DNA from: Bacteroidaceae bacterium
Lineage (GTDB): Bacteria; Bacteroidota; Bacteroidia; Bacteroidales; Bacteroidaceae
Reading direction: 5' to 3'
Length of the DNA stretch: 58,511 nucleotides
Assembly (NCBI GenBank): GCA_017428785.1
Contig: JAFRQD010000053.1
Span: 1 to 58,511 of the forward strand
Part shown: positions 1 to 58,511 of the stretch, one piece after another
Numbering within the stretch: the stretch's first letter is position 1
Layout: each line of letters opens with the position of its first letter
Made by a program: the position numbers and the translations under genes
Notes under the pieces: generated by a model
Seen by the model: only the letters and a program-made list of their open reading frames with translations
What the model was told of the DNA's origin: nothing
Databases searched by the model: none

Positions 1-195
1 CAGCCGATCACCTATGAAGTCGTAGAAATGAGTGACATGCTTCTCGAACTGGTCAGCACCATCCACATCATCGTAGTAGGTATAGTCGCCGATGATGATA
101 CGCGGGTTCTTCACCACGTTCTTGATAAAGCAGAGGCTTGGAATCTTCGGATTCGGAAAAGCCTCATTAGGGTTGGGTCTATTATTGATTTCCAT
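1..195 (-). CDS. Vat/XAT-type O-acetyltransferase, 5' part (runs off the window)
   Basis: Only the first 65 codons are present; the gene continues beyond base 1. The reading starts at the ATG complementary to 193-195 and contains IPSLCFIKNVVKNPRIIIGD, then YTYYDD and HFYDFIGDRL. This is the arrangement at the start of the xenobiotic acetyltransferase family (Vat streptogramin and CatB-type chloramphenicol acetyltransferases), which are left-handed beta-helix trimers using acetyl-CoA. The catalytic His region is outside the window, so activity and substrate cannot be judged. Two TAnnTTTG promoter words lie upstream on this strand. It is divergent from a drug-efflux-type operon, which fits a resistance role, but many chromosomal XAT proteins have unknown substrates. 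Confidence 0.8.
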   Translation of the reverse strand, partial: MEINNRPNPNEAFPNPKIPSLCFIKNVVKNPRIIIGDYTYYDDVDGADQFEKHVTHFYDFIGDRL

Positions 196-216
196 AAATT
201 CCGATTTATCTTAGGG

Positions 217-224
217 CAAAGGTA
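217..224 (-). promoter_or_regulatory. -7 box TACCTTTG for the acetyltransferase
   Basis: The reverse strand reads TACCTTTG here, a perfect Bacteroidetes -7 word, 22 bp from the acetyltransferase ATG. I see no convincing -33 TTTG at the expected spacing, so the upstream site at 352-382 may be the main promoter. Confidence 0.5.
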
Positions 225-351
225 CGACATTTTTTGAAATGAGCGGTGCCCTTCCCCTATTAAAAAGCACAAAGCCAAGCACAAAAACTCCTGAAAAGCC
301 GGAATCAGTTCGATGATATTAGAAATAAATCGCATAACTATAAGTTCTCTG

Positions 352-382
352 CAAAGGTATGATGAAGGTGAAAAGAACAAAA
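352..382 (-). promoter_or_regulatory. Second promoter directed at the acetyltransferase
   Basis: On the reverse strand TTTTG (378-382) is followed after 18 bp by TACCTTTG (352-359), a good -33/-7 pair. Transcription would run left toward the acetyltransferase with a leader of roughly 150 bases. The reading frame across this leader does not resemble a known protein. Confidence 0.5.
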
Positions 383-435
383 GACAGTATAACCTATCAA
401 ATTTGTTGAATTTAGGAAAAAGCATCGTTGGAAAA

Positions 436-467
436 TTTGGAAAATCGTCCGTTTTGTACTACCTTTG
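436..467 (+). promoter_or_regulatory. Promoter of the efflux operon
   Basis: TTTG (436-439) and TACCTTTG (460-467) are separated by 20 bp, matching the Bacteroidetes -33/-7 consensus. The predicted transcript would have a leader of about 170 bases before the TolC-like gene. The leader holds a short ORF and nested inverted repeats. Confidence 0.7.
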
Positions 468-494
468 CAGGCGATTTTGACAGGAATCCATATT

Positions 495-581
495 ATGAGG
501 CTGCGTTACTACAATTTGGAAATACATCAAATTAACTCCATTCATGACTTTCATAAATGGGGACGCAGTTGCCAGCATTGA
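495..581 (+). CDS. Possible leader peptide of the efflux operon (28 codons)
   Basis: An ATG at 495 opens a 28-codon frame starting MRLRYYNLEIHQ and ending with TGA at 579-581, 63 bases before the TolC-like start. It lies wholly within the predicted 5' leader, about 28 bases after the -7 box. Inverted repeats fall inside it and across its stop codon. This geometry is that of a translational or transcriptional attenuator, as in leaders of ribosome-targeting-antibiotic resistance genes. There is no sequence proof that it is translated, and I do not recognise the peptide. Confidence 0.35.
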   Translation: MRLRYYNLEIHQINSIHDFHKWGRSCQH

Positions 582-610
582 TTGTTTCGTTCGTTTGTGT
601 GTAACAATCA
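501..610 (+). promoter_or_regulatory. Nested hairpins in the efflux operon leader
   Basis: CTGCGT (501-506) pairs with ACGCAG (563-568). Inside is a 10-bp stem with one mismatch, CCATTCATGA (538-547) against TCATAAATGG (551-560), with a 3-base loop. A second stem, TGATTGTT (579-586) with AACAATCA (603-610), contains the leader peptide stop codon. No T-run follows, so this is not a plain terminator. Confidence 0.4.
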
Positions 611-644
611 TCTGTAGAATCATTTAACCTTATTATATCTTTTT

Positions 645-1985
645 ATGTTGAGCAAGAAATCCCTGCTCATGTTTGCTGTTGCAATCATGGGCACTGGGAG
701 GTGTGTGATGGCTCAGGTTCCGCCTGCGCCTGAGCGAAGCGAAGAACTGTCCATGTCGCTGGAGCAACTGTTCCGGACGGCTGAAGAGCACAACACCTCC
801 ATCAAGAGTTTTCAGTCTGCCATCCAGGAAGCCGAGGCAGGCGTTAAAGCAGCCAAGTCAGAGCAATTACCCGATGTTGATGCCTCACTCTCGTTCTCCT
901 ACCTGGGAGGCGGCTGGATTAGTGACCGAGATTTTAAGAATGCTGTAGGCATACACATTCCGCACTACGGCAGCAATCTGGCTATACAAGCCTCATGGGC
1001 CGTCTATACAGGTGGAGCCATCAGAAGTGGCATCAACCTCAGTCAGCTGCAGGCGGACATGGCGCAGACCAATGCCCAAGAGAACCGCCAGCGCGTAAGG
1101 ATGTTGCTGACAGGGCACTACTTGCAACTTCACAATCTGAAGAATCAGCAGCGCGTGTTTGATGAGAATATCGCCCTGACAGAAACCCTAATCGAGCAGA
1201 CCAGGAAAAGGCAATCGGAAGGTGTGGTGCTGAAGAACGACATCATACGCTACGAACTGCAGTTGGAACAGCTGAAGCTGGGTCGCACACAGGTACAGAA
1301 CCAAGCCAAGATCGTAAACCACCAGCTGGTTACGGCACTTGGCATCGAAGAAGACATATCAATCCTTCCGACAGAAGCCTTTGAAAAGGAAACCGATGAG
1401 ATAGAAGCGGAAAGCAATTGGCAACAGGCAGCAACATACAATGCGCCAGCCCTCAAGCAGGCTCAGCTGGGCATAGAGATGTCCCAACAGAAAGAGCGCT
1501 TGGAGAAGAGTGCCCGCCGACCTACAATTGCCCTCATAGCTGAGGAGCATCTTGACGGGCCTATTACGGTGGAGATACCTAATCTGAACAAGAACCTGAA
1601 CTATTGCTTTGTGGGTGTAGGGATGAAATACCGCTTCGGTTCACTCTATAAGAACAGCAAGCGCATCCGTCAGGCCCGAATAGCCACCGAAACAGCCCGC
1701 CACCAGCAGCAAGCGACCATAGAGCATGTGGAGAATGCAGTCCAAGCTGGCTATACTGATTATGAGACAACACTCACAGAACTGGATACGAGCAAGAAGA
1801 GTGTCGAGCTGGCACAGCATAACTATAGTGTCATCAGCAACCGCTATCAGAATGGACTGGCACTTGTGACAGACATGGTGGATGCAGCCAATCAGCGGCT
1901 TGATGCCCAGCTTGCACTCGTGAACAGCCGCATAAAAGTGTTGTTCAACTATTATAATTTGAAATACATTACAGGTACATTATAA
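645..1985 (+). CDS. TolC-family outer membrane efflux protein
   Basis: The 446-residue protein has an N-terminal signal peptide ending near MAQ (residue 24). Two long alpha-helical halves rich in Gln, Ala and Glu follow, the TolC/OprM layout. The C-terminal half contains the SRIKVLFNYYNLKYITGTL ending typical of Bacteroidetes outer membrane efflux proteins. It should form the trimeric outer-membrane channel of the system completed by the next two genes, which lie 17 and 3 bp apart. The closest functional analogy is TolC with EmrAB. The substrate cannot be read from the sequence. Confidence 0.9.
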   Translation: MLSKKSLLMFAVAIMGTGRCVMAQVPPAPERSEELSMSLEQLFRTAEEHNTSIKSFQSAIQEAEAGVKAAKSEQLPDVDASLSFSYLGGGWISDRDFKNAVGIHIPHYGSNLAIQASWAVYTGGAIRSGINLSQLQADMAQTNAQENRQRVRMLLTGHYLQLHNLKNQQRVFDENIALTETLIEQTRKRQSEGVVLKNDIIRYELQLEQLKLGRTQVQNQAKIVNHQLVTALGIEEDISILPTEAFEKETDEIEAESNWQQAATYNAPALKQAQLGIEMSQQKERLEKSARRPTIALIAEEHLDGPITVEIPNLNKNLNYCFVGVGMKYRFGSLYKNSKRIRQARIATETARHQQQATIEHVENAVQAGYTDYETTLTELDTSKKSVELAQHNYSVISNRYQNGLALVTDMVDAANQRLDAQLALVNSRIKVLFNYYNLKYITGTL

Positions 1986-2002
1986 ATATAGTAAATTACA
2001 AA

Positions 2003-3037
2003 ATGGAAAAGCATAAACTTTCATCCCTCATCTACAATTACGTAATCATCTGCTTCCTGCTGGTTGGAGCTACCATTGTGTTATTGCAGTTTGTACATTT
2101 CGGCAAGATAGAATTTACCGACAATGCCCGTGTACGCCAGCACATCACCCCTCAAAACACGCGAGTTCAAGGATTCATTCGTGAGATTCGCTTTGAGGAG
2201 TTCCAGCCTGTTCATAAGGGCGATACTCTGGCCATCATCGAAACAGCAGAGTTCCGTCTTCGACTGGCTCAGGCAGAAGCTGACCTGGCCCGTGCAGAGC
2301 AAGGCAGCAAGGCGACTGGCAGCAGTATTCAGACCACAGAAGGAAACATCATGGTGACGGAGGCAAGTATTGAGGATGCCCGCGCCCAGATGGAGAATGC
2401 CCAGCGCGAGGACAAACGCTTTGAGAAACTGCTTTCGGAAGATGCTGTCACCCAACAACAGTATGACAATGTCCACACAGCCTACCTCTCAGCCAAGGCC
2501 CGCTATGAGCAAGTGCAACGTTCGCGCATGGCTCAGCATCTTGTAAAGAACGAGCAACAGCATCATCTCTCAGCCTCCGTGGCAGCTCTTGAACTGGCAC
2601 GAGCAGCTGTTGACCTGGCTCGCCTGAATCTCTCGTATTGCTACATCTTAGCGACCTGCGACGGTGTACTAGGCACTAAGGACATACAGGAAGGTCAGCT
2701 CGTACAGCCTGGCCAGACATTGGTGAACATTGTCTCAGACGACGAGAAGTGGGTTGAAGCCAACTATAAGGAAAGCCAGCTGCAGCATATCAAGGTCGGC
2801 TCGAAAGCAAGCATAAAGGCAGATGCCGTACCCGACGAGCAATACGATGGAGTGGTTCAACGCATCAGCTACGCCACAGGCTCAGCCTTCTCCCTGCTAC
2901 CCATCGATAATGCAACAGGAAACTTTGTCAAGGTGGAGCAACGCGTGACAGTTCGCATATCGCTGGACGGTAACAGCCCGGAGAAACTCGAGAAACTGCA
3001 TGCAGGCTACAATGTGGAATGTGAAGTAAAGTATTAG
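2003..3037 (+). CDS. HlyD/EmrA-family membrane fusion protein
   Basis: The 344-residue protein has one N-terminal membrane helix (about residues 10-32), a biotinyl-lipoyl half-motif, and a long coiled-coil hairpin (about residues 85-200). The second lipoyl half contains ILATCDGVLGTKDIQEGQLV, and a beta-barrel domain follows. It would bridge the inner-membrane transporter encoded next to the TolC-like channel encoded before it. The order channel-adaptor-pump and the short spacing indicate one transcript. Confidence 0.92.
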   Translation: MEKHKLSSLIYNYVIICFLLVGATIVLLQFVHFGKIEFTDNARVRQHITPQNTRVQGFIREIRFEEFQPVHKGDTLAIIETAEFRLRLAQAEADLARAEQGSKATGSSIQTTEGNIMVTEASIEDARAQMENAQREDKRFEKLLSEDAVTQQQYDNVHTAYLSAKARYEQVQRSRMAQHLVKNEQQHHLSASVAALELARAAVDLARLNLSYCYILATCDGVLGTKDIQEGQLVQPGQTLVNIVSDDEKWVEANYKESQLQHIKVGSKASIKADAVPDEQYDGVVQRISYATGSAFSLLPIDNATGNFVKVEQRVTVRISLDGNSPEKLEKLHAGYNVECEVKY

Positions 3038-3040
3038 AGC

Positions 3041-4666
3041 ATGTTGCCATTACCTCCTCCACCTCCTGCAGGCATGGGCTTCATGATGCCTATGTTCCGC
3101 TCTTGGGTGCCAAAACGTATTCAGCCCTGGATATATGTCGTGACAGTATTCTGCGTACAGTTTAGTAGCGGCATGTATTTGGGAGCCTTGGATGCTATCC
3201 GCGGTACCACAAACTTTATGATAGAAGACCTGCTCATGCTGCTTTATGCAGGATTGGCAGGCATGGCCATATACTTCCCCATGCTCTTCCGTATGAAGTT
3301 CCGCTTCACCAATCAGCAACTCCTGTGCGGAGCCGCCATCGTGATAGGCATCTGCAACTTCATCACGATGTATTGCCAGTCCATGCCCATACTTCTGGCC
3401 GTATGTTTTATATCCGGCATGGCAAAGATACAAGGGACCTTCGAGTGTATGTCGAATATCCAGCTGTGGATAACCCCCAGGCGCGACTTTGCCGTATTCT
3501 TTCCCGTCCTTCACATCGTCCTGCTGACAGCCATCGAGGGCAGCGGATTCCTGGCTGCATGGTTCGCTCACCACTTCACATGGCAGATGATGCACCTGTT
3601 CACTATCGGCACCATGTCGTTCATACTTCTCACACAACTGACCCTTTGCCGTCCCTTCTGTCCTATGCCGCAAAGGATTCCCCTGAAGGGCATCGATTTC
3701 CTGTCGGGGCTGCTCATCAGTCTGCTCATGCTTGTGGTGTGCTACATCATGGTCTATGGCGACTATCGCATGTGGATGTCGAACCCGGGCCTGCGACTGC
3801 TCGTCGGAGTGGCCTTTTTGCTTGCCGCGCTCATAATGCACAGGCTCTCGCACGTAAGCAATCCCTACGTGTCGCCAAGGATATTCACCTATCGGAATGT
3901 GCTCCCCATACTCGTAGTTACTGCCATAGGCGAACTGTTGTTAGGTTGTGAGCATACGGTAGAAGAAATCCTTTACGAAGAAGTGATAGGCCTGGAGGAA
4001 CTGACCAAGGAAAAGCAGTTTCTATGGGCTTTGCCGGGCGTCTATGTTGGCGTACTCATCGACCTGCTGTGGCTGAAAGTCCTGAAGTGGCGCGTATGGA
4101 AGCTTTTCGGCATCGGCTTCGGCCTGATTCTTGTCTATGCCGTACTGATGTATTTCACCCTCGACATGCAGGTGAACATAGAGCAGTACCGGCTTTCCAT
4201 TGTGTTTCGAGGATGCGCATACGCCATACTGGCAGCCACACTCATGTGGTCGCTCGACGAATCGATACCCGACCTAGAGCAATTCTTCATGGGCCTCTTC
4301 GTCTTCAACATCTTCCACATGTATCTGGCAGGCGCAGCAGGCTACGGCATCTATACCACCCTGTTCTCGCATTTCCTCAACGACGACATCAGCAGATATG
4401 GAAGTCAGCTGACACTAAGCCGGCTCAACATGCACGACTTCGATATGGGGCAGTTTATGAGTCAGCACTATTTGCATTCCATGATGTCTGTCGCGCTCAA
4501 ACAGGTGTATGGCATCGTCATTTGGATAAGCGGAGGAATGACAGCTCTGTTCCTGTTGCTCGACATCCCAGCCGTGCGAACCAATGCCCGCAAGATTCCT
4601 TATTGGCCCGTCTATGGTATAGAATATCTCTCTCGCCTACGTCCGCTTTATTACAAAAAGAAATAA
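3041..4666 (+). CDS. EmrB-like MFS multidrug transporter (DHA2-type)
   Basis: The 541-residue polytopic protein starts 3 bp after the HlyD stop and has about 14 predicted hydrophobic segments, matching the DHA2 branch of the major facilitator superfamily. The N-terminus is unusually proline-rich (MLPLPPPPPAGMGF) before the first helix. Acidic residues inside the membrane part (for example in GELLLGCEHTVEEILYEE) could carry protons. It is the energised inner-membrane part of the tripartite exporter. Sequence drift from classical EmrB is considerable, so the call rests mainly on topology and operon context. Confidence 0.8.
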   Translation: MLPLPPPPPAGMGFMMPMFRSWVPKRIQPWIYVVTVFCVQFSSGMYLGALDAIRGTTNFMIEDLLMLLYAGLAGMAIYFPMLFRMKFRFTNQQLLCGAAIVIGICNFITMYCQSMPILLAVCFISGMAKIQGTFECMSNIQLWITPRRDFAVFFPVLHIVLLTAIEGSGFLAAWFAHHFTWQMMHLFTIGTMSFILLTQLTLCRPFCPMPQRIPLKGIDFLSGLLISLLMLVVCYIMVYGDYRMWMSNPGLRLLVGVAFLLAALIMHRLSHVSNPYVSPRIFTYRNVLPILVVTAIGELLLGCEHTVEEILYEEVIGLEELTKEKQFLWALPGVYVGVLIDLLWLKVLKWRVWKLFGIGFGLILVYAVLMYFTLDMQVNIEQYRLSIVFRGCAYAILAATLMWSLDESIPDLEQFFMGLFVFNIFHMYLAGAAGYGIYTTLFSHFLNDDISRYGSQLTLSRLNMHDFDMGQFMSQHYLHSMMSVALKQVYGIVIWISGGMTALFLLLDIPAVRTNARKIPYWPVYGIEYLSRLRPLYYKKK

Positions 4667-4724
4667 GAATAACATCATCAGTTCGACAGCCTTAGACGTA
4701 TATTCCATAGCTAAAAGTTTTCTG

Positions 4725-4732
4725 CAAAGGTA
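4725..4732 (-). promoter_or_regulatory. Orphan reverse -7 box TACCTTTG
   Basis: The reverse strand reads TACCTTTGCAGA between the pump gene and the thioesterase gene. No gene on that strand lies downstream; transcription would be antisense to the 3' end of the pump gene. The same AGTTnTCTGCAAAGGTA context occurs at 343-359. No good -33 box was found, so this may be chance. Confidence 0.3.
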
Positions 4733-4800
4733 CAGCTGTAAGATGAATCGTGTAAAGACAGATTAACACAGAAGATGCATGATTATTCAAATAATTGTTG

Positions 4801-4808
4801 TATCTTTG
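4801..4808 (+). promoter_or_regulatory. -7 box TATCTTTG for the acyl-ACP thioesterase
   Basis: TATCTTTGC preceded by AATAATTGTTG. The same run AATAATTGTTGTATCTTTGC occurs at the MORN-protein promoter (to 43285). Transcription should begin near 4813, exactly at a long inverted repeat. Confidence 0.6.
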
Positions 4809-4810
4809 CA

Positions 4811-4853
4811 GGGGAAAACGGAAACATCTAGCTTGATGGGTCGGCTTTTCCCC
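4811..4853 (+). promoter_or_regulatory. 5'-terminal hairpin in the thioesterase leader
   Basis: GGGGAAAA (4811-4818) and TTTTCCCC (4846-4853) are perfect 8-bp inverted repeats flanking a 27-base loop. The stem would sit at the very 5' end of the mRNA, about 40 bases before the ATG. It might protect the transcript or regulate it. There is no match to a riboswitch class that I recognise. Confidence 0.4.
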
Positions 4854-4891
4854 GTTTAACAGACCATTTTAACCAACATTCTATTGAAGAT

Positions 4892-5596
4892 ATGTATAGC
4901 CTACAATATAAAGTAACGACAAGCACTTGCGACAGCGAAGGACGGCTCAAGCTCTATTCGGCCCTCCAGATGATGCAGGACTGCTCGGAGATGTGGATAG
5001 ACTCGGAGCCTGGCGTCAAGCAGTATTTCGAAGAGCAGAACATGGCCCAGCTGTTGGCAACACGACAGGTGGAGGTCGTCCGTGTGCCCGAATACAAGGA
5101 GGAACTGACGGTAACGAGTACGGTATATGGCATGAAGCCGATGTTTGGCTTCCGCAACACGTTCATCTACGACGCCCAGGGCAATCCCTGCTACAAGACA
5201 TGGAGCATGGGAGCCTTCGTGGACAAGGCTGCTGGCAAGCTGAAACGGGTGGATGATGCCACCATCGCCTCGATGAAGCTGGAGCCGCAACTGGAGATGA
5301 ACTACAAGGACCGCCGCATCATCTTGCCCAAGATGGAGGGTGAGGTGATGGAGCCTATCAAAGTGCTGCGTGCCGACATCGACTACAACCGCCATCTGAA
5401 CAACGCCAACTACATCCGCATGGCTATGGAACTGCTGCCCGAAGGGTTTGCGGTTCGGGGGCTTCGCGTGGAATATCGCGTGGCAGCCAAGTTGGGCGAC
5501 ATGCTGACTCCCACCATCTACCATACGGATGCAGATATCGTCGTAGCCCTCTCTGTCGGAGCAGAGGTCTGTGCCTTGATGGAATTTAGCGAGTAA
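4892..5596 (+). CDS. Acyl-ACP thioesterase (FatA/FatB-like)
   Basis: The 234-residue protein has the double hot-dog layout of bacterial acyl-ACP thioesterases. The N-terminal half includes ATRQVEVVRVPEYKEELTV, and the C-terminal half carries DIDYNRHLNNANYIRMA, the conserved region holding the Asn/His catalytic residues. It should release free fatty acids from acyl-carrier protein in the cytoplasm. It is transcribed alone, with its own promoter and a leader hairpin. Length is normal for the Bacteroidales family. Confidence 0.88.
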   Translation: MYSLQYKVTTSTCDSEGRLKLYSALQMMQDCSEMWIDSEPGVKQYFEEQNMAQLLATRQVEVVRVPEYKEELTVTSTVYGMKPMFGFRNTFIYDAQGNPCYKTWSMGAFVDKAAGKLKRVDDATIASMKLEPQLEMNYKDRRIILPKMEGEVMEPIKVLRADIDYNRHLNNANYIRMAMELLPEGFAVRGLRVEYRVAAKLGDMLTPTIYHTDADIVVALSVGAEVCALMEFSE

Positions 5597-5606
5597 TCAA
5601 AACTAA

Positions 5607-5653
5607 ATCATAGAATGAACTTGTGATCCTTCGTTCGAATGACTTTCTATGAT
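5607..5653 (+). terminator. Inverted repeat after the thioesterase gene
   Basis: ATCATAGAA (5607-5615) pairs perfectly with TTCTATGAT (5645-5653) 11 bp after the stop codon. There is no strong T-run, so it may be a 3'-stabilising structure rather than an intrinsic terminator. Confidence 0.35.
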
Positions 5654-5709
5654 GATATTTCCTCGCTTCTGGCAAAGGGCTGCATCACAACACCCAGGGT
5701 CCCCCAAGC

Positions 5710-5728
5710 TATTGTCCTTTAACTTCCC
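5710..5728. repeat. 19-bp repeat shared with 56345-56363
   Basis: CTATTGTCCTTTAACTTCC occurs here and, identically, at 56345-56363; in both places CCAAGC follows within a few bases. A shortened version (TCTTTAACTTCC) recurs near 5753-5764. It could be the edge of a degraded mobile element, but I cannot name one. Confidence 0.5.
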
Positions 5729-5812
5729 CAAGCGAGCAAAGCGAGCTAACTTCTTTAACTTCCATAAAAATCACAATATCCGAAACTTAAATAAAAGTCT
5801 TTTCACATTAAT

Positions 5813-6236
5813 ATGAAGCTGTCCAGTCTGTTGCTTCTTTCCCCGGTTTGTTGTTTGGCTCAAAGGCAAGTCAGGCCAAACATACTCATTGCCATTGCCG
5901 ACGACCAGTCCTATCCACACGCCTCGGCATATGGTTCGACATGGATAAACACGCCGGCTTTCGACCGTGTTGCTTCGGAAGGATTGCTTTTCAGCAATTG
6001 CTATGCAAGTTCCCCCGGCAGCAGTCCTTTGCGTGCCAGCATGCTTACAGGCCTTTTCCCCTGGCAGATAGAGGAGGCGGGCACACATGCCAGCAGTTTC
6101 CATCGAGATATGTGTGCTATACCGATGTCCTGCAAGAGGCCGGCTATCATGTAGGTTATACAGGGAAAGGGTGGGGGCCGGGCGACTGGAAGGTGTCGGG
6201 AAGAACACAGAACCCCGCAGGACCGGAATACAACGG
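5813..6236 (+). pseudogene. Sulfatase (S1 family, serine type) remnant: frameshifted and truncated
   Basis: The first 97 or so codons encode a signal peptide (MKLSSLLLLSPVCCLAQ), then RPNILIAIADDQSYPHASA and SSPLRASMLTG. The latter fits the (C/S)xPxRx4TG motif whose first residue (Ser70) is converted to formylglycine in sulfatases. The sulfatase reading then continues in another frame: YTDVLQEAGYHVGYTGKGWG and NPAGPEYNGQ. A one-base loss in the TTTC run near 6099-6103 explains the switch. Similarity stops at the end of truA, so about three quarters of a normal sulfatase is missing. Confidence 0.85.
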
Positions 6237-7025
6237 TCAGTATTTGATGTCCACGAGGAAGAGGGCTTTGCCGGGGACGCTTTCGCCGGCGCTGCAACGG
6301 TCTTTGGCTTCGATGATGCGGCGAATGTCTTCAATGCCTATCCTGCCTCGGCCTACTTCAACAAGCGTTCCGACAATGGCGCGAACCATGTTGCGAAGGA
6401 AACGATTGGCGGTGATGGTGAAGCGCCATTGACCGGGAGCAACTTCCTGCCAATAGGCTTCCTTGAGGTCGCAGAGGTTTGTCTTGGTGTCTGTGTTTAC
6501 CTTCGAGAAGCTTGTGAAGTCCTCGTACTCAAGCAGCACCTTTGCCGCCTCGTTCATCTTCTCGAAGTCGAGCTTGAAAGGCACCAGCCAGCTGTAAGCA
6601 TACAGGAAAGGGTCTTTACGCGTATGAATATAATAATGGTATGTGCGCGAGGTGGCAGAGAAGCGTGCATGCATGTCATCGCTTACCTGACGAACATCCT
6701 GAACGGCAATGTCCTGCGGCAAGAGTTTGTTGAGGCGGTATTTTATGGAAGATTGAAGCTGGAGGAATGCAGAATCTTCTTCGCATAGCTCAGGCGCGCC
6801 TGTGCTTTCAATTCCCAATTTTGAATCTTCAATCGTGAAGTGTGCCACCATCATCTTGGCATGCACGCCTGTGTCTGTCCTGCCTGCCCCAACGACCTCA
6901 ATGGGTTGGCGCAATAAGGTGGACAAGGCTTCCTGCAACCTTTGCTGAATGCTGTCGCCATTAGGCTGAATCTGCCAGCCATGATAGCGTGTGCCGTCGT
7001 AGGAGAGCGTGATGAAGAACCTCAT
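6237..7025 (-). CDS. truA: tRNA pseudouridine synthase A
   Basis: The 262-residue protein starts MRFFITLSYDGTRYHGWQIQ and contains GAGRTDTGVHA, with the catalytic Asp of the TruA family. FLRNMVRAIVGTLVEVGRG follows near the C-terminus. It forms pseudouridine at positions 38-40 of tRNA anticodon stems. Length is normal. Its stop codon lies exactly where the sulfatase remnant on the other strand ends. It is 53 bp downstream of the endonuclease genes on the same strand and may be co-transcribed with them. Confidence 0.95.
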   Translation of the reverse strand: MRFFITLSYDGTRYHGWQIQPNGDSIQQRLQEALSTLLRQPIEVVGAGRTDTGVHAKMMVAHFTIEDSKLGIESTGAPELCEEDSAFLQLQSSIKYRLNKLLPQDIAVQDVRQVSDDMHARFSATSRTYHYYIHTRKDPFLYAYSWLVPFKLDFEKMNEAAKVLLEYEDFTSFSKVNTDTKTNLCDLKEAYWQEVAPGQWRFTITANRFLRNMVRAIVGTLVEVGRGRIGIEDIRRIIEAKDRCSAGESVPGKALFLVDIKY

Positions 7026-7078
7026 ATAACATTGAAAATTGATGGTTGGAAATAGGCATTGTTTTTCCCCGAAGGCCG

Positions 7079-9460
7079 TTAGGGAGTCTTTACCTTTTTC
7101 TTGCCTTGTTCAATGATAATACCGCGAACCTTATCCGATGCCTTGCGACCATCGAGGGTGTACCAGGCATCTCTGTTGTCCATTGTCTGTTGACTTCGTC
7201 GAGCTAAAGCTTGACCGTTGTCTGTCAGCTCGATGCCGGTCGGGTCGTCCCAGTCGCTCATCTGCACATTGTCGATGTTGACACGCTTGTTGCCTGTATT
7301 CTCGCTCTCGAACTTGAGGCGGATATTGCCCTCTCTGTTAATCTTGTAGCCGTAGCGTTGCATCGTCCCGATAGAAAGCCCCGAGACAATCTTCATCCAA
7401 GTCTGTCCACCGTCAATGCTGTAGCTGACCGACATCTTCACGCCTGTGTCCTTGCCGTAGCTGCCGGCATAGAACCAAAGGCTGTCGCAGCCGTTCACCT
7501 TGTCTGTAGTCATCATGACATAGGCCGGCGTAGTGATTTCCGAGCCAGTCTTGACATAGCCCTTCATGCGGACGCATTTCTTGTCGAGCGCATTGTCGTC
7601 GGCTGCAAGCAGTGCGTTGCTCATCTCCCAAGTGGCAGCAGAGCAAGTGACTTCGGCAGCGGCGTATGCTCCCTTGCTTCCTGCCTCGAAGTCCTCGAAG
7701 AAGGACTTTGTGGCATCAACACTGCAGTTGACTGAGATAACTTTGTCGTCCAGTCCTTCCGTGCTGACAATGACTTCGCCTGCATAGTCGCCTTCCTCGA
7801 AGGCACCGCTGAAGCGTACAAGGAATGTGGGATTCGTGCCGGTAAGCGTAAGCTGCTGCGACCACAATTCGCCGTCGGTGCTTAGTTCGAACGGCGCGTT
7901 TGTGCTGACTTCGGTCACATACTTAGGCACAGCCATTGCCGTAACGGATACTTGTGTCGGGGCACTCGGCTTGCCTGGTGTTGCAGTGAAGGCGATGTCT
8001 TCCAGGCTGACAGAGAATACAGGAGCCATATCCGGCATCTGAACCATCACCTCGTTGCTGCCCACAATCTCTTCGCCGTTCTCGATGATGCTTACCTTAT
8101 AATAATATGTAGTGCTTGCGGCAACGCTCTTCACCTGATAGGTTGTGTCCGTTGTGGTGTATGTGCCGAAAGGTTTTGTCTGCCCCTGAGCATCCTTTGT
8201 ATAGACATTGAGCGTATAGGTTGCGTCGGGCTCGTAGTTCATCCAATTGGCATTGAAGCGTCGGCTGCTGACGGCACAGACGATGTCGGTTGCCGGATAG
8301 GCAGGAATGCCGTCCACAAAGGTAATCGACAAAGGTGTCTGCTGCACATAGCCGCTGCCTTCGAGGGAAAGCATTGTGGTATATGTGCCACCGTCTGAAG
8401 GGTGAACAGATACGCTTACATCTGTGCCTTCATTGATTTCGTTGGCAGAGAGGGTTGTCTTGGCGAGGGAAAAGTCCTCGCCCACAACGGCAAGCGTTGC
8501 GCCTTCGGCCATGCCTCTGCCTCGCACTTGCACCTTTGCAGAGAAGGGACGCGAGAGGGGCTGCAGTCCGAAGTCTATCTCTTCGCTTGCCGCAGGCACG
8601 AATATCTCCGCCCCATGCTCCTCTGTGCAGTAGAATTGTGCGTCGGCCTTGTCTCCCCAGATGTATTGGCATAGTTCGGGATAATCGACAAACGGGTTCC
8701 TGTTGCCTTGAATGCTGAAGATGGCTTCGCATCGTTCCTGCTCAATCTCGTCGATGGGGTCGGCTTCTGCCCATTCGAGCATGAGGTTATAGACCCACGG
8801 CCGCATCAGCAGAGGGCTATGGGGGTCAACGGTTAGCAGGCCTTCTGTGGTCGTCCATAGCGAGGTCATGTGGCTGTAGCATGTCGCCATATAGAAATAG
8901 GTACGCGCAAAGTCGCCTTTCCATTGGTCGGCAGGCTCCCAAGCTGTGATGAGGCTGTCGGCACGATAGCTGCTACTCTTGCCCACCTTTGTGACGCCGT
9001 TGGAGTAGGCGACTGTGCCGTCCACGACACCGATGGGGTTGTTGCTCTTGCGGCCATTGGCTGTGGCATCGGCAGGGTAGAGGTTGAAGAGGTCTTGGTA
9101 GGCATTGTTCCTCTCGTGGCCCCACCAGCTGTTTGCCCAGATGTGCTCGATGTTCATGCCGGACACGGCTGTCATGTCGGGGTTGAGATAGCGAACGGTG
9201 TTGCTGTAGCGGTCGCGCACCTGCATGTCTTCCATCTGGTCTGTTTGCCAGAAGCCGCTCCAGGTCTTTCCTGCGCCTCCTCCATAATTGAGAACTTGCT
9301 CGGGTTGTATGAGGTCGTGCAGCGCCGCCTTGAGTTGTGTGCCACGCAGCCCTTCTGCTTTGCGATAGTATTGCTCTTGAGCCAATGCCATTGACCATTG
9401 CCCATTGACCATTGCCCATCCCACAAAGACCAGGAGCAGGAAAAGAAACCTCGACCTCAT
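7079..9460 (-). CDS. Secreted endonuclease I family protein with FN3-like and jelly-roll domains
   Basis: 793 residues. After a signal peptide (to about residue 28), residues 30-270 form an endonuclease I (EndA-like, beta-beta-alpha-metal) domain with GMNIEHIWANSWWG, DLFNLYPADATANGRKSNNP and GNRNPFVDYPELCQYIWGD. Ig-like segments, a fibronectin III-like segment (about 395-475), a carbohydrate-binding-like jelly roll (about 590-745) and a C-terminal tail VRGIIIEQGKKKVKTP follow. It probably degrades extracellular DNA, giving access to nucleotides or phosphate. Residues 16-25 of the signal peptide (AMVNGQWSMA) are encoded by a CCATTGACCATTG-type repeat, so the start deserves checking. It lies 54 bp after a second family member. 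Confidence 0.85.
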   Translation of the reverse strand: MRSRFLFLLLVFVGWAMVNGQWSMALAQEQYYRKAEGLRGTQLKAALHDLIQPEQVLNYGGGAGKTWSGFWQTDQMEDMQVRDRYSNTVRYLNPDMTAVSGMNIEHIWANSWWGHERNNAYQDLFNLYPADATANGRKSNNPIGVVDGTVAYSNGVTKVGKSSSYRADSLITAWEPADQWKGDFARTYFYMATCYSHMTSLWTTTEGLLTVDPHSPLLMRPWVYNLMLEWAEADPIDEIEQERCEAIFSIQGNRNPFVDYPELCQYIWGDKADAQFYCTEEHGAEIFVPAASEEIDFGLQPLSRPFSAKVQVRGRGMAEGATLAVVGEDFSLAKTTLSANEINEGTDVSVSVHPSDGGTYTTMLSLEGSGYVQQTPLSITFVDGIPAYPATDIVCAVSSRRFNANWMNYEPDATYTLNVYTKDAQGQTKPFGTYTTTDTTYQVKSVAASTTYYYKVSIIENGEEIVGSNEVMVQMPDMAPVFSVSLEDIAFTATPGKPSAPTQVSVTAMAVPKYVTEVSTNAPFELSTDGELWSQQLTLTGTNPTFLVRFSGAFEEGDYAGEVIVSTEGLDDKVISVNCSVDATKSFFEDFEAGSKGAYAAAEVTCSAATWEMSNALLAADDNALDKKCVRMKGYVKTGSEITTPAYVMMTTDKVNGCDSLWFYAGSYGKDTGVKMSVSYSIDGGQTWMKIVSGLSIGTMQRYGYKINREGNIRLKFESENTGNKRVNIDNVQMSDWDDPTGIELTDNGQALARRSQQTMDNRDAWYTLDGRKASDKVRGIIIEQGKKKVKTP
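7173..7193 (-). repeat. GACAATGGACAACAG-type simple repeat inside the endonuclease gene
   Basis: The coding strand reads TCAACAGACAATGGACAACAG, giving residues SQQTMDNRD between the jelly-roll domain and the C-terminal tail. The same word type is duplicated in the phosphohexomutase gene at 33485-33512. Confidence 0.45.
9387..9419 (-). repeat. CCATTGACCATTG simple repeat inside a signal peptide
   Basis: Two imperfect copies of a 16-17 base unit (GCCATTGACCATTGCC) lie within the first 25 codons of the endonuclease gene. A near-identical repeat stands in the non-coding leader of the symporter gene at 52546-52576. Confidence 0.7.
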
Positions 9461-9467
9461 TGCTATG

Positions 9468-9508
9468 GAAATTAAGAATGAAGAATTAGGAATTAAGAAT
9501 GAAGAATT
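9468..9508. repeat. AATTAAGAATGAAGAATTA simple repeat between the nucleases
   Basis: The short spacer holds two tandem copies of GAAATTAAGAATGAAGAATTA-like sequence. A related run is at 52715-52748. Such A-rich repeats occupy intergenic space here without obvious function. Confidence 0.6.
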
Positions 9509-9514
9509 ATAGAA

Positions 9515-11035
9515 CTATCGTTGCAGTATCTTCTTTCCGTTTCTGATGACGAGGCCCTTCGTGTCATGAGGAACCCTGCGGCCCATCATGTCGAAGGTGA
9601 CATCAGTGTATTCTGAAAAGTCCGAGTAATCCGATTGTTCTGCCATGATTGGCAGGGCATCGGGCATTTCGCGGGCTGTCACCTTGACATCCTTTATCTC
9701 CCAGCAATAGCAGTTGGAGCTGTTGCTTATGTAGCGGAAGGCAATCGTCACATTGCTCATCCCACAGCATTCTGCCAGGCTTATGTCGCCGGAGGAGACG
9801 AAGTCGGTGAAGCCTCCGCTTGACTTAAGTGGCGGGAAAGTGGCATCGAGCTTGTGCCATGTGGCATCTTCGGGAACGCCATCATAGTTGTAGCTGACCA
9901 GGACTTGGAAGTAGGTGTCCTTCACAGGAACTGTCTTGTTGTAGCCAGTGGCATGCTGGAAGCTCAGCACGGCGCCTTCCATCATCGAGAGGTCGAGGTT
10001 GACCATCAAGTATTCGTCGGCAGTCTTGCCAGTGATGTTATAGGCATTGGCTACGGCGCCATAGCTGGAACTGCTGGTCCATACTTCGCCCTCGCAGCCT
10101 TCATAAGTGCGGACGAAGAAGGGGTTGAGTCCTGATGTCATCGAGCTGTTAACAAGAGTGGCGAAGTCAGGCGTATCGTGGCCGCTCTGGCCGCCGCCAC
10201 TGGATGTGCCGTCGATGCTGAAGGCATAGTCCACGCTGTCGCCCCAGATGTATTCAGCAAGGTTGGGGAAGTCCACGAACGGATTGCGGTTGCCCTGTTC
10301 TCCGTAGGCGCGTTCGTTGCGCGTCACTTCCCATTCGCAGACAGGGTCGTTCTTGCTCCATCGCAGGAGCATGGGCAATATGTCTTCCTTTAGTGTAGGA
10401 TAGTCCTCTTTGCGGAACGATACATTAACATCGCTTCGGTTCTGCCAGTTGACATCGGGATAGCAGGTGGCCACATAGAAGAAGATTCTTGCAAAGTCTC
10501 CCTTATACTCGTCGCAAGGCTCGAACACGCGGTCACCATTTGCGTCAGTACCCGTCTTCATGCGAGGATTGGAATATGATACTGTGCCTTTCACCTCGCC
10601 TAATGGATAGTTACCTTTTTGATTATTTGCTTTAGCATCGGACGGGATGACCTGGATGAGGTCGTTGCCAACAGGAACACCTGTTCCGCCTGTCCACCAG
10701 CTTTGGGGTGCCACATGCTCTTTGTTCATACCGCTGACGGCAGTACCATCACCGTTGAAGTAATACACATTGTTGCTGTAATAGTCCATCACCTGGTGAC
10801 GACCTTGTGAATTTGTGGCAGGCAGATAATCCACATTCTCGTAAGATGCCCATAGGTTGCCGTAACCTAATTCCGTATGGTTTGAAATGATGCTATACAT
10901 CGCCGCCTTCAGGGCAGCCTTCTTCTTGCCGTCGGCGTTGTTGTAATAACCTTTGGGGATGTCTGCCCACGCCTGCTGGAGGGACCAAAGGGTGAATAGC
11001 TGAATGAAGAGTAATAGAGTAGTATGTTGTTTCAT
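9515..11035 (-). CDS. Secreted endonuclease I family protein
   Basis: 506 residues with a signal peptide ending near WAD (residue 25). Residues 28-270 carry GMNKEHVAPQSWW, DLIQVIPSDAKANNQKGNYP and GNRNPFVDFPNLAEYIWGD, the same endonuclease I core as the next gene. A jelly-roll-like domain (about 280-470) and a tail TKGLVIRNGKKILQR follow. The two genes appear to be a tandem duplication with different accessory domains. Its promoter is at 11064-11071, so this gene leads a possible operon with the second nuclease and truA. Confidence 0.87.
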   Translation of the reverse strand: MKQHTTLLLFIQLFTLWSLQQAWADIPKGYYNNADGKKKAALKAAMYSIISNHTELGYGNLWASYENVDYLPATNSQGRHQVMDYYSNNVYYFNGDGTAVSGMNKEHVAPQSWWTGGTGVPVGNDLIQVIPSDAKANNQKGNYPLGEVKGTVSYSNPRMKTGTDANGDRVFEPCDEYKGDFARIFFYVATCYPDVNWQNRSDVNVSFRKEDYPTLKEDILPMLLRWSKNDPVCEWEVTRNERAYGEQGNRNPFVDFPNLAEYIWGDSVDYAFSIDGTSSGGGQSGHDTPDFATLVNSSMTSGLNPFFVRTYEGCEGEVWTSSSSYGAVANAYNITGKTADEYLMVNLDLSMMEGAVLSFQHATGYNKTVPVKDTYFQVLVSYNYDGVPEDATWHKLDATFPPLKSSGGFTDFVSSGDISLAECCGMSNVTIAFRYISNSSNCYCWEIKDVKVTAREMPDALPIMAEQSDYSDFSEYTDVTFDMMGRRVPHDTKGLVIRNGKKILQR

Positions 11036-11063
11036 GACATGTTGATTAGTACATATTGCCCCG

Positions 11064-11071
11064 CAAAATTA
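11064..11071 (-). promoter_or_regulatory. -7 box TAATTTTG for the nuclease genes
   Basis: The reverse strand reads TTGTAATTTTGCGGGGC, giving TAATTTTG 29 bp before the nuclease start. A T-rich tract lies just upstream. The same TAATTTTGC context is at the symporter promoter (52619-52626). Confidence 0.55.
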
Positions 11072-11175
11072 CAAAAAAAAGTTGATAGTGGAAAGCATTA
11101 TGCAAAAAAATCCTTTCCATTCCGGAGAGAAAATCATTGGAGAATGTGCTGTGGCTGTTAGGAAAGGCCTGTTGA

Positions 11176-11530
11176 TTTGTAAAGATTCTTCCGGACGAGT
11201 CGTTCGCAGACGGCTTGTTTTTGTTCCTGTGGCACTTTTCTACCCTGAACGGAAAATAGGGGCTTAAAACGCGTTTCCCTTTGAAATCGGCGGTTTGCGA
11301 AGAGGTGTTTTGAAGGAGAAAGCAAAGAAAGTACAAATGCCACGATGGATGTTGCAAAACGGAGCGTGCTTTTTGCGCAAATTCCGCGTGGAGCGATGGC
11401 CAACTTCGCACGGGGTAATTCCAAACATCGCAGGCGGCGTTGGCAAACATCGCAGGCGGCGTTTGACTTCTTCGCCTGTGGCATCTCCTGATTCCCCATT
11501 TTCAGGCACTTTTTTTGTAAAGGATTTTCC
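11176..11530 (+). repeat. Intergenic array element, copy A (full, forward)
   Basis: Begins TTTGTAAAGATTCTTCC, ends TTTGTAAAGGATTTTCC in the same direction. In between are GACGGCTTGTTTTTGTT, the core GTGGCACTTTTCTACCC (11229-11245), GGCTTAAA, CGGTTTGCGA, GCAAAGAAAGT (11321-11331) and an array of four 21-23 bp units at 11379-11466. The last two units are 22 bp each and identical at 20 of 22 bases. The block order matches copies B and C. It lies between divergent genes; no credible protein is encoded. Confidence 0.75.
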
Positions 11531-11546
11531 TAAAAATAGGCGGAGT

Positions 11547-11712
11547 GGCTTACCCCACCTCGGCCTTCGACCACTTGCCTCCGTCGAGCAGAGCACTGCT
11601 CTCCCCTCTCTCGGGGACAGAGCCACATTTAGTGGCTCCTCTAAAGCCCACTCGTTCGCCCTTTAGGGGCGGAGAGTAGCTCCCCTCTTCTTAAGTGGGC
11701 GAAGGGCTACAT
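11547..11712. repeat. G-rich palindromic repeat region next to copy A
   Basis: Contains CCCCACCTCGGCCTTCG, a CTCCGTCGAGCAGAGC segment shared with 16688-16706 and 53381-53395, and several short CCCCT/AGGGG inverted repeats. It follows the array end of copy A, the same relative place this family takes beside copies B and C. Confidence 0.6.
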
Positions 11713-11791
11713 TATTCTATATAGAATCGAATGATAAGGATGCCCTGAATGTGTCCGATGCTTCCTTTTTATATATTTCTCGTCTTATTTC

Positions 11792-11822
11792 TTGGTGGTT
11801 TCCCTAAATAGTCGTAAATTTG
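11792..11822 (+). promoter_or_regulatory. Promoter of clpC-htpG
   Basis: TTGG (from 11792) and TAAATTTG (11815-11822) stand 20 bp apart, matching the -33/-7 layout, about 80 bp before the clpC ATG. No heat-shock-type operator such as CIRCE was seen. Confidence 0.6.
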
Positions 11823-11902
11823 CAAGGAAGTATATTTGGCACGGCATTTGTAGAAGATAAGTGGATGAAAGACATTAGACAACATACAACAGACAGAAAG
11901 AT

Positions 11903-14413
11903 ATGACGACAAACTTCTCTCCAGATACATTCAACATACTGAACTTCAGTAAGGAAGAGGCAAGCCGCCTGCATTGCGGAAGCGTCTCGCCGCTGCATCT
12001 CCTGCTCGGTATCATCCGACATACTGACAACAAAGCCAGTCAGCTTCTGGCATATTACCTGCCAAACGGGACTGCTGAGCTCAAGAGTCAGCTGGAAATG
12101 ACAGCCCGTCAGCACCAAGTGCTCATCTCGCCGACGCCTGCCGACATGAACTTCGATACACAAGCCAATCGCATCATGCGCCTCTGCAAGCTCGAGGCGA
12201 GCCTGATGAAGTCGGAGACTATCGAGCCCATTCATGTCCTGCTTGCCATCCTGAAGGCAAACGACAACGAGGCCAGCGACATCTTGCAGCGTCTCGACAT
12301 CACTTACGAAAAGGTCAACAGTCAGCAGCCCACAGACAACAATCAGTGGTCGGGCGACGGAATGGACGATGACGACGAGGACATGGAGCCCGTTTCCGCC
12401 GGTTTGGAGGGCAACATGATTCAGGTGCGTCAGCAGAAGAAGCAGGAGAGCAAGACGCCTGCCCTCGACAGCTTTGGCACCGACCTGACTCAAATGGCTG
12501 CAAACGACTTGCTCGACCCTGTCGTGGGCCGTGAGAAGGAGATAGAGCGCGTGGCTCAGATCTTGAACCGAAGGAAGAAGAACAACCCCATCCTCATCGG
12601 CGAGCCTGGTGTGGGGAAGAGTGCCATCGTGGAAGGCCTTGCCCAGCGCATCGTTGACCACAGAATCAGCCGCACCCTATGGAACAAGCGCATCGTGGTG
12701 CTCGACCTGGCAAGTGTGGTGGCCGGCACAAAGTATCGCGGTCAGTTCGAGGAACGCCTGCGCTGCATCATCAAGGAACTGCAGCAGAACCCCGATGTCA
12801 TCGTCTTTATCGACGAGATACACACCCTCATTGGAGCAGGCAATGCGGCAGGCTCGATGGATGCTGCCAACATGCTGAAGCCCGCCCTCAGCAGAGGCGA
12901 GTTCCAATGCATCGGCGCTACGACACTCGACGAGTTCCGCAAGACCATAGAGAAGGACGGCGCCCTGGAACGCCGCTTCCAGAAAGTGCAGGTGGCTCCC
13001 ACGACTGCAGAGGAGACGCTTCAAATCCTTCAAAACCTGAGAGAGCGTTACGAGAAACATCATAATGTGCGCTATACTGACGAAGCCTTGCAGGCCTGCG
13101 TCAAGATGACAGGCCGCTACATCACCGACCGCAGCTTCCCCGACAAGGCCATCGATGCCCTTGATGAAGCAGGAAGCCGTATGCGCATCCAGAACTATCC
13201 CGTGCCTGAGGAGATTCTTCAACTCGAGAAACAGATTGAGGAACTCGACCTGAAACGCGACCTTGCTGCCGAGCAACAGGACTTCGAGCTGGCTGCCGAC
13301 TTCCGCGACAGAAGCAAGACTGTCCAGCAAGAACTGAAGGAGGCGAAGGAGGTCTGGGAGAAGACTCTCAGCGAAAGCGAGCGCAGCCTTGTCGATGAGC
13401 AAATAGTGGCGGAAGTGGTCAGCACAATGACTGGCATTCCCGTGCAGCGAATCGGTCAGGAAGAGAACCAGCGTCTGCGCCACCTCAAGGAAACTTTGCA
13501 GCAGAAGGTAATCGGCCAGGACGAAGCTGTGGCCCTTGTTTCTAGAGCCATCCAAAGGAGTAGGGTAGGCCTGAAAGACCCGCAGAGACCTATCGGCACC
13601 TTCCTCTTCGTAGGCCCTACAGGTGTGGGCAAGACATACCTCGCAAAGTGCCTCGCAGAAGAATTGTTCGGCAAAGCAGACGCCATCATACGCATCGACA
13701 TGAGCGAGTATATGGAGAAGCATACCGTCAGCAGAATGGTGGGTGCGCCTCCGGGATATGTGGGCTATGACGAAGGCGGACAACTCACCGAGCAAGTGCG
13801 CAGGAAGCCTTATTCCATCGTGCTTCTCGACGAGATAGAGAAGGCACATAGCGATGTCTTCAATCTCCTGCTGCAAGTCATGGACGAAGGTCGCCTGACC
13901 GACGGCAACGGCAACACCATAGACTTCCGCAACACCGTCATCATCATGACAAGCAACTGCGGCTCGAAGCAGATTCGCGACTTCGGTCGAGGCGTGGGCT
14001 TCCAGAGCGAGACAGACACGACGACAGGCAAGAAGCAGAACCGCGACATCGTGAAGAAAGCCCTCGACAAGCAGTTCGCTCCCGAGTTCATGAACCGCCT
14101 GGACAACATCGTTTACTTCGACCACCTCTCGCAGGAAGACTTGCAGAAGATTGTGGACATCGAACTCAAGCCTCTGCTCGACCGCATCAACGAGATGGGG
14201 CACAGCCTCGAGGTCAGCAAGGAAGCCCGCGAACTGCTCGGCAAGAAGGGCTACGACATGCAGTTCGGTGCCCGTCCCTTGAAGCGCGCCATCCAAGACC
14301 TGCTCGAAGACCCGCTCTGCGAGATCCTAATGAGCGAAGGAGCGGAAGAAGGAATGCACCTGAAAGCTGAAGCAGACACAGAAAACAAAGACAAGGTTTT
14401 AATTACAAAGTAA
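11903..14413 (+). CDS. clpC: ATP-dependent protease ATPase subunit ClpC
   Basis: The 836-residue Hsp100 protein has an N-terminal Clp_N repeat domain (1-145) and an acidic linker (DDDDEDMEP near 155). The first AAA domain carries GEPGVGKS and [14 protein letters not shown], a short middle domain spans about residues 430-485, and the second AAA domain carries [30 protein letters not shown] and ARPLKRAIQ. The short middle domain and FGRGVGF segment indicate ClpC rather than ClpB. It unfolds proteins for ClpP. The linker includes an ACAGACAACAATCAG stretch resembling the simple repeats found in other genes here. htpG follows after 3 bp. Confidence 0.92.
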
Positions 14414-14416
14414 GAT

Positions 14417-16468
14417 ATGAAACAAGGTAACATCGGGGTTACAACCGAGAATATCTTCCCCGTCATCAAAAAGTTCCTCTATAGCGACCACGAAATCTTC
14501 ATTCGCGAAATCATAAGCAATGCCGTAGATGCCACGCAAAAGCTGAAGACGCTTGCAGGCAAAGGCGACTTCAAAGGCGAGATGGGCGACCTGAAGGTTC
14601 GTGTCAGCATCGATAAAGACGCTAAGACCATTACCGTCAGCGACAACGGCATCGGTATGACTGCCGACGAGATTGAGAAGTATATCAACCAGATTGCCTT
14701 CTCGGGAGCCAACGACTTCCTCGACAAGTACAAGGACGACGCGAACGCCATCATCGGCCACTTCGGACTCGGCTTCTACTCGTCGTTCATGGTGAGCAAG
14801 CAGGTCGATATCATCACAAAGAGCTATCAGGACGCGCCTGCCGTGAAGTGGACGTGCGACGGAAGCCCAAGCTTCACCCTCGAAGAGACAGATAAGGCAG
14901 AGCGTGGCACAGACATCGTGATGCACATCGACGACGACTGCCTCGAGTTCCTCGAGAAGGACAAGATGGAAGGCCTGCTGCGCAAGTACTGCCACTTCCT
15001 GCCTGTGCCCATTGCTTTTGGCAAGAAGACCGAATGGAAGGACGGCAAGCAGGTGGATACCGACGAGGACAACATAATAAATAATGTAGAGCCTTTGTGG
15101 ACGAAGAAGCCTGCCGACCTCAAGGACGAGGACTACAAGGAGTTCTACCGCCACCTCTTCCCGATGGCCGACGAGCCGCTCTTCTGGATTCACCTCAATG
15201 TCGACTACCCCTTCAACCTGACCGGCATCCTCTACTTCCCGAAGATAAAGAACAACCTCGACATCCAGCGCAACAAGATACAGCTCTATTGCAACCAAGT
15301 CTTCGTGACCGACGCTGTGGAGGGTATCGTGCCCGAGTTCCTGACCTTGCTGCATGGTGTCATCGACTCGCCAGACATCCCATTGAATGTCTCGAGAAGT
15401 TATCTGCAGAGCGATGCCAATGTGAAGAAGATAAGCGGCTACATCACGAAGAAGGTGAACGACCGCCTAGCCTCCATCTTCAAGAACGAGCGCGAGGACT
15501 TCGAGAAGAAGTGGGACGACATCAAGATATTCATCCACTACGGCCTGCTGACAGAGGAGGACTACTTCGACAAGGCGAAGACCTACTTCCTGCTGAAGGA
15601 CACCGAAGGCAAGCACTACACGCTCGACGAGTATCAGGCTCTCATCAAGGACCAGCAGACGAACAAGGACGGCCAGCTCGTCTATCTCTATGCCAACGAC
15701 CCCGATGCGCAATACACCTACATCGACGCAGCCAAGCAGAAGGGCTACAATGTCCTCCTCATGAATGGTCAGCTCGATGCTCCGCTCGTGGGAATGCTCG
15801 AAAGGAAGCTCGAGAAGACAACATTCACTCGCGTTGATGCCGACGTCATAGACCGTCTCATTCAAAAGGAAGAGACCAAGCGCGAGAAGCTCGAAGCAGA
15901 ACGCTCGGACAAGCTCTCCATCGTCTTCCGCTCGCAAGCACCCAAGACAGAGAAGATGGACTTCAACGTCGAGGCACAAGCTCTTGGCGAAGACCAGTTG
16001 CCCGTGATGATGACGCAGAGCGAGTACATGCGAAGGATGAAAGAGATGGCACGCTTGCAGCCCGGAATGGCCTTCTATGGCGAGATGCCCGACATGTACA
16101 ACATCGTACTCAACACCGACTCTCCCCTCATCCGCGAAGTCCTCGAGGATTGCGAGAAGCAGACCGAAGAAGCCCTGAAGCCCATCGAGGCAGAGCTGCG
16201 CGGACTGAATGCCCGTCAGGCTGTGCTGCGTCAGGAACAGGACAAGAAGAAGCCCGAAGAGATAACGCAGGAAGAGAAGGACGACCTGAAGAAGTGCGGC
16301 GAAGACATCCGTGCTGAGCAGCAGAAGAAGGACGACATCTTGAAAGGCTATGCCGAGAAGAACGACCGCGTGCACCAGCTCATCGACCTCGCTCTCCTGC
16401 AGAACGGCCTGCTCAAAGGCGAAGCCCTCACCCGCTTCGTCAAGCGCAGCGTCGAGATGATAAAGTAA
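14417..16468 (+). CDS. htpG: Hsp90-family chaperone HtpG
   Basis: The 683-residue cytoplasmic chaperone has the GHKL ATPase motifs ISNAVDATQKL (nucleotide-site Asn region), DNGIGMTADEIEKYINQIA and GHFGLGFYSSFMV. A middle domain includes DSPDIPLNVSRSYLQ. It is somewhat longer than the roughly 620-residue enterobacterial protein; an extra Lys/Glu-rich stretch lies near residues 605-650. It starts 3 bp after clpC, so both stress proteins are likely made from one mRNA. Confidence 0.95.
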   Translation: MKQGNIGVTTENIFPVIKKFLYSDHEIFIREIISNAVDATQKLKTLAGKGDFKGEMGDLKVRVSIDKDAKTITVSDNGIGMTADEIEKYINQIAFSGANDFLDKYKDDANAIIGHFGLGFYSSFMVSKQVDIITKSYQDAPAVKWTCDGSPSFTLEETDKAERGTDIVMHIDDDCLEFLEKDKMEGLLRKYCHFLPVPIAFGKKTEWKDGKQVDTDEDNIINNVEPLWTKKPADLKDEDYKEFYRHLFPMADEPLFWIHLNVDYPFNLTGILYFPKIKNNLDIQRNKIQLYCNQVFVTDAVEGIVPEFLTLLHGVIDSPDIPLNVSRSYLQSDANVKKISGYITKKVNDRLASIFKNEREDFEKKWDDIKIFIHYGLLTEEDYFDKAKTYFLLKDTEGKHYTLDEYQALIKDQQTNKDGQLVYLYANDPDAQYTYIDAAKQKGYNVLLMNGQLDAPLVGMLERKLEKTTFTRVDADVIDRLIQKEETKREKLEAERSDKLSIVFRSQAPKTEKMDFNVEAQALGEDQLPVMMTQSEYMRRMKEMARLQPGMAFYGEMPDMYNIVLNTDSPLIREVLEDCEKQTEEALKPIEAELRGLNARQAVLRQEQDKKKPEEITQEEKDDLKKCGEDIRAEQQKKDDILKGYAEKNDRVHQLIDLALLQNGLLKGEALTRFVKRSVEMIK

Positions 16469-16475
16469 ATAGCGT

Positions 16476-16830
16476 CTCCCTTAGGGGAGGGAGTTGAGGT
16501 GGCAGGGCTCTTTGCTCCTCCTTGTATGTGCTCTCAGCTCCTCCTGATAAGGGAAAATGGCACCAAGACTCCCCTCCCGTTTGAGGGGGAAGGGTAGGGG
16601 TGGGGTAGATAGAATGGTTTGCTTCCAATGACATGAATGTGGAAGCGCCGTTCTTTTACCCCACCCCTTGTTTTGTTTTGCCCCCTGCCCTCCGTCGAGC
16701 GGAGCTCTCCCCAATTGCTCCGCTGCTGACGGGCAATTGCTCTTCAAGGAACGGGAGGATGGGATGCCTCCTTTCTTCGGCTAAAGCCTCTCGCGCAGGC
16801 GGAACAGGCCGGATTTACCGGACAGCAATA
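16476..16830. repeat. G-rich palindromic repeat region next to copy B
   Basis: Starts with CTCCCTTAGGGGAGGGAG just after htpG and includes GGGAAGGGTAGGGGTGGGG (from about 16591). A block at about 16672-16757, read in reverse, matches 53329-53418 closely, including AGCAGCGGAGCAATTGGGG and GCTCGACGGA. Short inverted CCCCTnnnAGGGG motifs could act as terminators for htpG. No gene was found. Confidence 0.65.
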
Positions 16831-16900
16831 GTTGTTTTTGAAGGTAAAGAGCGAAGGCTCGCAGGCATCTATGTGGCGTCATATTCCATGGCGGATGCCT

Positions 16901-17258
16901 ACAAAAAACTTTACAAAAATTGTCGCGAAAAATGAGGCGATTGGCATCAGCTTGTGCAGGAGAATCAAACGCCGCACGCGAAGTTGGTCAACGCCGCACG
17001 CGATGTTTGCAATTTCCCCACGCGGCGTCGACCAACCCCGCAGGCGAAATTCGGCAGAAAAGTGCGCCGTATTTAACAGTGTAAAGCAAGGAGTCTGTAC
17101 TTTCTTTGCTTGACGCTGGAAAATTCGTCCTCGCAAACCGCCTGCTGTAGGCGAAAACGCGATTTAAGCCCTTATTTTGCGTTTAGGGTAGCAAAGTGCC
17201 ACCCGACAAAAAACAAGCCGCCAGAAGGGGCATGCTTGCGAAAAATCTTTACAAAAAC
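16901..17258 (-). repeat. Intergenic array element, copy B (full, reverse)
   Basis: Read on the reverse strand it runs from TTTGTAAAGATTTTTCG to TTTGTAAAGTTTTTTGT. The blocks come in the same order as copy A: TTCTGGCGGCTTG, GGTGGCACTTTGCTACCC (complement of 17187-17204), GGCTTAAA, CAGGCGGTTTGCGA, GCAAAGAAAGTAC (complement of 17098-17110), then four 21-23 bp array units (16967-17055). It sits between htpG and the nadE promoter. Confidence 0.75.
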
Positions 17259-17448
17259 ATGAGTGCTCGCTGAATTCTGCCTGCTCCGCCCATTGCAAAG
17301 CGCGCCTTTGTCCTGAAGCGTCTAAGAGAGGCCGAAAGCATTACGCTTTTGCCTGAACAGGCCGCGACAAGCATTTTCGACACACATTCTTTTTCCCCCC
17401 TTTTGCAATTATTTTCCACTTTCCCTTTTCTCTTTCGATTATATTTCG

Positions 17449-17456
17449 TAACTTTG
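17449..17456 (+). promoter_or_regulatory. -7 box TAACTTTG for nadE
   Basis: TAACTTTGC 47 bp before the nadE ATG, after a T/C-rich tract. The leader between them is a run of AAATAGTAAATGGTAAATG-type repeat. Confidence 0.6.
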
Positions 17457-17502
17457 CGATGCAAATAGTAAATGGTAAATGACTAAATAGTAAATATACA
17501 AG

Positions 17503-19428
17503 ATGAATCACGGATTTGTCAAAGTGGCGGCGGCTGTTCCTTCGGTGAAGGTGGCCGACCCGCAGTACAATGTGCAGCAGATTGAGTCGCTCGTCATCCA
17601 GGCCGAGGGCAAGGGCATCGAAATCATCTGCCTGCCGGAGCTCTCGCTGACGGCTTATTCCTGCGGCGACCTCTTCGGGCAGCAACTCTTGCTCGACGAG
17701 GCAGAGATGGCGCTCATCAACCTGATGAACACAACCCGCAGTCTCAACATCATCAGCATCGTCGGCCTCCCTGTGCCTTATCGCGGCTGCTTGCTCAACT
17801 GTGCCGCAGTCGTCCAGCGAGGCAAGATTCTCGGGCTTGTGCCGAAGACTTTCCTGCCCAACTACAGGGAGTTCTACGAGAAGCGGTGGTTCCAGAGCGG
17901 TGCCGATGTGCCCGAGGGAACGGTGCTCATCTGCGGACAGCAGGTCACGGTCAGCACCAATATGCTCTTCTCGACGCCTTCCTGCACATTCGGCGTAGAG
18001 ATTTGCGAAGACCTTTGGGCACCTGTCCCGCCAAGTTCGAAGCTTACCTTGCAAGGTGCCGACATCATCTTCAACCTCAGCGCCGACAACGACCTGGTGG
18101 GCAAGTACACCTATCTGCAGAACCTGCTCGCCCAGCAGAGCGCCCGTTGCATCTGCGGCTATGTCTATAGCAGTTGCGGCTTTGGCGAAAGCACACAGGA
18201 TGTGGTCTTCTCGGGCAAAGGGCTTATCTACGAGAACGGCGTTCTCCTGGCAGAAGCGAAACGCCATCAGTTTGAAGCACAGATGCTCGAGACGGAGATT
18301 GATGTGGAGCGCCTTCGTGGTCAGCGTCGCCTGAACACAACCTTTGCAGCATGTGCGGCACAGGTTCGGCGTCCTGCCAATATTGTTGAGACCGAGCGCG
18401 TCCCGGCTCGCCCCTTCTCCTTGACAAGAGTCATCGACGCTCATCCCTTTGTGCCGACAGGCGCACGCCTCGACGAGCGTTGCCAAGAGATATTCGACAT
18501 ACAGACAGAAGGCTTGGCCAAGCGCATCAAGCATACCAACGCCGAAACCGTCGTGGTTGGCATTAGCGGCGGCCTTGACTCGACGCTTGCCCTGCTTGTC
18601 TGTGTGGGGGCATTCGACAGGTTGGGCACGAACCGCAGGGGCATAGTAGGCATTACGATGCCAGGCTTCGGCACGACCGACAGGACATACACCAATGCCG
18701 TCAACCTCATGAAGCTGCTCGGCATCACGATTCGCGAGATAAGCATCAAGGAGGCTTGTATCCAGCACTTCAACGACATCGGACATGATCTGGAGAAACG
18801 CGATGTGACCTACGAGAACAGCCAGGCTCGCGAACGCACCCAAATCCTCATGGACGCAGCCAATCAGATGAACGGCTTCGTGGTGGGCACAGGCGACCTC
18901 AGCGAACTGGCGCTCGGCTGGGCAACATACAACGGCGACCACATGAGCATGTATGGCGTGAATGCCTCCGTGCCCAAGACACTCGTCAAGCATCTTGTCG
19001 CTTGGGTGGCTGAGCATACGAAAGACGAGAGCACCAGTCAGACACTCCTCGACATCGTCGATACGCCCATCTCGCCCGAGCTCATCCCTGCCGACGAACA
19101 GGGGAACATCACACAAAAGACGGAGGACTTGGTGGGGCCCTACGAGCTGCACGACTTCTTCCTGTATTATGTGTTGCGATGGGGCTTCCGTCCTGCAAAG
19201 ATATACCTTTTGGCTCGACAGGCATTTGGTCAGGCATACGACGATGCCACCATCCGCAAGTGGCTCAAGACCTTCTGCCGTCGCTTCTTCGCCCAGCAGT
19301 TCAAGCGGAGTTGCCTTCCCGACGGACCAAAGGTGGGCAGTTGCTCGTTGAGCCCCCGAGGCGACTGGAGAATGCCTTCCGATGCTAGCTCCGACGCTTG
19401 GCTCAAGGAATGCGATGAACTGGGATGA
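17503..19428 (+). CDS. nadE: Glutamine-dependent NAD+ synthetase
   Basis: 641 residues. The N-terminal nitrilase-type glutaminase domain (1-270) has LPELSLTAYSCGDLF (Glu), PKTFLPNYREFYE (Lys) and GVEICEDLWAP (Cys nucleophile). The C-terminal synthetase domain (about 320-640) has the PP-loop GISGGLDSTLAL. It makes NAD+ from deamido-NAD+ using ammonia released from glutamine and passed internally. It is a stand-alone gene with its own promoter. A CGTCATAACGTCATAACG simple repeat separates it from gdhA. Confidence 0.95.
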   Translation: MNHGFVKVAAAVPSVKVADPQYNVQQIESLVIQAEGKGIEIICLPELSLTAYSCGDLFGQQLLLDEAEMALINLMNTTRSLNIISIVGLPVPYRGCLLNCAAVVQRGKILGLVPKTFLPNYREFYEKRWFQSGADVPEGTVLICGQQVTVSTNMLFSTPSCTFGVEICEDLWAPVPPSSKLTLQGADIIFNLSADNDLVGKYTYLQNLLAQQSARCICGYVYSSCGFGESTQDVVFSGKGLIYENGVLLAEAKRHQFEAQMLETEIDVERLRGQRRLNTTFAACAAQVRRPANIVETERVPARPFSLTRVIDAHPFVPTGARLDERCQEIFDIQTEGLAKRIKHTNAETVVVGISGGLDSTLALLVCVGAFDRLGTNRRGIVGITMPGFGTTDRTYTNAVNLMKLLGITIREISIKEACIQHFNDIGHDLEKRDVTYENSQARERTQILMDAANQMNGFVVGTGDLSELALGWATYNGDHMSMYGVNASVPKTLVKHLVAWVAEHTKDESTSQTLLDIVDTPISPELIPADEQGNITQKTEDLVGPYELHDFFLYYVLRWGFRPAKIYLLARQAFGQAYDDATIRKWLKTFCRRFFAQQFKRSCLPDGPKVGSCSLSPRGDWRMPSDASSDAWLKECDELG

Positions 19429-19509
19429 AAAGGATTATGTAATAGCGTCATAACGTCATAACGATATAACCTTTTAACAAAAATAACAACACAGCTAAAA
19501 CTAAACACT

Positions 19510-20847
19510 ATGATTGTAGAGAAAATCATGCAAGGCTTGGAGCAGAAGCATCCAGGCGAAAGAGAGTACCTTCAGGCTGTCCGCGAAGTGCTGGACTCCA
19601 TTAAAGATGTTTACAATCAGCACCCGGAATTCGAGAAGGCAAAGATTGTTGAGCGTATCGTCGAGCCCGAGCGCATCATCACTTTCCGTGTGCCTTGGGT
19701 GGACGACAAGGGTGAAGTGCAAGTCAACCTTGGCTATCGTGTGCAGTTCAACAGCGCGATTGGCCCCTACAAGGGCGGTCTTCGCTTCCATGCATCAGTT
19801 AACCTCAGCATCCTGAAGTTCCTCGGCTTCGAGCAGACCTTCAAGAATGCGCTTACCACTCTGCCTATGGGCGGCGGCAAAGGCGGCTCGGACTTCTCTC
19901 CTCGCGGCAAGAGCGACGCAGAAATCATGCGCTTCTGTCAGGCCTTTATGTCAGAACTGTTCAAGTACATAGGCCCCGATGTGGACGTTCCCGCTGGCGA
20001 CATCGGCGTGGGAGGCAGAGAGATAGGCTACCTCTTCGGTATGTATAAGAAACTCACTACGCAGTTCCATGCAGCAACCCTTACCGGCAAGGGCTTGGAG
20101 TGGGGCGGAAGCATCCTCCGTCCAGAGGCAACAGGCTTCGGAGCCCTTTACTTCGTCAACCAGATGATGCAGACGCATGGCCTCGACATCAAGGGCAAGA
20201 CGGTGGCTCTCTCAGGCTTCGGCAATGTGGCTTGGGGTGCTGCCAAGAAGGCAACAGAGCTCGGAGCAAAGGTCATCACCATCAGTGGTCCCGACGGCTA
20301 CATCTTCGACCCACAAGGTCTTGATGCAGAGAAGATTGACTACCTGCTCGAGCTTCGTGCCAGCGGCAACGACATCTGCCAGCCCTATGCAGAGCAGTTC
20401 CCGGGCTCGACATTCTTCAAGGACAAGAAGCCTTGGGAGCAGAAGGCCGACATCTACCTGCCATGTGCCACACAGAACGAGCTCAATGGCGAGGATGCAG
20501 ACAAGATACTGGCCTTCAAGCCGCTTTGCGTGGCCGAGGTCAGCAACATGGGTTGCACCGCAGAAGCAGCCGAGAAGTTCATTGCCGCCAAGCAGCTCTT
20601 TGCCCCTGGCAAGGCCGTGAATGCCGGTGGTGTGGCAACCTCAGGACTCGAGATGACGCAGAACTCCATGCGCATCAGCTGGACAGCCGAGGAAGTGGAC
20701 AGGCGCTTGCATCAGATCATGTCGGGCATCCACGAACAATGCGTCAAGTATGGCAAGGAAGGCGATTATGTCAACTATGTCAAAGGCGCCAACATCGCCG
20801 GCTTCATGAAGGTCGCTAAGGCTATGCTGGCACAGGGTATAGTATAA
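19510..20847 (+). CDS. gdhA: NADP-type glutamate dehydrogenase
   Basis: The 445-residue hexameric-type enzyme has GPYKGGLRFH, TLPMGGGKGGSDF (catalytic Lys region) and the Rossmann segment VALSGFGNVAWGAAKKATELG. It interconverts 2-oxoglutarate plus ammonia and glutamate. The sequence type matches the NADP-dependent biosynthetic class of Bacteroidales, though cofactor choice is inferred. A perfect-looking 3' hairpin follows 13 bp after the stop. Upstream nadE also handles glutamine nitrogen; co-transcription is possible but unproven. Confidence 0.94.
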   Translation: MIVEKIMQGLEQKHPGEREYLQAVREVLDSIKDVYNQHPEFEKAKIVERIVEPERIITFRVPWVDDKGEVQVNLGYRVQFNSAIGPYKGGLRFHASVNLSILKFLGFEQTFKNALTTLPMGGGKGGSDFSPRGKSDAEIMRFCQAFMSELFKYIGPDVDVPAGDIGVGGREIGYLFGMYKKLTTQFHAATLTGKGLEWGGSILRPEATGFGALYFVNQMMQTHGLDIKGKTVALSGFGNVAWGAAKKATELGAKVITISGPDGYIFDPQGLDAEKIDYLLELRASGNDICQPYAEQFPGSTFFKDKKPWEQKADIYLPCATQNELNGEDADKILAFKPLCVAEVSNMGCTAEAAEKFIAAKQLFAPGKAVNAGGVATSGLEMTQNSMRISWTAEEVDRRLHQIMSGIHEQCVKYGKEGDYVNYVKGANIAGFMKVAKAMLAQGIV

Positions 20848-20860
20848 GAGCCCGGAGAGA

Positions 20861-20894
20861 CAGGCGTGCTTAGTTGCCCAACTAGGCACGCCTG
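20861..20894 (+). terminator. Hairpin after gdhA containing CGTGCTTAGTT
   Basis: CAGGCGTGCTTAGTTG (20861-20876) pairs with CAACTAGGCACGCCTG (20879-20894): 16 bp with one G-U-type mismatch and a 2-base loop. No T-run follows, so it may be a 3'-end stabiliser. The word CGTGCTTAGTT recurs twice at 36737-36769. Confidence 0.5.
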
Positions 20895-20932
20895 GTTCGT
20901 CAAACTATGCACGTTATTTTATTCAACAACAC

Positions 20933-23116
20933 ATGAAGAATAAGGTTATTTTCTGGCTTCAGACGATTGTTTTCTTGTCCGTAAATTTGTCCGGACGGGC
21001 ACAGCTCCTCGAGACAGAATTTGCAGAGGGGACGCTATGCATCAAAGCCGTTGCCAAGAATGCCGTTCGCGTTCAGTACAAAGTTGGTGAGACACAGAAC
21101 CAATTCCCCGACTGGATTTATTGCCGCAACGACGAAGTGTCTGATTGCGCCCTGAAGGTAAAAGCCGACAGGAAGCGCCATACCTTATATATAAAGGACG
21201 GGCGCGGAAAAACCGTCTTTGTGGCTACGCGCCATCAGTTGCAGGATGGAGAGGCAACGCTGGCTTTCGCGTCCCCCAAGGACGAGTGCCTCTATGGCCT
21301 CGGACAGTTCCAGGACGGGTACAGCAATGTGCGTGGCCTCTCGCGCCGACTTACGCAAGTGAACACGCAAATCAGCCTGCCCATGCTTCTCTCCAGCAAG
21401 GGTTACGGAGTGCTATGGAACAACTGTGCGCTTACCGAGTTCAATCCGTCGGACCAGTATGTGAAACTGACGAAAGGCAATGGCGAGGGCTTGCGCGAGG
21501 AGGTGGATGTGACATCGACTGAAGGCGGAAAACGCGAGGTGCGCGAGCACAATTTCTTTGATGCCGACATCGATGTGGCCGAGGCTGGCGAGTATTCCCT
21601 GCTCTTGGATGTCGGGCAGAAGATGGCACGCAAGCACCATCTTGCCATAGACGGGAAGACGGTTCTCGACATGCAGAATGTCTGGCTGCCCCCAACCACA
21701 TCCGCCATCGTTCATCTTGAAGCGGGACGGCACCATCTCCGTGCTGAGTTGACGCGCAACGATGCCCCCACGGTCTATTATCATAAGGTTACGGACGAGA
21801 CAGTCTTCCGCTCGCCGCTTTCCACCCTTGTTGACTATACTGTTTTCGTCGGCTCTCCCGATGAAATCATTGCCACTTACCGACACCTGACAGGCGACTG
21901 TCCGCCCATCCCCACGTGGGCACTTGGTTACATCCATTGCAGGGAACGCTTCCATTCTTCCGACGAAATCCTGCAGACTGCCAATCGCTTCCGACAGGAA
22001 CAGATGCCCATCGGCATGATTGTGCAGGACTGGCAGTACTGGGGCAAGTACGGCTGGAACGCCATGCAGTTCGACGAGCAGTTCTATCCCGACCCTAAGG
22101 CGCTCACAGACTCGCTGCACAGGATGGGAATTCGGCTGATGGTAAGCGTATGGTCGAAGATAGACAAGAATTCGGAAGTGGGAAAGCAGATGCTGGCTTC
22201 CGGCTGCTACATTCCTGGTACAGACTGGATTGACTTCTTCAACCCCGATGCCGCCTCTGCTTATTGGGAGCAGTTCAGCCGACGCCTCGTGCCGCTGGGC
22301 ATAGATGCCTGGTGGCAAGATGCCACGGAACCCGAAAACGACGATTTGGTGGGCCGCCGAGTGAATCGCGGACAATGGGCAGGCGAACAGGTTCGCAATG
22401 TCTATCCTCTATTGGTCAACCGCACTGTTTATGAAGGTCTTAAGAGTACGGGATGCAAGGAGCCCTTTATCCTGACCCGATGTGGCTTTTCCGGCATTCA
22501 GCGCTACGGCATTGCCCTGTGGAGCGGCGATGTGGGGAACGACTGGGAGACGCTCAGAAGGCAGATAACAGCGGGTCTTGGAGTGCAGGCAGCCGGCATC
22601 CCCTGGTGGACTTATGATGCAGGAGGGTTCTTCCGCCCCCACGACCAATACACCAACCAGGACTACATCGAGCGTATGCTAAGATGGATAGAGCTTTCCG
22701 TCTATCTGCCCCTGATGCGCGTCCACGGTTACATGAGCAATACGGAGCCCTGGAACTATGGCGACGAGGCAAAGCAGATAATTGCAGATTGCCTGCGTGA
22801 GCGTGAGCGCCTCCGCCCCTATCTGGAGGAATGTGCCCGCCGGGTTTCCGAGGAAGGCTACACGCTGATGCGTCCCTTGCTCTTCGATTTTGCCGACGAC
22901 CCCGTCGCCCTTCAGCAAAAGTACGAGTACATGTTCGGTCCTCGGCTGCTTGTCAGTCCTGTGACCGAGCCGGGTGTCACCACATGGAAAACATATCTCC
23001 CCAAGACGCAGGGAAAATGGAAAGACCATCGCACGGGAAAGGAATATAAAGGCGGGCAATATGTCAACACTCCTGTCAGCAAGGCTTATATTCCTGTGTT
23101 TGAGTTACTTGAATGA
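20933..23116 (+). CDS. GH31 family alpha-glycosidase (alpha-xylosidase-like)
   Basis: 727 residues with an N-terminal signal peptide (to about GRAQ, residue 24). The GH31 N-terminal beta domain has a PA14-like insert at about residues 200-290, as in the Bacteroides alpha-xylosidase BoGH31A. The barrel contains WWQDATEPEND (nucleophile Asp463) and WSGDVGNDWETLRRQI (acid/base Asp533), followed by RPLLFDFADD. It is expected in the periplasm or on the surface, removing alpha-linked xylose or glucose from plant glycans. There is no SusC/SusD pair nearby. It converges with the GH92-GH2 pair. Confidence 0.88.
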   Translation: MKNKVIFWLQTIVFLSVNLSGRAQLLETEFAEGTLCIKAVAKNAVRVQYKVGETQNQFPDWIYCRNDEVSDCALKVKADRKRHTLYIKDGRGKTVFVATRHQLQDGEATLAFASPKDECLYGLGQFQDGYSNVRGLSRRLTQVNTQISLPMLLSSKGYGVLWNNCALTEFNPSDQYVKLTKGNGEGLREEVDVTSTEGGKREVREHNFFDADIDVAEAGEYSLLLDVGQKMARKHHLAIDGKTVLDMQNVWLPPTTSAIVHLEAGRHHLRAELTRNDAPTVYYHKVTDETVFRSPLSTLVDYTVFVGSPDEIIATYRHLTGDCPPIPTWALGYIHCRERFHSSDEILQTANRFRQEQMPIGMIVQDWQYWGKYGWNAMQFDEQFYPDPKALTDSLHRMGIRLMVSVWSKIDKNSEVGKQMLASGCYIPGTDWIDFFNPDAASAYWEQFSRRLVPLGIDAWWQDATEPENDDLVGRRVNRGQWAGEQVRNVYPLLVNRTVYEGLKSTGCKEPFILTRCGFSGIQRYGIALWSGDVGNDWETLRRQITAGLGVQAAGIPWWTYDAGGFFRPHDQYTNQDYIERMLRWIELSVYLPLMRVHGYMSNTEPWNYGDEAKQIIADCLRERERLRPYLEECARRVSEEGYTLMRPLLFDFADDPVALQQKYEYMFGPRLLVSPVTEPGVTTWKTYLPKTQGKWKDHRTGKEYKGGQYVNTPVSKAYIPVFELLE

Positions 23117-23134
23117 CTCCTATGCGGCAGATGC

Positions 23135-23292
23135 AAACGCCGCACGCGGGGATGCCAAACGCCGCACGCGGGGATTGCCAACGCCGCACGCGGAAATTGC
23201 CAACGCCGCACGTGGGGATTGCCATCGCCGCAGGCGGCGTTTTTCGTCCGTCTGTGTGATGTCGTTCAACAGCGCAAAAAATCTTTACAAAT
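23135..23292 (-). repeat. Array element, partial copy D (one end plus array)
   Basis: On the reverse strand it begins ATTTGTAAAGATTTTTT (23276-23292) and, without the GTGGCAC core, passes into the array at 23135-23243. On the + strand the units are 22, 23, 22, 22 and 19 bp: AAACGCCGCACGCGGGGATG and close variants, each centred on CCGCACGCGG, CCGCACGTGG or CCGCAGGCGG. This is the most regular array of the five. It fills the gap between the convergent glycosidase genes. Confidence 0.75.
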
Positions 23293-23310
23293 CGCGCTCC
23301 TGGCATTAAA

Positions 23311-23352
23311 AAACCGCGCTCGCAAAGTCTGTTGACAATGCGAGCGTGGTTT
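23311..23352. terminator. Bidirectional terminator between GH31 and GH2
   Basis: AAACCGCGCTCGCA (23311-23324) pairs with TGCGAGCGTGGTTT (23339-23352), 13 of 14 bp, with A-rich sequence on the left and TTTCCGTTTT on the right. It serves both convergent genes. Confidence 0.8.
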
Positions 23353-23391
23353 CCGTTTTACAAGGGCGTAAATCCATTAGCCCTGCTCAAC

Positions 23392-26300
23392 CTATTTCAC
23401 CAACTTCTTGCGGCCTTCCTGTATGTAAATGCCTTTCCTAATATCCGACACTTTCTGTCCGCTCAGGTTGTATGTCGCTCCCTTGCCTTTGGAGTAGAGT
23501 GGGGCAGCAAGGCCCGTCTCCTCGTCCAAATCCTCGAGGATGAACTCGCCCGGGGCGGTCTTGTTGGCATAGATGTAGCTGCCCACATTCCTTGAGTCGA
23601 AGCCCACGAGGCGGCTGTTCTGCCAGCAGCAACGAAGATACGCATTGCCTTCTTCCAGCCGCTCCACCTGTATGTAACCATACTTGTCGGTAGGAGTTTT
23701 CGTGGAGGATATGATGCGCCAGTCTGTCCCTCCATCATTCGCCATGTAGTGTCCGTCGGCCTTTATCTTATAGAATGCCGTGAAGCCTTGCACTTTCTCG
23801 AAGTTGAAGATGTAGGTTGGGTCGTTCTCGTCGAAGTTGCCCAGACAGAAATGCCCTTCGTTGGTGTTCGTCTGGTAGTGCAGGCAAAGCCCCGACTGCT
23901 TCTCGCGGATGCAGTAGCGATGGTTGGTGTTGATGGGCTGGATCATCCAGTGGCTTGGCGTCACCATTGCTTCGGCCTCGACATAGAGCTCAGCCGCAGA
24001 GGCATAGCCCCTGTCATCGACCACAGTACGCACGAGGAACTTCATGTATCGTGCCTCGGGTTTAGAGGGGATGTTGACCGTCTGCTTGTCGGCAGAGTTG
24101 CTGAAAGTGCCGCTTGCTGCAGGTTCTCCCCACAAACGAGGACTGTTGCTGAAATAGACTTCATAGCGAAGCACTCGGCCATTGCTTCCGTCCTTGCGTC
24201 CCTTGTAGGAGAAGGCTGTGATGCGATAGGTATGCTTCATGTCGACAACGATTTCGTGGGGGCAATCGGGTGTCGATGGATTGTATTGCGTATGCCAAAT
24301 GGAGTTCTCGTCATCGTCGATAGCGTTGGCAGCCAACTCATTGCCGCCCTGCTGGCTGTCGTAGCTATAGATGCTCCATTCCGACTTGTCAACAAAGAAG
24401 CCATAAGCCTTCTCGCCCATTATGCTCGGAGCAAGGCCGGTGGCAGAGGCATAAGCCCTCAGCAAACCGCCCATGCGCATATCGATAGGCTGTGTGTAAG
24501 GTTGGAAGTCGCTGCCATCTATGCTGTAATAGATGGTGGTTCCGGCTGGATTGTCTGAACTGAGAACGGCAAAGCCATGCCCATCGTTGGCAAATTGAAC
24601 AGGCTGACAAACAGGCAAGCCAAGACGGCCTCGCTGAGCGAGGATGGTGTCGGAACTCTCTTCAAGGATGGGCATAATCATGAAGCAGAATGGCGTCTGT
24701 GTTAACTTCCGTTCATATCTGTCGAGCACATCAGGACCGCAAGAAGCGTTGCCGAGCGCACGGTTCCAAGCATCGAGCGAAACAACGGTGTTGCGCTGGA
24801 AGGTGACTTCGTGGGGATGTCCTTTGCGATTATAGGAAGCCGTATATATATCCTCGGCTCGCCAATGCCCTACCGTTGTCGCCATTCCCGAAGGAGAAAC
24901 ATACATCAGGCCTTTGCCAGCTTGAGTGGTAACGGCCAGCCATCGCACATCTTCCTTGTTGCCGGTTTCCTGCGGACGGATATGGTTGGTCCATTGCTCG
25001 GTGACGGTGCTGTGATAAATGCCCAGATGAGCGGCATAGTTGCGGTCGCGGTAGCTGTCGAATGGGCCTCTGCCCAGCCATGTGATGTTCTCGCAAGAGC
25101 TTGGCATTTCGAAACGGAAGCCCAGTTTAGGCAGGACGGCACCATCATTGTCGGGCGTTATCAAGGTGCTCAAGCATATGGCTCCGTCCGGATAGATGCG
25201 GAACTGCTTGCAGACAGAAAAGGTCAGCGCCGAGGTGCTTGTCTTGTAGGTGTCTGTTATAGAGAGCTGAACCCAATGCTTTGCTTCGTCTTGCACCATT
25301 TCCCAAGTGCCGCTGGTCATTGTGAGTGTGCGTACTCCAAGCGCCTCCCAGTTGCCCTCTTGCCTTCCGTCGTTCTCTGTCGGGATGCGGAAAGTGTTGA
25401 GTTTCAGCGGCTGATTGATAAGCATCGTGCCATCGAGCGTGTATCTCGAGAGTGTCCCGCCAGAGAAAGACGCCGAGAAGTTTGCTCCCTTGACCGTATA
25501 TGTCGAGCCAGAGCGCGTCACTGCTAATGTCTCGGTACCTTCATAAGTGTAGAATTGCGGGGCAGTAGCTTCTCGAATGATTGCCTCAGAAGCAGCCACC
25601 TCGTAGCCAGCCTCAGCCCATGGAGTGGCCTCTTGCTGGGTTGTGGAGAAACGAATTGTGTAGCGGCTCTCAGGTTTGAAAGTTATATTGTCGTAAGGAA
25701 CAGTTATTGTTGTGCTGTCCCATGGAGCGAGGTTGAGGTCGTCAAGAGTTCCGCTTGCTATGCCAATACCGTCTTCACTAATTATATAATGTATATCATA
25801 GCCTGTGAGTCTTGTCTGCTGAAGTTTGTTCTTTACCCTGAACTTGCCTTGCTCAGCATTGAGAAGCAGAATATCTACAGGCTGATAGACGCCTTTCATG
25901 TTGAACGATTTGGCAGTCGGAGTGCCATCAGGAAGCACGACTCCATTGCAGCAGAAATTTCCGTCGTTGGGATTGTCGCCGAAGTCGCCGCCATAAGCCC
26001 AATAGTATTGGTTTGTTTTACCTGTTATGGGCATTCGAAGTCCCTGGTCCTTCCAGTCCCAGACGAACTCGCCTACCATTGCAGGATATGGTTCGTAGAT
26101 TTCTCGATAGTAATCTATCTGGTTGCCCATCGAGTTGCCCATTGCATGCGTGTTCTCGCATTGGATGTGGGGCTTTGGGGAAGAGCTGTTCTTGCGACTC
26201 TTGGCCGTGGACAGCATGTTGTCGTAGCTGCCGTACATCGTGCTGGTCACATCGCTCCATTGGCTGTTGCCCTCATAATGTGTGATGCGGCTTGTGTCAA

Positions 26301-27795
26301 GTTTCTTGATGGCTTCCATGACACTCTGGAAATTGTTGCCACCGCCGCTCTCGTTACCCGCACTCCATCCAAAGATGCATGCATGGTTGCGAAGGGTGCG
26401 GACATGCCTCTCGTTGCGCTCCACCATAGGGGCCTTGAACTTTGCCACACTGCTCAGCCCCATGTTCCCGTGGCACTCCACATCCGCTTCTGCCAGGACA
26501 TAAAGGCCATACTTGTCGCAGAGCTCGTAGAAGTAAGGATTGTTGGGGTAGTGGCTCGTGCGGACAGCATTCACATTAAGCCGTTTCATAGTCAGGACAT
26601 CCTTCAGCATCTCTTCTCGGGTCACGGTTCGACCATTCTCCTGACTGAAGTCGTGACGATTGACTCCGTGAACCACAAGGCGCTTCCCATTGATGAGCAA
26701 AGCCCCGTCCTTGCGGATGGTGACCGTCTTGAAGCCAATCTTGCAGGCACGCATGTCGAGCAGTTCGCCATCGGCAGACAGCAGGCGGAGGGTCAAGTCG
26801 TAGAGCTTCGGATGCTCCGCACTCCAGCATTCTATACCAGAGAACGAGATACTTTGGCTGACACTCGCCGAGGTGGAGAACGTACGGGAAACCTCTTTGA
26901 TGACCGTCTCCCCGTCGCTGATGGTTGCTTGCACCATCAAGCCTTTTGGAGAACCGCCGTCGAGCGTTACTTGCAGGCGGCCCTGCCCCGATGTTCCGTC
27001 CGAAACAAGCGAAGTCGTGTAGAAGAAGAAATCGCCAATGCGTTGCTCTGGAGCTGACCAGAGATACACATCGCGAGTGATGCCGGTCAGGCGCCAATAG
27101 TCTTGACACTCGAGGAATGAACCGCTCGTGAAGCGATAGACTTGTACCGACACATTGTTCTCGCCCTCACGAACTGCACTTGATATGTCGAAATCGCTCG
27201 GCAGATAAGAGTCCTCGGCATAGCCAACGAACTGCCCGTTCACCCAGACATAGTAGCCATGACCTGCGCCATTGAAACGAAGGAATGTTTTTCTTGCAAG
27301 CCATCCTTCGGGCAGCGTGAAAGTCCGACGATAGCATCCAACTGGATTCTTCATCGATTCGTTGTAGGTAAAGTAATCTGGTCGCGAAGCCATCACGGAA
27401 TAATCATCCGTGTAGGTAAAGGGATAGCGTGTGTTGACATAGAGGGGCTTATCCCAGTTCTTCTTGTAACGCACACCATATATCTGCCAAGGCATGGGAA
27501 CAGTAATGTTGTCCCAAGTGCTGACATCATAGTCGTCTGCAAAGAAACCTGAGGGCACCTTGCTTGGGAGGGCACTCCAACGGAATTTCCATGTGCCGTT
27601 CAGGTCAAGAAAATAAGGCGAACGACTCAGGTCGAGAGAATGAGCATCCTCCTCATCGGCAAAGGGAATGCTGAGGTCGTGGCTCTGAATGCGGTTCAGA
27701 CTTGTGATGCTCACATTGTCCCACTCGTTCATGGTCTGAGAATGGGAAGCCAAAGAGCCTGTCAAGAGGATGAAAAGAAATAGTGTCTTCTTCAT
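23392..27795 (-). CDS. GH2 beta-galactosidase-like enzyme with discoidin-like and C-terminal extensions
   Basis: 1467 residues; signal peptide to about residue 19. A LacZ-type core has a sugar-binding domain, immunoglobulin-like domain, barrel, and beta-galactosidase small-chain region. WSAGNESGGGNNF holds the acid/base Glu482 and IQCENTHAMGNSMG the nucleophile Glu547. The C-terminal third adds a chitobiase-like Ig segment, an F5/8C (discoidin) domain at about residues 1140-1260, a lectin-like region, and the tail RKGIYIQEGRKKLVK. It probably cleaves terminal beta-galactosides in the periplasm or on the surface. It starts 9 bp after GH92 and should share its transcript. Confidence 0.88.
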   Translation of the reverse strand: MKKTLFLFILLTGSLASHSQTMNEWDNVSITSLNRIQSHDLSIPFADEEDAHSLDLSRSPYFLDLNGTWKFRWSALPSKVPSGFFADDYDVSTWDNITVPMPWQIYGVRYKKNWDKPLYVNTRYPFTYTDDYSVMASRPDYFTYNESMKNPVGCYRRTFTLPEGWLARKTFLRFNGAGHGYYVWVNGQFVGYAEDSYLPSDFDISSAVREGENNVSVQVYRFTSGSFLECQDYWRLTGITRDVYLWSAPEQRIGDFFFYTTSLVSDGTSGQGRLQVTLDGGSPKGLMVQATISDGETVIKEVSRTFSTSASVSQSISFSGIECWSAEHPKLYDLTLRLLSADGELLDMRACKIGFKTVTIRKDGALLINGKRLVVHGVNRHDFSQENGRTVTREEMLKDVLTMKRLNVNAVRTSHYPNNPYFYELCDKYGLYVLAEADVECHGNMGLSSVAKFKAPMVERNERHVRTLRNHACIFGWSAGNESGGGNNFQSVMEAIKKLDTSRITHYEGNSQWSDVTSTMYGSYDNMLSTAKSRKNSSSPKPHIQCENTHAMGNSMGNQIDYYREIYEPYPAMVGEFVWDWKDQGLRMPITGKTNQYYWAYGGDFGDNPNDGNFCCNGVVLPDGTPTAKSFNMKGVYQPVDILLLNAEQGKFRVKNKLQQTRLTGYDIHYIISEDGIGIASGTLDDLNLAPWDSTTITVPYDNITFKPESRYTIRFSTTQQEATPWAEAGYEVAASEAIIREATAPQFYTYEGTETLAVTRSGSTYTVKGANFSASFSGGTLSRYTLDGTMLINQPLKLNTFRIPTENDGRQEGNWEALGVRTLTMTSGTWEMVQDEAKHWVQLSITDTYKTSTSALTFSVCKQFRIYPDGAICLSTLITPDNDGAVLPKLGFRFEMPSSCENITWLGRGPFDSYRDRNYAAHLGIYHSTVTEQWTNHIRPQETGNKEDVRWLAVTTQAGKGLMYVSPSGMATTVGHWRAEDIYTASYNRKGHPHEVTFQRNTVVSLDAWNRALGNASCGPDVLDRYERKLTQTPFCFMIMPILEESSDTILAQRGRLGLPVCQPVQFANDGHGFAVLSSDNPAGTTIYYSIDGSDFQPYTQPIDMRMGGLLRAYASATGLAPSIMGEKAYGFFVDKSEWSIYSYDSQQGGNELAANAIDDDENSIWHTQYNPSTPDCPHEIVVDMKHTYRITAFSYKGRKDGSNGRVLRYEVYFSNSPRLWGEPAASGTFSNSADKQTVNIPSKPEARYMKFLVRTVVDDRGYASAAELYVEAEAMVTPSHWMIQPINTNHRYCIREKQSGLCLHYQTNTNEGHFCLGNFDENDPTYIFNFEKVQGFTAFYKIKADGHYMANDGGTDWRIISSTKTPTDKYGYIQVERLEEGNAYLRCCWQNSRLVGFDSRNVGSYIYANKTAPGEFILEDLDEETGLAAPLYSKGKGATYNLSGQKVSDIRKGIYIQEGRKKLVK

Positions 27796-27804
27796 AGTAT
27801 TGTG

Positions 27805-30129
27805 TTAATCGCTTAGAGAATAGGGTTTGCCTGTGGTGATGCAGCGTTTCTTGTTGGGCGTGGAGCTCATGACGAACTCGAGTGTGCCGCCTGCCATGAT
27901 GTCCTGATGCGTGAGATAAAGTTTGTCGTAAGTCTTGCCATTGAGCTTGACCTCTTTGACATAACGCTTCTTGTCACTGACGCCAGGAGCCTTGATGAGG
28001 AACTGCTTTCCATTGGGCAATGTCAGCTTACAGCTTGGGACATAAGGAGCCCCTAGCACATACTGGTCGCTACCCGGGCAAACGGGATAGAAGCCCATCG
28101 CCGTGAAGATGTACCAAGCCGACATCTGTCCGCAGTCGTCGTTGCCATGCAGACCGTCGATGTTGTTGACATACATGCGGTTCATGATTTCGCGAAGCCA
28201 GTATTGCGACTTCCAGGGCTGCGATGTCCAGGCGTAGAGGTAGGGCACATGATGGCTGGGCTCGTTGCCATGAACATAGCCTCCCAGCAGGCACTCTTCC
28301 TCGATGTCCTCGTTGTCCTCATAGTACTTTTTGTCGAGAGGTTCTGCAAAGAGATTGTCGAGGCGCTCGATGAACTTCTTGTCGCCGCCAAAGCACTCAA
28401 TCATGCCCTTTACATCATGAGGGACATGGAACGAATAGTTGGCGCTATTGCCCTCGATGAAGCCTTCGCCATAGGTCTGCAAAGGAGAGAAGTCTTTCTT
28501 CCATGAGCCATCCTTGTATTTGGGACAAGCGAGGCCGAGAGTGGGATTGAAGACATTCCTGTAGTTGAGGGCACGCTTCTTGAAGGTCTCTGCCATCTCC
28601 TTGTCTCCAGCATCGAGTGCAGCCTGATAGATGGTCCAGTCGTCGTAGGCATATTCAAGGGTGTTGCTGGCACTTGTGCCGCAGCGGTCATAGGGGACAT
28701 AGCCGTACTGAATGTAGTCCGTCAAGCCTTCCATCCACTTTGAATTAGCCGTTGCTTTCATGGCTTCGAGCATCGCCTTCTTGTCCTTGATGCCGAGCTT
28801 CTTGGCGACATCGGAGAGGACTGCGACCGAATGGTAGCCGCTCATGCACCAGCCCTCGTTGGCCATGAGGTACCAAACGGGCAGGAGGTGGAGGGCGCTC
28901 TGCTGCTGGATGCGAATCATGCTCTCGGCCATGTCGGCTCCCTGCTTGGGCTTGATGAGGTTAAGCAGCGGATGCTCAGCGCGATAGGTGTCCCAAAGCG
29001 AGAAGATGGTGTAGTTGGTGAAGCCTTTTGCCTCGTGAATCTCCATGTCGTTGCCGCGGTACTTCCCGTCCACATCCATATATACAGAGGGGTTTATCAT
29101 GGTGTGGTAGAGCGAGGTATAGAAGAGCGCTTTCTGATCGTCTGTTCCCTCAATCTCGAGGCCAGTGAGTTCCTTCGTCCATTGCTCTGTTGCCTTTGCC
29201 CTTACTTGCTCGAAAGTGAGGCCTGCAGCTTCGGCTCTGAGGTTGGCAAGTGCGCCGCTCTGACTGACTGCAGAGAGCGCGACCTTGATGGTAAGCTTGT
29301 GGCTTGCAGGGAGTTTCAGTTGGAAGTAAGCAGCAATCTCACGTCCTGCCATATCGGGGAAGTTGTGGTGGATGTCGTTCTTGCGCCAGAAGCCCGAGTA
29401 CTTCATCCTTTGCTTGTCCTTATAGCCATAGTTTTGAATGGGCTGTGAGAGCGAGATGGCGAAGTAGGTGTAGTTCTGCCGAGCCCAGCCATTGGTGATG
29501 CGATAGCCGGTCAGGAGTGTGTCGTTCTCCACTCGGAGGTAGCTCCAAAGGGTCTTGCCGTCGTAGTTGTAGATGCCGTGGCCAAGATCGAGGATGAACT
29601 GCGCGTCATCTGTAGGAAAGGTATATTGATGGACGCCGACTCGTTGTGTGGTAGTGAGCTGTGCGAGGATGCCGTAGTCGTCGAGCTTGACCTCATAGTA
29701 TCCAGGCGAGCAATGCTCTGTGTCGTGCGAGAATCGTGAGCGGTAACCGGCATCGGGATTGTCGGCTGTGCCGGGATTGGTACGCAACTTTCCTGTCGTA
29801 GGCATGATAAGGATGTCGCCGAGGTCGGAGTGGCCTGTGCCGCTGAGGTGTGTATGGGAGAAGCCCACGATGGTCTTGTCGCGATGCTGATAGCCTGCGC
29901 AGTACTCGTAGACCTTGCCCTGATAGCGGCCATCCACATTGTGGGGGATGGTGTCTGTTTCGGGCGAGAGCTGCACGATGCCGAAGGGCACGCAAGCTCC
30001 TGGGAAGGTGTGTCCCATGCCGTTTGTGCCGATGATGGGGTTGACATAGTTTATGATGCCGCCAAACGCGGAAAGACAAAACGCGAACAGGCTGCTAATT
30101 ATGAGTTTTAGTTTCATAAGTCGATACAT
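27805..30129 (-). CDS. GH92 family alpha-mannosidase
   Basis: 774 residues. After the signal peptide come YVNPIIGTNGMGHTFPGACV, GFSHTHLSGTGHSDLGD and, in the C-terminal half, LHGNDDCGQMSAWYIFTAMG, all hallmarks of GH92 calcium-dependent exo-alpha-mannosidases. These enzymes trim alpha-1,2 (or other) mannose from N-glycans and yeast mannan. The ATG at 30129 gives MYRLMKLKL; the ATG four codons in (30117) gives a more typical signal peptide and may be the real start. It is the first gene of a pair with the GH2 enzyme. No SusC/SusD is present. Confidence 0.92.
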   Translation of the reverse strand: MYRLMKLKLIISSLFAFCLSAFGGIINYVNPIIGTNGMGHTFPGACVPFGIVQLSPETDTIPHNVDGRYQGKVYEYCAGYQHRDKTIVGFSHTHLSGTGHSDLGDILIMPTTGKLRTNPGTADNPDAGYRSRFSHDTEHCSPGYYEVKLDDYGILAQLTTTQRVGVHQYTFPTDDAQFILDLGHGIYNYDGKTLWSYLRVENDTLLTGYRITNGWARQNYTYFAISLSQPIQNYGYKDKQRMKYSGFWRKNDIHHNFPDMAGREIAAYFQLKLPASHKLTIKVALSAVSQSGALANLRAEAAGLTFEQVRAKATEQWTKELTGLEIEGTDDQKALFYTSLYHTMINPSVYMDVDGKYRGNDMEIHEAKGFTNYTIFSLWDTYRAEHPLLNLIKPKQGADMAESMIRIQQQSALHLLPVWYLMANEGWCMSGYHSVAVLSDVAKKLGIKDKKAMLEAMKATANSKWMEGLTDYIQYGYVPYDRCGTSASNTLEYAYDDWTIYQAALDAGDKEMAETFKKRALNYRNVFNPTLGLACPKYKDGSWKKDFSPLQTYGEGFIEGNSANYSFHVPHDVKGMIECFGGDKKFIERLDNLFAEPLDKKYYEDNEDIEEECLLGGYVHGNEPSHHVPYLYAWTSQPWKSQYWLREIMNRMYVNNIDGLHGNDDCGQMSAWYIFTAMGFYPVCPGSDQYVLGAPYVPSCKLTLPNGKQFLIKAPGVSDKKRYVKEVKLNGKTYDKLYLTHQDIMAGGTLEFVMSSTPNKKRCITTGKPYSLSD

Positions 30130-30141
30130 TATCTATATAAT

Positions 30142-30173
30142 AAAAAAAGCCTCCCATGAGGGGAAGCTTTTTT
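30142..30173 (-). terminator. Terminator of the HU-type gene
   Basis: AAAAAAGCCTCCC and GGGAAGCTTTTTT form a 13-bp stem with one G-U pair around a short loop. On the minus strand a run of seven T follows. A CTCCCCTCGGGGAG palindrome lies just upstream at 30178-30191. Confidence 0.85.
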
Positions 30174-30211
30174 AAGTCTCCCCTCGGGGAGATTTATAGT
30201 GGGCTGTCTTG

Positions 30212-30490
30212 TTATGCCTTGGCTACGGCTTCCATGAAGTCCTTGCAGGGCTTGAAGTAGGGGATATCGTGAGCAGGAATAACGATAGTAGTATTCTTAG
30301 AGATGTTGCGGGCAGTCTTCTTTGCGCGATGCTTGAGTGTCCAAGTACCCCAACCGCGGATATATACGTTCTCCTTCTCAATGAGAGATTCCTTAAGAGT
30401 GTCAATGAAGCCTTCTACAGCAGCCAAAGCCGTAGCCTGGTCGATGCCGGTCTTTTCGGCAACTGCCTTTACTAATTCAATCTTTGTCAT
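30212..30490 (-). CDS. HU/IHF-family DNA-binding protein
   Basis: The 92-residue basic protein MTKIELVKAVAEKTGI has the HU fold order: helices, then NVYIRGWGTWTLKHRAKKTARNISKNTTIVIPA with the DNA-gripping beta arm, and a C-terminal helix. It bends DNA and helps organise the nucleoid. It has its own promoter (30540-30547) and terminator, so it is a single-gene unit, typically highly expressed. Confidence 0.93.
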   Translation of the reverse strand: MTKIELVKAVAEKTGIDQATALAAVEGFIDTLKESLIEKENVYIRGWGTWTLKHRAKKTARNISKNTTIVIPAHDIPYFKPCKDFMEAVAKA

Positions 30491-30539
30491 AATTGTTTGT
30501 TTTTTATGTGATTATATGTTTTAATCGGAAATAGTGTTG

Positions 30540-30547
30540 CAAAGGTA
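30540..30547 (-). promoter_or_regulatory. -7 box TACCTTTG for the HU-type gene
   Basis: The reverse strand reads CTTACCTTTGCAACAC, 50 bp before the HU ATG. Confidence 0.65.
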
Positions 30548-30822
30548 AGACTAATAATTCAAAATTCAAAGTAACTAAAATCAATTTTTTTTGTTTTTGT
30601 GATAAAATTTCATTTCATGCATTGATTTTGACACTATGAAGCCATGAAAACTCCTCAATTGCGGCAAGATTACTGCGCCAACCTCACCTTTTTATGTTGG
30701 CAGGATATAATCATGCACCTCATCTGTGAGCAATTAGTCGCTGATTTCTGCCGAAGGCTCTGCAGCAATGCTTTGAGAACGCCCGAAACAGAGGTTCTTT
30801 AAGGTTTTTTCTCTCTGAAATG
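30548..30822. other. Intergenic stretch without recognised features
   Basis: A/T-rich near the HU promoter, then mixed sequence. No coding signal, long repeat or convincing hairpin was seen apart from the promoters at either end. Confidence 0.4.
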
Positions 30823-30853
30823 TTTGTTTGTATGTTCTTTTTTATTACCTTTG
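30823..30853 (+). promoter_or_regulatory. Promoter of the creatininase-family gene
   Basis: TTTG (30823-30826) and TACCTTTG (30846-30853) with a 19-bp spacer, a textbook Bacteroidetes promoter, about 93 bp before the ATG. Confidence 0.75.
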
Positions 30854-30945
30854 CAATGCATTAAAGAGGTTATGTATGTAGCTCTCCTTTTTGTCGCTGA
30901 CGAAGGCCGTCCCAAGCTAATTTATAGAACATACCTTTTTTATAT

Positions 30946-31725
30946 ATGATGAACAGGGAAATTGATTTGAGTGTATCAGCATACGGCGTTACACGACCTC
31001 TCGACTATGATTTGGTCATCCTGCCTTGGGGTGCTACGGAGCCCCATAACCTGCATCTTCCGTATCTTACCGATGCCATTCTGGCTCACGATGTGGCTGT
31101 CGATGCCGCACAGCGTGCCTTCGAGGATTATGAGGTGCGTGCCATGGTGCTGCCGCCTGTTGCGATGGGTGCCCAGAATCCAGGGCAGCGCGACCTGAAG
31201 TTTTGCATCCATTATCGCTATGACACCCAGCGTGCCATTCTGGCCGATACGGTGGCTTCGCTGCATCATCAGGGGTTTCGCAAGTTGCTTATTGTCAATG
31301 GCCACGGAGGCAATTCTTTCAAGAGCATGATTCGCGACTTGGCTGTGGACTTTCCCGACTTCATCATACTTTCCAGCGAGTGGTTTACTGTCCTGCCTGC
31401 AAAGGAGTGGTTCGACGAACCGGGCGATCATGCCGATGAGCTGGAAACTTCCGTGATGATGCATTACCATCCCGAGCTTGTGAACCTCAGCGAGGCAGGT
31501 CCCGGACTTGCCAATCCTTTCGCTTTGAAGAGCCTGCGGGAGAAAACAGCCTGGTTGCCGCGTCATTGGACACGCGTCACGTCCGATACGGGGATAGGCA
31601 ACCCCCATCTCGCTTCTGCCGAAAAAGGCCGCCGTTTTGCGGAAGCCGTGTCCCGTAAGTATGCGTTGTTGTTGAAAGAGCTCGCTGCCGTCAAAGGCGA
31701 ACAGGAGCTTTATGCTGACCAATAA
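30946..31725 (+). CDS. Creatininase/MftE-like amidohydrolase family protein
   Basis: The 259-residue protein has LPWGATEPHNLHLPYLTDAI near the N-terminus, ILADTVASLHHQGFRKLLIV and NGHGGNSFKSMIRDL, then DHADELETSVM. These are the metal-binding Glu, His and Asp motifs of the creatininase fold. Members include creatininase, formamide hydrolases of pterin and flavin pathways, and peptide-processing MftE. The substrate here is unknown. The next gene is 92 bp downstream and may belong to the same transcript. Confidence 0.85.
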   Translation: MMNREIDLSVSAYGVTRPLDYDLVILPWGATEPHNLHLPYLTDAILAHDVAVDAAQRAFEDYEVRAMVLPPVAMGAQNPGQRDLKFCIHYRYDTQRAILADTVASLHHQGFRKLLIVNGHGGNSFKSMIRDLAVDFPDFIILSSEWFTVLPAKEWFDEPGDHADELETSVMMHYHPELVNLSEAGPGLANPFALKSLREKTAWLPRHWTRVTSDTGIGNPHLASAEKGRRFAEAVSRKYALLLKELAAVKGEQELYADQ

Positions 31726-31817
31726 CCAAGACAGGCAGGCCGTTCCTTTCTTGATATAAGAACGTACGGGCCTTCCCTCGATATGTTTCATCAATCCGAA
31801 GCAGTTATCTTTTTGAA

Positions 31818-32123
31818 ATGAACAAAGTACGAATCACAGCCATCAGGCAGACGGTTTATCCCGACCTGATGGAGAAATACGAAAATCCGATAGAGCATGC
31901 CTGCGATGTCTCAGAGGGGCAGCAATGGGTTTCTGTCGATGGAATGTGTCCCGAGGGGATGTGTCCCTCTGCTTGGGGCTCCATGCGCGAATTTGTGGAA
32001 TCCTTGGCCAAAGGCGAAGGCAATTTCTACGATGGATGGATGCAGAATCCCATGAGCGCGATGATTAGCTGCAATGACGGTTTCAGGCCCGTCAGCTTCT
32101 ACATCGAGGTGATAAACGAATGA
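31818..32123 (+). CDS. TIGR04076-like small protein
   Basis: The 101-residue cytoplasmic protein MNKVRITAIRQTVYPDL includes GMCPEGMCPSAWGSMREFV and a C-terminal VSFYIEVINE strand. This resembles the TIGR04076 family, which has a conserved Cys-Pro pair and a CPxAW segment. Its biochemical role is unknown. The next gene begins 3 bp after its stop, implying translational coupling. Confidence 0.7.
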   Translation: MNKVRITAIRQTVYPDLMEKYENPIEHACDVSEGQQWVSVDGMCPEGMCPSAWGSMREFVESLAKGEGNFYDGWMQNPMSAMISCNDGFRPVSFYIEVINE

Positions 32124-32126
32124 CAA

Positions 32127-32822
32127 ATGGCACAAACCAGGCATTATAGCAGGACCATCGAGCAGAAGTTGCTCCCCCTTGTGCAGACAGGCGATGCAGA
32201 GCGGCTTGTGGCCTTGCTTGAATCGTTCTCGAGGAGTGAGCAGCGAACAGCCGACAATATTTTGGGAGAGCGTCTTTTGTGCGAATGTCCGACGGATGTC
32301 TATTGGAAGATAACAGAAGCCCTTGTCCGTCATAAGAGCAAAGCCTACCTCATCACTCTCATGAAGACCTTTTTGGAGCGAATGAAGCGGGGGGCATGTA
32401 GCCTCTCGGATGATGCATTTGCTCGTCTTGCGGCTGGCTTCAACGAAGTGGAGAGGCAGAAAGTTGCACTTCTCATCATGCCAGAACTCGATTCTCCCCA
32501 AGTTGTCGAGCAGCTCTTCTCTGTTTTGCATATCCCGAAAGGCCGTGAGCAGATGGTCTATCTCGTCCGCGTGGACACCCTGCCTTGCCTGTTCCTTTTG
32601 CTTGGCTCGCTGCGCTACATCGAGCACGACAGGGGAGAGGTGCTGAAGGTAGCCCGCCAGTTGATGAAACGCGGTACGGGGGGCAGCTTCAATCTTGCCA
32701 GCATCATCAAGGTCGCTTTCGGGCTGGAGGAGTTGACCGGTACTTTCTCTCTTCGTCTTCAGCCCTATCAGATAGCCCGTCTGGAGCAGTCGTATGATGC
32801 TTTTTGCCAGAGCGTTAGATAG
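32127..32822 (+). CDS. Unknown helical protein coupled to the TIGR04076-like gene
   Basis: 231 residues, no signal peptide or membrane segment. The composition suggests an all-helical, possibly HEAT-like, repeat protein: successive amphipathic helices such as ERLVALLESFSRSEQ, KALVRHKSKAYLITLMK-like and SPQVVEQLFSVLHIPKGRE. I do not recognise the family. Codon usage is like its neighbours and it starts 3 bp after the previous stop, so it is very likely real. An array repeat follows 41 bp later. Confidence 0.75.
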   Translation: MAQTRHYSRTIEQKLLPLVQTGDAERLVALLESFSRSEQRTADNILGERLLCECPTDVYWKITEALVRHKSKAYLITLMKTFLERMKRGACSLSDDAFARLAAGFNEVERQKVALLIMPELDSPQVVEQLFSVLHIPKGREQMVYLVRVDTLPCLFLLLGSLRYIEHDRGEVLKVARQLMKRGTGGSFNLASIIKVAFGLEELTGTFSLRLQPYQIARLEQSYDAFCQSVR

Positions 32823-32862
32823 GCTTTCTTGAATAATTGCTGAATATCCACCAGAGAGCTTG

Positions 32863-32973
32863 AAAACGCCGCCTGCGGCGATTGCAAATTCCGCGTGCGG
32901 CGATGGGCATCCCCGCGTGCGGCGATGGGCATCCCCGCGTGCGGCGTTGGTCATCGCCGCACGCGGCGTTTGG
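32863..32973 (+). repeat. Array-only copy E of the 22-bp repeat
   Basis: Five units of 21-23 bp, including two nearly identical ones starting ATCCCCGCGTGCGGCG. Each is centred on CCGCnnGCGG (CCGCCTGCGG, CCGCGTGCGG, CCGCACGCGG). The last unit ends GCGGCGTTTGG, matching the terminal units of copies A, B and D. Neither the TTTGTAAA ends nor the GTGGCAC core is present. Confidence 0.75.
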
Positions 32974-33001
32974 AAGCCCCTCACGCAGGCTTGAAAAGTA
33001 A

Positions 33002-33070
33002 GGGCGCAAAACCCGAGTGATGAGGGCCTTCAACTACATCAAGGTCGGCAAAAAGATCGTGGTGAAGTAA
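33002..33070 (+). pseudogene. Remnant 3' end of a secreted-protein gene
   Basis: An open frame ending at a TAA (33068-33070) encodes RAFNYIKVGKKIVVK. This resembles the short C-terminal tails of the secreted enzymes in this window (IYIQEGRKKLVK, LVIRNGKKILQR). A strong intrinsic terminator follows 26 bp later. The frame is closed upstream by a TAA at 32999-33001, so only the tail of a lost gene seems to remain. Confidence 0.45.
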
Positions 33071-33095
33071 ATGAAATAACAATCATAAGCAGTTC

Positions 33096-33129
33096 AGAGA
33101 GTCGGAAGTCTTTTCCGGCTCTCTTTTTG
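33096..33129 (+). terminator. Intrinsic terminator
   Basis: AGAGAGTCGGAA (33096-33107) pairs with TTCCGGCTCTCT (one G-U pair), followed by TTTTT. It serves no intact gene directly; the nearest upstream intact gene ends 273 bp earlier, so it probably belonged to the decayed gene. Confidence 0.8.
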
Positions 33130-33181
33130 TCCTTTCTTTTATTTTTTCACTTCTCGTCTTTCATTATTCACTTTTTATTTG

Positions 33182-33189
33182 TACCTTTG
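33182..33189 (+). promoter_or_regulatory. -7 box TACCTTTG for the phosphohexomutase
   Basis: TTGTACCTTTGTACCC 40 bp before the chosen ATG at 33230. This rules out the upstream ATG at 33179, which precedes the promoter. Confidence 0.65.
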
Positions 33190-33229
33190 TACCCAAATAT
33201 ATATAATGTATAACAAAAAACGAAAAGTT

Positions 33230-34978
33230 ATGGACATACAACTTATCAAAGAATGCGAAGCAAAAGCCCAGGCGTGGCTCGATTCGCCTTATTATGATGC
33301 AGAAACCAAAGCGGAAATCTCCGCTATGATGAAGAACGAGGACAAGACGGCTCTGGTGGATGCTTTCTATCAGAACCTGGAGTTCGGAACAGGCGGTCTG
33401 CGCGGCATTATGGGCGCTGGCACAAACCGCATGAACAAGTACATCGTCGGAATGGCCACTCAGGGCTTTGCCAACTACATCAATAGACAACGGACAACAG
33501 ACAACGGACAACAGTTGAGCGTGGTGGTCGGTCACGACTGCCGCAACAATGGCCGCCTCTTCGCTGAAACGGTTGCCAACATCTTCTCGGCCAACGGCAT
33601 TAAGGTATATCTCTTCGAGAGCCTCCGCCCGACGCCCGAGGTCAGCTTCGCCATCCGTCAGCTTGGCGCAAAGGCAGGCGTGAACGTGACTGCAAGCCAT
33701 AACCCCAAGGAATATAACGGCTACAAGGCTTATTGGGAAGACGGCGCTCAGGTGATTGCTCCCCATGATACCGGCATCATCGACGAGGTGAACAAGGTCC
33801 GCATCGAGGACGTTAAGTTCGAGGGCAATCCCGACCTCATCGAGATTATTGGCGGCGAGATGGACTTCGACTACATGACTGCCGTCAAGGAAGCCATGAT
33901 AGACCAGGACGTCATCCTGCGCCAGAAAGACCTCAACATCGTCTATAGCGCCATGCACGGCACGGGCCGCGTTATCGTGCCGCTTTGCCTGCGCAGCTGG
34001 GGCTTCCAGAACATCCATGTCGTGCCCGAACAGATGGTTGTGGACGGCAACTTCCCGACCGTGGTCAGCCCCAATCCCGAGAATGCCGAGGCCATGACCC
34101 TTGGCATGAAGCTTGGCACCAAACTCAATGCCGACCTCGTTGTAGCCACCGACCCCGACGCCGACCGCCTCGCCATCGTCTGCCGCGACAACAAGGGCGA
34201 GTGGATTATCATCAACGGCAACCAGACCTGCATGATGTTCTGCTACTACATCATCAAGAACAAGATAGCCCTCGGTCAATTGAAGCCGACGGATTTCCTC
34301 GTCAAGACCATTGTTACGACGGAGGTCATCACCAAGATGGCACAGAAGAACAATATCGAGCTGCGCGACTGCTACACGGGCTTCAAGTGGATTGCACGCG
34401 AGATTGCCATCAGCGAAGGCAAGCAGAAATACATCGGCGGCGGCGAGGAGAGCTTCGGCTTCCTGCCCTTCGACAAGGTGCGCGACAAGGATGCTCCAGC
34501 CAGCATCTGCCTCATTTGCGAGATTGCAGCATGGGCACGCGACAATGGCATGACGCTCTACGACCTCTTGATGCAGATCTACCTCGAGTATGGCTTCAGC
34601 TACGAGCACACCATCAATGTGGTAAAGCCGGGCAAGAGCGGTGCCGACGAGATCAAGGCGATGATGGAAGACTTCCGCAACAATCCCATCACCGAGATTG
34701 CAGGCAGCAAGGTTGTCCTCGCCAAAGACTTCAAGACGCTCAAGGCCCGCGATGGCGAAGGCAAGGAAACGGCTCTCGACATGCCAGCAACGAGCAACGT
34801 GCTGCAGTACTTCTGTGAAGACGGCACGAAGGTAAGCGTCCGTCCCAGCGGCACAGAGCCCAAGATTAAGTTCTACCTCGAAATCAAGGACACGATGGGC
34901 TGCCCGAACTGCTATGCTTCTTGCGTAGAGAAGGCAAAGGCCAAGGTCGAGGAGATAAAGAAGTCGATGAGATTGTAA
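33230..34978 (+). CDS. Phosphoglucomutase/phosphomannomutase
   Basis: 582 residues from ATG 33230 (MDIQLIKECEAKAQAWLDSP); an upstream ATG at 33179 overlaps the promoter and is rejected. It is an alpha-D-phosphohexomutase with NVTASHNPKEYNGYKAYWED (phosphoserine loop), ATDPDADRLAIV (metal loop), GGGEESFGFLP (sugar loop) and RPSGTEPKIKFYLE (phosphate loop). It interconverts hexose 1- and 6-phosphates, feeding glycogen and cell-envelope sugars. Residues 86-95 (QRTTDNGQQ region) are encoded by a perfect 14-bp tandem duplication. Its stop overlaps the nudC start (TAATG). Confidence 0.93.
   Translation: MDIQLIKECEAKAQAWLDSPYYDAETKAEISAMMKNEDKTALVDAFYQNLEFGTGGLRGIMGAGTNRMNKYIVGMATQGFANYINRQRTTDNGQQLSVVVGHDCRNNGRLFAETVANIFSANGIKVYLFESLRPTPEVSFAIRQLGAKAGVNVTASHNPKEYNGYKAYWEDGAQVIAPHDTGIIDEVNKVRIEDVKFEGNPDLIEIIGGEMDFDYMTAVKEAMIDQDVILRQKDLNIVYSAMHGTGRVIVPLCLRSWGFQNIHVVPEQMVVDGNFPTVVSPNPENAEAMTLGMKLGTKLNADLVVATDPDADRLAIVCRDNKGEWIIINGNQTCMMFCYYIIKNKIALGQLKPTDFLVKTIVTTEVITKMAQKNNIELRDCYTGFKWIAREIAISEGKQKYIGGGEESFGFLPFDKVRDKDAPASICLICEIAAWARDNGMTLYDLLMQIYLEYGFSYEHTINVVKPGKSGADEIKAMMEDFRNNPITEIAGSKVVLAKDFKTLKARDGEGKETALDMPATSNVLQYFCEDGTKVSVRPSGTEPKIKFYLEIKDTMGCPNCYASCVEKAKAKVEEIKKSMRL
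33485..33512 (+). repeat. 14-bp tandem repeat inside the phosphohexomutase gene
   Basis: AGACAACGGACAAC occurs twice in direct succession (33485-33498, 33499-33512). Fourteen is not a multiple of three, so each copy is read in a different frame. The encoded segment lies in a loop just before the conserved VVVGHDCRNNGRL segment. Confidence 0.85.
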
Positions 34979-35835
34979 TGAGCAACCCCCTCCCTGCTCC
35001 CCCTTTGGGGGAGTGCCTCAATGCCGCCTCGCCGCTCCAAAGTACTCCCCCAAAGGGGGAGCGGAGAGGCGGCAGGTACTTCCTCTTCTGCCAAGGCGAC
35101 ATCCTTCTCACCAAAGAAGGAACAATACCCTGTGGCGACACGCCTCCCATCGAGTTGAAACCTTGGGAAGAAGTAACCGTATTAAAGCACTCCCCAAAAG
35201 GGGGAGCGGGGAGGGGGCTGCTTGTCGGCTTGTTATCCCATCCCGTTACGGATAGGGAAGACCTGCAAATGGTGCCGCTCAGAAAGACGTTCCACATCCT
35301 TTCTGCCGAGGACTATCAGCTCGCAGGAAAGTGTGCCGAGTTGGTCTATTTCCATCAGAACAGCAAGTTCTGCGGCGTTTGCGGTGGCGAGATGCGCTGG
35401 CAAACGGAAATCAGCAAGCAATGTAAGGAATGCGGCAAGGAGCTTTGGCCGAGCCTGGCGACTGCCATTATCGTTCGTGTCACCCGAGGCGACGAGATAC
35501 TCATGGTGCATGCCCATAACTTTAGGGACAGGCACTACGGCCTCGTTGCGGGCTTTGTCGAAACGGGCGAAACGCTGGAAGAATGCGTACAAAGGGAAGT
35601 TTGGGAAGAGACGCAGCTTCGCATCACCAACATTCGTTACTTTGCCTCGCAGCCCTGGCCTTATCCGAGCGGCCTGATGGTTGGCTTTACGGCTGACTAT
35701 CTCTCGGGAGAAATAGAACTCCAAAAAGCTGAGTTAAGCGACGGCGGGTGGTACAAACGCGACAATCTTCCTTTCCTCCCCGACCCGTCTTCAATAGCGT
35801 ATCGGCTTATTATGGACTGGGCGTCGCATGATTAG
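34978..35835 (+). CDS. nudC: NADH/NAD-capped-RNA pyrophosphatase NudC with repeat-derived inserts
   Basis: 285 residues from the ATG overlapping the previous stop (TAATG). A zinc ribbon (CGVCGGEMRW, CKECGKELWP), a Nudix box (GxVETGETLEE to REVWEET) and SQPWPYPSGLMVGF, the NudC signature, are all present. NudC cleaves NAD(H) and removes NAD caps from RNA. The N-terminus (SNPLPAPPLGECLN to TPPKGERRGG) and a second segment (KHSPKGGAGRGLL) are translated G-rich palindromic repeats, absent from normal NudC, whose first strand appears here as YFLFCQGDILLTKEG. Its 3' end overlaps the potassium-channel gene by 26 bp. Confidence 0.9.
   Translation: MSNPLPAPPLGECLNAASPLQSTPPKGERRGGRYFLFCQGDILLTKEGTIPCGDTPPIELKPWEEVTVLKHSPKGGAGRGLLVGLLSHPVTDREDLQMVPLRKTFHILSAEDYQLAGKCAELVYFHQNSKFCGVCGGEMRWQTEISKQCKECGKELWPSLATAIIVRVTRGDEILMVHAHNFRDRHYGLVAGFVETGETLEECVQREVWEETQLRITNIRYFASQPWPYPSGLMVGFTADYLSGEIELQKAELSDGGWYKRDNLPFLPDPSSIAYRLIMDWASHD
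34984..35074 (+). repeat. Paired G-rich palindromes inside the nudC 5' coding region
   Basis: GCTCCCCCTTTGGGGGAGT (34995-35013) and its inverse ACTCCCCCAAAGGGGGAGC (35044-35062) are each palindromes and together form a large inverted repeat. The left arm in reverse matches the repeat at 35187-35220. The block is read through in frame by nudC. Confidence 0.85.
35187..35220 (+). repeat. Second G-rich palindromic insert inside nudC
   Basis: GCACTCCCCAAAAGGGGGAG followed by CGGGGAGGGGGCTG matches the right arm of the repeat at 35041-35074 at most positions. It encodes HSPKGGAGRGL within NudC. Confidence 0.85.
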
Positions 35836-36619
35836 TGGCTTCTGCATTCGTCTTTGCCCTTGCCAGCCTCTCTTTTTCCTTTTCTTTCTTTCGTTCAATC
35901 TTGTGGAGCTCGTCGAGATAGCTTGCCGTGATGATGCCGGAAGGTAGGGCGATGACGGCTATGCCGAATATAGCCGAGAACATGCTTATCAGTCGTCCCA
36001 GGTCTGTTGCCGGGGTGAGGTCGCCATAACCTACCGTCGTCAGCGTTACCGTGGACCAATAGAGCGCATCGAGAAACGAGCGAAATGTCTCCTCTCCGGT
36101 ATAGGGATTGACGCGAGGCTCGAAGTTGAACATCACGAGTGCCGTCACAAAAATGTAGGTCATTGCAAAGAACAAGACCGACGCAAGTACCTTCCTTTCT
36201 TTCTTCAGCACGTCGAAGAAGATGAATACCTGTTCGGAATAGCGCAAGGCCTTCAGCAGTCGTAAGGTCTTGAGCATGCGAAGGGTACGCAGAATCTTGA
36301 ACTTGTTGCCCAGAATGTGGAAGCTCGGCAGGATGGAAAGCAAGTCGATAATCGCCCAGAAGCTGTAGGGATAGCTCACGAACGAGTGTTTCCCTTGCTT
36401 CAAGCGGAAGTCGGCCGTTATCCATCGAAGTATGTAGTCGATGATAAAGACTGTTGTCGTGAAGGCCTCAAGATAAGTGAAATAGAGATGATGTTCCCAG
36501 AACATGAGGGGCACCACGCTCAAAATGATGGTAAGAAACATGAAGACATCGTAGAGATGGCTCCACACATTCGTACCTTCATCGATTTCGATAATCTCGT
36601 ATAGCTGTTTGCGTGTCAT
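35810..36619 (-). CDS. Voltage-gated-type potassium channel (ion transporter family)
   Basis: 269 residues from ATG 36619 (MTRKQLYEIIE); the longer frame to 36730 would start upstream of the promoter. Six transmembrane segments include an S4-like helix with regularly spaced Arg/Lys (KILRTLRMLKTLRLLKALR) and a pore loop with the selectivity filter TLTTVGYGDLTP. A charged Lys/Glu tail follows. It is a one-subunit Kv-type K+ channel of the inner membrane, expected to act as a tetramer. It converges on nudC with a 26-bp overlap of the coding ends. Confidence 0.9.
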   Translation of the reverse strand: MTRKQLYEIIEIDEGTNVWSHLYDVFMFLTIILSVVPLMFWEHHLYFTYLEAFTTTVFIIDYILRWITADFRLKQGKHSFVSYPYSFWAIIDLLSILPSFHILGNKFKILRTLRMLKTLRLLKALRYSEQVFIFFDVLKKERKVLASVLFFAMTYIFVTALVMFNFEPRVNPYTGEETFRSFLDALYWSTVTLTTVGYGDLTPATDLGRLISMFSAIFGIAVIALPSGIITASYLDELHKIERKKEKEKERLARAKTNAEATNHATPSP

Positions 36620-36637
36620 GACGTGAAACTTTTGCTG

Positions 36638-36645
36638 CAAAAGTA
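36638..36645 (-). promoter_or_regulatory. -7 box TACTTTTG for the channel gene
   Basis: The reverse strand reads TCGTACTTTTGCAGC, 18 bp before the channel ATG, giving a very short leader. Confidence 0.55.
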
Positions 36646-36728
36646 CGAAATATTGCGATAACTGCCAAATAATAAGAGGAGAAATCGCGTTTGCAGTCGT
36701 CGAGGCAGACTTGGCAAGGAATGTTTTC

Positions 36729-36792
36729 AAAGATAACGTGCTTAGTTTGCAAACTTAACGTGCTTAGTTTGGCATTTTAGCGTGTTATCTTT
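36729..36792. repeat. Inverted repeat with internal CGTGCTTAGTT direct repeats
   Basis: AAAGATAAC (36729-36737) and GTTATCTTT (36784-36792) form perfect 9-bp outer arms. Inside, AACGTGCTTAGTTTG is repeated at 36735-36749 and 36757-36771, and GTTTGCAAAC is palindromic. The right arm overlaps the last codons and TAA of the lipoprotein gene. CGTGCTTAGTT also occurs in the hairpin after gdhA (20865-20875). Confidence 0.6.
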
Positions 36793-37282
36793 TCTCTTTA
36801 CCCTTGCTTCCTTGGGCAGCTTTGTGTGGCTGGTGGCTTATCTTGATGAACTCCCTTAGGTCTTCAATCTTGTAGAATCCGCCAACGTGAATGATGATGT
36901 ATCTGCATCCGTCGAATTCAATTACCGCATCCTTGTAGCCGTCTTCGTACTCCCAAAGTCGTATGGCGATGGCTTTGTTCAGTGCCATCTTCATGAAGAA
37001 GTTGCTCGAAATGTCGAGAACCTTGCTCGGCTTCAGTTTCTTGTATCCCTTTATCTGCTGGTATTCTTCGATGAAATGCCTGACGAGATAGACCGAATCG
37101 TTGAAGTCGAAGTTCTCCGAGACCTTCAAACTCGGGCTTTTGTGGAAGGAGCCCAACAGGTCCTCGTAAACTATCGCTGGATTGTTCCTGTACCTTTTCA
37201 GCAGATTCTCCAGGTCTTGATTCTGAGCCCTACACGATATGACCGCAAAAAGTGCTAATATAAATAATGTGTATCGGTTCAT
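36785..37282 (-). CDS. Small secreted protein or lipoprotein of unknown function
   Basis: 165 residues. The N-terminus [20 protein letters not shown] is a signal sequence whose VISC could be a lipobox; cleavage after RAQ by signal peptidase I is the alternative. The mature part is mixed alpha/beta with a Lys-rich C-terminus. It starts inside the uvrA stop (ATGA-type overlap), so it is the third gene of the minus-strand operon with uvrA and the type B sorting-domain protein. I cannot assign a function. Confidence 0.8.
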   Translation of the reverse strand: MNRYTLFILALFAVISCRAQNQDLENLLKRYRNNPAIVYEDLLGSFHKSPSLKVSENFDFNDSVYLVRHFIEEYQQIKGYKKLKPSKVLDISSNFFMKMALNKAIAIRLWEYEDGYKDAVIEFDGCRYIIIHVGGFYKIEDLREFIKISHQPHKAAQGSKGKEKR

Positions 37283-40149
37283 TTTGTGTGTTCTTCTTTT
37301 GGAATACCGCAGTAGAGAATCTCTCCGCCCCTGCGTCCGCCGCCAGGTCCCATCTCGATAATCCAGTCGGCAGAGCGGATAATGTCGGGATTGTGCTCAA
37401 TGACGATGATGGTGTTGCCCTTATCTACGAGTTTGCCAAGCACTTCGAGCAAGACGCGTATGTCCTCGAAATGAAGTCCTGTCGTAGGTTCGTCGAGGAT
37501 ATAGAGCGTGCGGCCCGTATCTCTTCGGGCAAGTTCGGCAGCCAGCTTGACGCGCTGACTCTCGCCTCCGGAAAGGGTGTTGCTGGGCTGACCGAGTTTG
37601 ATGTAACCCAAGCCCACTTCCTGCAATACCTTTATCTTATTGAGGATTGCGGGCTGATTCTGAAAGAACTCGACTGCCTGATTGATGGTCATGTCCAGGA
37701 CATCCGCGATACTCTTGCCCCTGAAACGCACCTCGAGCGTCTCTCTGTTGTAGCGTTTCCCACGGCATTCCTCGCAAGGCACGAAGACATCGGGCAGGAA
37801 GTTCATCTCGATGGTGCGGTAACCGTTGCCGCCACATGTTTCGCAACGGCCGCCTTTCACATTGAAAGAGAATCGGCCGGGCTTGTAACCTCGAATCCTT
37901 GCCTCGGGAAGTTCCACGAACAGCTTGCGTATGTCGGTAAAGACATCTGTGTAAGTTGCTGGATTAGAGCGGGGAGTACGTCCCAATGGACTTTGGTCGA
38001 CATTGATTACTTTGTCGATATTCTCCAATCCTTCAATGGAGGAATAGGGCAGAGGCTCTGTAAGGGAACGGTAGAAATGCTTGCTGAGGATGGGGTAGAG
38101 CGTTTCGCTGATGAGCGAACTCTTGCCGCTTCCACTCACGCCCGTTATGCAAATGAGTTTGCCAAGCGGTATCTCTACATCTATATTCTTAAGGTTGTGA
38201 CCGCTCGCGCCCTTTATCGTCAACGAAAGGCCGTTGCCTTTTCTGTATTCAGAAGGTGGGTCGATGGTCAATTTGTTCTTCAGGTATTTGCTGGTCAGCG
38301 TGTCTTTTGTCAGCATTTCCTTGTAGGTTCCTTGGAAGACGACCTCTCCTCCCCGACGACCTGCAAGGGGACCTATATCGACGATGTAGTCGGCATTTTC
38401 CATCATCTCTCGGTCATGCTCCACGACAAGCACGGTGTTGCCTGCATCTCGAAGTGCCTTGAGCGAACGGATGAGCTTGATATTGTCGCGCTGATGAAGG
38501 CCGATGCTTGGTTCGTCGAGAATGTAGAGGACACCTACCAGCTGGCTTCCAATCTGTGTTGCAAGGCGAATGCGCTGGCTCTCGCCGCCGGAAAGACTCA
38601 TCGAAGGACGGGAAAGGGAAAGATAGTCAAGCCCAACATCAAGCAGGAACTTCAATCTGGTCTTGATTTCCTTTGTGATTTCTGCCGCAATAGCCTGCTG
38701 GCGTTTGCTAATCCTGGCATCCAAACCGTCGAGCCATTCGTAGAGCTGACTGAGTTCAAGGGCAGAGATTTCGGCGATGTTCTTGCCGTCGAGAAGGAAA
38801 TGCAGCGACTCTTTTCTCAATCGCTGGCCCTTGCATTCCGGACATTCGCAGATGCCGCTGAATTGCTCTGCCCATTTCTGAGCCGCAGTTCCCAAGTCAG
38901 AATCTTTCATCTGCTCAATGTACTTGACCAATCCTCCGAATTCCGTAAAGACATCATTTGTGGTCTTTGCTTTGCTTGCGGGAATGCGGAGACGCTCAGG
39001 ACTGCCTTCCAAAATCTCGTCAATCGCTTCATCGGGAACCTCGCCAAGCGGTGTGTCTATCGTGCAGCCATATTCTTCGAGTACGGCTTCCACTTGCCAG
39101 AAGATCATTGCCTGTCGTGCTTTCCCGAGAGGAGCAAAGCCGCCGTCCTTGAGCGAAAGGGCAGGGTCGGGGATGACCTTGTTGCGGTCGATAATATGCA
39201 CGAATCCCAATCCCTTGCAACGCGGGCAAGCGCCTTGAGGACTGTTGAACGAGAAGTCGTGAGGAGCAGGGTCGTGATATGAAATGCCGCTTGTCGGGCA
39301 CATCAAATGCTTGCTGTAATGCCGCACGTCGTTGGTGTCGATATCGCAGACGAGCATCTCGCCTTCGCCTTGCTTCATGGCAATTGCTACGCTTTGGACA
39401 AGCCTTTTGTCGTCCTTGTCTTGAACTTTCAGGCGGTCGATGACGACCTCGATGCTATGGTTGCGGTAGCGGTCGAGCTTCATGTCCGGCACCACCTCCT
39501 GCATCTCGCCATCTATCCGAGCATAAAGATAGCCTTTGCGTCGGATGGTTTCGAAGAGTTCCTTGTAGTGTCCCTTGCGGTTCTTGACGAGCGGAGCAAG
39601 CAGTATGATGCGTTTGCCAAGGTATTCGCTCAGGAGCAAGCCAAGGATTTGTTCTTCGGTATAGCGCACCATCTTTTCGCCGCTAACATAAGAATATGCT
39701 TCGGCGGTTCGTGCATAAAGGAGACGAAGGAAGTCGTAGATTTCGGTTGTTGTGCCGACCGTGCTTCGAGGGTTCTTGTTGGTGGTCTTCTGCTCGATGC
39801 TTATGACGGGGCTCAAGCCAGTAATCTTATCGACATCGGGCCTTTCCATTCCGCCGAGAAAGTTGCGTGCATAGGCGCTGAAGGTTTCGATATAGCGACG
39901 TTGCCCCTCTGCATAAATGGTATCGAAAGCCAAAGATGACTTGCCGCTGCCGCTCAAACCGGTAATGACGGTAAGGCTGCCTCGCGGAATCTCTACATCT
40001 ATATTTTTTAGATTATGGACGCGGGCGCCTTCGATGGAAAGGTAGGAATGTGAAGAGGCTAAAGAGCGAGGCTCGTTTTCGCTTTTTAATCTTTTCACCT
40101 TTTCACCTTTTTGGTCATTCTTCTGTGGTGCCGCCTTCGTTCTCGCCAT
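37279..40149 (-). CDS. uvrA: Excinuclease ABC subunit A
   Basis: 956 residues from ATG 40149 ([12 protein letters not shown]). It has two ABC ATPase modules with [20 protein letters not shown] and [17 protein letters not shown], signatures [16 protein letters not shown] and [16 protein letters not shown], and zinc motifs ([38 protein letters not shown]). It recognises DNA damage for nucleotide-excision repair. Residues about 12-25 ([12 protein letters not shown] region) come from an AAAAGGTGAAAAGGTGAAAAG repeat. Its start overlaps the end of the upstream gene by 35 bp, and its stop overlaps the next start. Confidence 0.95.
40084..40113 (-). repeat. AAAAGGTGAAAAGG repeat inside the uvrA 5' end
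   Basis: On the coding strand the unit AAAAAGGTG is repeated and degenerates into AAAAGATTAAAAAG. The same T-strand pattern (CTTTTCACCTTTT) encodes the signal peptide of the CE15 esterase at 53617-53697. Confidence 0.7.
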
Positions 40150-40852
40150 TATTGTAGCCGGAGATGACGTTGATGGCTTTCTTGATGTTGTAGTCGATGC
40201 CGTCGCTTCCCTTTGCAGAGACGTTAAGGAAATAAACGCCATCAGGCACGACTTTGCCATCTACCTTGCCGTCCCAACAACCATGTACCTCGTCCCAAGA
40301 ATAAAGTTTCTGTCCCCAACGGTTGAATATGGCTGCATGGAACTTTATGATGCCTTTGTAGCCCTCTTTGGGTCTGAGCTCATCGTTTCGGTCGTCGCCG
40401 TTTGGCGAGATGCCGTTGGGGAAATCCAGCTGGCTGTTGCTCAGAGTAAAGGTGATGAACTTTGCATCTTCTCCCTCTTGTGGGAATTCGTAATCCTCCA
40501 CGCCATCTTCGCCATAGAAGATTGCTTTTAGCTGTACGGTATAGCTGCCGGCTTCGGTGAAATCGAATTCAAAGCTGTCGTCGTTACGACGTACCAGAAT
40601 GTTGCTTGGCTCGTCTGTTTTCCACATTGTCCATTCGTACCAGACCTGGCTCTTGAAGCCATCGGGGACGGTTGGGTTTGCGGTGAACACCACGCGGAAA
40701 GGATTGTTCAGGGTCTGTCCGTTTACGTCGCCTGTTATCTCTTCGCCTTTTTCGTCAACAGAATAATAAGTGCCGAGAGGGTCGACTGTTGGTATCTGCG
40801 CCCATGCCAAGAGAGGCAAAAGAGCAAGGAAAAAGAATAAAATGCGCTTCAT
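40115..40852 (-). CDS. T9SS type B sorting domain (CHU_C-like) secreted protein
   Basis: 245 residues from ATG 40852 (MKRILFFFLALLPLLAWAQ, signal peptide); upstream ATGs at 40861 and 40903 are less plausible given the promoter at 40870-40877. An Ig-like segment is followed by a C-terminal domain with NGISPNGDDRNDELRP, IFNRWGQKLYSWDE and PDGVYFLNVSAKG. This is the gliding-motility-associated C-terminal domain that directs type IX secretion. Its partner and role are unknown. It is the first gene of the operon with uvrA. Confidence 0.88.
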   Translation of the reverse strand: MKRILFFFLALLPLLAWAQIPTVDPLGTYYSVDEKGEEITGDVNGQTLNNPFRVVFTANPTVPDGFKSQVWYEWTMWKTDEPSNILVRRNDDSFEFDFTEAGSYTVQLKAIFYGEDGVEDYEFPQEGEDAKFITFTLSNSQLDFPNGISPNGDDRNDELRPKEGYKGIIKFHAAIFNRWGQKLYSWDEVHGCWDGKVDGKVVPDGVYFLNVSAKGSDGIDYNIKKAINVISGYNNGENEGGTTEE

Positions 40853-40869
40853 TCGATACATATTTTGGG

Positions 40870-40877
40870 CAAAAATA
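40870..40877 (-). promoter_or_regulatory. -7 box TATTTTTG for the type B protein-uvrA operon
   Basis: The reverse strand reads TTTGTATTTTTGCCC, 17 bp before the ATG at 40852, back-to-back with the promoter at 40922-40929. Confidence 0.55.
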
Positions 40878-40921
40878 CAAAAAAACCTTGAAATATGAGT
40901 CATGTTTTATGAATTATTTTA

Positions 40922-40929
40922 TACCTTTG
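40922..40929 (+). promoter_or_regulatory. -7 box TACCTTTG for the LysM gene, almost on top of its start
   Basis: TATACCTTTGCATAAATG: the -7 word ends 5 bp before the ATG at 40935, so the mRNA would have almost no leader. Confidence 0.65.
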
Positions 40930-40934
40930 CATAA

Positions 40935-42260
40935 ATGAAACGAATTTTAATACTCCTTTATTGCCTTTTGCCGCTGCTTTTATGCGCTCAAGGCATACTT
41001 TCGACGCTCGATGACATGCATAAGGTCGTCAAGGGCGAGACATGGGAGAGTATTGCAGCCGGTCACGGCATATCTGTTCCCGACCTTCGGGCTGCCAATC
41101 CTGATGTCGCCAAGAAGAAAAAGCTCAAGAAAGGCACCTTGCTGATTCTCCCCCGCAAGCCCCAGCTTCCCGAATATGCGCCGGTGGCTGAAGAGCCAGC
41201 AGAGCCTGCTCCCGTCATCCGCACATCCATTCCCGACCTGAAGGTTGGTGTCTTGCTTCCGCTCAGCGACAAGAATATGGTGGAGTTTTACCGAGGCATG
41301 CTGATGGCTGCCGATAGTGTTCGGAAGAGCGGCGTCAATCTTGACATTCATGCCTGGGATTGCGGTTCTACGGCGGCCCAAGTGGAGGCGCTGCTGCCCA
41401 ATCTCAGCGAACTGGACATTATCTTCGGCCCAAAGGATGTCACCCAGATTTTGCCAGTTGCAGAGCGTTGCAGAGAGCATGGCATCCGGCTCGTCCTGCC
41501 GTTCTATAGCGGGCAAGCGCTACAGGACTATCCGCTCGTTTATAATGCCACAGCCTCGAGCACAGTCCTTTTTGGCGCTGCGGTCGAGAAGTTGATGAAG
41601 TTCTATCCCGACAAGAATTATGTTATCGTTCAGAGCGGAAAGGAGGACAAGAAAGGGAAAATCCTTCGCGAGACGCTTGTCGATGCCCTCGGGCAGCACT
41701 CTGTTTCCCCAAGGACGCTTGCCCTCGAAAGCGACGATTTTGCCTACGAATCTGCCTTCAACCAGTTTCGCGACAATATGATTGTCATCGACGACACCGG
41801 CATTCCCTCTCTCAACATCCTTCTCGCCCACCTCAAGACTTTCCGCCAGACGCATCCCCAGTACCGCCTCTCGCTGCTGGGCTATGCCGATTGGCTGGAC
41901 GATGCGGACAGGCTCATGGAAGACCTCTTCGCTTCCGATACCTACATCATCAGTCCTTATTATTATAATGTTCTGGACAACAGGATAAAGCGTTTCGAAC
42001 GTATTTATGCCCGAAATTTCCGAGCGTATATCGGGAAGGACAATCCCCGCTATGCCGCTTTGGGATTCGACATCGCTCTCTATTTTCTGTCGGGCGTCAG
42101 CAGCATGGGCGACACTTTCGAGCAGATGCAGGGCAGCCTCAGGCAAGAGCCCTATCAGAATTGGTTCCGCTTCGAGCCTGGAACAGGGCTGAGCCTTTCC
42201 AACAAATTCGTACAGTTCATCCACCATACAACCGACAACAAGATAGAGCTCATCCGATGA
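40935..42260 (+). CDS. LysM domain fused to a type I periplasmic-binding-protein fold
   Basis: 441 residues: signal peptide (MKRILILLYCLLPLLLCAQ), one LysM domain at about 28-73 (HKVVKGETWESIAAGHGISV to LLILP), a Pro/Glu linker, then a two-lobed periplasmic-binding domain beginning KVGVLLPLSDKNMVEFYRGM (about 103-440). LysM would anchor it to peptidoglycan. The binding domain resembles branched-chain amino-acid receptors and, in fold, the C-terminal domain of LpoA, but no transporter genes are adjacent. It overlaps the next gene by 4 bp (ATGA). Confidence 0.85.
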   Translation: MKRILILLYCLLPLLLCAQGILSTLDDMHKVVKGETWESIAAGHGISVPDLRAANPDVAKKKKLKKGTLLILPRKPQLPEYAPVAEEPAEPAPVIRTSIPDLKVGVLLPLSDKNMVEFYRGMLMAADSVRKSGVNLDIHAWDCGSTAAQVEALLPNLSELDIIFGPKDVTQILPVAERCREHGIRLVLPFYSGQALQDYPLVYNATASSTVLFGAAVEKLMKFYPDKNYVIVQSGKEDKKGKILRETLVDALGQHSVSPRTLALESDDFAYESAFNQFRDNMIVIDDTGIPSLNILLAHLKTFRQTHPQYRLSLLGYADWLDDADRLMEDLFASDTYIISPYYYNVLDNRIKRFERIYARNFRAYIGKDNPRYAALGFDIALYFLSGVSSMGDTFEQMQGSLRQEPYQNWFRFEPGTGLSLSNKFVQFIHHTTDNKIELIR

Positions 42261-42982
42261 AACGCTTCGCCCTCATTCCTCTTTTCCTTTTTCTGATTCT
42301 TAATGTCTCCAAAGCCCAGGTGGGCGAACCGCGCACAGATTTTGCAATAGGAGCCAATGGAGGTGTTGTCATGAACACGGTCTCGTTCAAGCCGTCCGTC
42401 AAGCAAGCCATGAAGATAGGCCCCTGCGTAGGCCTTACAGCCCGCTATACCTGCGAGAAGTATTTTAGCCTGATTTGCGCTTTTCAAGGCGAGGTCAACT
42501 ATTCTCAGGCTGGCTGGAAGGAAAGTCCTGGCTCTTCCGCTTCGGGAGAGACGGAAGGAGGCGCCTATCAGCGCACCTTGCATTATATCCAGGTGCCCCT
42601 GCTGGCCAACCTCGGATATGGTCGCGAGAGGGGAGGCGTGAAAGGCTTTCTTGTGCTTGGGCCGCAACTGGGCTTCTGCATCGGGGAGACCACAAAGGAA
42701 GGGGCGCGCTACAATGTGCCTCAGGAACTTGTGGGAGGCAAAGACCAGCACGAGCTCTCGGTGAAGAAGAAGTTCGAATACGGCATCACGGGCGGTCTGG
42801 GGATGGACGTCAGCACCAAGAGCGGGCACCATTTCATCATCGAGGGACGCTATTTCTATGCCTTGAGCGACATTTTCGGTAACTCAAAACAAGACGCTTT
42901 CAGCCGCAGTGCCAATGGAACCATCATCGCCAAAGTGGCCTATCTCTTCGATATCAAGAGAACAAAGAAGATTGAGAATTGA
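42257..42982 (+). CDS. PorT-like outer membrane beta-barrel protein
   Basis: 241 residues from the ATG overlapping the previous stop. A signal peptide (to about SKAQ, residue 20) is followed by alternating amphipathic strands, for example FAIGANGGVVMNTVSFK, IQVPLLANLGYG, GFLVLGPQLGFCIG and IIAKVAYLFDIKR. This is the eight-stranded PorT/outer-membrane-barrel family of Bacteroidetes. PorT itself is needed for type IX secretion, but many family members are not. Coupling to the LysM protein suggests a peptidoglycan-outer membrane pair. Confidence 0.82.
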   Translation: MKRFALIPLFLFLILNVSKAQVGEPRTDFAIGANGGVVMNTVSFKPSVKQAMKIGPCVGLTARYTCEKYFSLICAFQGEVNYSQAGWKESPGSSASGETEGGAYQRTLHYIQVPLLANLGYGRERGGVKGFLVLGPQLGFCIGETTKEGARYNVPQELVGGKDQHELSVKKKFEYGITGGLGMDVSTKSGHHFIIEGRYFYALSDIFGNSKQDAFSRSANGTIIAKVAYLFDIKRTKKIEN

Positions 42983-43276
42983 AGGCTGTGATTTAGGAGC
43001 CCCCGAACCCCTTTGAGGACAAGAACGCCCCTCTGAAAACGGCTTTGCTTTTTTTGCCTTTTTGCTTTTTTTCTGTGATTTTGCAGGCGAAAATCCTTCG
43101 TCTTGATTTCGTCGAGCCTACTAACGCTCGGCACAGCTCAAATCGGATTTGGCTCTGCTCTCGCTATATCGCAGCCTATAATTTTTCAATTTTCAATCTT
43201 TCCATCTTCAATGTTAAAAAGTGCTTTCGTCGGGCGCTTTTGACTGCGTTTATTTGCATAATTGGAATAATTGTTG
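42983..43276. other. Intergenic stretch with simple T-rich repeats
   Basis: Holds a GCTTTTTTTGCCTTTTTGC tract (43046-43067) and AATTTTTCAATTTTCAATC-type sequence near 43180-43200. No gene or strong hairpin was found. Confidence 0.4.
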
Positions 43277-43284
43277 TATCTTTG
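43277..43284 (+). promoter_or_regulatory. -7 box TATCTTTG for the MORN gene
   Basis: TTGTTGTATCTTTGCCGCG, 24 bp before the ATG. It shares a 20-base run with the thioesterase promoter at 4801-4808. Confidence 0.6.
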
Positions 43285-43307
43285 CCGCGCAAATATAACA
43301 AACCCTA

Positions 43308-44435
43308 ATGAAGCATCAGATTCTTCTTGCTATACTCTTTCTCCTTGCCGTCTGCTCCTTGCCTCTCAAGGCTCAGCAGATAAAGATAGGCAACTACACT
43401 TTCCCGGGCGGCGGCGAATACCAGGGGGAAATGTTCAAGGGAAAGCCGTATGGAAAGGGCAAGACCATTTATCCGAATGGCGACTGGCACGAGGGAGAAT
43501 ATGTGAAAGGCAAGCGTCAGGGCAACGGCATCTATCAGTTTGCAGATGGCGAGAAATACGAAGGCGAATGGTACCAAGACCAGCAGCACGGCAAAGGGAC
43601 CTATTATTTTGCCAACAACAACCGCTACGAAGGGCTTTGGTTCAAGGACTACCAGCAAGGGCTCGGCACAATGTTCTACTATAACGGCGACACCTATGTC
43701 GGCGCTTGGGTGCAGGACAAACGCGAAGGCACCGGTAAATACACTTTCGCCCATAATGGCGAGTACTACGAAGGCCAGTGGAAAAACGACATGAAAGAAG
43801 GTCAGGGTGTCTTCGACTGGAAAGACGGCAACCGCTACGAAGGTTCCTGGCATGAGAATCAGAAGCACGGCAAAGGCACTTTCACCTACTCAACTGGCGA
43901 CTCCTATACCGGCGACTGGGCCGACGACCAGCAGCACGGCAAAGGCATCTTCACCTTTGCCGACGGCAATCGCTACGAAGGGCAGTATGTCCACGGGCAA
44001 CGCACCGGAGAAGGGGTCTATACCTTTGCAAACGGAGACAAGTATGCCGGTCATTTTACCTCCGGAGAACAGGACGGAATGGGGACATTCACCTGGCATA
44101 CCGGAGCCTCTTATGTGGGTCAGTGGCGCCACAACAAGCAGCATGGCCAAGGCAAATATCGCTGGGCAAATGGCGACGAATACGACGGCGGATGGGCCGA
44201 CGGTCTTCTTGAAGGAGAAGGCATCCTCCGGCAGGCCGACGGAGTCCGCTTCAAAGGCACATTCCGCAAAGGGCTCAAGGAAGGCAAAGGCATACTTGAA
44301 GACATCGACGGCATTCGATACGAAGGCAACTTCTCGGGCGACAAGAAAAACGGCGAATTCATAGAAAAGGACAAGAACGGCTTGCTCATTCGCAAAGTAG
44401 TCTATCAGAATGGAATGGCTGTGGGAACATGGTAA
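43308..44435 (+). CDS. Secreted MORN-repeat protein
   Basis: 375 residues with a signal peptide (to about residue 22). Essentially the whole mature protein is 14 tandem MORN repeats of 23 residues, pattern YEGxWxxxxxHGxGxYxxxxGxx, for example YEGSWHENQKHGKGTF. MORN arrays form extended beta-hairpin rods that bind lipids or other proteins. With a signal peptide this one should sit in the periplasm or outside. It has its own promoter. Function unknown; there is no enzyme domain. Confidence 0.9.
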   Translation: MKHQILLAILFLLAVCSLPLKAQQIKIGNYTFPGGGEYQGEMFKGKPYGKGKTIYPNGDWHEGEYVKGKRQGNGIYQFADGEKYEGEWYQDQQHGKGTYYFANNNRYEGLWFKDYQQGLGTMFYYNGDTYVGAWVQDKREGTGKYTFAHNGEYYEGQWKNDMKEGQGVFDWKDGNRYEGSWHENQKHGKGTFTYSTGDSYTGDWADDQQHGKGIFTFADGNRYEGQYVHGQRTGEGVYTFANGDKYAGHFTSGEQDGMGTFTWHTGASYVGQWRHNKQHGQGKYRWANGDEYDGGWADGLLEGEGILRQADGVRFKGTFRKGLKEGKGILEDIDGIRYEGNFSGDKKNGEFIEKDKNGLLIRKVVYQNGMAVGTW

Positions 44436-44492
44436 AAAAAAGCCTCGCCCCGGAATGTTCAATGGCAAATGATTAAATAATACAATATCCTA

Positions 44493-46598
44493 ATGGCTCG
44501 AACAAACTCCAAGGTTTCATCAAAGGAAACAAAGAAGAACACCAAGAAAAAGGTATCAGGAGAAAAGAACACACCTTCTGTGCCATCCGTGCTAAAAATC
44601 ATCAGGAACGACAGCGGATTGGCTGATTTTGCCGATGCTATCAACGGGCGTCATGACGAGGCAGTACGCAAGATGGCAGAACTTACCAATGGTACAAACA
44701 ACCTCAGCGAATTTGCCTCCGGCTATCTCTATTTCGGTTTGCACAAGACCGAAGAAGGCTATGTGCTGCGCGAATGGGCTCCCAACGCCACCGAAATCTA
44801 TGTTGTGGGCGACTTCAACAAGTGGACCGAAAGCCCCCGCTATGCTATGAAGCGCGTGAAGGGCGGCAATGGAAGCTGGGAAATCAAAATCAAGAACAAG
44901 AGCTTCAAGCATGGCGCCCTCTACAAGCTGATTGTGCATTGGAACGGCGGTCAGGGAGAACGCATCCCTGCCTGGGCGAATCGCGTAGTGCAGGACGAGC
45001 AGACACACATCTTCTCCGCCCAGGTTTGGAATCCAGCCGAGGCTTACCAATGGCAGGTCGAGAAGTTCCGTCCCACCACAAACCCCCTGCTCATCTATGA
45101 ATGCCACATCGGCATGGCTCAGGACAAGGAAGGTGTGGGCACCTATACAGAGTTCCGCGACAACATCCTGCCCCGTATTGCAGCCGACGGCTACAACTGC
45201 ATCCAGATAATGGCCATCCAGGAGCACCCCTATTATGGAAGCTTTGGCTATCACGTCAGCAGCTTCTTTGCTCCAAGTAGTCGCTTTGGCACCCCCGATG
45301 ATTTGAAATCCCTTGTGGATAAGGCACATAGCATGGGCATTGCCGTCGTGATGGATATTGTTCACAGCCATGCCGTGAAGAACGAGGTGGAAGGCCTTGC
45401 CAACTTTGCAGGCGACCCATATCAGTATTTCAACCAAGGCGACCGTCGCGAGCATCCCGCATGGGACAGCCTCTGTTTCGACTATGGCAAGAACGAGGTG
45501 CTTCATTTCTTGCTCTCTAACTGCAAATACTGGCTCGAGGAATTCCACTTCGATGGCTTCCGCTTCGACGGCGTCACCTCAATGCTCTACTATAGCCACG
45601 GCTTAGGAGAGAGCTTCATGAGCTATGGCGACTACTACAATGGCCATCAAGATGGCAACGCCATCACCTATCTCACCCTTGCCAACGAGTTGATTCACAG
45701 CGTCAACAAGAATGCCATCACCATTGCGGAAGAGGTGAGCGGAATGCCTGGACTTGCCCTCCCGATGAAGGATGGAGGCTATGGCTTCAACTACCGCCTG
45801 GCTATGAACATCCCCGACTACTGGATAAAGATTATCAAGGAGCTGCGCGATGAGGATTGGAAGCCAAGCAGCATTCTGTGGGAACTCACAAACCGCCGCC
45901 GTGACGAGAGAACCATCTCCTATTGCGAAAGCCACGACCAGGCGCTCGTGGGCGACAAGACCATCATCTTCCGTCTCATAGACAGCGACATGTACTGGCA
46001 TTTCAAGAAAGGCGACGAGAACTCGAATGTGAACCGCGGCATTGCTCTGCACAAAATGATTCGCCTGGCCACAATAGGCACCATAAACGGAGGCTACCTC
46101 AACTTCATGGGCAACGAGTTCGGACATCCCGAATGGGTCGACTTCCCTCGCGAAGGAAACGGATGGAGCTACAAATATGCCCGCCGCCAATGGAACCTCG
46201 TGGACAATAAGGAACTCTGCTTCCATTACCTCGGAGACTTCGACCAAGCAATGCTCAAGGTTCTCAAGAAACACAAGAGTTTCGAGAAGCAAAGCGTAGT
46301 TGAGATTTGGCACAACGATGGCGACCAGGTATTTGCCTTCCGTCGTGGTGACCTCCTGTTCTTCTTCAACTTCTCGCCCAACAACTCCTATACGGGCTAT
46401 GGCTTCATGGTGGAGCAGGGAGCCTATGAGTATATCCTCAATACCGACAATCCCGACTTCGGTGGCAATGGCTTCAACGACGACAAGATGATTCACTATA
46501 CGGTCTATGACCACCACCTTGCCCGCGACAACAAAGGCTGGCTCAAACTCTATCTCCCAACGCGAACAGCCTGCGTCCTCAAGAAAATGAAGGATTAA
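44493..46598 (+). CDS. glgB: 1,4-alpha-glucan branching enzyme (GH13, eukaryote-like type)
   Basis: 701 residues. A Lys/Ser-rich N-terminal extension (about 1-30) precedes a CBM48-like domain (REWAPNATEIYVVGDFNKW) and a GH13 barrel. Catalytic residues are Asp359 in FHFDGFRFDGVTSM, Glu413 in ITIAEEVSGMPGL and Asp482 in SYCESHDQALVGDK. It introduces alpha-1,6 branches in glycogen. The type resembles GH13 subfamily 8 (eukaryotes and Bacteroidetes) more than E. coli GlgB. A good intrinsic terminator follows. Confidence 0.92.
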   Translation: MARTNSKVSSKETKKNTKKKVSGEKNTPSVPSVLKIIRNDSGLADFADAINGRHDEAVRKMAELTNGTNNLSEFASGYLYFGLHKTEEGYVLREWAPNATEIYVVGDFNKWTESPRYAMKRVKGGNGSWEIKIKNKSFKHGALYKLIVHWNGGQGERIPAWANRVVQDEQTHIFSAQVWNPAEAYQWQVEKFRPTTNPLLIYECHIGMAQDKEGVGTYTEFRDNILPRIAADGYNCIQIMAIQEHPYYGSFGYHVSSFFAPSSRFGTPDDLKSLVDKAHSMGIAVVMDIVHSHAVKNEVEGLANFAGDPYQYFNQGDRREHPAWDSLCFDYGKNEVLHFLLSNCKYWLEEFHFDGFRFDGVTSMLYYSHGLGESFMSYGDYYNGHQDGNAITYLTLANELIHSVNKNAITIAEEVSGMPGLALPMKDGGYGFNYRLAMNIPDYWIKIIKELRDEDWKPSSILWELTNRRRDERTISYCESHDQALVGDKTIIFRLIDSDMYWHFKKGDENSNVNRGIALHKMIRLATIGTINGGYLNFMGNEFGHPEWVDFPREGNGWSYKYARRQWNLVDNKELCFHYLGDFDQAMLKVLKKHKSFEKQSVVEIWHNDGDQVFAFRRGDLLFFFNFSPNNSYTGYGFMVEQGAYEYILNTDNPDFGGNGFNDDKMIHYTVYDHHLARDNKGWLKLYLPTRTACVLKKMKD

Positions 46599-46655
46599 CG
46601 GGCATCAGACCACAGAAACGACAAGGGAAGCATCCTGAGCATCCCGTCAAAAGAG

Positions 46656-46691
46656 AAAAGCGCTGTCCAACAACTAGGGCGGCGCTTTTTT
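46656..46691 (+). terminator. Terminator of glgB
   Basis: AAAAGCGCTGTCC (46656-46668) and GGGCGGCGCTTTT (46677-46689) form a 13-bp stem with two G-U pairs, followed by TTTTTT. Confidence 0.85.
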
Positions 46692-46728
46692 CGTCTGCAG
46701 GCTTAACCCCAATTAACCCATCCCGCAC

Positions 46729-46771
46729 TTCGCTCTTCCCCTCCCAATTGAAGGGTAGGGGTAGGTTTAGG
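46729..46771. repeat. G-rich repeat fragment (CCCCTCCC/GGGTAGGGGTAGG)
   Basis: CTTCCCCTCCCAATTGAAGGGTAGGGGTAGG belongs to the family at 16571-16605 and 53203-53240. It lies just beyond the glgB terminator, in the tail of the convergent HD gene. Confidence 0.5.
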
Positions 46772-46780
46772 CATTCAGCC

Positions 46781-47410
46781 TTATGGTTTCTCATCAATCC
46801 AAAGGTTGAATATTTGTCGAAGCTTGGTTTCGTCTTCTATGATGTTCCGCAGTTCTTCGAGGCGACGGGCATTGGGCGATTCGTCGAACCATAGTTTTAG
46901 GTATCCATTGCGACCGTATTTTTCATGCAGATGGGCAACCATGCGCTTGAAATGTTCCTCGCGGCTCTTCTCGGGATAGTGGTCAAGCCCATATTGAATG
47001 GTTCGGCGGATAATGTCCATAGGCTCGATATACCGGTCGGCTTCTGTCACTATTCGCCCGTATATGCTGCGAGGCTCGTGAAGGGAAGAGGCACGATGGT
47101 CTTCCACTGCCTCGGCCATTACGGCAATCTGTTCGTCCGTGAACCATTGGCGCAGATTCTTGTCCTCACGAACAATCCGTGCAGAGATCTCGTGATGATG
47201 CTCACGGCCTTCGCACAGTCCTGTATCATGATAGGCTGCAACGGCATATACCATATCGACATTGACGTCCAGACGGGCTGCCAGTTCAAGGCTCTGACCG
47301 ATGACCATCCGAACATGCTCCTGTCGGTGCGCTTTGTCGAAACCGTCGTAACACGGCAGGATATTCTCTTCGATATATTGCCGAAGGGCTTGATTCATAA
47401 CCTTTGCCAT
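46781..47410 (-). CDS. HD-domain phosphohydrolase
   Basis: 209 residues from ATG 47410 (MAKVMNQALRQYIEENILPC); the longer frame begins upstream of the promoter. Metal-binding HD motifs: AHRQEHVRMVIG (His), AAYHDTGLCEGREHHHEIS (HD) and EADRYIEPMDIIRR (Asp). Such proteins hydrolyse nucleotides or phosphate esters; the substrate is unknown. It is monocistronic, with a promoter at 47436-47443. Confidence 0.85.
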   Translation of the reverse strand: MAKVMNQALRQYIEENILPCYDGFDKAHRQEHVRMVIGQSLELAARLDVNVDMVYAVAAYHDTGLCEGREHHHEISARIVREDKNLRQWFTDEQIAVMAEAVEDHRASSLHEPRSIYGRIVTEADRYIEPMDIIRRTIQYGLDHYPEKSREEHFKRMVAHLHEKYGRNGYLKLWFDESPNARRLEELRNIIEDETKLRQIFNLWIDEKP

Positions 47411-47435
47411 AACGATACACCTCAAAAAGGTGTTA

Positions 47436-47443
47436 CAAAGATA
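47436..47443 (-). promoter_or_regulatory. -7 box TATCTTTG for the HD gene
   Basis: The reverse strand reads CGTATCTTTGTAACACC, 26 bp before the ATG. Confidence 0.6.
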
Positions 47444-47549
47444 CGATAAAAAGTGAAAAGAGAAAGATGAAAAGGAGATAGAATAGGGTAAAGACATAAA
47501 AAATGAAAAAAACTCTATACTCTAAACTCTAATCTCTAAACTTTTTTTG

Positions 47550-47557
47550 TATCTTTG
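47550..47557 (+). promoter_or_regulatory. -7 box TATCTTTG for putA
   Basis: TTTTTTTGTATCTTTGCGATG, 32 bp before the chosen ATG at 47589. The ATG at 47547 overlaps this box and is rejected. Confidence 0.65.
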
Positions 47558-47588
47558 CGATGAAAACACACTAAAAACACAATCTATT

Positions 47589-50500
47589 ATGACCAATCAA
47601 CAATTACCGACCATAGAGGAAGTCTTCTCGTGGATGCGGAAGCTTTATGACGAGAGTTATTCGGGCCTTACCAAAACAGAAAAGAGCGAGCAGCACATGT
47701 ACGGCACGATGGTGACCACGCCCAGCGACAAGAAGTTCATCGTCCGTATGCTCGACGAAACCAGTCAGATTCGCGACCGAGGCAAACTGGCCATCCGGGT
47801 GAAGGAACTCATCGACCAGTATGGCATCCCCAAGTTCCTCGGTTCCTTCGACCACTTGCTTTTCTGGATGTATCAGAAGTTTGCCTATCTCCCCCTCTTC
47901 AACTGGGCTGCCGTGCCCATCATCAAGTGGCGTTTGCGCAGGGACACGAGTCGTGTCATCATCGATGCTGCCCGTCCCAGCCTGACGCAACACCTTGCCA
48001 CGCGTTTCCAGCAAGACATCGGTCAGAATGTCAACCTCCTTGGAGAAGTGGTGCTTGGCGATGGCGAGGCCGACAAGCGTTATTATTCTTATCTGGAGGC
48101 TTTGAAGGAACCCGACATCAATTATATCTCCGTCAAGATTTCGGGCATCTACGCGCAGACGCACGCGTTAAATTATAAGGAATGTTTCCCCGAACTGGTG
48201 CGCCGCATGTCGGAACTCTATCAGACGGCTATTGACTATCCTTATACGGATGTCAATGGCGTGACGAAGCCCAAGTTCATCAACCTCGATATGGAGGAGT
48301 ACAAGGATGCGCACCTGACCATGAAGCTGTTCAAGGATGTCCTTTCCTTGCCGCAGTTCAAGAACTACGAGGCAGGCATTGTGGTGCAGGCATATCTTCC
48401 TGATGCCGAGGGATTTCAGACCGAATTGCTCGAGTTTGCCCGTAAGCGTGTGGAGGAAGGTGGCTCGCCCATCAAGATGCGTATCGTGAAGGGCTGCAAC
48501 CTGGACATGGAGAACATTGTCAGCGACCTGCGTGGATGGCCCAATCCCGTTCGTCCCAACAAAACCGAGGTGGATGCCAACTACCTCCACATCATCGAGC
48601 GTGGCTTGAAGCCCGAGAATGCGAAGGTGCTGCATATCGGAATGGCTTCCCACAACCTCTTTACCATTTCCTATGCCTACCTGCTCAGCGAGATGTATCA
48701 GACACCAAAGGATTGCTTCTGCTTTGAGATGCTCGAGGGTATGGCCAATCATGTCTGGAGAGCTCAAAAGAAACTCGGCAACCACGTTATTCTCTACACG
48801 CCCGTAGTGAAGAAGGAGCATTTCCTCAACGCCATTTCCTATCTCGTTCGTCGTATGGACGAGAACACGGCTCCCGACAACTTCCTGACTCACAGCTTCT
48901 CGCTCAAGCCCGACACGAAGGAATGGAAGGAACTCCAGCAGCAGTTCATCGAAGCTTACAACATGAAGGACAACCTCAACCATACCCCCACTCGTACCCA
49001 AGACAGGAACCAACCCTACGAGGGGCAGGAACCGAGGGATGAGATGATGAACGAGCCGGATACCGATTTCGATCGTTTCTGCAACCAGCAATGGGTGGAG
49101 AAGATTTTTGCGAAGTGGAAGCCCAATGGCAATATGTCTGGCGAGAAAGCAGAGTGGGGCGATTGGAAGCCCGGCGACTTGCTGCCCCTTCAGATAGGCG
49201 ATACGCTTCACTATACCGACGACCATGTGAAATACTTCGACAGAAGCCAGGAAGGCGATGTGCTTGTCTGCGAGATGTCGAGAGCAGGAGTGCCGGAAAT
49301 GCGGCAAATCCTTGGCATAGCAGAAGCCGATGAGGGCAGATGGCGCGACACAACCGTAGAGGAGCGACACCGTATCATGTATCGTGCCGCAAATATCCTC
49401 GGACAGATGCGCGGCGACCTCAACGGCTCGATGTGTGCCATTACGGGCAAGACCATCGAGGAAGCCGATGTGGAAGTTTCCGAAGCCATCGACTACTGCC
49501 GTTTCTATACGACCACGATGAAGAAGTTTGCGGCTCTTCCCGATATCGAGATGAAGGGAAAAGGCACTGTGCTTGTCCTATCGCCGTGGAATTTCCCGTG
49601 CGCTATTCCCTGTGGCGGCGTGGTGGCTGCTCTTGCTTCCGGCAACACTTGTATCTTGAAGCCTGCCACCGTTGCGGCTCCTGTAGCGTGGCTCTTCGCC
49701 AAGGCATTCTGGGATGCAGGCGTTCCCAAACAAGCGCTTCAAGTGATTATTGCCGACAGGGAAGCAACACCTTTGCTCACCTCTTCGCCAATCATCAAGC
49801 ATGTCATCTTGACTGGTGGAACAGAAACCGCTCAAACTCTTGCCCATAACAATCCCCGGAAGCCTCTTTCTGCCGAGACAGGAGGTAAGAACGTCATGAT
49901 AATCTCTGCCAAGAGCGACCGCGACCATGCCATTATGAATGCTTGCCGTTCCGCTTTTGGTAATGCAGGTCAGAAGTGTTCCGCTTGCTCTCTCCTGCTT
50001 GTGGAGCGTTCCGTTTACAAGCATCCTGAGTTCTTCGAGAAACTCAAGGACTGCGCTTCTTCGCTCAAGGTAGGAGGTGTTTGGAATGCTGGCAATATTG
50101 TCGGCCCGATGATTTCCAACAAGAACGAGAAGCTTGAGCAGGCCTTCAAGCTTGAACCGGGAGAGCGTTGGCTGATTGCTCCCGAGTTTGTCGACGAGAA
50201 ACACTACATCCTCCGTCCTTGCATTAAGGTTGATGTGAAGCCCGACTCTTTCACTTTCCGCACAGAGCTCTTTGCTCCGCTGCTTGCTGTCGCTCCTTAC
50301 GACACGCTCGAGGAAGCCGTGGACCTCGTCAATGGTCTTGATTACGGACTGACTTCAGGCCTTCAGTCGCTTGACGAGGAAGAGCAGCGTTATTGGAAGA
50401 ATCATGTTCTGGCAGGCAATCTCTATATCAACAGAGGCATCACGGGCGCTATCGTCAATCGTCAGCCTTTCGGCGGCATGAAGCTTTCTGCTTTTGGCCC

Positions 50501-51077
50501 TGGTTTGAAGGCCGGCGGCCCGAATTATGTGGCTCAGTTCATGACAATAAAGGACAACGGACAAGTGACAACAGACTACCGTACTTCTTATGCCGAATGG
50601 TACGAGCGCGAGTTCCGTCATGCCCGCAACATCCAGCCCAAGATTCGTGGCGAGCAGAACGTCTTCCGCTATCTGCCCTTAAGCGGAGGTATGTGTCTGC
50701 GCCTCTTTGGCGACGAGACAAAGGAACAAGTGGAAATGGTTTGTCTGGCAGCCAAGACTGTCGGCACGCCTCTCACCGTCTCGGCCGATGATGGCAATGC
50801 TCTGCTCGGAGCTGCAAATGCCTTTGGTGCCAAGACTGTCAACGAGAATCTGGCAGCCTTCTGCGAACACATCAAGCAGTTTGAGCGCATACGCACCATC
50901 TCTGCCAAAGTGCCCGACATCGTCTTCCAGGCTGCAGCCAATTGCGACAAGTACATTGCCGGGGCCCTTCCCGTACACAATGGCCGAATCGAGCTGACGC
51001 ATTACATCAAGGAGCAGTCCATCTCGAACGAGTATCACCGCTACGGCTCACAGATTGAGGTGCCTGTTGTTGAATAA
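47589..51077 (+). CDS. putA: Bifunctional proline dehydrogenase / glutamate-semialdehyde dehydrogenase
   Basis: 1162 residues from ATG 47589. The N-terminal proline dehydrogenase barrel (about 60-450) includes GSPIKMRIVKGCNLDMENI and HIGMASHNLFTISYAYL. A hydrophilic linker (about 460-510) precedes the aldehyde dehydrogenase domain with LSPWNFPCAIPCGGVVAAL, LTGGTETAQ, SAETGGKN (Glu) and FGNAGQKCSACSLLLV (Cys nucleophile). It oxidises proline to glutamate in two steps. There is no DNA-binding N-terminus, unlike enterobacterial PutA. A C-terminal extension of about 160 residues follows. It converges on a sodium:solute symporter gene. Confidence 0.93.
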   Translation: MTNQQLPTIEEVFSWMRKLYDESYSGLTKTEKSEQHMYGTMVTTPSDKKFIVRMLDETSQIRDRGKLAIRVKELIDQYGIPKFLGSFDHLLFWMYQKFAYLPLFNWAAVPIIKWRLRRDTSRVIIDAARPSLTQHLATRFQQDIGQNVNLLGEVVLGDGEADKRYYSYLEALKEPDINYISVKISGIYAQTHALNYKECFPELVRRMSELYQTAIDYPYTDVNGVTKPKFINLDMEEYKDAHLTMKLFKDVLSLPQFKNYEAGIVVQAYLPDAEGFQTELLEFARKRVEEGGSPIKMRIVKGCNLDMENIVSDLRGWPNPVRPNKTEVDANYLHIIERGLKPENAKVLHIGMASHNLFTISYAYLLSEMYQTPKDCFCFEMLEGMANHVWRAQKKLGNHVILYTPVVKKEHFLNAISYLVRRMDENTAPDNFLTHSFSLKPDTKEWKELQQQFIEAYNMKDNLNHTPTRTQDRNQPYEGQEPRDEMMNEPDTDFDRFCNQQWVEKIFAKWKPNGNMSGEKAEWGDWKPGDLLPLQIGDTLHYTDDHVKYFDRSQEGDVLVCEMSRAGVPEMRQILGIAEADEGRWRDTTVEERHRIMYRAANILGQMRGDLNGSMCAITGKTIEEADVEVSEAIDYCRFYTTTMKKFAALPDIEMKGKGTVLVLSPWNFPCAIPCGGVVAALASGNTCILKPATVAAPVAWLFAKAFWDAGVPKQALQVIIADREATPLLTSSPIIKHVILTGGTETAQTLAHNNPRKPLSAETGGKNVMIISAKSDRDHAIMNACRSAFGNAGQKCSACSLLLVERSVYKHPEFFEKLKDCASSLKVGGVWNAGNIVGPMISNKNEKLEQAFKLEPGERWLIAPEFVDEKHYILRPCIKVDVKPDSFTFRTELFAPLLAVAPYDTLEEAVDLVNGLDYGLTSGLQSLDEEEQRYWKNHVLAGNLYINRGITGAIVNRQPFGGMKLSAFGPGLKAGGPNYVAQFMTIKDNGQVTTDYRTSYAEWYEREFRHARNIQPKIRGEQNVFRYLPLSGGMCLRLFGDETKEQVEMVCLAAKTVGTPLTVSADDGNALLGAANAFGAKTVNENLAAFCEHIKQFERIRTISAKVPDIVFQAAANCDKYIAGALPVHNGRIELTHYIKEQSISNEYHRYGSQIEVPVVE

Positions 51078-51084
51078 GCAGCCC

Positions 51085-52533
51085 TCATCTGTGTTTCCTC
51101 GAGAAACAGCAAAGAGCGACGAAGGTCAGAGCCCCATTCAGCAAAAGCAGTTCGTAGCTGAAATGGTAGTTCCATAGCTTAGGAGCGAGATAGTCCAGAA
51201 GGGCACAGAGTAGGGGAGAGACGATGGCAACAAATGGCACAGCTTTGTCCATGACGCGCCTTTGCGTAAAAAGCCCGAAGCAGAACAGCCCCAATAGCGG
51301 ACCGTAGGTGTAACCTGCCAGGCGGTAGATGGTATCGATTATCGTACCGCTGCCTGCCATGTGGAATATGGCGATGCAGAAGGCAAAGGCCAAGGCTACG
51401 GCAGCATGGACACGATGGCGCAGCAGCAGAGCTTTCTTCGCATCGAAACCTTCACGCTCCACGCGAAGGATGTCCACGCATATACTGGTTGTCAGCGACG
51501 TCATAGCGCTGTCTGCACTGGAAAGAGCAGCTGCCGTAATGCCAATGGTAAAGGGGAAGACGACAAGGGAGCCCAGAGCGCCGCTTCCCACAAGCATCGG
51601 CAGCAACTGGTCGCCCGCCTTCGGAAGGGCTATTCCCTGCTCTCCAGCGAAGGTATAGAGCAGAACGCCCATGACAAGGAAAAGCAAGTTGACGGGAAGG
51701 ATGCAAACGCCATAGAGGCACATGTTCTTCTGAGCGTTTCGCAGGGACGAGCATGTCAGGTTCTTCTGCATCATGTCCTGGTCCAGTCCATTCATCACGA
51801 TGGTGATAAACAAACCGTTGATGAACTGCCGGAGGAAGAACTGCGTGCTCGTGGCATCCCAACAAAACATCCTGCCCATCTGGCTTTGGGCTATTGTCTC
51901 GGCTATTCCCGACAGGGAGAGAGCCATCTTCGACGACACCACCCAAACGATGCAGGCAGAGGCCGCAAGCAGGCAGAATGTCTGCAGGGCATCGGTGCGC
52001 ACAATGTTCTCTATGCCGCCTCGACGTGTATAGAGGAAAATCGCAATCAGCACAACAGCAACGGTAAGCCAGAAAGGAAGTCCGAGCGGACGGATGGCCA
52101 TTTCGTGGAGCACGATGCATGTCACGTATAGTCGTGCAGCGGCACCCGTCAGTTTGCTGAGCAGAAAGAAGCACGCTCCAGTCAGGTGGCTTCGTCGCCC
52201 GAAACGCTCAGCCAGATAGCTGTAGATGCTGGTCAGGCGAAGCCGATAGTAGAGCGGAAGGAGCAGGAAAGCAATGACGATGTAGCCAGCCAGGAAACCC
52301 ATGCACATCTGGAAATAAGTCATGCCGCTCGTCCTTACCCAACCCGGCACGCTGACCAGACTCACACCGCTTATGCTTGCCCCTATCATCCCGAAAGCCA
52401 CAAGAAGCCAAGGCGACCTCCTGCCGGCTCGGAAGAAAGCATTGTTATCGCCCTTCGACCCTACCAGCCTGGTGAACAGAACAAGCATAAGGACATAAAG
52501 AGCGAGTGCTGCAAATACCCAATAATTTACCAT
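51085..52533 (-). CDS. Sodium:solute symporter family transporter
   Basis: 482 residues, about 13 membrane helices; FFRAGRRSPWLLVAFGMIGAS and SGVSLVSVPGWVRTSG match the N-terminal region of SSS family (PutP/SGLT) transporters, and AAALSSADSAMTSL is the conserved sodium-site helix. Its coding end is 7 bp from that of putA, but they are convergent, so a proline substrate is only a guess. The start codon and next codons (ATGGTAAAT) are part of a simple repeat resembling the nadE leader. Confidence 0.88.
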   Translation of the reverse strand: MVNYWVFAALALYVLMLVLFTRLVGSKGDNNAFFRAGRRSPWLLVAFGMIGASISGVSLVSVPGWVRTSGMTYFQMCMGFLAGYIVIAFLLLPLYYRLRLTSIYSYLAERFGRRSHLTGACFFLLSKLTGAAARLYVTCIVLHEMAIRPLGLPFWLTVAVVLIAIFLYTRRGGIENIVRTDALQTFCLLAASACIVWVVSSKMALSLSGIAETIAQSQMGRMFCWDATSTQFFLRQFINGLFITIVMNGLDQDMMQKNLTCSSLRNAQKNMCLYGVCILPVNLLFLVMGVLLYTFAGEQGIALPKAGDQLLPMLVGSGALGSLVVFPFTIGITAAALSSADSAMTSLTTSICVDILRVEREGFDAKKALLLRHRVHAAVALAFAFCIAIFHMAGSGTIIDTIYRLAGYTYGPLLGLFCFGLFTQRRVMDKAVPFVAIVSPLLCALLDYLAPKLWNYHFSYELLLLNGALTFVALCCFSRKHR

Positions 52534-52545
52534 TTACTATTTATT

Positions 52546-52603
52546 ATTGACCATTGACCATTGACCATTGAGCATTTATTCCCCTAAAGGGGGTTAGGGG
52601 GTC
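52546..52603. repeat. ATTGACC tandem repeat plus G-rich palindrome in the symporter leader
   Basis: ATTGACCATTGACCATTGACC repeats from 52546 are followed by CCCCTAAAGGGGGTTAGGGGG (52581-52601). Both lie between the promoter and the ATG, so they would be in the mRNA leader. Confidence 0.7.
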
Positions 52604-52618
52604 TTTACCATTTCCCTG

Positions 52619-52626
52619 CAAAATTA
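52619..52626 (-). promoter_or_regulatory. -7 box TAATTTTG for the symporter
   Basis: The reverse strand reads TCGTAATTTTGCAGGG, giving a repeat-filled leader of about 80 bases. Confidence 0.55.
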
Positions 52627-52773
52627 CGAATTATTTCCGAAACAGGCAAGCACGTGAAATAAAAGTTCAATAATAAAGAATGGATGTGATATGAAGGGGT
52701 GGGGTAAACAGAAAGAATTAAGAATTAAAAATGAAGAATGAAGAATTGTTGTCATTCCACCTCGGCCTTCGGC

Positions 52774-53154
52774 TTTTGTAAACATTTTTCCTGCCCCGAC
52801 GCTTTCTGGCGCATTATTTTTGTCTCGGTGGCACTTTCCTACCCTGGACGCGAGAAATGCGCTTAAATCAAATTTCCTGTGACAATCAATTGGTTACAAA
52901 AGGATATTTTGAGCCACAAAGCAAAGAAAGTGTTGGCCTGACACAAGCAGCTGTTAAATTCCGCACGAGTTTTCCCCAATTTCCACGTGTGGCATTAGGC
53001 AATTTCACACAAGGTAATTGCAAACTCCACGTGTGATGTTGCCCAACTCCACGTGTGATGTTGCCCAACTCCACGTGTGGCGTTGCCCGATGCCCCACGC
53101 CCCGACGCCAAATATCCCTTATTCTGCTGCATCTTTTTGTAAGAATATTTCCTG
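52774..53154 (+). repeat. Intergenic array element, copy C (full, forward, diverged)
   Basis: Begins TTTTGTAAACATTTTTCC and ends TTTTTGTAAGAATATTTCC. It has TTTCTGGCGCATTATTTTTG, the core GGTGGCACTTTCCTACCC (52827-52844), GCTTAAA and GCAAAGAAAGT (52921-52931), then an array at about 52956-53090. Array cores read CCACGTGTGG instead of CCGCGTGCGG, and several units end GATGTTGCCCAACT. It lies between divergent genes. Confidence 0.75.
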
Positions 53155-53199
53155 CAGCCCGATGGAGATATTTAAGAAAAGGCAGAAAGCCTAAGAGGC

Positions 53200-53420
53200 T
53201 TAACTCCCCTCCCATTCCATGAAAGGGAGGGGCAGGGGTGGGGAAGGAATGAAGAAATAGTCACCCCACCTCGGCCTTCGGCCACTCCTCCCCTTAAAGG
53301 GGCGGAGAGCACAGCATCCCAACTTCCCTCCCATTCCTTGAAGGACATTGCCCGTTAGCAGCGGAGCAATTGGGGAGAGCTCTGCTCGACGGATGGCAAG
53401 GGGCAGGGGTGGGGTAACAA
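53200..53420. repeat. G-rich palindromic repeat cluster next to copy C
   Basis: Three family members in a row: CTCCCCTCCCATTCCATGAA with GGGAGGGGCAGGGGTGGGG (53204-53240), a CCCCACCTCGGCCTTCGGCC block (53264-53312), and 53320-53418, which matches the reverse of 16672-16757. No gene was found. Confidence 0.65.
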
Positions 53421-53517
53421 CTGAGACGCCCCATATTCTGCCTTTCATGCAGGAGCCCTGCAAGCTGTTTTAACCGAACAGCAATAAGAAAAACAGAATT
53501 TTCTTATCCTTTTTTTC

Positions 53518-53575
53518 TTTGTGTTTCAATTCTTTTTCGTAACTTTGCACTTGATTAAGTGAGTGCATAACTTTG
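53518..53575 (+). promoter_or_regulatory. Two overlapping promoters of the CE15 operon
   Basis: TTTG (53518-53521) and TAACTTTG (53540-53547) are 18 bp apart. The TTTG within that box (53544-53547) stands 20 bp before a second TAACTTTG (53568-53575). The second box is 29 bp before the ATG. Confidence 0.6.
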
Positions 53576-53604
53576 CAATCGTAAAACTCAATAAAGCCGA
53601 GACA

Positions 53605-54879
53605 ATGAAGAAATCGCTTTTACCTTTTCATCTTTTTACCTTTTCAATTTTTCACCTTTTCACCTTTTTAATACTTCCCCTTTTCATCTTTTGTGCTGCG
53701 GCTCAGGCCCAGGAAGCGAACTACGATGAGAACAAGGTGGGCGTCTATACGCTGCCCGATGCCATGACGACTCTAAGTGGGCAGAAAGTCGCGAAAAAGA
53801 AGCAATGGGAAAAGGTGCGTCGCCCAGAGATCCTGAAGCTTTTCCAGGACAATGAGTACGGCGTCATGCCCGATGCTAAGGTCAAGACGAGCTATCGTGT
53901 GGTGGAGGAAAGCGAAGATGCTATGAATGGGAAAGCAATCCGCCGTCAGGTGGAGATTGCCTTCAGCGGCAATGGGCAGGAGCGCAAGATGCTCGTGTTG
54001 CTCTACATGCCTAAAGGCGTGAAGAAATGTCCTGTCTTCGTCTCTCCCAACTTCCAGGGGAATGCCACTACGACCGACGATCCTGCTGTCATCGAGTCAC
54101 AGTACAGCACCTTTGGGCGTGCCCACCAAACCAGCCGCTGGTCGTTTGAGCGTATCATTGATTCTGGCTATGCCATCGCCACTTTCCACTACTTCGACAT
54201 CTATTTCGACAAGGATGACAAGTTGGCCGAGACCATCTATCCGCTCTTCGGCATCAACTCCAAAGCGCAGCTGCAGGAGAATACGGGTAAAGCCATTACT
54301 GCGTGGGCTTGGGGATGCTCCCGTGTGTTAGACTATCTGTTCACGCTGAAGAATATCGACAAGAAGCGTGCCATCATCCTAGGGCACTCCCGTTTGGGCA
54401 AGACGGCTCTGTGGTGCGGTGCGCTGGACCAGCGTTTTGCAATGGTAATCTCCAACAATTCGGGCTGCTCTGGTGCCGCCTTGTCGCGTCGCAATTATGG
54501 AGAGACTGTACCACGCATCAATACATCCTTCCCCTGGTGGTTCTGCAACAAATATCAGTCCTACAATCAGGATGTATCCTCTCTCCCGATGGACCAGCAC
54601 GAATTGATTGCCCTCATTGCTCCGCGACTGGTTTATGTGGCCAGTGCTCAAGAGGACCGATGGGCAGACCCCCGAGGAGAGTTCCTCTCCCTGCAGGAAG
54701 CCAGCAAAGTCTATGCGCTCTATGGACTGGAAACGTTTGAAGGCTGCTCTTTCCCCTCTGTGGGCGAGCATCTGTGGAGGGGCAATTGCGGATATCATAT
54801 ACGCACTGGAGTGCATGATGTGACGGATTATGATTGGCAGTCGTACATCGAATTTGCAAAGGAAAGGCTGGGTGAGTAG
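53605..54879 (+). CDS. CE15-type glucuronoyl esterase
   Basis: 424 residues from ATG 53605. A long signal peptide (KKSLLPFHLFTFSIF region to AAAQAQ) is almost wholly encoded by a CTTTTTACCTTTTCA-type repeat. The alpha/beta-hydrolase domain has GHSRLGKTALWCGALD (nucleophile Ser262), NNSGCSGAALSRRNYGE and, near the end, GVHDVTDYDW (catalytic His404). This matches CE15 4-O-methyl-glucuronoyl methylesterases, which cut lignin-xylan ester links. The start of the next gene overlaps its stop. Confidence 0.87.
   Translation: MKKSLLPFHLFTFSIFHLFTFLILPLFIFCAAAQAQEANYDENKVGVYTLPDAMTTLSGQKVAKKKQWEKVRRPEILKLFQDNEYGVMPDAKVKTSYRVVEESEDAMNGKAIRRQVEIAFSGNGQERKMLVLLYMPKGVKKCPVFVSPNFQGNATTTDDPAVIESQYSTFGRAHQTSRWSFERIIDSGYAIATFHYFDIYFDKDDKLAETIYPLFGINSKAQLQENTGKAITAWAWGCSRVLDYLFTLKNIDKKRAIILGHSRLGKTALWCGALDQRFAMVISNNSGCSGAALSRRNYGETVPRINTSFPWWFCNKYQSYNQDVSSLPMDQHELIALIAPRLVYVASAQEDRWADPRGEFLSLQEASKVYALYGLETFEGCSFPSVGEHLWRGNCGYHIRTGVHDVTDYDWQSYIEFAKERLGE
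53617..53697 (+). repeat. CTTTTTACCTTTTCA simple repeat encoding a signal peptide
   Basis: Repeated CTTTTCAnCTTTTTACC words give the residues PFHLFTFSIFHLFTF, a hydrophobic stretch that serves as the membrane core of the signal peptide. The complementary repeat is in the uvrA 5' end (40084-40113). Confidence 0.75.
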
Positions 54880-55534
54880 GGGACTTGTCATATTCGATTT
54901 CGACGGTACGCTGGGCAATACCAGACGGAACATTGTCGAGACGATGCAAATGACTATCGCTGAGCAGCACTTGCCAGGCAGAAGCGAGGGGGAATGTGCT
55001 GCCACCATTGGATTGCCCCTGTTTGAGTGTTTCAGAGCGATGTATCCGGAAATACAGGAAGAGGAAGCCATGAGGTGTGCGGACACCTATCGCAGAATCT
55101 TTGCCGAGAACCTCAAGAGCATGAAGCCAGAACCCTTTCCAGGAGTGAGGGAAACGCTGGCGAAGCTGGCGGCAAAGGGATATAAACTCACCATCGCATC
55201 CTCGCGTTCGCATGCCTCCCTTGTCGAACTGACACGCGATATGCGGATATCGGAAAGCATCTCCTATCTTATTGGCGTGGACGATGTAGAGAAAGCCAAA
55301 CCTAACCCCGAACCTGTCCTCAACACGCTGAAGGCTATGGGCTTCAATGCCAATCAAACTCTTGTCGTGGGGGATATGGCAGTAGATATCCTGATGGGAA
55401 TCAATGCCGGAACCAAGACCTGCGGCGTGACATGGGGAAACGGGACGAGAGAAGAACTTGAAGAAGCAGGAGCTGACTTCATCATCGACAAAATAGAGGA
55501 TATTATTGAACGAATCGACAGTCTGTCAGTATGA
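54872..55534 (+). CDS. HAD-family phosphatase (phosphoglycolate phosphatase-like)
   Basis: 220 residues from GTG 54872, giving SRGLVIFDFDGTLGNT directly at the N-terminus. An ATG at 54830 would add 14 residues read inside the CE15 gene and is the alternative. HAD motifs: DFDGT, TIASSR, the Lys in EKAKPNPEPV, and VVGDMAVDILMG. A helical cap lies between motifs I and II. It dephosphorylates a small metabolite, unidentified. It overlaps both the previous stop and the next start, so it is co-translated with CE15 and the SDR gene. Confidence 0.85.
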   Translation: MSRGLVIFDFDGTLGNTRRNIVETMQMTIAEQHLPGRSEGECAATIGLPLFECFRAMYPEIQEEEAMRCADTYRRIFAENLKSMKPEPFPGVRETLAKLAAKGYKLTIASSRSHASLVELTRDMRISESISYLIGVDDVEKAKPNPEPVLNTLKAMGFNANQTLVVGDMAVDILMGINAGTKTCGVTWGNGTREELEEAGADFIIDKIEDIIERIDSLSV

Positions 55535-56256
55535 ACAAAAGAGCCATTATCGTTGGTGCCAGTTCGGGCATTGGGCAAGAGGTAGCTAAGCTGTTGCTTG
55601 CTGATGGTTGGCATCTTGGCATAGCTGCCCGTCGGGAGGAGCCTCTCATGGAACTGAAGTCAAAAGCTCCCGAAAGGGTAGAGGTGATGACTATTGATGT
55701 GACAAAAGCCGATGCCACGGGAAGACTGCAGAGCCTTATTCAGAAGGTGGGAGGGATGGACCTCTACTTCCATGCCTCAGGCATCGGGAAGCAGAATCGC
55801 ACTCTGGAGGAAGCTATCGAACTGGACACGATGGAGACCAATGCCGTAGGATTCACCAGGATGATAGGTGCGGCTTACAGATACTTTGCAGAAAGAAGGG
55901 AGGGACATATTGCCGCCATCACTTCTATTGCAGGCACAAAAGGCTTGGGGCCGGCTCCTGCTTATTCTGCCACAAAAGCTCTGCAAGCCACATATATGCA
56001 GTCTCTTGAGCAACAGTCTCATCAGCGAGGGCTGAACATTCGTTTCACGGACATCCGTCCAGGGTTTGTGGATACAGCCTTGCTCAACGACAGTTTCCCT
56101 TATCCGATGCTGATGCGTCCCGAGAAAGTGGCTCAAGACATAGTTCGCTCCATCTATCATCGCCGTCATGTTAGAGTGATAGACTGGCGATACCGCATCA
56201 TGACATTCTTCTGGCGACTCATCCCTCGATGCCTCTGGCGAAGGATGAAGCTATAA
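55531..56256 (+). CDS. Short-chain dehydrogenase/reductase
   Basis: 241 residues starting MNKRAIIVGASSGIGQEVAK, with the Rossmann GxxxGxG motif, ITSIAGTKGLGPAPAYSATK holding catalytic Ser and Tyr145/Lys149, and a basic C-terminus (FFWRLIPRCLWRRMKL) that may touch the membrane. It is an NAD(P)-dependent oxidoreductase of unknown substrate. Its ATG overlaps the HAD stop (ATGA). A hairpin follows. Confidence 0.88.
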   Translation: MNKRAIIVGASSGIGQEVAKLLLADGWHLGIAARREEPLMELKSKAPERVEVMTIDVTKADATGRLQSLIQKVGGMDLYFHASGIGKQNRTLEEAIELDTMETNAVGFTRMIGAAYRYFAERREGHIAAITSIAGTKGLGPAPAYSATKALQATYMQSLEQQSHQRGLNIRFTDIRPGFVDTALLNDSFPYPMLMRPEKVAQDIVRSIYHRRHVRVIDWRYRIMTFFWRLIPRCLWRRMKL

Positions 56257-56280
56257 CAGAAAACACAGACTATAAATGAT

Positions 56281-56309
56281 AATAGCCAGAGGCATACCCT
56301 GGCTATTTC
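56281..56309. terminator. Hairpin between convergent SDR and AAA genes
   Basis: AATAGCCAG (56281-56289) and CTGGCTATT (56299-56307) pair perfectly with a 9-base loop, followed by TTTCTGT. It may terminate both convergent transcripts. Confidence 0.6.
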
Positions 56310-56344
56310 TGTATAAGCGTTGGTTAGCAGTTTGGCAGCAAGCA

Positions 56345-56363
56345 CTATTGTCCTTTAACTTCC
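56345..56363. repeat. 19-bp repeat shared with 5710-5728
   Basis: CTATTGTCCTTTAACTTCC, identical to the copy before the sulfatase remnant, again followed by CCAAGC. It lies between convergent genes. Confidence 0.5.
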
Positions 56364-56385
56364 ACCAAGCTTTTCCATTGAATGA

Positions 56386-58056
56386 TCAACAAAACCCAAT
56401 AGCTTTTGACGCATTACTATCCAGCCTTTCGTTGTCGCAATGGTTGATGAGCATGGCGAGCTTGTCTTCCTTGGCATCGTGCAGGATGCTGTCGATGGTG
56501 TAGTGACGGGCGATGTTCTCTATCTGGCCGCCGCTGAAGTCGTACTTCGCTGCAAGCGTCTTGGCATCCATCTCGCTCAGGTCAGGAATCATCGTGCACC
56601 AGATCAGGACTCGGGCCTCGACGGTGGGCTTCTCGAACTTAATCTTGTAGAGGAAACGGCGCTCGAAAGCTTTGTCGAGGTTCTGCTGCAGGTTGGTGGT
56701 GGCAATCATGATGCCGTCCAGCGTTTCCATCTCCTGCAGGATGATGTTCTGGATGCTGTTTTCCATCTTCTCAACAGCCCTTTGTGCTCCTTGCTGACGG
56801 ATGCCGATGATGGCGTCTGCCTCGTTGAAGAGTAGGATAGGGGTTTGCTTGGCTTTCTTCACAAGTTCACGATAACGGTCGAAGAGGGCTTTGATGTTCT
56901 TCTCCGAGTCGCCCACCCATTTGCTCTTGATTTGCGGCACATCGACGACCATAATGTCGCGACCAGTCTGTCGTGCTAACTGATAGACAGTTTCCGTCTT
57001 GCCTGTACCAGGACCGCCATAGAAGAGGCAGGCGAAACCTGTTCGGAAGCCTGTCTGCTCCATGCGCTGGCGAATCTTCTGGTAGTTCTCAGGCACAAAG
57101 AACGATTGCAGTTCGCTGACTTGCCTCTGGTTCTCCTCTACATAGAACATCTTTTTTTCTTTCAGGTCCTTCGCCTTGATGACGTCAGCCAGTTTCTCTT
57201 CTGCTGCGTTGAGTTTCAGTTCTTCCAGAAGCGTGCGTTTCGTCTGCTCCGTGAGTTTGTAGCGCGTAGTGTCGGCCATGCCGTCCTCCGAGCGATGTTC
57301 GATGAGCTTCTTTGTCATCAAGGGATGTTCTCCGCTGCGCAGCAGTCCCTTGGCTGAGACATAATTGGAAGAATACAAGAAACAGTCCTCCATCTGTCCG
57401 AAACGGATGTCATCATCGTCCTTGTTTACCAACCGATGGCAAAAGAACAGCAGCAGCAGGAAATCTTCCAAGCGCAGATGCCCTAACTCCTTAATGTGTT
57501 TAACGAAACCGACTTGCGGATTCTCTTTGAACAGCACTTGCAGTTCTTCATAAAGATCCTTTGGTAGAATGGCATCGTCGTCGAGGTCCTCGAACATTTG
57601 ACCGATAACTTCAAACAGGCCGGCACAGTCCAGATTTGTGCGACTTGGCATTTTAAAGGCTTCGTTGTGCTTCATGGCCTTGATGACAGGCTGAGGGATG
57701 TCAAAGCTGTTCTCGTCCTTTGCATCGCGATAACGTAGCAGACGACGTCGTGCCAAAGCGTCGATGTCGCTCGAATAGCTGAGGATTCGAATCTTGTTTA
57801 TGTCCAGATGCGAAGCCAGGTCGTCGAAGTCCACACGTCGCGGACCTTTTTCCATGCAGACACAGAAGAATACAGCCTGACGTTCCGTAATGCCATACAT
57901 CTCTGAGAGCAGAGTGAGCTCCGGAGCTGCCTGCAACATAAATTCATCACTCAACTTAGAGTCTCTCGACAGTTCTACAACGCGCTCAATAGCCTGTAAA
58001 AGTGTTGGTACTTGCTTCATTTGATTTTTCTTTCTTGATGTTACTTTCTTTTCCAT
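56386..58056 (-). CDS. AAA-family ATPase with an atypical Walker B (NEAD)
   Basis: 556 residues from ATG 58056; another in-frame ATG at 58020 (MKQVPTLLQ) is possible. The N-terminal 300 residues are helical and unfamiliar. A single AAA module (about 340-540) has Walker A YGGPGTGKTETVYQLA, Walker B ILLFNEADAIIG, in which Asn replaces the usual first Asp, sensor-1 TTN and an ERRF arginine finger. It probably remodels an unidentified protein target. The unknown gene at 58115 precedes it by 58 bp on the same strand. Confidence 0.85.
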   Translation of the reverse strand: MEKKVTSRKKNQMKQVPTLLQAIERVVELSRDSKLSDEFMLQAAPELTLLSEMYGITERQAVFFCVCMEKGPRRVDFDDLASHLDINKIRILSYSSDIDALARRRLLRYRDAKDENSFDIPQPVIKAMKHNEAFKMPSRTNLDCAGLFEVIGQMFEDLDDDAILPKDLYEELQVLFKENPQVGFVKHIKELGHLRLEDFLLLLFFCHRLVNKDDDDIRFGQMEDCFLYSSNYVSAKGLLRSGEHPLMTKKLIEHRSEDGMADTTRYKLTEQTKRTLLEELKLNAAEEKLADVIKAKDLKEKKMFYVEENQRQVSELQSFFVPENYQKIRQRMEQTGFRTGFACLFYGGPGTGKTETVYQLARQTGRDIMVVDVPQIKSKWVGDSEKNIKALFDRYRELVKKAKQTPILLFNEADAIIGIRQQGAQRAVEKMENSIQNIILQEMETLDGIMIATTNLQQNLDKAFERRFLYKIKFEKPTVEARVLIWCTMIPDLSEMDAKTLAAKYDFSGGQIENIARHYTIDSILHDAKEDKLAMLINHCDNERLDSNASKAIGFC

Positions 58057-58114
58057 ATTATATTTTGGTTTGGTTTTTGATACGGATATAATATAGTAAC
58101 CACCAAGAAAAAAT

Positions 58115-58501
58115 TTAATAATCAGGGCATTTTTTTTCTCTCTCAAACATAGCCAGCAATCGCTCATCTTCTGCTATTTTTTGCTGAAGTGTCAACAGAC
58201 CGTTGCGATGACATGCGAGGCTACACTTCAAATCAGCAACGATATATTCCAAAGCCTTCTCTTTTGAATCGAAAACATCATAGTATTCCAGCACAGTACC
58301 ATCTGCCAGTGTCAACTTGCAACCGCCCAGAGAATGATGGGAGAATGGAATCTCTTTCTTGCCCGTGATTGTCGATTTCTTGATAGCATAACGCGAGGTG
58401 TGCGACAGGTAATAAACAGCATCGCCCACCTGCAACTCCTTGCCAAGTAGGCGATCTGTGATATGACTTCTGGTATAATCTGACTTAACAGGAATACTCA
58501 T
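58115..58501 (-). CDS. Unknown 128-residue protein upstream of the AAA ATPase
   Basis: Starts MSIPVKSDYTRSHITDRLLG near the window edge. The middle is beta-rich (AVYYLSHTSRYAIKKSTITG, CKLTLADGTVLEYYDVF) like a small barrel, followed by a C-terminal helix (NGLLTLQQKIAEDERLLAMF) suited to a coiled coil. No signal peptide or recognisable family. Same-strand position and spacing suggest co-transcription with the AAA ATPase. Confidence 0.7.
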   Translation of the reverse strand: MSIPVKSDYTRSHITDRLLGKELQVGDAVYYLSHTSRYAIKKSTITGKKEIPFSHHSLGGCKLTLADGTVLEYYDVFDSKEKALEYIVADLKCSLACHRNGLLTLQQKIAEDERLLAMFEREKKCPDY

Positions 58502-58511
58502 GTCAAATAAA

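Follow-up and report, generated by a model that had tools for sequence, protein, structure and literature searches.

A repeated, apparently intergenic element of nearly fixed length, carrying arrays of 22-bp units, in a Bacteroidaceae genome and its relatives

The window, the whole stretch of 58,511 nt analysed here, holds three copies of an apparently intergenic element whose flanking genes are ordinary. Copy A (11176..11530, plus strand) begins with TTTGTAAAGATTCTTCC at 11176 and closes with TTTTTGTAAAGGATTTTCC ending at 11530, copy B (16901..17255, minus strand) occupies the interval between htpG and nadE, and copy C is found at 52775..53152 (plus strand). All three have the ends designated type I below. 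From the start of the 5' motif to the start of the 3' motif, copies A and B span 338 bp and copy C, with one additional 22-bp unit, spans 361 bp. The original prediction had placed three copies at these sites, with blocks in a common order, an array of about 22-bp units, direct rather than inverted ends and no protein in common. With the ends refined to the positions above, direct inspection bears out the order of the blocks, the arrays have a period of 22 bp and the end motifs are direct. ORFs of 100–134 aa overlap the copies; a conserved reading frame is absent, as at most six of 37 aligned copies are free of stops in any of the six frames.

Copy B may be considered in terms of six parts, all on the minus strand. 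The 5' end motif TTTGTAAAGATTTTTCG (17239..17255) is followed at 53 bp from the 5' end by the core GTGGCACTTTGCTACCC (17186..17202), and a GCTTAAA block (17163..17169) and a GCAAAGAAAGT block (17099..17109) follow at 33 and 93 bp from the core start, respectively. The 22-bp array, with approximate limits set by eye, covers 16940..17050 and the 3' end motif TTTTTGTAAAGTTTTTTGT, in direct orientation, covers 16901..16919. In copies A and C, both on the plus strand, the cores lie at 11229..11245 and 52828..52844, and the period-22 arrays at 11396..11467 and 53004..53104. The window has three occurrences of the core, for an expectation of 0.33, and none of 100 shuffles reaches this number; the core combined with GCTTARA was seen three times against 0.00 expected (100 shuffles). 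The GCAAAGAAAGT block alone was not significant in the window (four matches at one mismatch against 1.42 expected; 7 of 100 shuffles reach four).

Three further arrays of 22-bp units in the window have no core. The first (23121..23248, minus strand) has a type I end motif, ATTTGTAAAGATTTTTT, alongside at approximately 23276–23292, the second lies at 32858..32986 (plus strand), and the third (36721..36788, strand not assigned) consists of a divergent unit, AACTTAACGTGCTTAGTT. The latter is unlike the common unit of this genome and similar to arrays in the relatives G008 and G005. G-rich dispersed repeats (CTCCCCTCCCATTCC... and CCCCACCTCGGCCTTCG...) adjoin all three copies of the element (11539–11690, 16470–16810 and 53200–53330), and copy A has two adjacent Endonuclease I-domain genes as neighbours (7079–9460 and 9515–11035, minus strand).

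The element is a family of about 50 copies in the genome from which the window derives (G000; 2.98 Mb in 71 contigs, 84% complete). Allowing up to two mismatches, the core GTGGCACTTTNCTACCC was found there at 48 places, of which 27 are exact, and the reversed-pattern control was found once. A sequence-only profile built from 41 copies matched 21 of 101 genomes of the genus at E ≤ 0.01 and 16 of 101 strongly (best E < 1e-14), G000 being included in both counts and at most 39 candidates being scored per genome; the other five of the 21 had weak matches (G008, G084, G097, G112 and G114). Conservation of the core is biased upward in these figures, since both the model and the G000 set were drawn from core matches. 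Among 295 genomes of the order, scored with at most 13 candidates each, G000 was the sole match and the 294 others had none at E ≤ 0.001. A pattern scan of named genomes returned 57 stretches, 49 of which come from entries labelled Bacteroidaceae, Prevotellaceae or Bacteroidales, and the titles of many of these entries name a ruminant; the remaining eight belong to unrelated groups and none has a profile match. None of the virus contigs scanned carried the pattern.

With NadE as a yardstick, 15 genomes besides G000 are at least approximately 86% identical, of which 12 have strong element matches and three weak ones (G112, G008 and G114). Below this level only G012 (81%) has a strong match, and G024 and G096 have strong matches and are among the nine genomes that gave no NadE match. 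The element is thus found mostly in one clade, with near-loss in some members. The original prediction had named a lack of further copies here or in relatives as its refutation, and had held the element to be undescribed. Further copies are plentiful by the counts above, Rfam gave no matches, and a search of one open-access literature library found no description. The 48 core places, a second end type, the near-constant length and the three core-less arrays of the window go beyond that prediction.

Two end types were recognized among 125 unique genome-labelled copies, 88 being classed as type I and 37 as type II. Type I copies start with TTTGTAAAnATTTTTCC and end with a direct TTTTTGTAAAGATTTTT; type II copies start with TGACAnTTTGnAAGC, have TTTTGCTTAC downstream, and end with GTGACAC.TTG.AAGC, which is also direct. 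Terminal inverted repeats were found in neither type. A copy entered the length counts if each of its two end motifs agreed at no fewer than 11 positions, a rule that excluded 10 type I copies out of 88 and 16 type II copies out of 37. In a shuffling control, which covered type I, the 3' motif reached this threshold in 13 of 125 cases. On this basis, 70 of 78 type I copies with both ends, out of 88 with full flanks, measure 337–339 bp, the remainder falling at 325–327, 350–351 and 360–361 bp. The distance from the 5' end to the core is 53 bp in 69 of 78 and 52 bp in nine of 78, and GCTTAAA stands 33 bp from the core in 76 of 78. The 21 type II copies with both ends fall into classes of 371–373, 394–397, 403–406, 416–418 and 426 bp.

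This spacing is held in copies that have diverged considerably. The mean ungapped identity of 37 G000 copies is 0.63, and small insertions are almost absent among the aligned copies. The lengths, merged by hand into nine classes, share one phase at a period of 11 bp (R = 0.84, Rayleigh p ~0.002), a pattern that was noticed before being tested; the test covered 18 periods, with R = 0.74 at 11.5 and 0.39 at 10.5. Length steps of 22 bp follow from the gain or loss of units; steps of 11 bp do not, unless half-units are gained. The end motifs of one copy are no more similar to each other than to those of other copies. In a check for target-site duplications, the 10-bp flanks of 43 G000 copies did not resemble each other more when they came from one copy than when they came from two (p = 0.08).

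The 3' half of the element is the 22-bp array, and its units have arms that vary among genomes. Arms of CGCGTGCGGCGTT are present in G000 and G075, with 470 half-site matches in G000 (control 0), and arms of AAGTACRYGTACTT occur in G088 at 522 sites within one mismatch (control 3); the arms are ATATTGCG in G034 and GAGGCGTGCCTC in G020. Dyad symmetry exceeded that of shuffled units in 20 of 43 arrays. Core-less arrays are present in G000, as four-unit elements of approximately 90 bp, and also in G034, G075, G112 and G008. In the scanned stretches, those of G075 and G112 having been partly picked near matches, 42 arrays had a period of 22 (five in the window, 11 in G034, two in G016, five in G112, six in G008 and 13 in G075), and three with a period of 21 or 24 look to be of low complexity. 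Arrays were found neither in 187 kb of G001 and G004 nor in 99 kb of G114.

Elsewhere in the genus, there are lineages whose palindromic tandem arrays repeat every 21, 23 or, most often, 24 bp. These were seen in a background sample of four genomes (L413–L432) that bear genes for a Y1 transposase and have no strong core matches: one array each of period 22, 21 and 23 in 90 kb of G101; one each of 22, 44 and 24 in 64 kb of G022; one of 22, two of 23 and six of 24 in 72 kb of G085; and one of 21 in 95 kb of G091. The array period seems to be lineage-specific. A rule of one motif per genome is too simple, because G034 has several array motifs and the simple array of the G000 type is also found in G075, G093 and G096, with rare occurrences in five further genomes (at most eight candidates scored per genome). 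In G093, the arrays of elements differ from the simple arrays.

In shared 8-mers, leaders track locus and type more and arrays track the genome more. Between type I and type II copies of one genome, leaders share 5.1 8-mers and arrays 9.75 (244 pairs); between type II copies of different genomes, orthologues included, the values are 19.5 and 4.3 (75 pairs). Orthologues, with G000–G075 left out, share 15.0 in the leader and 4.1 in the array (40 pairs), compared to 7.6 and 2.4 for other loci of different genomes. Pairs from the same genome, 1128 of 1405 of which are from G000, share 13.3 and 11.5, so that leaders carry a genome signal too (13.3 vs 7.6). A cruder comparison based on identity points in the same direction, with leader and array at 0.78 and 0.73 in the same genome and 0.80 and 0.69 in orthologues (shuffled baseline 0.50–0.51). 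Similarity at shared loci extends into the 80 bp flanking the element (0.65 and 0.64, vs 0.73 for the leader and a random baseline of 0.56).

From BLAST comparison of flanks, gene intervals that contain the element are common to up to five species, as in the case of L013/L159/L168/L172/L180 in G000, G034, G005, G035 and G013. In ten type I locus groups of two to five genomes each, 27 of 29 copies measure 337–339 bp and the others 327 and 351 bp; two groups (L052/L171 and L062/L056) and one member (L201) were joined by one flank only.

Copy B is lineage-specific. It is absent from the interval in 19 of 29 relatives, those that keep htpG beside nadE, where 2 to 215 nt separate the last codon of htpG from the start of nadE (8 nt in G075, which has a 96% identical NadE); the core was found at one of the 30 loci, that of G000. 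The other ten relatives lack htpG beside nadE in the examined stretch; these include the element-rich G034, G035, G113, G076 and G093, as well as G112 with few matches, and for this reason the absence of copy B in those six says little. Since the G000 interval, approximately 1 kb in length, also holds other repeats, the boundaries of the insertion cannot be read. An empty site was also sought for two other copies; the flanks of L014 lie on different contigs in relatives and the outer flanks of L019 were not found there. Within nadE itself, the genes of G088, G020 and G109 (L350, L351 and L352) match in two pieces with an insert near residue 285 and no stops, the insert being inverted-repeat-like in G088 and G020 and AT-rich in G109; the match to G073 nadE is likewise split in two and contains one TAG.

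With a probability of roughly 0.4, the copies may be read as a duplex-DNA platform for a putative protein, one that occasionally spreads and is kept at old sites. In favour of this are the rigid spacing of strongly diverged copies, its retention at shared loci (while the htpG–nadE gap of relatives varies between 2 and 215 nt), the common phase of the lengths at 11 bp, the even spread of gene orientations and the lack of a consensus RNA fold in type I cores. The element would comprise a leader (5' end motif, core, GCTTAAA and GCAAAGAAAGT), dyad-like units spaced at 22 bp and the end motif once more in direct orientation, and proteins bound in register along it could form one complex over approximately 340 bp. 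New copies would occasionally enter intergenic sites, as the presence and absence of copy B suggest, and several old copies, which hold their spacing across species at the examined loci, may be under selection there. Array units resemble one another more closely inside one genome than they do between genomes at a shared locus, a pattern that gene conversion or the copying of units might produce. Chromosome organisation and local regulation are candidate functions.

Gene orientation bears on the second of these. The neighbours of 48 copies, counted by an ORF-based heuristic in which ORFs overlapping the element are passed over, are convergent in 15 cases, divergent in 11, tandem in 18 and incomplete in four; since no orientation is preferred, a promoter or terminator role for the 350-bp element is disfavoured. 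Core-less arrays gave 10 convergent, 18 tandem and two divergent settings of 30 in G000, with one more incomplete, and five convergent and three tandem of eight in G088. Together with a terminator-like hairpin at one array end, these counts make a side role in termination possible for the core-less arrays.

Several observations weigh against the platform reading, among them the dyad symmetry above shuffles in only 20 of 43 arrays, the likeness of flanking sequence at shared loci and the genome signal in leaders. A transposase that measures length would also fix the length of the element. It is doubtful that the helical turn constrains the arrays, since periods in other lineages are 21, 23 and, for the most part, 24 bp, and one protein with one specificity per genome is insufficient given the several motifs of G034 and the two kinds of array in G093. 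Three relatives with NadE 90–94% identical have weak core matches only; thus, the platform is dispensable. The other array periods, together with arrays near Y1 genes, weaken this reading and raise its mobile and RAYT-like rivals. An extension of it, for which the odds appear long, is a chromosome-organising system in which some 50 platforms of near-fixed length and probably hundreds of short arrays would nucleate protein filaments. The recognised sequence would be rewritten genome-wide in concert while the sites stay stationary, comparable to fast-evolving centromere-like DNA.

A non-autonomous mobile element is a serious rival, tentative but with real weight. The 338 bp would then consist of sites bound by a putative transposase or recombinase, with the length set by what that enzyme can mobilise. 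The 48 dispersed core places in G000, the restriction of copy B to G000 among genomes with htpG beside nadE, and the few or weak matches in some close relatives are consistent with this, as are the direct ends, since HUH/Y1-type transposition does not require inverted ones. Retention of blocks and spacing at loci common to up to five species argues against it, as do end motifs that are no more alike within than between copies and the absence of the pattern from virus contigs. No clean empty site with boundaries was obtained for copy B, L014 or L019.

A less likely though still serious rival is that a RAYT (Y1) transposase drives a REP/BIME-like system, in which the 350-bp element would be a specialised carrier of palindromic units. 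It would account for palindromic units by the hundreds, as in G088, and for their scarcity between divergent genes (2 of 30), and arrays of period 22 or 44 lie within approximately 1 kb of a Y1 gene at five of 20 Y1 loci (L253, L255, L256, L264 and L267), three of which belong to core-negative genomes, with one period-21 array near a Y1 gene at L254. Against this, among 12 genomes with at least eight core matches, which are 62–89% complete, four have strong Y1 matches (E < 1e-15) and three more (G076, G093 and G113) have partial, weaker ones; 13 genomes outside these 12 have strong matches, and G008 and G112 have arrays and no Y1 match. No 18-mer palindrome centred on CGTG or CACG was found at 17 Y1 loci, and a different repeat adjoins the four Y1 genes inspected (L258, L263, L267 and L264). 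This repeat is GCCCTGAAAGGGC ... CCCAGGGC..GCCCTGGG in G000, G088 and G013 and a related CCTGGGGCGATGCCCCAGG in G034 (L264), and such repeats are probably a REP-like family of their own.

The original prediction had left a structured RNA, a protein-binding site and a mobile unit as alternatives; the latter two keep support and the RNA has become the weakest. A many-copy non-coding RNA gene with the array as a row of hairpins is improbable, because the RNAalifold energy is zero for 53 type I cores (five odd ones omitted) and −4 kcal/mol for 11 type II cores, two-sided pair changes number 9 vs 9.3 in shuffles, slid structures covary nearly as well (0.143 at −1), small insertions that RNA loops tolerate are almost absent and Rfam has no match at the gathering threshold across the window, while relatedness of the sequences can produce the excess over shuffles seen in pairing (68.3% of cells vs 65.1%) and covariation (0.164 vs 0.114; 41 sequences, 0 of 500 shuffles as high for both). 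The arms flanking the type I core also pair better with their own partner (22.3 vs 20.8; 0 of 5000 permutations as high). Overall, the element looks more like a platform for a candidate DNA-binding protein than like an RNA.

Repeats scattered between bacterial genes are commonly taken for mobile elements in decay. In this family, length stays close to 338 bp despite strong divergence of the copies, several loci are retained across species and the sequence of the array tracks genome over locus. With these properties, two questions become testable: whether repeats of this kind serve the host, and how a DNA signal spread over many sites can change throughout a genome while the sites stay in place.

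Three known systems offer comparisons, each drawn from its published description. The BOX elements of Streptococcus pneumoniae have two end modules and tandem internal modules in many copies, are 67 to 637 bp in length and are predicted to fold when transcribed (PMC3049150). In layout, the present element is similarly modular, with tandem units between ends and many copies; unlike BOX, it varies little in length and lacks support for a fold. REP, BIME and REPIN sequences with RAYT are described as numerous intergenic palindromic units, regularly spaced and species-specific, and BIMEs are reported to bind proteins including gyrase (PMC2817692, PMC3733652, PMC6006769). Abundant, regularly spaced palindromic units characterise the genomes here as well; in contrast, they form part of a longer element that has a leader and ends of its own, and no GTAG/CGTC tag was seen by eye. 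A third system comes from Porphyromonas gingivalis, which is in the same order of bacteria as the source organism. Its BrickBuilt MITE is intergenic, with a leader, tandem 23-nt repeats and a tail in 19 copies, some at loci common to strains; it is described as having terminal inverted repeats like those of ISPg1/ISPg9, no spacer between repeats and a length of 84–991 nt (Klein et al. 2015, PMC4596501). By description, the two have in common a leader, tandem repeats of 22–23 bp and a tail, many copies and some shared loci, and they differ in that BrickBuilt has inverted ends and a wide range of lengths whereas the element described here has direct ends and a nearly fixed length.
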